This document shows, one piece after another, positions 1-36,944 of a DNA stretch of 36,944 bases. Made by a program: the position numbers and the translations under genes. The DNA is taken from positions 1 to 36,944 of the forward strand of contig MFRQ01000138.1 in assembly GCA_001784615.1 (NCBI GenBank). The letters run 5' to 3'. This DNA is from Candidatus Melainabacteria bacterium RIFOXYA2_FULL_32_9 (GTDB lineage Bacteria > Cyanobacteriota > Vampirovibrionia > Gastranaerophilales > UBA9579). The number at the start of each line of letters is the position of its first letter. The stretch's first letter is position 1. The notes beneath the pieces are model-generated. The model was not told the DNA's origin, made no database searches, and saw nothing but the letters and a program-made list of their open reading frames with translations.

Positions 1-84
1 CATAAAGCAGTATCAACAGAAGTAGACGCAGTACAAAAAGTTATCGATAAAAACATCGAAAAATCTTTCAAAACCCTAGGATAA
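1..84 (+). CDS. C-terminal end of an unidentified protein (partial)
   Basis: The first frame is open from base 1 and closes with TAA at 82-84, giving 27 codons of a C-terminus that looks helical (alternating V, D, K, E; ends SFKTLG). It is too short to assign. A perfect terminator hairpin follows 27 bases later, which supports this being the true end of a plus-strand gene. The flagellar cluster downstream makes a flagellar protein possible, but I see no family motif and do not claim it. Confidence 0.55.
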   Translation, partial: HKAVSTEVDAVQKVIDKNIEKSFKTLG

Positions 85-111
85 GTCTCAAGGATATTGA
101 GAGTGGAGAAC

Positions 112-136
112 AAAAGCCCCTTTTTAAGGGGCTTTT
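112..136. terminator. Bidirectional intrinsic terminator
   Basis: A perfect 11-bp inverted repeat, AAAAGCCCCTT / AAGGGGCTTTT, with a 3-base loop. The A and T flanks provide a U-tract in both directions. It sits between the convergent ends of the partial gene (stop at 84) and the asparaginase gene (stop at 142), so it can serve both. Confidence 0.85.
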
Positions 137-141
137 ACGTA

Positions 142-1125
142 TTAAATTTTAAAAGAAAACCGCACCTCACCTACAATTGTATTATTATGAGTTCTTATTT
201 TAATATCTAAAAAATTTTTTAAAGTCTCATTTTCTAACTCTTTTGATGTCATCCAACCAAGTTGTTTTAAGCACTCAAGAGTTACCAAGCTTCTTGCTGA
301 AATACTTGCATCCATAATTTTGACAACAAGAGCTTTTTCTTCATCAGGATTAATAACAATGCATAAACCTTCTGCGCCTGTTTTCGATATTAATCTACCT
401 TGAGTTGATTCAATAATTAAACTATCAAGTCTGCCCTTCCCACCTATTAATAAAGGGTTTTTCATAAAAGCTTCTTTTATTGGCATACCTTCATTACTTA
501 AAAATAAGTTTAAATACCCTACCCCCATTTTAAATAATGGTATTCCATGTATGGGAGTAGAACATCCATCAATGGATGTCTCTATATTTCCTTTAACATT
601 ACAATATTTTTTTATTATATTTGTTATTTCTTGTTGAATAGGATGATTAAAATCAAGATAATTCGTTATATTCCAATTATTTTTAATACAAACAGCAAGC
701 ATGCCGGAATGTTTTCCAGAACAATTATTATGTAAGTTAGAAGGTTTTAAAGAATGTTTTATAAGATAATTTCTTGCCTCGACATCAATAGGTTCATGAG
801 TTCCACATAATAATTGATCTTCTTTTAATTTAATCTTGTTTAAAACGTTTTTAATGGTCTTTAAATGTTTATCACTTCCAGTATGCGAAGCACAACAAAT
901 AGCCAACTCTTCTAATGTAAAATTAAATTCCTGATATGCACCGGAAGTGATTATAGGTAGGGCCTGAAGGGGTTTTGCACAAGATCTTAAGAAAACAGGT
1001 GTATTATTACTATCTCTCGATTGAAAGAGAATATTTTCGTTTTTATCAACAACCACGATAAAACCTAAGTGTTCTCTTTCGATTAAATTTGCTCTTTTTG
1101 CCTGGATCAATATTGCAGGTTTCAT
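142..1125 (-). CDS. L-asparaginase, Rhizobium etli AnsA / asparaginase_II type
   Basis: Predicted cytoplasmic enzyme hydrolysing L-asparagine to aspartate and ammonia. The sequence carries the blocks of the asparaginase_II family (the R. etli class, unrelated to E. coli AnsA/AnsB): RSCAKPLQALP near residue 50, CCASHTGSDKH near 80, NNCSGKHSGML near 137 and DGCSTPIHGIPL near 190. Counted from the alternative upstream start, S52 and K55 form the SxxK pair that acts in catalysis in this family, and C139, K142 and C192 match its metal-binding Cys/Lys/Cys set. I chose ATG at 1125 over the in-frame TTG at 1137 because ATG AAA CCT begins the conserved part; neither has a clear Shine-Dalgarno. At 327 residues it has the usual family length. 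It is a lone gene facing the flagellar cluster, and may feed nitrogen catabolism. Confidence 0.9.
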   Translation of the reverse strand: MKPAILIQAKRANLIEREHLGFIVVVDKNENILFQSRDSNNTPVFLRSCAKPLQALPIITSGAYQEFNFTLEELAICCASHTGSDKHLKTIKNVLNKIKLKEDQLLCGTHEPIDVEARNYLIKHSLKPSNLHNNCSGKHSGMLAVCIKNNWNITNYLDFNHPIQQEITNIIKKYCNVKGNIETSIDGCSTPIHGIPLFKMGVGYLNLFLSNEGMPIKEAFMKNPLLIGGKGRLDSLIIESTQGRLISKTGAEGLCIVINPDEEKALVVKIMDASISARSLVTLECLKQLGWMTSKELENETLKNFLDIKIRTHNNTIVGEVRFSFKI

Positions 1126-1281
1126 ATTTATAACCAATAATTACTCTAAATTTATTCTAGCTTATAAATACTGATGTTTAAATAAGACAAGAAAATATAA
1201 ACACTTTGCCTATAAATATAAAACTTGTTTATAGTTTGTAAAAAAACATTACAAAGGTTTTTTTAAAAAAGTTTGTTTTTA

Positions 1282-1310
1282 TTGAAAAAGGGGAATATTA
1301 ATTATAAAAT
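1282..1310 (+). promoter_or_regulatory. Candidate promoter of the flagellar filament cluster
   Basis: TTGAAA (1282-1287), a 17-bp spacer and TAAAAT (1305-1310), about 40 bases before the ATG at 1352. It looks like a housekeeping promoter; I see no sigma-28 style GCCGATAA. AT-richness makes chance matches likely. Confidence 0.35.
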
Positions 1311-1351
1311 AAGGACTATAATAACTTAAAAATGGTTGTTGGAGGACACTA

Positions 1352-2158
1352 ATGTCTATTTTCAAGGATGATATTAGTCTAAGCAACTCTTTACAGAAAA
1401 TTTTAACCAATAATTTTCAGGTAAAAACACTTAAAGAAAACAAGGATATTGAAAAGAATTCTTCCAAAGTTGAAGAATTTGAAAAAGTTGTCTTATCTGA
1501 AAATACTCAAAAAAGACAAAAATACAATGAAACCCTTGAAAATATGCAGGAAGAGAAAAACTTGCTTGAAACCGTGAAACAAGGTTTATCTTCAATCCAT
1601 GAGCAATTAAAAGATATAAAAACACAGATCAAAGGCAGTTTAGAAAAAACCCTAAGTGAGGAAGATATTGAGAAAACCAATAATGCTATAAAAAAAGATT
1701 TGGAAAATATACAAAACATAGTTGAAAATACATCTTTTAATGATGTCAAACCTTTTAAGGAAAGTTCATTTGATAATAGTAAGAAGTCAAACCCTGAAGA
1801 TGCATCTTCAGAAACAATCAATTTACCAAAAACTGAAAATATATCTATGAAAACAAAAGAGGAATATGAAGAATTCCTAAATAAAATAAATGAAGCAAGT
1901 GAGAAAGTATTAGAAATAAAAGAACAAATAATACAATACGAAGAGAAAATAACCGAAAAAGTAGACAATTTTATCGAAATTGAATCAAATTTAAATTTTG
2001 ATAGTTTAAAAGATGAAAGTATTAATCTGGGAAAAGAATTAAAAGAAACTGCAATAAATGGTATAATAAAAGATCCAGAAACAGGAAAGAAAATACAAAT
2101 ACGATCATTGGATGAAAATCTTTTATTAGCATTATTTTCTGTTTCAAGAGTAAAATAG
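1352..2158 (+). CDS. Flagellin-like coiled-coil protein lacking the canonical D0 ends
   Basis: A 268-residue, almost entirely helical, Lys/Glu-rich protein with a strong ribosome site (GGAGG, 6-7 bases before ATG). I read it as a degenerate flagellin. Residues about 75-140 follow the flagellin ND1 pattern: a helix like LETVKQGLSSIHEQLKDI, a second helix starting SEEDIEKTNNAIKKDLENIQ, then NTSFNDVKPF where flagellins have RTEFNGKKLL. Residues about 175-240 follow the flagellin CD1 pattern, with INEASEKVLEIKEQI and then ESNLNFDSLKDES, where flagellins have AESRIRDVDMAKE. The extreme C-terminus (LDENLLLALFSVSRVK) resembles the usual Q..LA.AN..P..VL.L tail. The conserved flagellin N-terminus (INTN, LSSGLRI) is missing. 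The neighbours FlaG, FliS and FliT fit a filament locus. It could be a minor filament or junction protein, or a decayed flagellin. The flagellin link is my reading of pattern, not a search. Confidence 0.6.
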   Translation: MSIFKDDISLSNSLQKILTNNFQVKTLKENKDIEKNSSKVEEFEKVVLSENTQKRQKYNETLENMQEEKNLLETVKQGLSSIHEQLKDIKTQIKGSLEKTLSEEDIEKTNNAIKKDLENIQNIVENTSFNDVKPFKESSFDNSKKSNPEDASSETINLPKTENISMKTKEEYEEFLNKINEASEKVLEIKEQIIQYEEKITEKVDNFIEIESNLNFDSLKDESINLGKELKETAINGIIKDPETGKKIQIRSLDENLLLALFSVSRVK

Positions 2159-2167
2159 GAGAAATAA

Positions 2168-2578
2168 ATGCCACTGGATGGCCTATCTTTTTCAAACTCA
2201 GGTTTATTTAGAATAGTAAACCCAACTGAGGTTGCTCTTCAAGCAGAGCACCAAGCACAAGCACAAGCAGAAACTGCTATAAAGAAACCCGAAGAAAAAG
2301 AAAAAGTTAAACCTGATCTAGAGGATAAAACTGAAGATCAATACAAAGACTTACAAGGAAGAAACACAGATGAATCTGAGGATGAAGAAAACGAGGTTCT
2401 TCAGAAACAAGAAAAAATAAAAAAATACAAAGTTAAATTCAATTCTCTAACAGATATGGTTGAATTAATCGATCAAAAAACAGGATCAATAATTGAAACA
2501 ATATCACCAGATGACTTAATAAACTTAATTTCCAAGACAGTAAAACCTTCAGGAATACTGGTTGATAAAGAAGTGTAA
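2168..2578 (+). CDS. flaG: FlaG family flagellar protein
   Basis: A 136-residue protein with a disordered, Gln/Glu/Lys-rich N-terminal two thirds and a conserved C-terminal FlaG domain (about residues 85-136): YKVKFNSLTDMVELIDQKTG followed by IIETISPDDLINLI and ending GILVDKEV. This matches the FlaG consensus of a short beta-hairpin (VKVID..TGEVIR.IP), a helix and a terminal G-L-x-V-D. FlaG proteins influence filament length and are usually encoded beside flagellin and fliD/fliS, as here. The start is supported by AGGAGAAATAA before ATG, 9 bases after the preceding stop, so the two genes probably share a transcript. The N-terminal region is longer than in many FlaG proteins. Confidence 0.8.
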   Translation: MPLDGLSFSNSGLFRIVNPTEVALQAEHQAQAQAETAIKKPEEKEKVKPDLEDKTEDQYKDLQGRNTDESEDEENEVLQKQEKIKKYKVKFNSLTDMVELIDQKTGSIIETISPDDLINLISKTVKPSGILVDKEV

Positions 2579-2775
2579 GAAGTTGAGCTTATTATTAACT
2601 TAAAAATATCTCAGAAAATATGTTTGCAACTGGTTTTAAGTCAATTAAAATATGTTTAAAGATAAAAAACCCTTTTTATATAGGAGAAAAAATTTTTTTA
2701 AAGAGTATAATATAATAATACTACTTATAGGTATTATTTTGACTTATCAAGATGATTGTTAGCAAAAGGGGAAAT

Positions 2776-3204
2776 ATGAATCCATATCTTAAGCAATATC
2801 AACAAACTGAAGTTCAAACAGCAAGCCCTGAAAAGCTTTTAATAATGCTTTATGATGGTGCTATTCAGTTTTTAAACAAAGCAAAAGTTGGAATAGCTAA
2901 TAAAAATATTGAAGAAATTCATAATAATATCATAGGTGCTCAAAAAATTATTTCAGAGTTTATGAATACTTTGGATATAAAAGTAGGTGGAGAAGTTGCA
3001 CAGAATTTATATAATTTATATGAATATTTGCACTACAGACTCGTTCAGGCAAACATTAAAAAAGATGCTGATATGGTGGATGAGGTTTTAACACATCTTA
3101 AGGACCTAAAAAAAACCTGGGAAGAAGCTATAAGAATAGCAGCTCGTGAAAAAATTAGAGATGAAGAAGAAACAGAAGAAGAGAATTCTGTAAAAACAGC
3201 TTAA
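2776..3204 (+). CDS. fliS: Flagellar secretion chaperone FliS
   Basis: Cytoplasmic export chaperone that holds flagellin C-termini before secretion. The whole protein matches the family: MNPYLKQYQQTEVQTASPEK at the start, LLIMLYDGAIQFL, HNNIIGAQKIISEFMNTLD, GGEVAQNLYNLYEYLHYRLV and a final KKTWEEA helix. The acidic tail (DEEETEEENSVKTA) extends beyond the usual 125-130 residues. I chose ATG 2776, because the upstream in-frame codons (from 2752) add non-conserved residues and AAAGGGGAA lies just before this ATG. A 197-base gap separates it from flaG. No fliD is present between them, which differs from the common flaG-fliD-fliS order. Confidence 0.95.
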   Translation: MNPYLKQYQQTEVQTASPEKLLIMLYDGAIQFLNKAKVGIANKNIEEIHNNIIGAQKIISEFMNTLDIKVGGEVAQNLYNLYEYLHYRLVQANIKKDADMVDEVLTHLKDLKKTWEEAIRIAAREKIRDEEETEEENSVKTA

Positions 3205-3230
3205 ATAAAAAACTGTATTGTAATCAAATT

Positions 3231-3599
3231 ATGAATGAAAAGTTTCAGGAATTAAAAGAACTCTATCAAAGTATTTATAATAATACTTATGAAATAAGCT
3301 CCCTTATTGAGAAGGGTGTTATTGATGATATTCAAAATATTCTTGATCAAAGAGGGGAATTAATTAAAAAAACACAGAAAATAATTATCAGTACAAGTTT
3401 TTCAGAAGATGAAAAAAAAGAAATTAATAACCTTATTGCAAAAATAAAATCCATTGAAGAGAATAATCAAGAAAAAATGGAAAAGAGAAAAGATTTCATA
3501 AAGAAAGAGCTTTCAAAATTAAATATAAACCAAAAAGCAATAACTGCTTATAAATACGAAAAAGATTCTGACCCAAGACTTATAGATAGTAAAGAATAA
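3231..3599 (+). CDS. FliT-like flagellar chaperone
   Basis: A 122-residue all-helical protein immediately after fliS (26-base gap). The pattern fits FliT/FlgN-type chaperones: an N-terminal helix LKELYQSIYNNTYEIS, a second starting VIDDIQNILDQRGELI (the D-x-L-x-x-R-x-x-L block of the family), a long charged helix, and the typical end with LNINQKAITAYKY then RLIDSKE. FliT binds the filament cap FliD in enterics. Identity is low, so this rests on the residue pattern plus the position after fliS. I see no Shine-Dalgarno before ATG, suggesting coupling to fliS. Confidence 0.7.
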   Translation: MNEKFQELKELYQSIYNNTYEISSLIEKGVIDDIQNILDQRGELIKKTQKIIISTSFSEDEKKEINNLIAKIKSIEENNQEKMEKRKDFIKKELSKLNINQKAITAYKYEKDSDPRLIDSKE

Positions 3600-3625
3600 C
3601 CACCTAAAAAGTGGTTATTCTTTTT
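3591..3625 (+). terminator. Intrinsic terminator of the flagellar cluster
   Basis: A 13-bp perfect stem, AAAGAATAACCAC / GTGGTTATTCTTT, with a 7-base loop and a run of T after it. The 5' arm contains the stop codon of the FliT-like gene. Confidence 0.9.
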
Positions 3626-3732
3626 AATAGTTTTTAATACATGTTTAAAAATAAGCAAATTTCTGATCTTTTTTGTTTTTATTATTAAAGAGAAACTTTC
3701 TAAATGGAAAAGAGAAGGAAAAACAGGGTTTT

Positions 3733-5343
3733 ATGAATAATATTGATCAAAATCTAGTTAATAGAGTTCAACAAAATCCAAATAAACAAGCTTCTACAAA
3801 TACAACACAAGAAAATTCTAATAAACAAGATGATCCTACGAAACAATTAAAATATATTGCAGCAGGTGCCGGAGTTTCTTGGGGAATTGGAAAAGGTGTT
3901 GATGCTTTTGTGTTATCAGGAAATAGTGATCCAAATAGATCAATACTTGGCAGATTAGTTCAAAAAATTGATAATTGGTCAAATAAAAGCGGTATAATGC
4001 AGTTTTTAAGTAAAAAAGCTGCATATATAAAAGGAAAAATTACAGGAATACAAGCAAACTTATTAAAAAACCCTAATTATAATGAAATTACTCAATCATT
4101 AAAAAAAGGTTCTGAAGCTAAATCAATGCTAACCAGAGAACCTTTAAGAAAACAATTATTTGATCAACTATTTAATCAAGTAGATGAAATAAGGAAAACT
4201 CAATTAAAAGAAGTAATCGGTGTAAGAAATAATTTAAGATTATTAAAAGAAAATAACTTAATAGAAAAATTAGAAAAACGTATAGCTTCTGGTAAAGGAC
4301 AAAATCTTACTAAAAGAGTCCTTAAATCTTCTAATAAAAGAATAAAAGCATTATTAAAAGAAAATTTACAAAAAATATTGCCTAATTATAACCTTTCGAA
4401 AACTGTCTCTAACAAACTAAAAAATCCAAACAATGTTGATGAAGCAATAAATATAATAAAAAATAGTTCACTATATGGAAAAAAAGCAAAAGATGTAATA
4501 ACAAAAATTAAAATGATTGATCATGTTAATAAAAATTCGTCATTCTTATCTAGATTATTAACAAAATTTTCTATTGGAACAGGTGATTTTATGGGTAATA
4601 ATCCTATGAGTATTATTTTTAATGGACTTATATTAGGAGACTCTATTAAATCAGCAGTAGAAGCACCAAAAGGGGAAAAATTTAGTACTTTTATGGAAGA
4701 TATAATGGGTAACTGGATTGGTGGATTCTTACTATTTCCTTATATGGGTAAAGTTGTTAATGCAATTGCCGGTCTAAAAAATATTGGTTCTAATATGACT
4801 AAAGTACCATTATGGAGAAAAGGTTTACAACTTGTAGGAAAAGTAGTTGGTATGGGTCAAGGTAAAACATTATTAAAAGCTTTACCTGGTGGTATTTTAA
4901 GATTTGCTCTTGTTATAGGGTTAATGGCTCCAGTTTCCAAAATGTTTAAGAATGTATCTCACAAGTTATTTGGTAAACCAACACACAAAGATCAAGAAAA
5001 AACAGAAGAAAATACTCAAAATATAACGAGTAACAATCAAAATATGACAAGTAATGTTCAAAATACTCAGAATTTGACGAGTAATAATCAAAAGATGGCG
5101 GATAATACTCAAAATAATATAAATGATAATAAGATTGGAAATCTGTTTGAAAGAGCAAGAAGTTCTGCTAGGCAGAAAAAACCAGCTTCCCAACAAGAAA
5201 ATACTCAATCATATAATTATCTACCATCTCCAATGCCTGCGAAATTTGAAGAAAAATCATCAACACCAAAAGGTCTTGATATGAAATTGAAAAAAGCAGA
5301 AGAAGCAGAAAAACAAGCTATAGAAATTTTAGGTAAAAAATAA
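3733..5343 (+). CDS. Unrecognised 536-residue protein with hydrophobic Gly-rich core and Asn/Gln repeats
   Basis: I do not recognise this family. Start ATG 3733 is preferred over the in-frame TTG at 3673; AGAAGGA lies about 15 bases upstream. Visible parts are: an N/Q/T-rich head (about 1-40), a short Gly/Ala stretch (AAGAGVSWGIGKGVDAFV), a long basic helical middle (about 85-270), then a hydrophobic region rich in glycine (about 285-410) with segments such as NWIGGFLLFPYMGKVVNAIA and GGILRFALVIGLMAPVSK that could be membrane segments. After that comes an Asn/Gln/Thr low-complexity run (about 420-470), built from units such as NTQNITSNNQNMTSNVQ, and a basic tail. It has its own transcription unit, between the flagellar terminator and a dispersed repeat that starts at its stop codon. 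It could be a surface or membrane-associated protein; no function is claimed. Confidence 0.8.
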   Translation: MNNIDQNLVNRVQQNPNKQASTNTTQENSNKQDDPTKQLKYIAAGAGVSWGIGKGVDAFVLSGNSDPNRSILGRLVQKIDNWSNKSGIMQFLSKKAAYIKGKITGIQANLLKNPNYNEITQSLKKGSEAKSMLTREPLRKQLFDQLFNQVDEIRKTQLKEVIGVRNNLRLLKENNLIEKLEKRIASGKGQNLTKRVLKSSNKRIKALLKENLQKILPNYNLSKTVSNKLKNPNNVDEAINIIKNSSLYGKKAKDVITKIKMIDHVNKNSSFLSRLLTKFSIGTGDFMGNNPMSIIFNGLILGDSIKSAVEAPKGEKFSTFMEDIMGNWIGGFLLFPYMGKVVNAIAGLKNIGSNMTKVPLWRKGLQLVGKVVGMGQGKTLLKALPGGILRFALVIGLMAPVSKMFKNVSHKLFGKPTHKDQEKTEENTQNITSNNQNMTSNVQNTQNLTSNNQKMADNTQNNINDNKIGNLFERARSSARQKKPASQQENTQSYNYLPSPMPAKFEEKSSTPKGLDMKLKKAEEAEKQAIEILGKK

Positions 5344-5485
5344 GTTAGGTAATATCCATTACCTAACTTAAGTAAAGTGCCCACAAACTTAAGTCTTCAC
5401 TGTAATGATCGTTAATTTGAGATTGCGGCTTAGTTATGACAGAATAATAGTAGTATTATTGGAATGATTGATGACTTAAAAATGT
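5342..5485 (+). repeat. Dispersed intergenic repeat family 1, copy C (left part)
   Basis: It begins inside the TAA stop of the preceding gene with a perfect 12-bp hairpin (AAGTTAGGTAAT, loop ATCC, ATTACCTAACTT). Further on it contains GATCGTTAATTTGAGA and TATTATTGGAATGAT, both shared with the copy at 22412-22559. The right end of this copy (CAGTATACGTTGGAGCACTA at 5742-5761) lies beyond the element at 5484-5740. Confidence 0.7.
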
Positions 5486-5740
5486 GACTTAGAGTCTATC
5501 CAGGAAATAAAAAATATACAACATTAATCAATTTTGTCATTGCGAAGATTCCGAAGAAATCTGTGGCAATCCATCCATTTTACAGCAATTATTCAAAATC
5601 GGTAAGATCACCACTTCAGGTGACACAGTCACCTTTTCTAAATTCATTAATCATAGTCTAATTTACTGATGACTAATGACAGTGCGAAACACCTTGTGAT
5701 GACATAAGTAAATTTAATTCCTGGATAGGATCTTAGTCAC
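5484..5740. mobile_element. MITE-like element with terminal inverted repeats
   Basis: Two 23-base imperfect terminal inverted repeats (5484-5506 and 5718-5740; about 20 of 23 positions pair) share GTGACT at the outer end and TATCCAGGAA at the inner end. They enclose 211 bases without an ORF. The interior holds a nested palindromic repeat of the ATTGCGAAGATT...GAAATCTGTGGCAAT type and GTGACACAGTCAC. No transposase is present, so movement would have to be in trans. I see no clear target-site duplication. Confidence 0.55.
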
Positions 5741-5778
5741 TCAGTATACGTTGGAGCACTACTATAAATTTAAGTATA

Positions 5779-5810
5779 AAAAAAGAGCCCTTATTTAAGA
5801 GCTCTTTTTT
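5779..5810 (-). terminator. Intrinsic terminator of the rRNA operon
   Basis: AAAAAAGAGC (5779-5788) pairs with GCTCTTTTTT (5801-5810). On the minus strand the hairpin ends in a U-run about 10 bases beyond the 3' end of 5S rRNA. Confidence 0.75.
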
Positions 5811-5819
5811 AAAATAGTA

Positions 5820-5936
5820 TCCTGGCAACTAGCTATCTTCCCGGGAAGTCTCCCTCCGAGTATTGTCGCCGCAAGCAGTCTTTACGACCGTGTTCGGGAT
5901 GGGAACGGGTGTTTTCCTGCCGCTTGGCCACCAGGA
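5820..5936 (-). rRNA. rrf: 5S ribosomal RNA
   Basis: Read on the minus strand it runs from TTCCTGGTGGCC to GTTGCCAGGA, so the two ends pair as helix I of 5S rRNA. The conserved CCCATCCCGAACACGG block is inside. Its position 90 bases after 23S and before a terminator confirms it. Ends are estimated to within a few bases. Confidence 0.93.
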
Positions 5937-6025
5937 ATTTAATCCTGTACACTGATTACTGCATAAAAATTAGAATAACGAGTTGAAATTTAATTTCATT
6001 TCTGTACTGCGTATAATTACCGGCT

Positions 6026-10795
<4,770 letters not shown>

Positions 10796-10852
10796 AGAAA
10801 GTTTATATCTTATTAAGATATTAATATCTTATGATCCCAGCCATTTGTTTTT

Positions 10853-10898
10853 GAATTAACAGGTTTCTGTGTTTTCAGTTATTCAGTTTTCAAGGTTC
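10853..10898. repeat. 5' arm of the 16S rRNA processing stem (leader)
   Basis: On the minus strand it reads GAACCTTGAAAACTGAATAA, then CTGAAAACACAG and CTGTTAATTC, complementary (after transcription) to the spacer arm at 9129-9170. The GAACCTTGAAAACTG start also resembles the boxA-type antitermination motif. Confidence 0.75.
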
Positions 10899-11231
10899 AA
10901 TATTATTTATAGAAAATAATTGAATTTCATCTTTTATTTTCAGCGGTAATCAGTATGTTATCACCACCAAAATTTAGAGTCAAGAGAGATTAAACATTTT
11001 TTTTGAATATTTTAAAAATTTTTCAACTTCCAGATTTTTTTAATCTGATATTCTTTTTTACTTGCTCAACACGATCTCTTAACGTGAGTGAGTTTAATTT
11101 ATAGCAAATAAATCTTTTTTCCAACCCTCTTTTTGAAGGATCTTTTTATAATTACCAGAAACCCTTATTATCATTAACTCACAATTGATACATATTTCTT
11201 AATAGTTCATGGTTTTTAGAGATATTATTTC

Positions 11232-11260
11232 CTTTATTTATATGTCTCATATAAATAAAG
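11232..11260. repeat. Perfect 13-bp inverted repeat
   Basis: CTTTATTTATATG and CATATAAATAAAG are separated by TCT. It lies about 440 bases upstream of 16S. It may be a transcript hairpin in the rRNA leader or a protein-binding site. Confidence 0.6.
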
Positions 11261-11355
11261 AGATTAAGTTTGTTTTTTATTATTAAATATTTTTTATTAT
11301 TCAAATATTAAATATAATATAAAAATGTTTAATAATTTTATTTGCAAATCTATTA

Positions 11356-11519
11356 GACTAGATTGAATTTTCTTTGTTCCCAAAATATTTTCTTAATTTT
11401 AGGACAAATACATAGACAAATTTCTATTTTCTTTGTTCCAAAATATTTTTATCTTTTGAGAATATTTATTAAAAATTGTTGGACAGTTATATAGGACATA
11501 AATAAGAAGTTTTTGTTCC
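11356..11519 (-). promoter_or_regulatory. Three tandem GGAAC-N17-GTC promoter-like repeats
   Basis: On the minus strand GGAAC is followed after exactly 17 bases by GTC in three successive copies: 11380-11356 (GTCTAAT), 11439-11415 (GTCTATG) and 11519-11495 (GTCCTAT). Each GGAAC sits in a longer conserved TTTTGG(G)AACAAA. All point towards the rRNA operon. GGAAC with a GTC at 16-17 bases is the layout of several ECF sigma promoters; a tandem operator is the alternative. Confidence 0.4.
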
Positions 11520-11550
11520 AAAAAATTAAAAAATAGCTTCAAAAAATAAA

Positions 11551-11569
11551 CGCCGCTTTTATCGGCGGC
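11551..11569. repeat. GC-rich hairpin
   Basis: GCCGC and GCGGC (with an alternative CGCCG/CGGCG pairing) close a loop of about 8 bases in otherwise AT-rich DNA. On the minus strand it is followed by TTTATTTTTT, so it could be a terminator, though no minus-strand gene ends here. On the plus strand it precedes a strong ribosome site at 11580. Confidence 0.45.
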
Positions 11570-11865
11570 TACAAAACTTAGGAGGAAGTTAGGTATGAAA
11601 TAATGGCTCTATAATATATTTATCGACACTTTTCTAGAATACTTTAGGGTAAAACAGAGGAAAATTAATAAATATTAACATCTCAGTTTTTAAACAAAAA
11701 CTGATTTAAAACTCAACTTTTTGTCTTAATATATTCTTTTAAAAACGATCTTTTATTGCTTAAAATTGATATTTTCTTATTTGTAATGACATAGATGATT
11801 ATTTGCTGGCAACTTGAGCTATTTAAAGATAAAATTTACTTAATAATAAAAAAAGTTTATTAAAA

Positions 11866-12858
11866 ATGATTAATTTTCTGAGAAAAACACATATAAAAAA
11901 AGTTCTCATATTTAGATTTGGAGCTATTGGAGATGTTGTTCATTCTACAGCTTTATATAGATCTTTAAAAAAATATGATCAAAATCTTTCTATTCATTAT
12001 TTAACAGGTAAAGTTCCGTCATTGCTTTTAGAAAACGATACGTATCTTGATAAAATTTGGATTACTGAAGGAAAATCTTATAAAGATTTAGCTAAATTAG
12101 CCAAAGAATTAAAAAAAGAGAAATTTGATTTATGTATAAACTTACAACCATCAATCAGAACAAGAATTTTCTCTTTTCTTGTAGGATCAAAGCTGATTTT
12201 AACTTATAATAAAACTTTTAAAATCCATGCTGTAAAGAATTTCTGGATAACAGCTAAACCATTATTTAGAGATATTCTTCTTGATAAAGAAATAAACATA
12301 TTTATACCTGAAGAAACAAAAGAAAAAATTTCAAAAATATTAAATACAGAAAAAAAAATAATAGGATTTAATATGGGATCTAATTCTGCTCGTCAGGGAA
12401 GAAAATGGCCCATTGAGCACTGGAAGGAGCTAGCAAAAAGAATCATTGATAAATATGATTGTGAAATAGTTCTAACAGGATCATTAGAAGATAGAGAAAT
12501 ATCTGAAACCTTATTGGATATTTCTCCAAAAATAAAATCTTTTTGTGGAAAATTAAATATTCTTGAAAATGCAGCTTTATTATCCAGATGTAATATTTTA
12601 ATTTCAGGTGATACTGGCCCTCTCCATATTGCAACTGCTGTAAAAACTCCAGTGATTGGTTTATACGGCTCAATGCCGGTATTAAGAACAGGCCCCTACG
12701 GTGAAAGCAACTCGGTTTTATTCTCAGATAGAAACTGCATTCCCTGCAATAGAAGAAAATGTAAACTAACAAAGAAACAAGAGTTATATACTCCCTGTAT
12801 GGAAGATATAACTCCTGACAAAGTTTTTAACATTATTGAAAAGTATTTAGATAATTAA
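11866..12858 (+). CDS. Glycosyltransferase family 9 (heptosyltransferase-like)
   Basis: A 330-residue predicted GT9 enzyme, the family of ADP-heptose:LPS heptosyltransferases WaaC/WaaF, which acts on the inner side of the cytoplasmic membrane during lipopolysaccharide core assembly. The N-terminal domain has RFGAIGDVVHSTAL at 17-30, where D23 matches the family's catalytic base. The C-terminal nucleotide-sugar domain has GSNSARQGRKWPIEHW (from about 171) and SGDTGPLHIATAVKTPVIGLYGS with the following TGPYG. A Cys cluster (CIPCNRRKC and a later C) near the C-terminus is common in this family. Which sugar it transfers cannot be told. The ATG has no clear Shine-Dalgarno. The gene ends 3 bases from the convergent small gene. 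Confidence 0.9.
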   Translation: MINFLRKTHIKKVLIFRFGAIGDVVHSTALYRSLKKYDQNLSIHYLTGKVPSLLLENDTYLDKIWITEGKSYKDLAKLAKELKKEKFDLCINLQPSIRTRIFSFLVGSKLILTYNKTFKIHAVKNFWITAKPLFRDILLDKEINIFIPEETKEKISKILNTEKKIIGFNMGSNSARQGRKWPIEHWKELAKRIIDKYDCEIVLTGSLEDREISETLLDISPKIKSFCGKLNILENAALLSRCNILISGDTGPLHIATAVKTPVIGLYGSMPVLRTGPYGESNSVLFSDRNCIPCNRRKCKLTKKQELYTPCMEDITPDKVFNIIEKYLDN

Positions 12859-12861
12859 AAA

Positions 12862-13101
12862 CTAACCTTTAATATCTAATTTGGGAATAAGGTCATTGTA
12901 TTCTTCCTCAGATAATTGAGCAAATTCAGAACTAGTACCATATTCTCCATCAGCCATGTGTCTGGTTCTAACGCTCCAATAACGTCTATCATGAGCATTA
13001 GTCATTGGAGTAATAGCATCAATAGCTCCTTCTCTAATAACCTTTCCAGTTGAAAGCTTAATTAAACCATTAAAAGAAATATCTGGCTTTAATACATTCA
13101 T
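12862..13101 (-). CDS. Small unknown protein (79 residues)
   Basis: I do not recognise it. It is believable as a gene because AAGGAG lies 7-8 bases before ATG and the composition is balanced (Asp, Gly, Tyr, Arg; no Lys/Asn low complexity). It carries a soluble, probably folded sequence with a central DRRYWSVRTRHMADGEYG and a C-terminal acidic helix (AQLSEEEYNDLI). No membrane segment or signal peptide is visible. It is tail-to-tail with the glycosyltransferase gene and divergent from the next gene. Confidence 0.7.
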   Translation of the reverse strand: MNVLKPDISFNGLIKLSTGKVIREGAIDAITPMTNAHDRRYWSVRTRHMADGEYGTSSEFAQLSEEEYNDLIPKLDIKG

Positions 13102-13253
13102 TTTTTAATTCTCCTTTATTTGTTGATCTAAATAAGTAAAACCTCTGAATAAAAAAATTGCTATTAAAAAATTCTTGAATAAATAAAAAAATTAGCTTAG
13201 AGTTTATATAATTCATTTTTTACAAGAATCTTCTCAAAGAAAAAGGATTTAAC

Positions 13254-13712
13254 ATGTTAATAAAGAATAAAAACATAGGTATCGTACTGGCTACTTTTTT
13301 GGTTTTAATTGTAAACGCTAATTGTAAAGCATATTCACAAAATATGAATTTCACACCGTTAGAATCAAAGAATAAATACACTATAAACCCTTTAAATAAG
13401 TTAAATTCCTCAAATGATTACAATAATCGATCAGAACCTTCACAGATGTTTCAATATCATAATGAAAAATTAGAAGAAGTAGTCCAAAAACTAGAGAATA
13501 TAAAAACGGATATCCAAAAAGATCAGGATGTTGTACAAAGTCAGCTTAATGATCTTGATGAAAGGCTGCGAAAGCTTAAAGAAGAGAGAAGTCAAGTTAA
13601 ATATCAGCTTAATATGATAAAAAAAGAGGTTAAGACTATAGATTCCGTTAAGCAAAAAATCAGAAGAAATATAATGGGTAAAAGAGATAAAAGTACCTTA
13701 ATTTATAACTAA
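13254..13712 (+). CDS. Secreted coiled-coil protein of unknown function
   Basis: A 152-residue protein with a typical signal peptide: basic MLIKNKN, a hydrophobic IGIVLATFLVLIV core, and a likely signal peptidase I site near NCKAYSQ (residue 29). C24 does not sit in a good lipobox because Asn precedes it. After a disordered Asn/Ser-rich stretch (30-65), residues 68-135 form a strong coiled coil (EKLEEVVQKLENIKTDIQKD and following heptads), ending in a basic tail. AAAGGAT precedes the ATG. It is probably periplasmic and may bridge or brace envelope structures; this is inference from the shape only. Confidence 0.75.
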   Translation: MLIKNKNIGIVLATFLVLIVNANCKAYSQNMNFTPLESKNKYTINPLNKLNSSNDYNNRSEPSQMFQYHNEKLEEVVQKLENIKTDIQKDQDVVQSQLNDLDERLRKLKEERSQVKYQLNMIKKEVKTIDSVKQKIRRNIMGKRDKSTLIYN

Positions 13713-13748
13713 ACCAGAATTAAAATACTCTTTACTCTATTTCAACCT

Positions 13749-16193
13749 TTAATATATCAAATTTTGAATACTTTCAATATCTAAAATTCTTAATTGATGG
13801 CGAAATTCTTCCGAAGTTTTTATGCTATCAATAAAATAACCATATTCTTCCAGGTTTATAACGAAAGAAATATCTTTACTTCCAATAAAACCAAATTTTA
13901 TCTTGTCAATATCCTGATTATAAACCTGTATAACCCCTGCTTTATTCAGTAGATTTATACAATTATAGGCTGTATCACTGGAAATATAAAGTAAAGATGC
14001 AATTTGATTAATGTTTATCTCACCATTTTTATTTGTATGAGCAAATTTTAGCATTCCAGACATAGTTTTAATAACTTTGTTTGGATCTATTTCAGTAATA
14101 TTCTTACCTATTATATGAACTAATTTAGCTTCAGACTTTTCTAGTAGATTTATTAAAGTATCTAAATCCGTTGGCATGTCAAAAATAAATAACTCATCTG
14201 CTTTTTCAATGCTTAATCTATTAACAATTCTAGTTATTAATATCTGATCTTTCTTTAAAATTTCAAGAGAATTTGAATCCTCAGCAAAAATAGAAATACT
14301 CTTTTTTGAAAGTTTTAAATAGTTTATAAGGTTTTTCTCGAAATTAACTTTACTTCTATGATCTACCCATTTTGGACCGGAAGAATTTAAATCACTTAAA
14401 ACACTTTTTTCAGACAAACTTTCTTTTTTGGTTTGATTAGAAAGAGTTTGATTGACTACAGAATCAGTCTTTTGAATATCTTTTATAATAAGCTGAACTT
14501 TTGTTTTTCCTCCAAATGTATTTATGTCTGGAGCAAATGCAACATTTACTTTATCTAAAACAGCTATATCAAGATTATTGTTCTGCCACCATACGGCCTC
14601 AAACATATTATCATTATCATCAGCAAGAAAAATCTTTAAGTGATTGTTAGCAGAGCCCATTGTTTTAAACTGTTTTAAGGTTAAATTTGAAATACTAAAG
14701 ACAGGAAAAGGATTACACTCACCAAAAGGAGCTAATTTATCCAATTCTTCTATCAAATCAATAGATAAATCATTCGAATTAATATCTAAATCAATTTTTA
14801 ACTTTGGTTCAAGAAAATCTGTACCGGAAAATCTATTAACCGTAGAATTTAATTTATTTTTAAGTTCCTCAAAACTTACTTTGTTTAAATCCAGAGCAAA
14901 ACCAGCAGCAAAGGCATGACCACCAAAAACCTCAAACGATTCAGCGTTATGACTTAAAATTTCGTGGAGATTCACCCCTTCTATACTTCTAGCAGAACAT
15001 CTAGCTTTATTTTTTTCTTCATCTATAGAGATTAAAAAAGCAGGTCTATAGAATTTTTCTACCAATTTTGAAGCAACAATACCTATAATTCCAGGATGCC
15101 AGTTAGGATCAGCCAGAATAATAGCTTTTTCTTTTTCCAGATCACATTCATTATTTACTTTAGAAGTAGCTTCTATAAATGTACTTTCACACATTTGTTG
15201 CCTGATTTTATTGTTATTATTAAGCTTTTTAGCAATAATTTCTATTTCTTCAATATTATCACTTATTAAAAGATCCACAGCCAAACTTGCTTCAGCTAAT
15301 CTTCCAATAGCATTTATTCTTGGAGCAACTCCAAAAGCTATTGAATTAGCTGATACCTGATCCAGATTGCATCCTGCTATTTCAAGCAACTTAACAAGAC
15401 CGGGAGCCCTGTCTCTTGAAAGTAATTTTAATCCACGATGGACAAGAGCCCTATTTTCTCCTAATAATGGTACTACATCTGCTATAGTACCGACAGCAAC
15501 CAGACATAAAATGTTATCTGTATAATCAACTTTATTATGAGATTCTAATAAAGCACTAGCAAGTTTATATGCTACCCCAACACCTGCTAGATATTTAAGA
15601 TCAGTATCTTCATCCATTAATTTGGGATTAATAATAGCATAAGCTGAAGGTAAGACTTCTGGAGCTTCGTGGTGATCAGTTATAATAACATCAGTACCAA
15701 AACTTTTTGCTAATGCTATTTCTGTTATATTGCTAACACCACAATCAACAGTAATAATTAATTTAGCTTTCTTGGAACTAATTAACTTGCATATCGAAGC
15801 ACTATTGAGCCCATGCCCTTCTTCACTTCTATCAGGGATAAAGAAACTAACATTAGCATTTAAATGTTTTAAAGTCTTAAAAAGTAAAGAAGTACTAGTA
15901 ACTCCATCTGCATCAAAATCACCATATATAACAATATGTTCTTGTTTTTCAATAGCCTGATTAATACGATTAACAGCTTTATCCATATGTTCAAAAATAA
16001 AAGGAGAACTAATTTTAGTATTATCAAGGTTTAAAAAAGCTTTAATTTTCTCAGGAGTATCAATTCCTCTATTTAAAAGTAACTGGGCAACTACATGGGA
16101 ACCCGCAGCCTTAACAAGTTCTGTTGATACCTGTTTATTTTCAGGATAAACCCATTTATATTTATTTTCTAAGTTACAAGACTGCACCATCAT
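13749..16193 (-). CDS. recJ: Single-stranded-DNA 5'-3' exonuclease RecJ
   Basis: Cytoplasmic DHH-family nuclease that degrades single-stranded DNA in recombination and mismatch repair. Motif I is YGDFDADGVTST (D92, D94, D96), motif II VDCG at D150, and motif III TDHHE (D173-H174-H175); all predicted metal-binding residues are present. The DHHA1 region has GHAFAAGFALD, and an OB-fold-like part follows (LTLKQFKTMGSANNHLKIFL). At 814 residues it is longer than the 570-580 of E. coli RecJ. The extra C-terminal 240 residues include a winged-helix-like segment (about 715-770, ININQIASLLYISSDTAYNC), comparable to the RecJ C-terminal extension of Firmicutes. The start has weak GGGGAC before ATGATG. 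A dispersed repeat copy lies just upstream. Confidence 0.95.
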   Translation of the reverse strand: MMVQSCNLENKYKWVYPENKQVSTELVKAAGSHVVAQLLLNRGIDTPEKIKAFLNLDNTKISSPFIFEHMDKAVNRINQAIEKQEHIVIYGDFDADGVTSTSLLFKTLKHLNANVSFFIPDRSEEGHGLNSASICKLISSKKAKLIITVDCGVSNITEIALAKSFGTDVIITDHHEAPEVLPSAYAIINPKLMDEDTDLKYLAGVGVAYKLASALLESHNKVDYTDNILCLVAVGTIADVVPLLGENRALVHRGLKLLSRDRAPGLVKLLEIAGCNLDQVSANSIAFGVAPRINAIGRLAEASLAVDLLISDNIEEIEIIAKKLNNNNKIRQQMCESTFIEATSKVNNECDLEKEKAIILADPNWHPGIIGIVASKLVEKFYRPAFLISIDEEKNKARCSARSIEGVNLHEILSHNAESFEVFGGHAFAAGFALDLNKVSFEELKNKLNSTVNRFSGTDFLEPKLKIDLDINSNDLSIDLIEELDKLAPFGECNPFPVFSISNLTLKQFKTMGSANNHLKIFLADDNDNMFEAVWWQNNNLDIAVLDKVNVAFAPDINTFGGKTKVQLIIKDIQKTDSVVNQTLSNQTKKESLSEKSVLSDLNSSGPKWVDHRSKVNFEKNLINYLKLSKKSISIFAEDSNSLEILKKDQILITRIVNRLSIEKADELFIFDMPTDLDTLINLLEKSEAKLVHIIGKNITEIDPNKVIKTMSGMLKFAHTNKNGEININQIASLLYISSDTAYNCINLLNKAGVIQVYNQDIDKIKFGFIGSKDISFVINLEEYGYFIDSIKTSEEFRHQLRILDIESIQNLIY

Positions 16194-16260
16194 GTCCCCA
16201 AGCTTCTTTTTATAATATTTAAGATAAATTCTACTATAACAAAAATTGATAAACCATCAT

Positions 16261-16360
16261 ATGACAAAGTAATACAACAACGTAAACTAATAACTTTAAA
16301 TTAAGTCTCCCCGTTTCAAAAACTATAGTCGATGACTTAAGTTAGGTGATATTATCACCT
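16261..16360 (-). repeat. Dispersed intergenic repeat family 1, copy D
   Basis: On the minus strand it starts with the hairpin AGGTGATAATATCACCT, 12 bases past the stop codon of the NifB-like gene. It ends with GACTTAATTTAAAGTTATTA and a diverged ACGTTG block, matching the right ends of the copies at 22412 and 25976. It is the most diverged copy. Confidence 0.55.
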
Positions 16361-16371
16361 ATAACAAAATT

Positions 16372-17175
16372 TTAGCATTTATTGAAACTAATCTTCTTAT
16401 CATCAGACAAGTTTCCGACTACATCAGATCTACATCTTTTACAATGTGTGATTTGCTTGATATATCCAGAACATTCGAAACGAAGCTTCTCCATCTCTTC
16501 TTTTGATGGTTCTCTCAAATTTTCAAAAAGAGATCCTTTAACGGGATAAAAAGAAATCAGATTTTGAGCAAAAATACCTATTTTTCCCGCAAATCTTGCT
16601 ACATCAATGACATCTTCCATGTTGATTTCAGGAATTACTACAGAATTTACTTTTGTTGTAATATCTGCTTTTACAAGTTCTTTTAATCCGTTTTGTTGCT
16701 TATTTAATAATGTTTCAATATCTGTATGATATATTTTTGATGCAGTAACAGGATTAAGAGTATTTACAGTAACGGTAATATAATCTATATTTAATTCTTT
16801 GATTAGATCAATATTGTCAATAACCGCTAAACCATTAGTACTGAGGCACAACTTCATATCGGGAAAATGGTTTCTGACTATTTTTAAACTTTGATAAACT
16901 ATTTCCGGCTCAGCAAAGGTTTCACCCGGTCCTGCAATACCTACAATCTTTAAACTCGGATAAAGTTCAAGATTTTCTTTTAATAAAGAATAAACATCGT
17001 TTGGTGTTATTAACTGACTTGTTACTCCAGGCCTGTTTTCATTAGGACAACTATAATTTCTATTGCAATAATTACATTGAATATTGCAATTCTTTATGAG
17101 GGGAAGGTGTATTCTTGCTACTTTCCCCACACTATCTTTGTTAAAACATGGATGTAGACTTTTATTTTCTTCCAT
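16372..17175 (-). CDS. nifB: NifB-like radical SAM protein (core form without NifX domain)
   Basis: NifB builds the 8Fe-9S-carbide NifB-co precursor of the nitrogenase cofactor by SAM radical chemistry. This 267-residue protein has the family's signature set: HPCFN at 8-12, CNIQCNYC (C30, C34, C37, the SAM-cluster ligands), ENRPGV at 46-51, AGPGE at 81-85, STNG at 112-115, C110, and a C-terminal CKRCRSDVVG (C245, C248). These include the Cys and His residues used as K-cluster ligands in studied NifB proteins. Like archaeal NifB it stops after the radical SAM domain. The usual GPGD is GPGE. No nifH, nifD, nifK, nifE or nifN is in the window, so a related non-nitrogenase radical SAM role remains possible. 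The start has only a weak ribosome site. Confidence 0.82.
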   Translation of the reverse strand: MEENKSLHPCFNKDSVGKVARIHLPLIKNCNIQCNYCNRNYSCPNENRPGVTSQLITPNDVYSLLKENLELYPSLKIVGIAGPGETFAEPEIVYQSLKIVRNHFPDMKLCLSTNGLAVIDNIDLIKELNIDYITVTVNTLNPVTASKIYHTDIETLLNKQQNGLKELVKADITTKVNSVVIPEINMEDVIDVARFAGKIGIFAQNLISFYPVKGSLFENLREPSKEEMEKLRFECSGYIKQITHCKRCRSDVVGNLSDDKKISFNKC

Positions 17176-17297
17176 AACTAAATTCCGGTTTTGATTAAAT
17201 ATTACAAAATTTTAACAAAAAATACAATTTTTGCCACGAAAATCACATTATGTAATAATAAATACTGTTAATAGTCTAACCATTCCTTTCTTGACTG

Positions 17298-17327
17298 ATG
17301 CGACCGATGGTCGCATTTATTTTTTTC
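17298..17327 (+). terminator. Orphan plus-strand intrinsic terminator
   Basis: A perfect 8-bp stem, ATGCGACC / GGTCGCAT, with a GAT loop followed by TTATTTTTTTC. No plus-strand gene precedes it: the NifB-like gene (start 17175) runs the other way. It may end a short untranslated RNA that starts after the TTGCCA...TAATAA elements at 17231-17258. Confidence 0.65.
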
Positions 17328-17485
17328 TTTAGCTGATTTTGTCATGCGAAATATAATAATTAAAGACAGCTTTGTTATAAAGATCATGTAGAAATAAGTT
17401 GTCTCTAATACTTGCATAACAAGAAAATAATAAAACCATTATAAATATTATCTTTTCAAAGAAAGATTTAGCTCCATATCTTTTA

Positions 17486-17623
17486 TTAAAGGTTTTTTAA
17501 GCAAAGGATTTCATTGGAACATAAAGAATCATTATGAGATTGAGAATGAGCTTTGCTGCTATCAGGAAAATTGATAACTATGTTTAACATTATCAATACC
17601 AATATTAGAATGTACTTTAGCAT
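17486..17623 (-). CDS. Small secreted-peptide gene (45 codons)
   Basis: A short minus-strand ORF with a strong ribosome site (AAAGAGGTG, about 8 bases before ATG). It encodes a basic start (MLKY), a hydrophobic stretch (ILILVLIMLNIVINF) and a plausible signal peptidase site after DSSKA. The predicted mature part is about 20 residues (HSQSHND...), with two cysteines 6 apart. TATAAT lies upstream (17649-17644) and the ycf23 terminator separates it from the gene above, so it is an independent unit. I recognise no family. It could be a signalling or antimicrobial peptide, or simply a small membrane protein. Confidence 0.5.
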   Translation of the reverse strand: MLKYILILVLIMLNIVINFPDSSKAHSQSHNDSLCSNEILCLKNL

Positions 17624-17685
17624 GTTTTACACACCTCTTTTTTATTATAAAAACAAAAAAGAGAGAGGAATTTCCTAAAAACATT

Positions 17686-17714
17686 AAAAAAGTAAGAAAA
17701 CTTCTTACTTTTTT
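17686..17714. terminator. Intrinsic terminator of ycf23
   Basis: A 13-bp perfect stem (AAAAAAGTAAGAA / TTCTTACTTTTTT, loop AAC) lies 24 bases after the stop codon of the minus-strand ycf23. U-runs are available on both strands. Confidence 0.85.
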
Positions 17715-17737
17715 AATTAAAATTATTTTTTATCTTT

Positions 17738-18499
17738 TTAAGCTAATATTTCTTGTTCAGATGAAACATTTAATTTATTAACTGATTCAACGATTGATTT
17801 AACTGCAATAGTCATCTCAAAAGTGGAATTAAGTTTATTTACACAAGAACCTATACCAACAGCACTAGCACCTGCTGCTATAGCTAAAGGAGCTGTGATT
17901 TCGGTTATGCCACTTGCTGTCATTACAGGAATATTAATGTTTCTTACCAATTCAACAGTGTTTGCAATTGAAACCTGAGCTGTTTCAAGAAGTCCTCTTG
18001 CACCTGCACTTGTAGCATTAGTAATAGCAGCTCCTTCTGTTTGAATTAAATCTACTCCAAGAGCTTCTAATTCTAAAGCAAGTTTTACTTGTTCACTTAC
18101 ATCAATATGCCCTGGAACAGTAACACTTAACATAGTATCGTTTCCAACAAGTTCGATAGTTTTTCTTGTAATTTCCAGAACTTCTTGAGCTGTAATTCTT
18201 AATCCATCTCTATAAAGAGCATCAAAATTTCCTATTTCTAATACATCAGCTCCACTGTCAGCTGCCATTTTTAATTCTTCAGGTTTAATTGAAGAAACAA
18301 AAACAGGAAGATTTGTTGTTTCTTGAGCTAATTTAATAATATCTTCTCTAGCTGCAACATCAACAGCGCTAGCACCACCATGTTCAGCAGCTGTTACAAT
18401 CATTCTGACTTTTTCAGTATCAAAATTACTTATTCCCGCAATAACTTTAACACATTTTTTTTCTCTTAAACTCTTTTTTAAAAATTCAACTTTATTCAT
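17738..18499 (-). CDS. ycf23: Ycf23 / DUF561 family protein
   Basis: A 253-residue soluble protein of the DUF561/Ycf23 family, found almost throughout cyanobacteria and in several plastid genomes; its function is not established. The sequence reads as a TIM-barrel-like series of strand-helix units: KCVKVIAGISNFDTE, GGASAVDVAA, LPVFVSSIKPEELKMAADSG, ADVLEIGNFDALY, TMLSVTVPGHI, GVDLIQTEGA, IPVMTASGITEITAPLAIAA and a final GASAVGIGSCV, the last resembling a phosphate-binding loop. Start ATG has a strong GGAGG. An extended -10 promoter and a terminator flank the gene, so it is monocistronic. It is the clearest cyanobacterial-lineage marker here. Confidence 0.9.
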   Translation of the reverse strand: MNKVEFLKKSLREKKCVKVIAGISNFDTEKVRMIVTAAEHGGASAVDVAAREDIIKLAQETTNLPVFVSSIKPEELKMAADSGADVLEIGNFDALYRDGLRITAQEVLEITRKTIELVGNDTMLSVTVPGHIDVSEQVKLALELEALGVDLIQTEGAAITNATSAGARGLLETAQVSIANTVELVRNINIPVMTASGITEITAPLAIAAGASAVGIGSCVNKLNSTFEMTIAVKSIVESVNKLNVSSEQEILA

Positions 18500-18533
18500 A
18501 TTTTTCCTCCAGACAAAGTTAAAAACAAGATAA

Positions 18534-18562
18534 ATTATAGCATTCTATCTATACAGGTTGAA
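18534..18562 (-). promoter_or_regulatory. Promoter of ycf23
   Basis: On the minus strand TTCAAC (18562-18557), a 17-bp spacer, and TATAAT (18539-18534) preceded by TGC, that is an extended -10. Transcription would start near 18527, leaving a leader of under 30 bases with the GGAGG site. Confidence 0.6.
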
Positions 18563-18769
18563 TAGTTAAAATACCTGAAAAAATTTTTTATTAAGGCAAG
18601 TTATTTCTTTATTAAGGATTTTATCATTTTTTGGTGATATAAAAACTCTACAGTTACAATAACTAAAATGATACAAAGTGAGTATTTGTTTCAAATATTG
18701 CTTTTCTGTTATTATTTAATTACTTATCTACCAGCAACGAATTAAAAAAATCAAAATAGGACATAAAAA

Positions 18770-19225
18770 ATGAAACTAAAAGAAGCAGTTGATTTAATCT
18801 GGGAAAATAGAAAATATGATACAAACTCAGAATATGAAGCTTTAAGCCATTTAAACGAAGAAGTTGCAGAAAGTTTAAAAGCTTTATCAAAAGGAGATAA
18901 AGAAACTGCGCAAGCTGAACTTGAAGATGCTTTTTCCTGTATATTTATAGCTTTAAAAGTTTTAAATATTGATCCTGAAGAAATTGTATACCGTCAAATA
19001 AACAGAATGAAAAACCAGCAAACCAGAACAATGCATATTTTCTCTAATAAAGTAGAGATCAGAGTAGGAGATGAAGTTCGTGGTGGTTGGGCTATTTGGA
19101 GTGCTGATGATTTAAAAGAAGCACAAAAAATGGCCAGAGAATTTAAATGTAAAATCGTTCAAGAAGAAGAGAATCAGTTTATTAATACAGAAATTTTAGC
19201 AAATGTCGTATCAAATCAGGCTTAA
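18770..19225 (+). CDS. MazG-like nucleotide pyrophosphohydrolase domain protein
   Basis: Residues 1-90 form an all-helical NTP pyrophosphohydrolase domain of the MazG/dUTPase superfamily: HLNEEVAESLKAL gives E30-E31-x-x-E34, and AELEDAF gives E50-x-x-D53, the paired Mg-binding motif. Such enzymes clear non-canonical or excess NTPs. Residues 91-151 form a separate small domain (VEIRVGDEVRGGWAIWSADD, then a helix with EAQKMAREF) that I do not recognise. The gene overlaps the following pseudouridine synthase by 23 bases, so they are co-transcribed and probably translationally coupled. TAGGAC precedes the ATG. Confidence 0.75.
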   Translation: MKLKEAVDLIWENRKYDTNSEYEALSHLNEEVAESLKALSKGDKETAQAELEDAFSCIFIALKVLNIDPEEIVYRQINRMKNQQTRTMHIFSNKVEIRVGDEVRGGWAIWSADDLKEAQKMAREFKCKIVQEEENQFINTEILANVVSNQA

Positions 19226-19934
19226 TAAATATATAGCAAGCTCAGATATCACCTCAAGAAGAGGTGCTGATGAGCTTATTAAAACAGGAAAAGTAAAAAT
19301 TAACGGTGAAGTTATCACTAATCCTGCAACTATAATTACAAACAGAGATTCAGTTGAGGTTAACGGTAAAAAAATAAAACCGCTTGAACATAAATACGTT
19401 ATTTTTAATAAACCTGCAGGATACATAACAGCCAGAAGAGATCCTCATGAAAGAAAAACTATATATGATCTACTTCCTCCTGAAATACACAAACTAAAAC
19501 CAGCAGGTAGACTAGATAGAGAATCAACCGGACTTTTAATTTTAACTAATGATGGAGATTTAATCCAAAAATTAACCCACCCAAAAGGCCTTGTACCAAA
19601 AGTGTATAGAGTTACAGTAGAAGGTAAAATTACTCAGCAGGATTTATTTAATCTAAAAAAAGGAATTGAAATAGAAGAAGGGAAAATTGCCTACGCTGAA
19701 GCTGTGATATTAGAATATATTCACCCAAAAACAACACTAGAGATGACTCTTTATCAAGGTTATAATAGACAAATTAGAAGAATGATGAGTAAAATTGGAC
19801 ATCCGGTAATTTCTTTGAAAAGAATTGCACACGCTAATATTACTCTAACAGGACTTGATAAAGGTAAATATAGATATTTATCAAGAAAAGAAGTTGATTA
19901 TTTATCTAATTACTTAAAAAAATTAAATGTTTAA
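19203..19934 (+). CDS. rRNA pseudouridine synthase, RsuA/RluB family
   Basis: Converts specific uridines of rRNA to pseudouridine. The N-terminal S4 RNA-binding domain (about 4-55) has RLNKYIASSDITSRRGADEL. The catalytic domain holds AGRLDRESTGLLILTNDGDL with D105 as the catalytic aspartate, KVYRVTVEG, and the family's closing GYNRQIRRMMSKIGHPVISL. At 243 residues it is the normal size for RsuA/RluB/RluE/RluF; which rRNA position it modifies cannot be told. The start lies inside the MazG-like gene. Its 3' end overlaps the convergent membrane-protein gene by 4 bases. Confidence 0.92.
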   Translation: MSYQIRLNKYIASSDITSRRGADELIKTGKVKINGEVITNPATIITNRDSVEVNGKKIKPLEHKYVIFNKPAGYITARRDPHERKTIYDLLPPEIHKLKPAGRLDRESTGLLILTNDGDLIQKLTHPKGLVPKVYRVTVEGKITQQDLFNLKKGIEIEEGKIAYAEAVILEYIHPKTTLEMTLYQGYNRQIRRMMSKIGHPVISLKRIAHANITLTGLDKGKYRYLSRKEVDYLSNYLKKLNV

Positions 19935-22096
19935 TAAACCCTTTTATATATGTAGGTTTTCCTTATACCGTAAGTTTTTTCTCTGTCATTAGGTTCTTCT
20001 ATCACTTTAAAGTTTTTAATCAATTTAAAATTATTGGGAATAGAAGATAAATTGACTAGATTATTTTGTATAACAGGTAATCCAGAAGTAATAACTCTTC
20101 CGGTTTTATCTTTATATAATGTAATAGGCCTTGTTCCATCAAAATTAGTTACCAGACCATTTTCTCTTATATAATAATTAAAATTCACATCTTTATAAGA
20201 CAATATTTCACTATTTTGAATCAAGTCTGATATAACCAAAAAGTCATAATCATCATAATTTTTTCTTTTTGCTAACAAATCATATCTGATTTGATGGATT
20301 TTCCAGGTTGGATTTTCTTCAAAAATAGGATAAATAAGATCATTGTATGAGAAAATCAGACCTATCTTTGAATCATTGGGGGCAACAAGGCTAAGATACT
20401 TAACCGTATTATATAAATGATTGTATTTTTCAGGAAAATAATCCTCGTGAATAAACCTTAATTCGTTCCTGAGAGAAACAAAGTTATACTCGGTTAATAT
20501 TTTGCATACACCAAAAAAAGGCTTGGTTTTATTGAAAGTAGGCACTACTAGAAAATTAAAAATAACAATAAAAGCAATTAAAAGCTTTAAAATAGTTGTT
20601 TTTTTCGTATAACTAAAGGCAAAGACAGCACAACTTATAATTACAGGAGTTAATAAAAACCTGTTATTCCATATGCAAAATCCCATAAAAACAGATATTG
20701 TTAATATAAAGCCAACAGTAATTAATCCGAATAAACTTATATAATATGTTTTATTTGTTGTTGACCTTAATTTTATAAGGCTATACTTGAAAATAAGTGG
20801 TACTAAAAGGAGAAAGCCCAATAATCCAAACTTTGAATAACTTTCGTGAATTAGGGTATTTATTCTGTTTATTTCATCAAAAACCAGACCATCCGTATTT
20901 TGTAATCCAAAAAAGCTAAATAAGAGATCTTTTAAGCCTAAAAATAATGGAGATAATGCTTTAGCAAACCATATTCCTGTAAAATCAATAAATAATAGAA
21001 AATACCTGATTAAATTTCCTAAAAAAGTATTAATAGTGTAAGGTGCACTAAGTCTATCTATATAAGGCTGATTACCAAAGAAATTTCCAAATTCAATAAA
21101 ATTAAGTATATGATTATAAGAACTAAGAACTAAAAAAGCAGGAATAGAGGCAGCTATAAATATAGCTATGGGCCTATAAAAATCTTTTTTATTTTCTCTA
21201 AGTGATATTAAAAGAAAAATTATTCCAAATATTGGTACAAAAAAGAAAGTGGAGTATTTAATCCCTAAATCAATACTAAAAGCGATAGCTGAAAATATAA
21301 GAGCTTTTTTATTATTCTCTTTAACTCCATAGATAAATAGATATAAAGAAACGAACAAAAAGAATGCAACTACTAGATTTGTCTGAGTACTTGAAGATTC
21401 AATTATAGCAGCAGGTAAAGAAGCTGATATAAATACAGTCCAAAGAGTTCTTCTCATTGATATTTTTAAATATCTTAAAAAAACAAAAAGAGTGAATATA
21501 CAACCAAAATAAGCAAAATATTGTAAAAAAGCAGCCAACAAAGACGTTTTAAGAAATATCATCGGCCATAGAATTAAAATCTCTGAATTTATGGAATAAA
21601 TATTTTGTCTGGTATCTGCAGTTTCAAAATGAGCTAAGGTTTGATTTTGAAGCCACACCCCAATTCTTGAAAGGTGATATTGTAAACTATCCGGCGAAGA
21701 AGAAGGTACAAATATAACAAGAAATAAACTAATTAAACTTGAAAAAACAAAAAAGATAGAAAAAGCGAACAAAACCCTATCTTTTTTTATAGACTTAATA
21801 ATATTATTTTTTGCCAACTTAACTTCATTAAAATCAAGATGTGGTTTACCTTTATTATCCCAAAACTTAAATAAAACAAGGAATATAAGAAAATTAATTA
21901 CAATTAGACTATCAGGGTTAACTTTTTTTAAGAGAGATAATAGTTCAATGCTTATTATTACTTGAGATACAAGTATTAAGATAAGATAAATTATAGAATT
22001 TTCAAATTTCTTAGGCTTAATAACAGTAGTTAAAAAGTATGATGAAGATAAAACTAGTAAAAAAGAGATCCCAAAAATAAAAAATCCTGATAACAT
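19931..22096 (-). CDS. Multi-pass membrane glycosyltransferase-like protein (GT39/ArnT-type)
   Basis: A 721-residue integral membrane protein with roughly twelve hydrophobic segments through residue 530, then a soluble C-terminal part of about 190 residues probably facing the periplasm. After the first segments an external loop has SSSPDSLQYHLSRIGVWLQN and later AHFETADTRQNIYS. This acidic-residue loop with an adjacent HLSR resembles GT-C enzymes, which take sugars from polyprenyl phosphate. Other family-like pieces are SASLPAAIIESSSTQTNLV and LGIKYSTFFFVP. The donor and acceptor are unknown. With the heptosyltransferase at 11866 it points to envelope glycan assembly. It could also be a membrane protein of similar fold without transferase activity. 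Confidence 0.7.
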   Translation of the reverse strand: MLSGFFIFGISFLLVLSSSYFLTTVIKPKKFENSIIYLILILVSQVIISIELLSLLKKVNPDSLIVINFLIFLVLFKFWDNKGKPHLDFNEVKLAKNNIIKSIKKDRVLFAFSIFFVFSSLISLFLVIFVPSSSPDSLQYHLSRIGVWLQNQTLAHFETADTRQNIYSINSEILILWPMIFLKTSLLAAFLQYFAYFGCIFTLFVFLRYLKISMRRTLWTVFISASLPAAIIESSSTQTNLVVAFFLFVSLYLFIYGVKENNKKALIFSAIAFSIDLGIKYSTFFFVPIFGIIFLLISLRENKKDFYRPIAIFIAASIPAFLVLSSYNHILNFIEFGNFFGNQPYIDRLSAPYTINTFLGNLIRYFLLFIDFTGIWFAKALSPLFLGLKDLLFSFFGLQNTDGLVFDEINRINTLIHESYSKFGLLGFLLLVPLIFKYSLIKLRSTTNKTYYISLFGLITVGFILTISVFMGFCIWNNRFLLTPVIISCAVFAFSYTKKTTILKLLIAFIVIFNFLVVPTFNKTKPFFGVCKILTEYNFVSLRNELRFIHEDYFPEKYNHLYNTVKYLSLVAPNDSKIGLIFSYNDLIYPIFEENPTWKIHQIRYDLLAKRKNYDDYDFLVISDLIQNSEILSYKDVNFNYYIRENGLVTNFDGTRPITLYKDKTGRVITSGLPVIQNNLVNLSSIPNNFKLIKNFKVIEEPNDREKTYGIRKTYIYKRVY

Positions 22097-22180
22097 ATTC
22101 GACTCTCACAAAATTACTGCTTAATCAAAATATAACTCGAACTTAAACCTAAAACCACTTTTTAAATATAAACCTAATAA

Positions 22181-22396
22181 TTAATGACAGGTTGAACATG
22201 ATCCACCACTACAAGAGCTGCAACTACTTCCTGATGAACATGAATTCCCGCAGCCTTTGAGTGAAAAACCACCCCAAATTCTTCTAATATTAGAAGAATT
22301 ACATTTAGGACAATTAGGAACAGTTGTATCGTTCATAGATTTATTGACAGTAAAATTTTCACTGCAGTCTTTGCAACTATAATCATAACTTGGCAT
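22181..22396 (-). CDS. FmdB-type putative regulatory zinc-ribbon protein
   Basis: A 71-residue protein with the FmdB/CxxC_CXXC_SSSS pattern: MPSYDYSCKDCSENFTVNKS, CPKC near 28-31 and NIRRIWGGFSLKG. Two CxxC pairs form a zinc ribbon. The C-terminal 22 residues are almost only Cys, Ser and Gly and end CSTCH, an unusual tail also seen in some family members. I chose the ATG at 22396, where homologues start. The longer reading from 22462 would translate the end of a dispersed repeat (copy B) into a false hydrophobic leader. GGATG precedes this ATG. Its function is not established. Confidence 0.8.
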   Translation of the reverse strand: MPSYDYSCKDCSENFTVNKSMNDTTVPNCPKCNSSNIRRIWGGFSLKGCGNSCSSGSSCSSCSGGSCSTCH

Positions 22397-22411
22397 ATTT
22401 TCATCCACATC

Positions 22412-22559
22412 TATATTTAATAGTGCTCCAACGATAACTGATAACTTTAAGCTAAGTCCCACTGATTCAGTGGCTTAGCCACATTCTCAAATTAACGATC
22501 ATTCCAATAATACCTCGTTATTTGATTCAAACGTTAACCTAAGTAATGGATATTACCCT
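22412..22559 (-). repeat. Dispersed intergenic repeat family 1, copy B
   Basis: On the minus strand it begins at the stop codon of the RseP-like gene with GGTAATATCCATTAC. It contains GTTAACGTTTGAA (shared with the copy at 25976) and GATCGTTAATTTGAGA (shared with 5342), and ends with GACTTAGCTTAAAGTTATCA and GTTGGAGCACTATTAAAT. It fills the entire gap to the FmdB-type gene. Confidence 0.75.
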
Positions 22560-23931
22560 ATATTTTATCAGTTACAAGAGCCAAAATATCATTAAATATA
22601 ATAAATATCATTAAACCTATAAGGAATAAAAATCCAAATTTTGCGAAAGCTTCCTGTGTTTTTTCGTTAACAGGTCTGCCCCTAAGTTTTTCGATTGCCA
22701 GAAATAATAAATGTCCACCGTCGAGAGCAGGAATTGGTAAAATGTTAACTATAGCAAGATCTATGCTAATTAAAGCTGTTAACAATAAACCATCCCACAA
22801 ACCTCTTTTTTCAATAATATCGCTGCCGACTTTAGTAATTGCAACTATTCCGTGTAAATCATGAAAAGGTATTTGGCCTGTTACGATCATGCCAAGACCA
22901 CTAACCATATAATTAGTATTTCTATATAAGAAATCCCAAGATCCTTTTATGGATGAAATAGGTCCGGTAACAGGAATATTAACCTCTTCAGATCTTAATT
23001 TTATACCAATAACACCTTCTTTGTTTGGATAAGCAGAAGAAAGTTGTACCATTTCACCATTTCTATCAACAACAATGTTAATAGGATGAACAGTATCTCC
23101 AGTAGCTGTTGCTAAATCTGTAAGAGTTGTCTGTCCATCAGATATATAATAATCTTTATCCGAAAGAGAATTTCTTAGTTTTTGCTGGTTTTCGCTCAGT
23201 TTTTGCCCATCAGGCTTATGTTCTGAGATACCTACTAAACCATCTTTAGGTATAGTTAAAGAATCTTCATAGGATGAAGCAGGTAATTTAATACTGGTTC
23301 CTTTTGGAATAACAGTATTTTTATTATTTACTATATCAGGGTTTAAATTCAAAATAGCTTTTGTCTGAGCACTAATTTTGTCATAACTAACATAGTTATC
23401 AAACTTTTTACTTCTTTTTGCAAGTTCAATAAATTTGTAGGGAGAATCAATAACAACCCCATTAGCTGAAACAATTTTGTCTTCAGGTTTAATATTTATG
23501 CTACTTGCAGATAAAGTTTTATCTGTTTGAATCCCATCTACAATAACTTTGTAATCTCCAGAAGGCACTCCTCCAGAAGCTACTCCAACAAAAAGAACAA
23601 TTAAAAAAGCTATTATGATGTTAGCAGTAACACCTGCAATAATTACTAAAAATCTTTCCCAGGGTTTTCTGTTTGAAATTCTGCCAGGATCATCATCTGG
23701 AACATCACTATCAGGATCATCATCAGGAAAAGCAACATAACCACCTAATAAAAAGGCATGAACCACTATTTTTGTTTTTCCCCATGTTGTTTCAAACAAT
23801 GTAGGACCAAAGGGTAAACCAAACCCGAATCTTTCAACGGTTATTCCCAGCATTCTGGCAACACTAAAATGCCCCAATTCATGAACAAGAACCAAAATAC
23901 TTAGTAAAAACAACATTGTAATAATATGCAT
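22558..23931 (-). CDS. rseP: Site-2 metalloprotease, RseP/RasP family (M50)
   Basis: Intramembrane zinc protease that cuts membrane-anchored anti-sigma factors or signal-peptide remnants. The first membrane segment carries HELGH (H17, E18, H21), the second metal motif is LDGGH near the C-terminus (D404) within NILPIPALDGGH, and the intervening GG.V is present (LLGGYVAF). A PDZ-like region (about 125-175, with KIVSANGVVI) precedes an unusually long periplasmic section (about 175-310) holding a LysM-like IPKGTSIKLP stretch. At 457 residues it is close to E. coli RseP (450). AAGGAAT lies before ATG. In many bacteria it sits by dxr/cdsA/bamA; here it is alone. Confidence 0.93.
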   Translation of the reverse strand: MHIITMLFLLSILVLVHELGHFSVARMLGITVERFGFGLPFGPTLFETTWGKTKIVVHAFLLGGYVAFPDDDPDSDVPDDDPGRISNRKPWERFLVIIAGVTANIIIAFLIVLFVGVASGGVPSGDYKVIVDGIQTDKTLSASSINIKPEDKIVSANGVVIDSPYKFIELAKRSKKFDNYVSYDKISAQTKAILNLNPDIVNNKNTVIPKGTSIKLPASSYEDSLTIPKDGLVGISEHKPDGQKLSENQQKLRNSLSDKDYYISDGQTTLTDLATATGDTVHPINIVVDRNGEMVQLSSAYPNKEGVIGIKLRSEEVNIPVTGPISSIKGSWDFLYRNTNYMVSGLGMIVTGQIPFHDLHGIVAITKVGSDIIEKRGLWDGLLLTALISIDLAIVNILPIPALDGGHLLFLAIEKLRGRPVNEKTQEAFAKFGFLFLIGLMIFIIFNDILALVTDKI

Positions 23932-24013
23932 ATTATTAGAATTCCTTAATTATCTCCAATTCCCAAATACTTAATTCATAGATAATGGGCAATCTGTCTT
24001 CCATAATATATTA

Positions 24014-25153
24014 TCACAGATGAGTTAAAATATAATCAAAAAACCAGGTTACAAGCAAAAAACTTCCCAAAATTTGAATTAAACCCATATTCCATATTTT
24101 TTGGAAAATATTTGGAGGATTGGGATTTAAATCTTCTTTATGCTTTTTAAGTAATTCTTCTCCAACTTTTATTCCATTTTGAATTTGTTTATCAGTAGCT
24201 TTTACAGTTGTAAAATACTGTTGAAGCCATATACCAGCTTTTCTCCAGTTAGAAAAAACAAATAAAAATCCTACTATTAAGAATAAAAACTGAGCAAAAA
24301 ATCCGAATTGCGCAAATTGCATTGATAATAATAAAACAAATTGTATTCCTAAGAGTAGAACCAAAAGATTAGTTCCACACCTTTTATGAGGTCTTGGCTG
24401 CATTCTTACTGTTTCAGGTGTAAGAGGAAGTCCTTTTTCAATAGCGTGAATAGTTTGATGCTCTGCGGCATGGTATTGAGCAAAAGGAGTAAATCTCAAA
24501 GTAAGAATAAATAGTATTAATTGAATAATTACTGCAATGATGTAATTTACGCTAATAAAACTGAAAATAAACCCTGTAAATATCTGAATAATTATAATAA
24601 TAAAGGCAAAAGATACACCAGTTAAAACAAATCCTAATTGTCCCGGCCCTGCTAGATGATGACCGTCTGTCATACTAACTCCTAAAGGAGTTGCCAGACC
24701 CCCTATGGATAAAGGTTTTACCATTCTTGTAAGATAAGAAATAAGAGCTGATCTTGTTATAGATCTTCCTGTATATTTTCCTTCATTATCAACAATGGGT
24801 ATAACTCTTGTATGCATTTCATGAACACTGGATAAAAGATTTTTTATATTTGTATGTTCAGGCTCTGTCCAAACATCTTCTGTCATTATGTCTGCTACAG
24901 TTATCTTGTGTTGATAACTTTCTTTATCAAAACTCCATTCAGGAAGAACTTTAGCAAGATCATACTCAGAAACTATTCCAACAACATTACCTGCTACATC
25001 AATAACGGGTAATGTATCAGTTTCAGCTTGTTTAAAAGCAAAAGTAAGTCTAAAAGCATCTAAATATTTTGATACTGAAGGAACTTCTGTTGAGATCTTA
25101 TCTATTGTGGGAAGTTCCGGAATATTTCTATTATTTTTATCAGACCATACCAT
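24014..25153 (-). CDS. CBS-pair domain fused to DUF1385 membrane domain
   Basis: A 379-residue protein when started at ATG 25153; the longer frame from the TTG at 25228 adds a hydrophobic leader not needed for either domain. Two CBS repeats (about 20-145) are marked by TLPVIDVAGNVVGIVSEYDL and RVIPIVDNEGKYTGRSITRS; CBS pairs usually bind adenine nucleotides. From about 148 the DUF1385 family begins (SIGGLATPLGVSMTDGHHLA), with three to four membrane segments and the family hallmarks YHAAEHQTIHAIE (about 227) and PRPHKRCGTN (about 253). DUF1385 proteins are uncharacterised; the conserved His, Glu and Cys suggest a metal site. The fusion hints that a nucleotide signal controls the membrane part. 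Confidence 0.8.
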   Translation of the reverse strand: MVWSDKNNRNIPELPTIDKISTEVPSVSKYLDAFRLTFAFKQAETDTLPVIDVAGNVVGIVSEYDLAKVLPEWSFDKESYQHKITVADIMTEDVWTEPEHTNIKNLLSSVHEMHTRVIPIVDNEGKYTGRSITRSALISYLTRMVKPLSIGGLATPLGVSMTDGHHLAGPGQLGFVLTGVSFAFIIIIIQIFTGFIFSFISVNYIIAVIIQLILFILTLRFTPFAQYHAAEHQTIHAIEKGLPLTPETVRMQPRPHKRCGTNLLVLLLGIQFVLLLSMQFAQFGFFAQFLFLIVGFLFVFSNWRKAGIWLQQYFTTVKATDKQIQNGIKVGEELLKKHKEDLNPNPPNIFQKIWNMGLIQILGSFLLVTWFFDYILTHL

Positions 25154-25266
25154 AATTATCAATAATCCAAAATGCCGTTGCAAACCAAAAAACGTGAATA
25201 CCAGGAAAGATATTTTCTTGCGAAGCAATTTTAGAGTATAAAACGTTAAAAAGTATATTTTCTAGA

Positions 25267-25291
25267 AATTTTACGTTGTTATCGTAAAATT
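25267..25291. promoter_or_regulatory. 9-bp inverted repeat in a divergent promoter region
   Basis: AATTTTACG and CGTAAAATT with a 7-base spacer lie between the divergent starts of the CBS-DUF1385 gene and comF. The position suits an operator. The pairing is exact but AT-rich. Confidence 0.4.
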
Positions 25292-25324
25292 AAAAAGTAT
25301 CACAAGAATTTAATTATTTTAGCA

Positions 25325-25972
25325 ATGATCAATATAATAAAACAATTACTAGACTGGATATATCGCAGAAATTGCTATTTTTGTCGCAAACCCTGCCCCA
25401 CAGGAATAATGTGCCAAAATTGTTATGAAAAAATAGAGTTAAATTTTCCTGAGCCGATAAAATTAATCAATGAAATGTCAGTTTATTCTGCAAGTTTATA
25501 TACTGATAATCTAAAAAAATTGATAAGAGGTCTCAAATATCATAAACAAAAGGAATTAGCCAAATATATGGCTGAAATCCTCTATGATTTTTGGCAAAAA
25601 ACAGATTTATCAAACGAAAGTTTTGAAATAGTACCCATGCCTCTTTATAAAAAGAGAGAAAAAGAGAGAGGATATAATCATATTTTACTGGTAGCAGAAG
25701 AATTCTCAAAATTAACAGGATATTCAGTAAATAAAGATATTGCAAAAAGAATAAAAGACACAAAACCTCAATACAGATTAAAAAAAGTAGAAAGGTTAGA
25801 AAACCTGAAAGATGCATTCCAAGTTAAAAAAGAAGCTTATAACAACACTAAATTATTATTAATAGATGATATTTGTACTACAGGAATTACCCTTGAAGAA
25901 TTAATGAAAACTTTTAAGAAAAATAACATTAACGATTTATATGCTATAGTAGGAGCAAATCCCGGTAATTAA
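25325..25972 (+). CDS. comF: ComF family phosphoribosyltransferase-like protein
   Basis: Related to ComFC/GntX, needed for natural transformation in several bacteria. The N-terminal zinc ribbon has CYFC (C17, C20) and CQNC (C30, C33). The type I phosphoribosyltransferase domain has VPMPLYKKREKERGYNH, typical of ComF, and the PRPP loop LLLIDDICTTGIT (D181, D182). At 215 residues it is the normal length. ComM/YifB at 29228 is another competence-linked protein in the window. The start ATG has no clear Shine-Dalgarno. Confidence 0.92.
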   Translation: MINIIKQLLDWIYRRNCYFCRKPCPTGIMCQNCYEKIELNFPEPIKLINEMSVYSASLYTDNLKKLIRGLKYHKQKELAKYMAEILYDFWQKTDLSNESFEIVPMPLYKKREKERGYNHILLVAEEFSKLTGYSVNKDIAKRIKDTKPQYRLKKVERLENLKDAFQVKKEAYNNTKLLLIDDICTTGITLEELMKTFKKNNINDLYAIVGANPGN

Positions 25973-25975
25973 GAA

Positions 25976-26080
25976 GTTTGGTAATATCCATTACCTAACC
26001 CAGGTTAACGTTTGAAGCCTCTGAAATAATAGGACTTAGTTTAAAGTTATCAGTTATCATTGAAGCACTATTAGAAATTT
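25976..26080 (+). repeat. Dispersed intergenic repeat family 1, copy A
   Basis: It starts 4 bases after the comF stop with GGTAATATCCATTACC and continues GGTTAACGTTTGAA. It ends GGACTTAGTTTAAAGTTATC and ATTGAAGCACTATTAGAAAT. It is the shortest and clearest copy, in the same direction as the flanking genes. Confidence 0.75.
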
Positions 26081-26174
26081 TAGAGTTAAAGTTTCTTAAA
26101 AAACACATTATAACTATCAAAAAAATTTTTTACATGTTTTTTACAGTATAAGCAAGTATTTAGGAGAGTGTTAT

Positions 26175-26630
26175 ATGAATATTCAATCGAATTATAACCT
26201 TGGTTATACTGTGAAAAAACCAGAAAAAAGAGAAATATCTTTTAAGGCAACCTTACCGGAAATTAAAGAAGCAGTTAATAAAGCTGTTGAAGAAAAGAAA
26301 ATGTGTCCCGGAAAAGCAAGTTTCTTTAATAAATTAGTTGATTTTTTTGAAAAAACACAAGAACAAATGAAGAAAAATCCTAATATTCAAGAGAAGTTTG
26401 ATTTTGAATTAGGACAAAAAAATGAATTTTCAGAAGAAGTAAGAAAAATAAAAATTGATAATACGACCCTTGAAGATATCGATAACAATTTTAATGGGAC
26501 CTCTTTTAGTTGTGGATCTGATGAAGGTTGTACTTGTGGAAAAGGACAAAGTTTAGGACAATTTATTAAAACATATTTTGAAGAAACCCTTAATTTAAAT
26601 AAAGCAGATACTATAGAAATAAATAAATAG
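26175..26630 (+). CDS. Unknown Cys-containing protein upstream of tsaD
   Basis: A 151-residue soluble protein I do not recognise. AGGAGAG lies 8 bases before ATG. After a Tyr/Asn-rich head ending in ISFKA, helices follow (LPEIKEAVNKAVEEKK, FFNKLVDFFEKTQEQMKK). A compact Cys/Gly segment, SCGSDEGCTCGKG (about 113-125), could bind a metal, with C43 as a possible partner. The C-terminal part is again helical. Its stop codon overlaps the start of tsaD (TAGTG), so the two are translated together. Its role is unknown; coupling to tsaD is the only functional hint. Confidence 0.75.
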   Translation: MNIQSNYNLGYTVKKPEKREISFKATLPEIKEAVNKAVEEKKMCPGKASFFNKLVDFFEKTQEQMKKNPNIQEKFDFELGQKNEFSEEVRKIKIDNTTLEDIDNNFNGTSFSCGSDEGCTCGKGQSLGQFIKTYFEETLNLNKADTIEINK

Positions 26631-27691
26631 TGAAAAAACAAGTAAAAAAACCTATAAGCAAAAATATAATTGAAATAGGTCCTGGCCTAAAGGAAGATCA
26701 GATAATCCTTGCAACAGAAACAAGTTGTGATGAAACTTCTGCCGCAGTTGTTTTAAATGGAAGAACAGTTTTATCAAACGTAGTAGCTTCTCAAATTGAA
26801 ACTCATAGAAAATATGGAGGTGTTGTTCCTGAAGTTGCAGCAAGGGAACATCTTGAAACAATAAATATTGTTATAGAAGAAGCTATTGAAAAAGCTAATA
26901 TAAAGATAGAAGAAGTAAGAGCATTTTCAGCAACAGTTGGCCCAGGTTTGGTTGGAGCTCTTTTAGTAGGATTAAATGCTGCTAAAACCTTAAGTCTTAT
27001 ATATGATAAGCCTTTTATAGGAATAAATCACCTCAATGCCCACGTTTGTGCAAATTATCTTGAAAGTGACTTTGAACCACCTTTTATTTGTCTACTAATT
27101 AGTGGTGGACATACACAACTTATCAGAGTAAATTCTTATTCCAATCAGGAATTACTTGGAGAAACTCTTGATGACGCTGTAGGTGAAGCTTATGATAAAG
27201 TTGCAAGACTTCTAGGTTTACCTTATCCTGGTGGTCCTATGCTTGATAAATTGGCAAAAGAAGGAGATAAAAACAGGTTTAAATTTACTGAAGCCAAGGT
27301 TAATAAATATGATTTTAGTTTTAGTGGACTTAAAACCGCAGTATTAAGATTAATTCAAAGTTTTAAAGACCAGGAAATTCCAAAAGCCGATATTGCAGCA
27401 AGTTTTCAAGAAACAGTCAGTTCAATTTTGCTGAAAAAAACTCTTCAAGCAGCAAAAGACAGTAATATAAATCAAATAGCTCTTGCAGGTGGGGTTGCAG
27501 CCAATTCTGAAATCAGAAGAAAATTATTTAAACAGGAACAGGAAGGTTTCAGAGTTAATGCACCGGCTATGAAATTCTGTACAGACAATGCTGCTATGGT
27601 TGCCAGCACTGCTTATTTCTTATCAAATATTATGGAAGAATTAGATATAGAAGTGTTTTCGAGAGTTAAACAATTTAATAAACATAATTAA
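26630..27691 (+). CDS. tsaD: tRNA N6-threonylcarbamoyladenosine transferase TsaD
   Basis: Transfers threonylcarbamoyl from its adenylate to A37 of ANN-decoding tRNAs, with TsaB and TsaE. The sequence shows ILATETSCDETSAAVV, KYGGVVPEVAAREH, TVGPGLVGALLVG, the metal-binding HLNAH (H134, H138), LISGGHTQL, TLDDAVGEAYDK, YPGGP, DFSFSGLKTAV, AGGVAANSEIR and FCTDNAAM with the last metal-binding Asp. The start is GTG overlapping the upstream stop. It gives a 25-residue leader (MKKQVKKPISKN...) before the point where most homologues begin, but no other start codon is closer. At 353 residues the size is ordinary. Confidence 0.96.
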   Translation: MKKQVKKPISKNIIEIGPGLKEDQIILATETSCDETSAAVVLNGRTVLSNVVASQIETHRKYGGVVPEVAAREHLETINIVIEEAIEKANIKIEEVRAFSATVGPGLVGALLVGLNAAKTLSLIYDKPFIGINHLNAHVCANYLESDFEPPFICLLISGGHTQLIRVNSYSNQELLGETLDDAVGEAYDKVARLLGLPYPGGPMLDKLAKEGDKNRFKFTEAKVNKYDFSFSGLKTAVLRLIQSFKDQEIPKADIAASFQETVSSILLKKTLQAAKDSNINQIALAGGVAANSEIRRKLFKQEQEGFRVNAPAMKFCTDNAAMVASTAYFLSNIMEELDIEVFSRVKQFNKHN

Positions 27692-27720
27692 CTTGAAAAA
27701 TATATTAATCTTCAACAAAT

Positions 27721-27749
27721 TTGCCTGAAGAAACTAATATCTCTATAAT
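27721..27749 (+). promoter_or_regulatory. Promoter of the HEPN-like gene
   Basis: TTGCCT (27721-27726), 17-bp spacer, TATAAT (27744-27749), 35 bases before the ATG at 27785. It separates this gene from tsaD. Confidence 0.65.
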
Positions 27750-27784
27750 ATAAAAAAGAGTGAAGATTTCTTTAAGGTTGGATA

Positions 27785-28885
27785 ATGAACAAATATTCCA
27801 TTAATTATAGGTTTTTATTTAAAGATCTTGAATTCCCTTTTACTTCAAAGTTATTATTTGAGGAAAAAGAGCCGATTGTCTATACAGAATATACTTATAA
27901 CAACCTTGAAGTAAAATATATTATTCACTTTCCTAAAATAAATATAATGAAACTCGATGGAAATTTTGATGATAGAAGAGAATATATTGATAAATTAAAA
28001 GAGGAATATGAAAAAACAGGAGAAAATATTTATCTCGAATATAATTATGATTTTATTCAGGAAATATCCGTAATAATCAATACAAAAGAAGAAATAGAGC
28101 TTGAATTTAATGATAGATTCAAGAAAAACATAAGTGATAATGTTGCAAATCACTTAAATACATATCTTTCTATGCTAAAACAAGAACTTTTTCTATGGGA
28201 ATGGCAACTCCCCAAGTTTGAAGGTTCAGATACCGGCGGAATTACTACAAAAAATAAGCTCTTTGAATACCTTGATTCTGTTAGTTATTACAAAAATAGT
28301 GAATTAATCTTTGAACCATTCGGCTTTAATATAAAATTTTCTAATAATGCAGAGCGTTTTAGTAATTTAGATGAATCTCTGGAAAAAATTCGCAAACAAT
28401 TTCAATCAGGCGAACATGAAATATTAAAAGAAAAAGAAGTAATTGGTTTAGCTTTTTATGAAATGGAAAGTGGAAACTTTGATGTTGCTATACTTCTTGC
28501 TGCGATGGCTATAGAAATTCCTGTTAAAAATCTTGTTAATAAGTATTTTGACAGGAATAAAGTTGCAAGAATTATTGATGATATGAGAAAAAATCCAAAA
28601 ACAAGAGAAAAACCAACAGTAATTAAATATTTAACCGTATTAATAAATAAATATCCATTTATTTATGGATTAAAGATTGATCTTGATAAGATTGAAACCC
28701 TTTTCAAAACAAGGAATAAAGTAGTTCATGAAGGTGAACCATACTATTGCTCAAGAGATGGACAAACTAAAATACAAGTAAGTTATAAAGAAGCAAATAA
28801 TTTTATGAAATTAGCAAAAGATTTTATCGAGATTAAAATCCCAGAAATTAAAGAAAAAATTGAAAATAAAAAAGCATTTAATTAA
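27785..28885 (+). CDS. Unknown protein with a HEPN-like C-terminal domain
   Basis: A 366-residue soluble protein with its own promoter and AAGG before ATG. Residues 1-180 are rich in aromatic and charged residues and look like beta strands (YTEYTYNNLEVKYIIHFP, IYLEYNYDF). After a helical link, residues 215-355 form an all-helical domain: GLAFYEMESGNFDVAILLAA, AIEIPVKNLVNKYF, then ETLFKTRNKVVHEGE. R310 and H315 give an Rx4H motif in a helix after a long hairpin, the layout of HEPN ribonucleases. A beta-rich sensor plus C-terminal HEPN resembles abortive-infection proteins of the ApeA kind, but I cannot show homology and HEPN domains also occur without RNase activity. Confidence 0.6.
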   Translation: MNKYSINYRFLFKDLEFPFTSKLLFEEKEPIVYTEYTYNNLEVKYIIHFPKINIMKLDGNFDDRREYIDKLKEEYEKTGENIYLEYNYDFIQEISVIINTKEEIELEFNDRFKKNISDNVANHLNTYLSMLKQELFLWEWQLPKFEGSDTGGITTKNKLFEYLDSVSYYKNSELIFEPFGFNIKFSNNAERFSNLDESLEKIRKQFQSGEHEILKEKEVIGLAFYEMESGNFDVAILLAAMAIEIPVKNLVNKYFDRNKVARIIDDMRKNPKTREKPTVIKYLTVLINKYPFIYGLKIDLDKIETLFKTRNKVVHEGEPYYCSRDGQTKIQVSYKEANNFMKLAKDFIEIKIPEIKEKIENKKAFN

Positions 28886-28950
28886 AGATTTTATATAGAT
28901 TAATAACTCAAGTTACTACTTAAATAATCTTGGATATCATTGCAAGGTAC

Positions 28951-29215
28951 TTCGTACTTCCGTTGGTCATCAATCTTTCCAATAATACGCATTACCATTG
29001 CGAGATGACACAGTCACTTGTTCAAGTCAACAATCATTCCTAGTAACACGCACTGTCATCCTGAGGAGCGAAGTGACGTGAGGATCTTACCAACGTACAA
29101 CTTTAATGTGATTTTAAGGTTTAAATAGTATATTGTATAGATTGCCACGCAAATACGATTATTTCTTTAAGTCACGATACATGGCTCGCAATGACAGTGC
29201 GAAGTACCCTCATAT
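28951..29215. repeat. Dispersed repeat family 2 cluster in a gene-free gap
   Basis: This 340-base gap holds palindromic pieces of the widespread GTCATCCTGAGGAGCGAAG and ATTGCGAGATGACAC types. CGCACTGTCAT (29049-29059) is complementary to ATGACAGTGCG (about 29191-29201). GATGACACAGTCAC and AATGACAGTGCGAA also occur inside the MITE-like element at 5484-5740. No ORF with a ribosome site is visible. Confidence 0.65.
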
Positions 29216-29227
29216 TTATATTACTAA

Positions 29228-30778
29228 TCAACCAAAAACTCTGTCTAAAGTTCTATATTGAATGGCTTCTGCAATATGATAAGCTTCTATATCTTTTTCC
29301 CCCTGAAGATCAGAGATAGTTCTTGATAACTTAAGTATTCTATCATAAGCTCTTGCGGAAAGGTTTAGTCTTGAAATAGCGTTTCTTAGCATATTTTCAG
29401 AGTCTGTGTTTAGTTTGCAGTACTTCTTAATTAATTTTGGAGTCATTTGTGAGTTCGAAACCATATTCTCATCTTTAAATCTACTAACCTGAATTTCGGT
29501 TGCTTTAATTACTCGTTCTCTTACGGTTTTTGAAATTTCTCCTGATGGAGAATGATTCAGTAATTCTTCTTCTTTAAGTCTTGGAACGTCAATTTGAATA
29601 TCTATTCTATCAAGTAATGGGCCGGATAATCTTGACCAATAACGCTTTGCCTGAAAATCATTGCAGGAACACTGTTTTGTAGTATCTCCATAATATCCAC
29701 AAGGACAAGGATTCATTGCTGCCAGCAAGATAAAATCAGCCGGATACTTAACACTAATTTGTGCTCTTGAAATTACTACATTACCATCTTCAAGAGGTTG
29801 CCTTAAAACTTCCAAGACATTTCTTGGAAATTCAACTACTTCATCGAGAAACAAAACACCCCTATGTGCAAGACTTATTTCACCTGGTTTTGGATTTGTT
29901 CCCCCACCTATTATTCCAACTGATGAAGCAGAATGGTGAGGTGATCTAAAAGGTCTAACAGTTACCAGAGGAGTATTTTTATCTAACAAACCGGCTACAC
30001 TGTAAACTTTTGATAGTTCAATAGCTTCACTAATCTCAAGAGGAGGTAATATACCCGAAAAACCTTTAGCAAGAAGTGTTTTTCCAGCCCCAGGAGTTCC
30101 TACCATAAGGATATTATGGCCACCGGCCGCAGCTAACTCTAATGCTCTCTTGGCTTTTTCCTGTCCTTTTATATCCTGAAAATCTACAAAAACCTGTTCT
30201 TGAGAATTTTCTCTTAAATATTCTCTAATATTTATCTTAAAAGCTTCCAGTTTAAACTCTGAAATAACATCAGGATTTAAATAATTTATTACATCGCCTA
30301 AACATTCAGCCGGATAAACCTCTATTCCATCAATAAGAGCAGCTTCGACAGAGTTTTCTTTAGGAACTATAACTTTTCTAATACCTTCTTTTTTTAGGCA
30401 AGAAACCGTAGGTAATACCCCGTTAACACCTCTGATACTTCCATCTAAAGATAATTCACCAATAAAGCCTATATCTTTCAAATTTTCAGGATCAATATCA
30501 CCATTAGATGCTAAAACGCCAATAGCCATAGGCAAATCAAAGCCTGATCCTTCTTTTTTTATATCGGCAGGAGCGAGGTTTATGACGATTTTCTTTGTAG
30601 GAAAAGAATATCCGGAATTTTTTATTGCTGATCTAATTCTTTCTTTGGCTTCTGAAACAGCAGTATCAGGAAGTCCAACAATGGTTAAACCGGGAAGAGA
30701 TTGATTTGTATCGACTTCTACAGTAATTTTATAGCCATCAATACCAATAACAGAACCGGTAAACACATTTGCTATCAT
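29228..30778 (-). CDS. comM: ComM/YifB family Mg-chelatase-like AAA+ ATPase
   Basis: ComM is a branch-migration helicase that helps integrate DNA taken up in transformation; YifB-type homologues are widespread. The N-terminal Lon-protease-like domain has GLPDTAVSEAKERIRSAIKN and INLAPADIKKEGSGFDLP. The ATPase domain has Walker A GTPGAGKT (227-234), FRSPHHSAS, Walker B VLFLDEVVEF (D312, E313) and MNPCPCGYYGD with its zinc-ribbon-like cysteines. LSGPLLDRIDIQIDVPR and the C-terminal LSARAYDRILKLSRTISDL complete the family. At 516 residues it is full length. TAGGAC precedes ATG. Confidence 0.95.
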   Translation of the reverse strand: MIANVFTGSVIGIDGYKITVEVDTNQSLPGLTIVGLPDTAVSEAKERIRSAIKNSGYSFPTKKIVINLAPADIKKEGSGFDLPMAIGVLASNGDIDPENLKDIGFIGELSLDGSIRGVNGVLPTVSCLKKEGIRKVIVPKENSVEAALIDGIEVYPAECLGDVINYLNPDVISEFKLEAFKINIREYLRENSQEQVFVDFQDIKGQEKAKRALELAAAGGHNILMVGTPGAGKTLLAKGFSGILPPLEISEAIELSKVYSVAGLLDKNTPLVTVRPFRSPHHSASSVGIIGGGTNPKPGEISLAHRGVLFLDEVVEFPRNVLEVLRQPLEDGNVVISRAQISVKYPADFILLAAMNPCPCGYYGDTTKQCSCNDFQAKRYWSRLSGPLLDRIDIQIDVPRLKEEELLNHSPSGEISKTVRERVIKATEIQVSRFKDENMVSNSQMTPKLIKKYCKLNTDSENMLRNAISRLNLSARAYDRILKLSRTISDLQGEKDIEAYHIAEAIQYRTLDRVFG

Positions 30779-30880
30779 TAATGTCCTACTTTCTTTTAAA
30801 CAAATTATATAAAAAAGATTATGTTTTCAAAACATTTATAAAGCTTGAAGAAAAATTTTTCTGAAAAAGGGAGCCTATAG

Positions 30881-30886
30881 TATAAT
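30881..30886 (+). promoter_or_regulatory. -10 element before the 30915 gene
   Basis: TATAAT without a good -35. It would place the transcript start near 30893, downstream of an in-frame GTG at 30888, which argues for the ATG at 30915 as the real start. Confidence 0.4.
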
Positions 30887-30914
30887 TGTGAATATAAAAA
30901 TAAAGGAAATAAAA

Positions 30915-31376
30915 ATGTCCAGAGTGGAGCAATTAGTAGAAAAATATAGAAAAAAACTACTAGTTGATGAAAAAGTTGAAAAATACAAAATGGAAATTAT
31001 AAATCCTCTTGCTGATAAAGTATTTTCCAATGATTTTGCAGGCATTTTTTGTGATTTAGCAAGTGAAATCAATGATAAACTTGGATGTAAAATTATTTCA
31101 TACCAACAAGAAGGTAAAAACCGTTTTGTTATCGAAGGACAGCATCATAGAATATATTTTCAAAGAAGTAAGCCCGATGTTTCAGACGGAATTGCAGGAA
31201 TACATATCGTCCCTATTTATATATGGAAAGGAGTAACAAAACATCTCAGCCCTATTTTCTTTTTCATAGAACCAGATTCAAGAGAAGTCAGATGGGATAT
31301 ATCATTTGGTAGTGTTGAAGATTACATTACTACATTATTTAGTAACCTCGTTGATGATAAAGATTTTTTCATGTAA
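30915..31376 (+). CDS. Unknown soluble protein (153 residues)
   Basis: I do not recognise this protein. Start ATG 30915 has AAAGGA 7-8 bases upstream. The sequence begins with a charged helix (VEQLVEKYRKKLLVDEKVEK). A mixed alpha/beta domain follows, with CKIISYQQEGKNRFVIEG, HHRIYFQRSKP and IHIVPIYIWKGVTKHL, then an acidic end (FSNLVDDKDFF). There is no signal peptide or membrane segment. It lies 60 bases before the HerA-like fusion gene on the same strand, with no terminator between, so a shared transcript is likely and it may be a partner of that protein. Confidence 0.75.
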   Translation: MSRVEQLVEKYRKKLLVDEKVEKYKMEIINPLADKVFSNDFAGIFCDLASEINDKLGCKIISYQQEGKNRFVIEGQHHRIYFQRSKPDVSDGIAGIHIVPIYIWKGVTKHLSPIFFFIEPDSREVRWDISFGSVEDYITTLFSNLVDDKDFFM

Positions 31377-31436
31377 TAATTTAATGAAATCTTACTATTT
31401 ATAAAAGCAAACAGCAGATTAGTTCAGGGAATAAAT

Positions 31437-33449
31437 ATGTTAATCGGAGCAATTAATAATGACATTATAAAAATCCTCTTTAATACACAAAAAGAGGAGC
31501 TTTTACTTGGTAATCTAATCAAAATTATCAATGAAGAGAATAATGGTGTCATAGCTCAAGTTTTTGGTATAGAAAATTCTAAAAAAACAGCCTCAAATAA
31601 TATTGCAAATGTCAAAATCTTACTTACTTTAAAACAGTCTAATAAATGGTACGAATGGGAAGGAAACATTCCTTCAAAAGAGTTTAAAGTTGAAAAGGTT
31701 TCAAATAAAGAATTAATATCTTATATAAGTGGTTTAAAACAAAAAAACCCTGTTACTTTAGGATATTTATCTCTATATGATAATGCTAAACTTGATATAG
31801 AAGCAGCAAATTTTGAAAATCCTACAGTAATTCTCAGTGATAAACAATATCAAAGGGTTAATACTTCATATTTATTAGCTCAAGAATTGGTTAATAATCA
31901 AGCAAAGGTTGTTCTCTTTGACTTTACCGGAGAATATTCTCATATAACAACAGCAAACAGACTGGAAGCAGGAAGAAATTTCAAACTCCCTCTTAACTCA
32001 AAAGGTGTAGAAAGTATATATGATAAAAGTCTGGTCAATGTTTCTGCTGAAACCAGAGCAATTATCGAAGATATTTTTATGAGTCTTCAGGAATATATAG
32101 AAGAAAGCAAACTAGGATTTATTCCTTTCACGCATTTTAAAAAAGTTGTAAATGATGAATATGAAGAAAATAGAACTACAGAGCTGATTTTACTTAGAAA
32201 TAAGCTTACAAAGATTGAGAAACAAAATATTTTTGCCAATAATAAATTTGAAACAGAATCTTTCAAGATGTGTATCAAAAACACAGATTTCATTATAGTT
32301 GATTTCTCTAGAATTTCTTCTAGTTGGCATAAGAATTTTGTTGATTACATTATAGATCTCAATATTGAAGATTATAATCAGCGCTTTTTTGTTATATTTA
32401 ATGCAAATGAAACAAATATTGATTCGGATTTAATTACTAAACTCTACATTCAAGGCTATAGAAGTGGTATAAAACCTATTGTTTCTGTTGATTATAAGTC
32501 AAAATATTTCAATAATGTCCTTTCTGTAGCTAAAAATATGATTATGTATTCTCCAGAAATTAATTCAAATAAATTATCGAATTTTGAAGTTTTTCTAAAC
32601 AAATTAAATAGCAAAGAAGCTTTACTTTATGGAGATATAACCCAATCAATTCCTTTAATAGTAAGAATTGATAATATTTCCTCTGAATTTGAATATAAAG
32701 AGAATAAGAGGATTTTTGAAAATTCTTTTATAGAAGCTCCTGAACTTGAAATAATAGAAAATCCAAAACAAAAAGATAAAATAAATAAGGTTGAAATTCA
32801 TAATAAAGAAGATAATTTTGAAGAAATAAAAAACCCTCAAAAAGAAGAAATACATATTGATCAGGAAGCTAACGAGGATTATTTCCTTGATATTATTTAC
32901 AATGAAACAGATGAAAATAAAGATTACCAATTTGCAGATGATTTATTGCAAGAAGAAAATACAAAAATAGATGAAGAATATAGTTATATAGATGGCAGTC
33001 TGGATTTTGATTATACAGAAGAAGACCTTGAAGAGTTTCAAAAAACCCAAAGTCATGTTAATGATAACAATGAAGATCTTTTCCAGGAAGAATATATTGA
33101 AATGCCTGATTATGTTGAAGATGATAATAGTGAAAATTCTTATCTTGTATCAGTAAACGAAGTGTCTAATATAGAAGAAGCTTTAACAGAAGAGTTTTCA
33201 AATACAAATAATGATTATAATGAAACTCCTTCAGCAGATATACCTATTTATTCTACAGTTAGCCCTGAGAGTATTGAAGAAGAACAAATAATTTTCAATG
33301 AAGGAGATGCAGTTAAACACAATAAGTATGGCCTAGGCGTTATAAAGAAAGTCATAGGCTACGGAAACAAAAAACTTTGTAGTATTCAGTTTGAAAACAT
33401 TGGAAGAAGACTTCTTGATCCAACTTTAACTGTTTTAGAAAAAATCTAA
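31437..33449 (+). CDS. HerA-like (pseudo)ATPase fused to an acidic linker and a UvrD/PcrA-type C-terminal Tudor-like domain
   Basis: A 670-residue protein of unusual build. Residues 1-95 look like the HAS-barrel start of HerA/FtsK-like ATPases (MLIGAINNDI...GNLIKI, GVIAQVFG). At 130-170 the order of a HerA P-loop and Walker B is recognisable: VILSDKQYQRVNTSYLLAQE then VVLFDFTGEYSH, matching HerA's DxxGEY. The glycines and GKS/T of a working P-loop are missing, so ATP hydrolysis is doubtful. Residues about 430-615 are a very acidic, disordered linker rich in Glu, Asp and Tyr. Residues 623-670 (GDAVKHNKYGLGVIKKV, then LCSIQFENIGRRLLD) match the Tudor-like tail of UvrD/PcrA helicases, which in those proteins contacts RNA polymerase. 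A role at transcription or DNA is inferred, not shown. Confidence 0.6.
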   Translation: MLIGAINNDIIKILFNTQKEELLLGNLIKIINEENNGVIAQVFGIENSKKTASNNIANVKILLTLKQSNKWYEWEGNIPSKEFKVEKVSNKELISYISGLKQKNPVTLGYLSLYDNAKLDIEAANFENPTVILSDKQYQRVNTSYLLAQELVNNQAKVVLFDFTGEYSHITTANRLEAGRNFKLPLNSKGVESIYDKSLVNVSAETRAIIEDIFMSLQEYIEESKLGFIPFTHFKKVVNDEYEENRTTELILLRNKLTKIEKQNIFANNKFETESFKMCIKNTDFIIVDFSRISSSWHKNFVDYIIDLNIEDYNQRFFVIFNANETNIDSDLITKLYIQGYRSGIKPIVSVDYKSKYFNNVLSVAKNMIMYSPEINSNKLSNFEVFLNKLNSKEALLYGDITQSIPLIVRIDNISSEFEYKENKRIFENSFIEAPELEIIENPKQKDKINKVEIHNKEDNFEEIKNPQKEEIHIDQEANEDYFLDIIYNETDENKDYQFADDLLQEENTKIDEEYSYIDGSLDFDYTEEDLEEFQKTQSHVNDNNEDLFQEEYIEMPDYVEDDNSENSYLVSVNEVSNIEEALTEEFSNTNNDYNETPSADIPIYSTVSPESIEEEQIIFNEGDAVKHNKYGLGVIKKVIGYGNKKLCSIQFENIGRRLLDPTLTVLEKI

Positions 33450-33486
33450 AAAATAAAAAAATAAAAAAATAAAAAATCAATAAAAA
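33450..33486. repeat. A-rich low-complexity tract
   Basis: Repeated A(5-7)T units directly after the stop codon of the HerA-like fusion gene. Confidence 0.7.
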
Positions 33487-33497
33487 TTGCAGTTTTT

Positions 33498-33532
33498 TAC
33501 TTCAAAAATGAAAAAATTTGAAGTATTTTTTT
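33498..33532 (+). terminator. Intrinsic terminator after the HerA-like fusion gene
   Basis: TACTTCAAA and TTTGAAGTA pair across a 10-base loop and are followed by seven T. Confidence 0.6.
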
Positions 33533-33644
33533 GAAATTTTTTCATTTTTTTCTCAAAAAATTTTAAGAAAATCATTTTTTTTAGCAATAATAAGCAATTC
33601 GGCTTTGTTATTTTGTTCAACAATTGTAAAGGTTTCGTAATAAA

Positions 33645-33687
33645 TGTAATGATTACACTTAACAAAAGCAAAATTATTATATATAGT
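33645..33687 (+). promoter_or_regulatory. Promoter with overlapping palindrome for the short peptide transcript
   Basis: TTAACA (33659-33664), 17-bp spacer, TATAGT (33682-33687). Just upstream is the perfect palindrome TGTAATGATTACA (33645-33657), placed where an activator would bind. It is not an NtcA site (GTA-N8-TAC) because the gap is 5. Confidence 0.35.
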
Positions 33688-33733
33688 ACTTACAATTGAA
33701 AAATAAAATATCAAACAGAGAGAAGGATTTACA

Positions 33734-33817
33734 ATGAATCTGTTAGTTAACAACTTTATGAATCAACAAATAGACAATACCCAAAACCAGAAGAACCAGA
33801 GCAGGTCTATGGGTTGA
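33734..33817 (+). CDS. Short peptide ORF (27 codons) upstream of the porin
   Basis: ATG is preceded by AGAAGGA at a suitable distance. The ORF encodes a polar Asn/Gln-rich peptide (MNLLVNNFMNQQ...SRSMG) ending at TGA. A promoter-like pair lies upstream and a strong terminator 33 bases downstream, so it has its own small transcript. It has no signal peptide. It may be a leader peptide controlling read-through into the porin gene, or an independent small protein. Confidence 0.45.
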   Translation: MNLLVNNFMNQQIDNTQNQKNQSRSMG

Positions 33818-33849
33818 TTTATATTGTTTGAAATATAATAAAAATAAAG

Positions 33850-33894
33850 AAGACCCACAAACCTATAAAGGTAGTGGGTCTTTTCTTTTTTTTT
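33850..33894 (+). terminator. Strong intrinsic terminator / possible attenuator before the porin gene
   Basis: AAGACCCAC (33850-33858) and GTGGGTCTT (33874-33882) form a 9-bp stem followed by a 13-base, mostly T run. It lies only about 50 bases before the porin start, with no clear promoter in between. Confidence 0.88.
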
Positions 33895-33942
33895 ATATTT
33901 GCAAATTAGAGTGAGCGGAATTAAGAACGAAAGGAGAAAAAG

Positions 33943-35316
33943 TTGAAAAACAAAATCTTTATCATTGCTCTTGCTTTACTTGTTTCATCCACACCAAGCG
34001 TTTTAGCTAAGAGCACAACAGTGCAGGAAATTCAGGATTTGCCTTCAAAAAGCTCAAGCAAAGCAACTTCTGATAAGTCAATTCCAAGTGATCATTGGGC
34101 TTACAAAACATTAGAAGATATTTCAAAGAAATATGGTCTATTAATGGGTAAGCCTACTGAAAAATTCAACGGATCAGGAACTTTAACTCGTAATGAGGCA
34201 GCTTTTATTTTTGTTAACCTTATTGGCAAGATAGAAAAAGATCAAGTACAACTCAGTGAATCAGAGAAAACAAGGCTCGAAATCTTAAAACAGGAATTAA
34301 AAGGTGAATTAGGAGAGTTGACAAGTAAAGTTGCATCATTAGAAACATCAGTTGATTCCCTAAAAGGCAGTGTATCCAATCTTGAGGAAGAAAACAAAAA
34401 AGATTGGAAGTTTGATTATGGTGAAAAATTCAAAATTAATGGAGGTCTCCAGGCTCAATTTACAGGAAACTTTAAAAAAGGTGATGATCAATATCCATCC
34501 AATTTTGCTTTACCATATTCAGAAATTCGCTTTAGCGGAAAAATGAACCCTAAAGTTGGATATGTAGCTGCTTTAGTTCCTACAAGAGCTTTTGACGGTT
34601 CGGAAAAGGGTGTTTTAAGAGAAGCTTATGCTACATTAGATGTAATTCCACATCATACCGTCTATCTTGGACAAAACATGGTTCCAATCGGCTATGAAGG
34701 ACCACAAAACCCAATGGCCATAGAAACAATAGATAAAGCTCAAATGTCTAGAAAATTAACTGATATGCCCGATCTTGGTGTAAAAGCTGAAGGTAATTGG
34801 GACTTCTTTTCTTATTCACTTGGAGCTTATAACGGTAATGGTCAAAACACAGCTGATTCAAACAGTCACTTAGCATTAGCAAGCTGGGCTACAGTAAAAC
34901 CTCTTTATAAATATCCACAGCTTGGTAAATTGGAATTAGGTGGTGGATGTTATACAGGTAATAACGGCAGTTACAACAAAGACATTTTAAGTTTTTACAG
35001 TGGATATAAACTTAAAAAGTTTGCACTATGGGGTGAATACTTAACTGCTAATGGTTATTTGGATTCCAAACAAAAAGCAGATAGTTTTTATCTCCATTCT
35101 TCTTACTACTTAACTAACAAGTTGCAATTATTGGCAAGATTTGACCAATTTGATCCAAATACCAAGGTTAAGAAAAATCTTAACAGAGAATACACAGTTG
35201 GTGGAAACTACCTGTTACGTGACAATTTATCTCTAATGATGGGTCTAGTGCAAGTAGCAAATCAAGAAGGTAGAAACAGCCAAAGATTAGAAGCTCTAAC
35301 TCAAATTATGTTCTAA
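33943..35316 (+). CDS. SLH-domain outer-membrane porin (OprB/OprP-like)
   Basis: A 457-residue outer-membrane channel. The start is TTG, fixed by AAGGAG 7-8 bases upstream and by the signal peptide that follows (MKNKIFIIALALLVSS, cleavage near VLA-K at 22). Residues 47-97 are an SLH domain (DHWAYKTLEDISKKYGLL, ending in TLTRNEAAFIFVNLI), which in cyanobacterial porins binds peptidoglycan-linked polymer. Residues 103-152 are a coiled coil, the usual periplasmic spacer. From about 160 a beta-barrel follows, with a phosphate-selective-porin look (YLGQNMVPIGYEG, LGVKAEGNWDFFSYSLGAYN) and a C-terminal Phe (QIMF) as the outer-membrane insertion signal. The substrate is unknown. Expression may depend on read-through of the terminator at 33850. 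Confidence 0.9.
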   Translation: MKNKIFIIALALLVSSTPSVLAKSTTVQEIQDLPSKSSSKATSDKSIPSDHWAYKTLEDISKKYGLLMGKPTEKFNGSGTLTRNEAAFIFVNLIGKIEKDQVQLSESEKTRLEILKQELKGELGELTSKVASLETSVDSLKGSVSNLEEENKKDWKFDYGEKFKINGGLQAQFTGNFKKGDDQYPSNFALPYSEIRFSGKMNPKVGYVAALVPTRAFDGSEKGVLREAYATLDVIPHHTVYLGQNMVPIGYEGPQNPMAIETIDKAQMSRKLTDMPDLGVKAEGNWDFFSYSLGAYNGNGQNTADSNSHLALASWATVKPLYKYPQLGKLELGGGCYTGNNGSYNKDILSFYSGYKLKKFALWGEYLTANGYLDSKQKADSFYLHSSYYLTNKLQLLARFDQFDPNTKVKKNLNREYTVGGNYLLRDNLSLMMGLVQVANQEGRNSQRLEALTQIMF

Positions 35317-35322
35317 AAAAAA

Positions 35323-35345
35323 CTACAAGAAATATTATCTTGTAG
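35323..35345. repeat. Hairpin after the porin gene
   Basis: CTACAAGA and TCTTGTAG pair over a 7-base loop. No T-run follows on the plus strand (CCCAAAAAA), so it is a poor intrinsic terminator for the porin; it may protect the mRNA 3' end. Confidence 0.5.
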
Positions 35346-35403
35346 CCCAAAAAATTATCATTTTATTGTTTATATCTTAAAATTGAGAATTTTACAATCC
35401 TTT

Positions 35404-35431
35404 TTGAGTGGATTTAGTACAATTTTAATCT
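35404..35431 (+). promoter_or_regulatory. Candidate promoter of the ammonium transporter gene
   Basis: TTGAGT (35404-35409), 16-bp spacer, TAATCT (35426-35431), 60 bases before ATG. No NtcA-type GTA-N8-TAC site is apparent. Confidence 0.3.
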
Positions 35432-35491
35432 TTTTTATTCAAAAATATCTCAATTTTGCAAAAATTCTATAAAAATCATAAGGAGGAAAAA

Positions 35492-36931
35492 ATGATCGAA
35501 AGTTTTTTTGATAATGTACTCAAAATATCAATAAAAAACAAAAAGGCTTATTTAATAGCCTTATTAGTCGGAATATTACTTATTACAGGTTTAACGTTTT
35601 TAGGAAATGAAGCATTTGCAGAAAATGCAACGCAAGCAACTACAACTCCTGCAATTGTTACACCTCCAAATCCACAAGAACAATCTTCGGCTGAACTTAC
35701 ACCCCCAAGTGTGGATCCCGGTGATACCGCTTGGATGTTAATATCTACAGCACTTGTTATGTTGATGACTCCAGGATTAGCTCTTTTTTACAGTGGAATG
35801 GTAAGACGTAAAAACGCTCTTGGAACAATAATGCAAAGTTTCATAGCCCTTGGTCTTGTCACAATACTCTGGGTTCTTTATGGATATAGTTTAGCTTTTG
35901 GTCCAGATATAGGGCATCTTATAGGAAGTCTAAAATGGGCTGGATTAACAGATGTAGGACTTACTCCGAATCCTGATTATGCTGCTACAATTCCTCATCA
36001 AGCATTTATGATATTTCAAATGATGTTTGCTATTATTACTCCAGCTCTTATAACAGGTGCTTTTGCTGAAAGATTTAAATTTAGCACTTATTTAATTTTT
36101 GTTGCTATCTGGCTTACCATTGTTTATTGTCCAATTGCTCATTGGGTATGGGGAATTGGTGGCTGGATAAGAGAACTTGGTGCTCTTGATTTTGCTGGTG
36201 GCTTAGTAGTACATATAAGTTCTGGTGTTTCAGCATTAGCTGCTGCAATTATAGTTGGAAAAAGAAAAGGTTATAATACTGAACCAATGCCTCCTCATAA
36301 TTTAACAATGACTCTTCTTGGTGCTGCTTTATTATGGTTTGGTTGGTTCGGTTTTAATGCCGGAAGCTCTTTAGCTGCTGGCTCTCTTGCGACATCAGCG
36401 TTTGTTGTTACACATATTGCTACTGCGGCTGCAACACTATCTTGGCTGTTTATTGAATGGATACATAGAGGTAAACCAACAGCTCTTGGTGCTGCATCAG
36501 GTGCTGTTGCTGGTTTAGTTGCAATAACCCCAGCTTCAGGCTTTGTTGCTCCATTACCAGCAATTATAATTGGACTTTTTGCAGGAATGATATGTTATGC
36601 AGCTGTTAATCTTAAAACCAAGCTTGGCTATGATGATTCACTTGATGCTGTTGGTGTTCATGGTGTTGGTGGCATCTGGGGAGCTATAGCCACAGGTTTA
36701 TTTGCAACTACTGCTATTAATTCTTTTGGAGCTGATGGTTTATTTTATGGTAATCCCGATCTCCTTGTAAAGCAGTTGATAAGCATTGTTGCAGCTGCAA
36801 CTTATGCATTCATTGTTACTTTCATTATCTTAAAAGCTCTTGATGTAATAATGGGACTAAGAGTTACAACTGAAGAAGAAACCACCGGTCTTGATCTTAG
36901 TCAGCATGGTGAAAGAGGATACGTGTTATAA
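35492..36931 (+). CDS. amt: Ammonium transporter Amt
   Basis: A membrane channel for ammonium uptake, 479 residues from ATG 35492, which follows AAGGAGG by 6 bases; the upstream in-frame TTG at 35456 has no such site. An N-terminal hydrophobic signal segment (about 20-38, cleavage near AFA-EN at 43) and a Pro/Thr-rich linker precede the eleven-helix Amt core, which begins DTAWMLISTALVMLMTPGLA. The twin pore histidines are H241 (GGLVVHISSG) and H390 (DAVGVHGVGG). D233, eight residues before the first His, matches the essential Asp of E. coli AmtB. LDFAGGLVVHISSGVSALAA is the family signature. A partner PII gene (glnK) often follows amt, but the window ends here. Confidence 0.96.
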   Translation: MIESFFDNVLKISIKNKKAYLIALLVGILLITGLTFLGNEAFAENATQATTTPAIVTPPNPQEQSSAELTPPSVDPGDTAWMLISTALVMLMTPGLALFYSGMVRRKNALGTIMQSFIALGLVTILWVLYGYSLAFGPDIGHLIGSLKWAGLTDVGLTPNPDYAATIPHQAFMIFQMMFAIITPALITGAFAERFKFSTYLIFVAIWLTIVYCPIAHWVWGIGGWIRELGALDFAGGLVVHISSGVSALAAAIIVGKRKGYNTEPMPPHNLTMTLLGAALLWFGWFGFNAGSSLAAGSLATSAFVVTHIATAAATLSWLFIEWIHRGKPTALGAASGAVAGLVAITPASGFVAPLPAIIIGLFAGMICYAAVNLKTKLGYDDSLDAVGVHGVGGIWGAIATGLFATTAINSFGADGLFYGNPDLLVKQLISIVAAATYAFIVTFIILKALDVIMGLRVTTEEETTGLDLSQHGERGYVL

Positions 36932-36944
36932 ATACATCTGTACT

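What the first reader, a model, noticed from the sequence alone, without database searches (positions are those of the whole stretch)
31437..33449. HerA-like pseudo-ATPase fused to a UvrD/PcrA-type Tudor tail
The order HAS-barrel-like start, P-loop position and DFTGEY Walker B-like strand resembles HerA. The P-loop lacks GxxGxGK[ST], and the last 48 residues look like the RNA-polymerase-binding tail of UvrD/PcrA after a long acidic, Tyr-rich linker. I know of no named family with this combination. A non-hydrolysing clamp or adaptor that joins transcription and DNA repair would be new. The small gene at 30915-31376 just upstream may be its partner.
Basis: partly seen in the sequence, partly recalled or inferred. 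Interest (0 to 1): 0.68.

Follow-up and report, generated by a model that had tools for sequence, protein, structure and literature searches.

The report
Dead HerA motor with PcrA tail
A gene found in nearly every sampled genome of one order of non-photosynthetic cyanobacterial relatives (Gastranaerophilales) makes a DNA-motor-shaped protein that has lost its ATP-binding loop and ends in the docking domain that repair helicases use to reach RNA polymerase or UvrB, so it probably acts as a fixed adaptor rather than a motor.

Summary
The 670-aa ORF at 31437-33449 has a HerA-fold body (AlphaFold2 pLDDT 92; the listed top 50 PDB fold matches are HerA or HerA complexes), an acidic linker and a PcrA/UvrD-type Tudor tail. 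Orthologues occur in 59 of 60 sampled relatives, about one per genome, only within Gastranaerophilales as far as inspected. In 79 aligned members no glycine-rich P-loop survives, while D162 (= D176 of Sulfolobus HerA) is invariant. Body and tail are under strong purifying selection (dN/dS 0.03-0.08 and 0-0.03). Residues equivalent to W684, K712 and L714 of PcrA, each needed for RNA-polymerase binding, are kept as Y, R and L in 78-79 members. New: a conserved LTEDDLNFI-like linker motif (71/79); the sister order keeps intact HerA and NurA instead; RpoB of this phylum lacks the SI1 hairpin that PcrA's tail binds in Bacillus, whereas UvrB mostly keeps such a hairpin. Corrections: DFTGEY is HerA's D176 motif, not Walker B; the upstream gene is an optional neighbour. 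Best reading: a non-hydrolysing HerA-fold adaptor docking on PcrA-type partners (UvrB and/or RNA polymerase). Function is inferred, not shown.

The parts
31437..33449 (+). 670-aa inactive HerA-fold protein with PcrA-type Tudor tail (P0001)
   Evidence: ORF and translation; 59 of 60 relatives hold an orthologue
31437..31730 (+). residues 1-98: HAS-barrel-like N-terminal beta barrel
   Evidence: seven strands in the AF2 model; profile alignment to intact HerA starts at residue 7-10
31731..32711 (+). residues 99-425: RecA-like HerA core with helical insertion (about residues 188-282)
   Evidence: AF2 model and Foldseek to HerA 8xau and 4d2i
31836..31859 (+). residues 134-141 (SDKQYQRV): position of the lost P-loop (ATGSGKS in Sulfolobus HerA)
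   Evidence: ungapped profile alignment; column counts in 79 members
31920..31937 (+). residues 162-167 (DFTGEY): D162 equals HerA D176, invariant
   Evidence: role of D176 from PMC4351679
32712..33290 (+). residues 426-618: acidic linker, presumed disordered
   Evidence: 32% D/E and 6% K/R in residues 426-601; length 96-484 aa in the family
33012..33038 (+). residues 526-534 (YTEEDLEEF): conserved linker motif, LTEDDLNFI type
   Evidence: 71 of 79 linkers against 0.4% of shuffled linkers
33291..33446 (+). residues 619-670: PcrA/UvrD-type Tudor domain
   Evidence: Pfam PF21196; PDB 9dqs, 6yi2, 7egs
30915..31376 (+). 153-aa neighbour gene (P0002): helix plus antiparallel sheet, no known relative in the libraries searched; optional
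29228..30778 (-). divergent ComM/YifB-type Mg-chelatase-like ATPase; neighbour, not claimed as part of the system
   Evidence: Pfam; also next to the gene in several families of the order

Best explanation
The protein is a HerA homologue that has lost ATP binding by the P-loop and is kept as a non-hydrolysing scaffold. Its HAS-barrel and RecA-like body, possibly still a ring or other oligomer on DNA, is tethered by a long acidic linker to a PcrA-type Tudor domain. The Tudor docks on the proteins PcrA docks on through TGE hairpins: UvrB, and/or RNA polymerase at a site other than the Bacillus SI1 hairpin. It thus holds a passive HerA-fold platform at excision-repair or transcription complexes, sharing or competing for PcrA's docking site. 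Shown by computation: fold, loss of the P-loop, tail family and its conserved contact residues, purifying selection, order-wide presence. Inferred: oligomer, DNA binding, partner identity, biological outcome.
For: Fold. P-loop lost in 79 of 79. Tail: Pfam and PDB matches. Contact residues: Y 79/79, R 78/78, L 78/78, H 63/79, against the mutational data in PMC5397179. Purifying selection on body and tail. About one copy per genome, 59 of 60 relatives. UvrB keeps a TGE/SGE hairpin in 9 of 10 genomes read. The tail resembles PcrA tails of the sister order and phylum more than the order's own PcrA tails do (median 58 against 48 bits). The order's PcrA tails have L instead of an aromatic at the W684 position in 11 of 25.
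Against: RpoB of this order, the sister order and one photosynthetic cyanobacterium lacks the SI1 hairpin bound by PcrA in Bacillus, so RNA-polymerase docking cannot be assumed. No oligomer or complex was modelled. D162 invariance and a K in 24 of 79 at the K154 position leave some form of nucleotide binding open. The gene neighbourhood in the main gut family (nadD-yqeK) does not point to repair.
Confidence: 0.5

Rival explanations
1. The body still binds and perhaps hydrolyses a nucleotide through an unusual loop (D162 plus a lysine at position 140 in some members) and remains a slow switch or motor.
For: D162 invariant in 79 of 79; K or R at the K154 position in 27 of 79. The same genome has a second HerA-like protein with an atypical loop GVSGLATKTS and intact VDE and AQQ motifs, so odd loops need not mean dead.
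Against: Glycine is not among the common residues at the G151 and G153 positions; T is the commonest residue at K154 (40 of 79) and no GK[ST] occurs. K154R abolished ATPase in Sulfolobus HerA (PMC4351679).
Confidence: 0.17
2. It is a decoy or regulator of PcrA: its Tudor occupies PcrA's docking sites and keeps the helicase away, the HerA-fold body being only a scaffold.
For: Same tail family in both proteins of one genome; free UvrB competes with RNA polymerase for PcrA's tail (PMC8318588), so such sites are exclusive.
Against: The body is under selection as strong as expected for a working domain (dN/dS 0.03-0.08), more than a mere scaffold would need; the order's PcrA tails have themselves drifted.
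Confidence: 0.18
3. It is an adaptor whose tail no longer binds RNA polymerase or UvrB but another partner, with the linker motif LTEDDLNFI as a second docking site; the work concerns another process, such as NAD or nucleotide stress control near nadD-yqeK.
For: Linker motif in 71 of 79; nadD-yqeK directly upstream in most loci of the main gut family (Pfam).
Against: The neighbourhood changes between families, while the PcrA-type contact residues do not.
Confidence: 0.15

Closest known systems
HerA DNA translocase (DUF87; e.g. Sulfolobus HerA 4d2i)
   Same: HAS-barrel and RecA-like core with the D176 motif; strong fold match
   Different: P-loop lost in every member; no NurA beside it; extra linker and Tudor tail
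PcrA/UvrD C-terminal Tudor domain (PF21196; 5dma, 9dqs, 7egs)
   Same: same position at the C-terminus after a linker; contact residues W684, K712 and L714 kept as Y, R and L
   Different: attached to a HerA fold instead of an SF1 helicase
Bacterial HerA partners in defence (SIR2-HerA, DUF4297-HerA)
   Same: HerA-fold subunit, among the best structural matches
   Different: no adjacent effector seen; no PADLOC match; found across an order and about one per genome
Mfd and CarD RNA-polymerase-interacting domain (PF02559)
   Same: Tudor-like fold that binds RpoB
   Different: weaker profile match than PcrA_UvrD_tudor (0.054 against 6e-5)

Membership tests
HerA (DUF87) | HAS-barrel plus RecA-like HerA fold | tested here: met
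   AF2 and Foldseek; DUF87 over the cut-off
HerA (DUF87) | Walker A P-loop with lysine (K154) | tested here: not met
   0 of 79 have GK[ST] in the region; ungapped alignment
HerA (DUF87) | D176 after the second strand | tested here: met
   D162 invariant, 79 of 79
HerA (DUF87) | Walker B glutamate (E356) and arginine finger (R381) | tested here: inconclusive
   profile alignment did not reach this part; no conserved acidic pair at the likely strand, residues 317-322
HerA (DUF87) | nuclease partner NurA encoded nearby | tested here: not met
   NurA absent beside it; weak NurA-like protein only at G000:C5 next to another HerA-like gene
HerA (DUF87) | hexameric ring on DNA | not testable with these tools
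   no complex prediction was available
PcrA/UvrD Tudor domain | profile match to PF21196 | tested here: met
   20 of 23 members at E<=0.01; own copy over the cut-off, just under it
PcrA/UvrD Tudor domain | residues required for RNA-polymerase binding (H681, W684, K712, L714) | tested here: met
   H or T, Y, R, L in 78-79 members, i.e. conservative equivalents; mutational data from PMC5397179
PcrA/UvrD helicase | SF1 helicase core | tested here: not met
   no helicase match in Pfam; HerA fold instead
PcrA-RNA polymerase docking | helicase interaction motif in the SI1 part of RpoB | tested here: not met
   SI1 hairpin absent in 8 RpoB read, including 5 of the order
PcrA-UvrB docking | helicase interaction motif in UvrB | tested here: met
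   TGE or SGE hairpin in 9 of 10 UvrB read, strict motif in 5; binding itself not tested

The most novel reading that the evidence does not exclude
An order-wide, catalytically dead HerA ring that took over PcrA's docking tail and now links excision repair (UvrB) with transcription, while the order's own PcrA tail drifted: a transcription-repair adaptor built from a retired DNA motor.
Probability: 0.28. Interest if true: 0.85.

Novelty: new variant of a known kind. Interest (0 to 1): 0.6.

Why it matters
HerA-fold proteins are known as active DNA motors in repair and phage defence. A member that has lost its ATP-binding loop but is retained across a whole bacterial order under strong selection, and that carries the docking domain of another repair helicase, would show how a motor can be turned into an adaptor. 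It also makes a direct test possible of what PcrA-type Tudor domains bind in a lineage whose RNA polymerase lacks the known docking hairpin.

Tried and rejected
1. Partner hypothesis for the 30915 gene: rejected as obligate, found in 11 of 60 relatives (one a weak partial match), though directly upstream where its position was checked; its model has no structural match in the PDB. 2. 'Pseudo-HerA simply replaces HerA-NurA in the whole order': rejected, because families f1, f3 and f4 keep another HerA-like protein (P0003), beside a NurA-like gene in the genome read, G000. 3. 'The order's PcrA tail carries a natural L714A': rejected after the register was fixed with the 5DMA numbering (K712 = R658, L714 = L660); the residue is hydrophobic (V, M, I or L) there. 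4. Decaying pseudogene: rejected by dN/dS and intact frames. 5. Defence system: no PADLOC match for this protein or its neighbour. 6. First genome-contig scan with the single protein found nothing; global hhalign gave no usable alignment. 7. No paper found that describes a HerA-Tudor fusion or a dead HerA; the library is open-access only.

Full report
WHAT IS THERE. The ORF 31437-33449 encodes 670 aa, with AGGG shortly before the ATG. The window lies in a draft genome of 2.46 Mb.

BODY. DUF87/HerA is hit at E=4.7e-8. AlphaFold2 with 60 sequences gives pLDDT 92.2 and pTM 0.89 for residues 1-425. The 50 listed PDB fold matches are HerA or HerA complexes, the best at E=8e-19 with TMq 0.76; Sulfolobus HerA 4d2i is at 2e-17. 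A profile of the body matches 4d2i by sequence, E=2.8e-6, without a gap across the P-loop: ATGSGKSN faces a non-glycine stretch of the same length. Counting back from D176 in that alignment, K154 of HerA falls on R140 here.

LOST P-LOOP. In 79 members the K154 position is T (40), K (24), S (7), R (3) or other; the G153 position is mostly N (52), Q, D or E; no member has GK[ST] there. D162, the equivalent of D176, is D in 79 of 79. K154, D176, E356 and R381 are the residues known to matter for HerA ATPase, and K154R and R381K lost ATPase activity (PMC4351679). Walker B and the arginine finger could not be aligned by profile; at the likely strand no acidic pair is conserved. This part is inconclusive.

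TAIL. PcrA_UvrD_tudor matches at 23.2 bits on the whole protein, cut-off 23.9, and 27.4 bits in the single-genome search; 20 of 23 members match. In Geobacillus PcrA, mutation of H681, W684, K712 or L714 each severely reduced RNA-polymerase binding (PMC5397179). With 5DMA as guide these are H628, Y631, R658 and L660 here. Across the family: H 63 and T 16; Y 79; R 78 of 78; L 78 of 78. A profile of seven PcrA tails from the sister order and other members of the phylum scores the family tails at a median of 58 bits and the order's own PcrA tails at 48; tails are about 50 aa, so this is suggestive only.

LINKER. Median 35% D/E and 3% K/R, 96-484 aa. A motif of LTEDDLNFI type occurs in 71 of 79 linkers against 0.4% of shuffled ones; in this protein it is YTEEDLEEF, residues 526-534. 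The pattern was written after looking at the sequences, so the shuffle figure is not a blind test.

DISTRIBUTION. 59 of 60 relatives hold the protein. In a phylum sample, genomes of the order give full-length matches, whereas the strongest matches outside the order that were inspected (five of the sister family f8, two other members of the phylum) cover only the Tudor columns, inside ORFs of PcrA/UvrD size. Weaker matches outside were not inspected. One genome of the order, 99% complete (G047), has only the PcrA tail. A public-genome scan gave 194 relatives, of which the best 80 are named Gastranaerophilales, Melainabacteria, Cyanobacteria or unnamed, apart from a few labelled Muribaculaceae or Fusobacterium, probably misassigned MAGs (inference). 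That scan required a tail pattern and would miss unlike fusions.

SELECTION. In 11 close pairs dN/dS is 0.03-0.08 for the body, 0.05-0.34 for the linker and about 0-0.03 for the tail where it can be computed.

ANCESTRY. Genomes of the sister family f8 have an intact HerA of 537-556 aa with GKSGTGKS (four of the five searched) and NurA (five of five). Profile comparison aligns the family to that HerA from the barrel through the P-loop position (E=1.9e-4; probability only 48%, perhaps because the HerA side has four close sequences). In the order, families f1, f3 and f4 also hold a different HerA-like protein, P0003, with loop GVSGLATKTS, in this genome beside a NurA-like gene and an SbcD-like gene; f6, f7 and nearly all of f2 lack it, so the family does not depend on it.

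PARTNER SITES. In Bacillus the tail binds a TGE hairpin in the SI1 part of RpoB and the same motif in UvrB (PMC8318588). RpoB of five genomes of the order, two of f8 and one photosynthetic cyanobacterium lacks SI1 with its hairpin; a TGE (SGE in one) occurs in the beta-1 region near residue 100. UvrB has a TGE or SGE hairpin in nine of ten genomes read. So the best motif-based partner is UvrB; RNA polymerase remains possible.

NEIGHBOURS. The 153-aa gene at 30915-31376 was found in 11 of 60 relatives, one of these weak and partial; in the loci read it lies 27-87 bases upstream. Its model (pLDDT 86.7) has no PDB relative. In most loci of the main gut family the upstream genes are of nadD and yqeK type.

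CONCLUSION. A HerA homologue that has lost its P-loop, fused to a PcrA-type Tudor and kept by selection across one order. The adaptor mechanism is the best-supported reading, at about 0.5; partner and outcome are inferred.

Noticed in passing
G000:C5:21733-25250 (L256:731-4247): A second HerA-like protein (P0003, 687 aa) with an atypical P-loop GVSGLATKTS but VDE and AQQ motifs, next to a NurA-like gene and an SbcD-like gene; found in families f1, f3 and f4, absent from f6, f7 and nearly all f2 genomes. DUF87 does not recognise it.
   Followed up: partly
PcrA tails of the order (L192, L213-L226 and others): The order's own PcrA Tudor tails end in DA instead of the DP of the sister order, and 11 of 25 have L where PcrA has the aromatic W684 needed for RNA-polymerase binding.
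   Followed up: partly
RpoB loci L258-L265: RpoB of this order, its sister order and one photosynthetic cyanobacterium lacks the SI1 hairpin to which PcrA docks in Bacillus, although these genomes keep PcrA-type Tudor tails.
   Followed up: partly
f2 loci, e.g. L048:6757-10193: nadD, yqeK and the dead-HerA gene follow each other on one strand in most loci of the main gut family; def and fmt follow in some.
   Followed up: no
G047 (family f2, 99% complete): The only one of 60 relatives without the gene; loss or assembly gap not decided.
   Followed up: no
window 33943-36931: An SLH-domain porin-like ORF and an ammonium-transporter-like ORF downstream of the gene; judged by eye from the translation only.
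   Followed up: no
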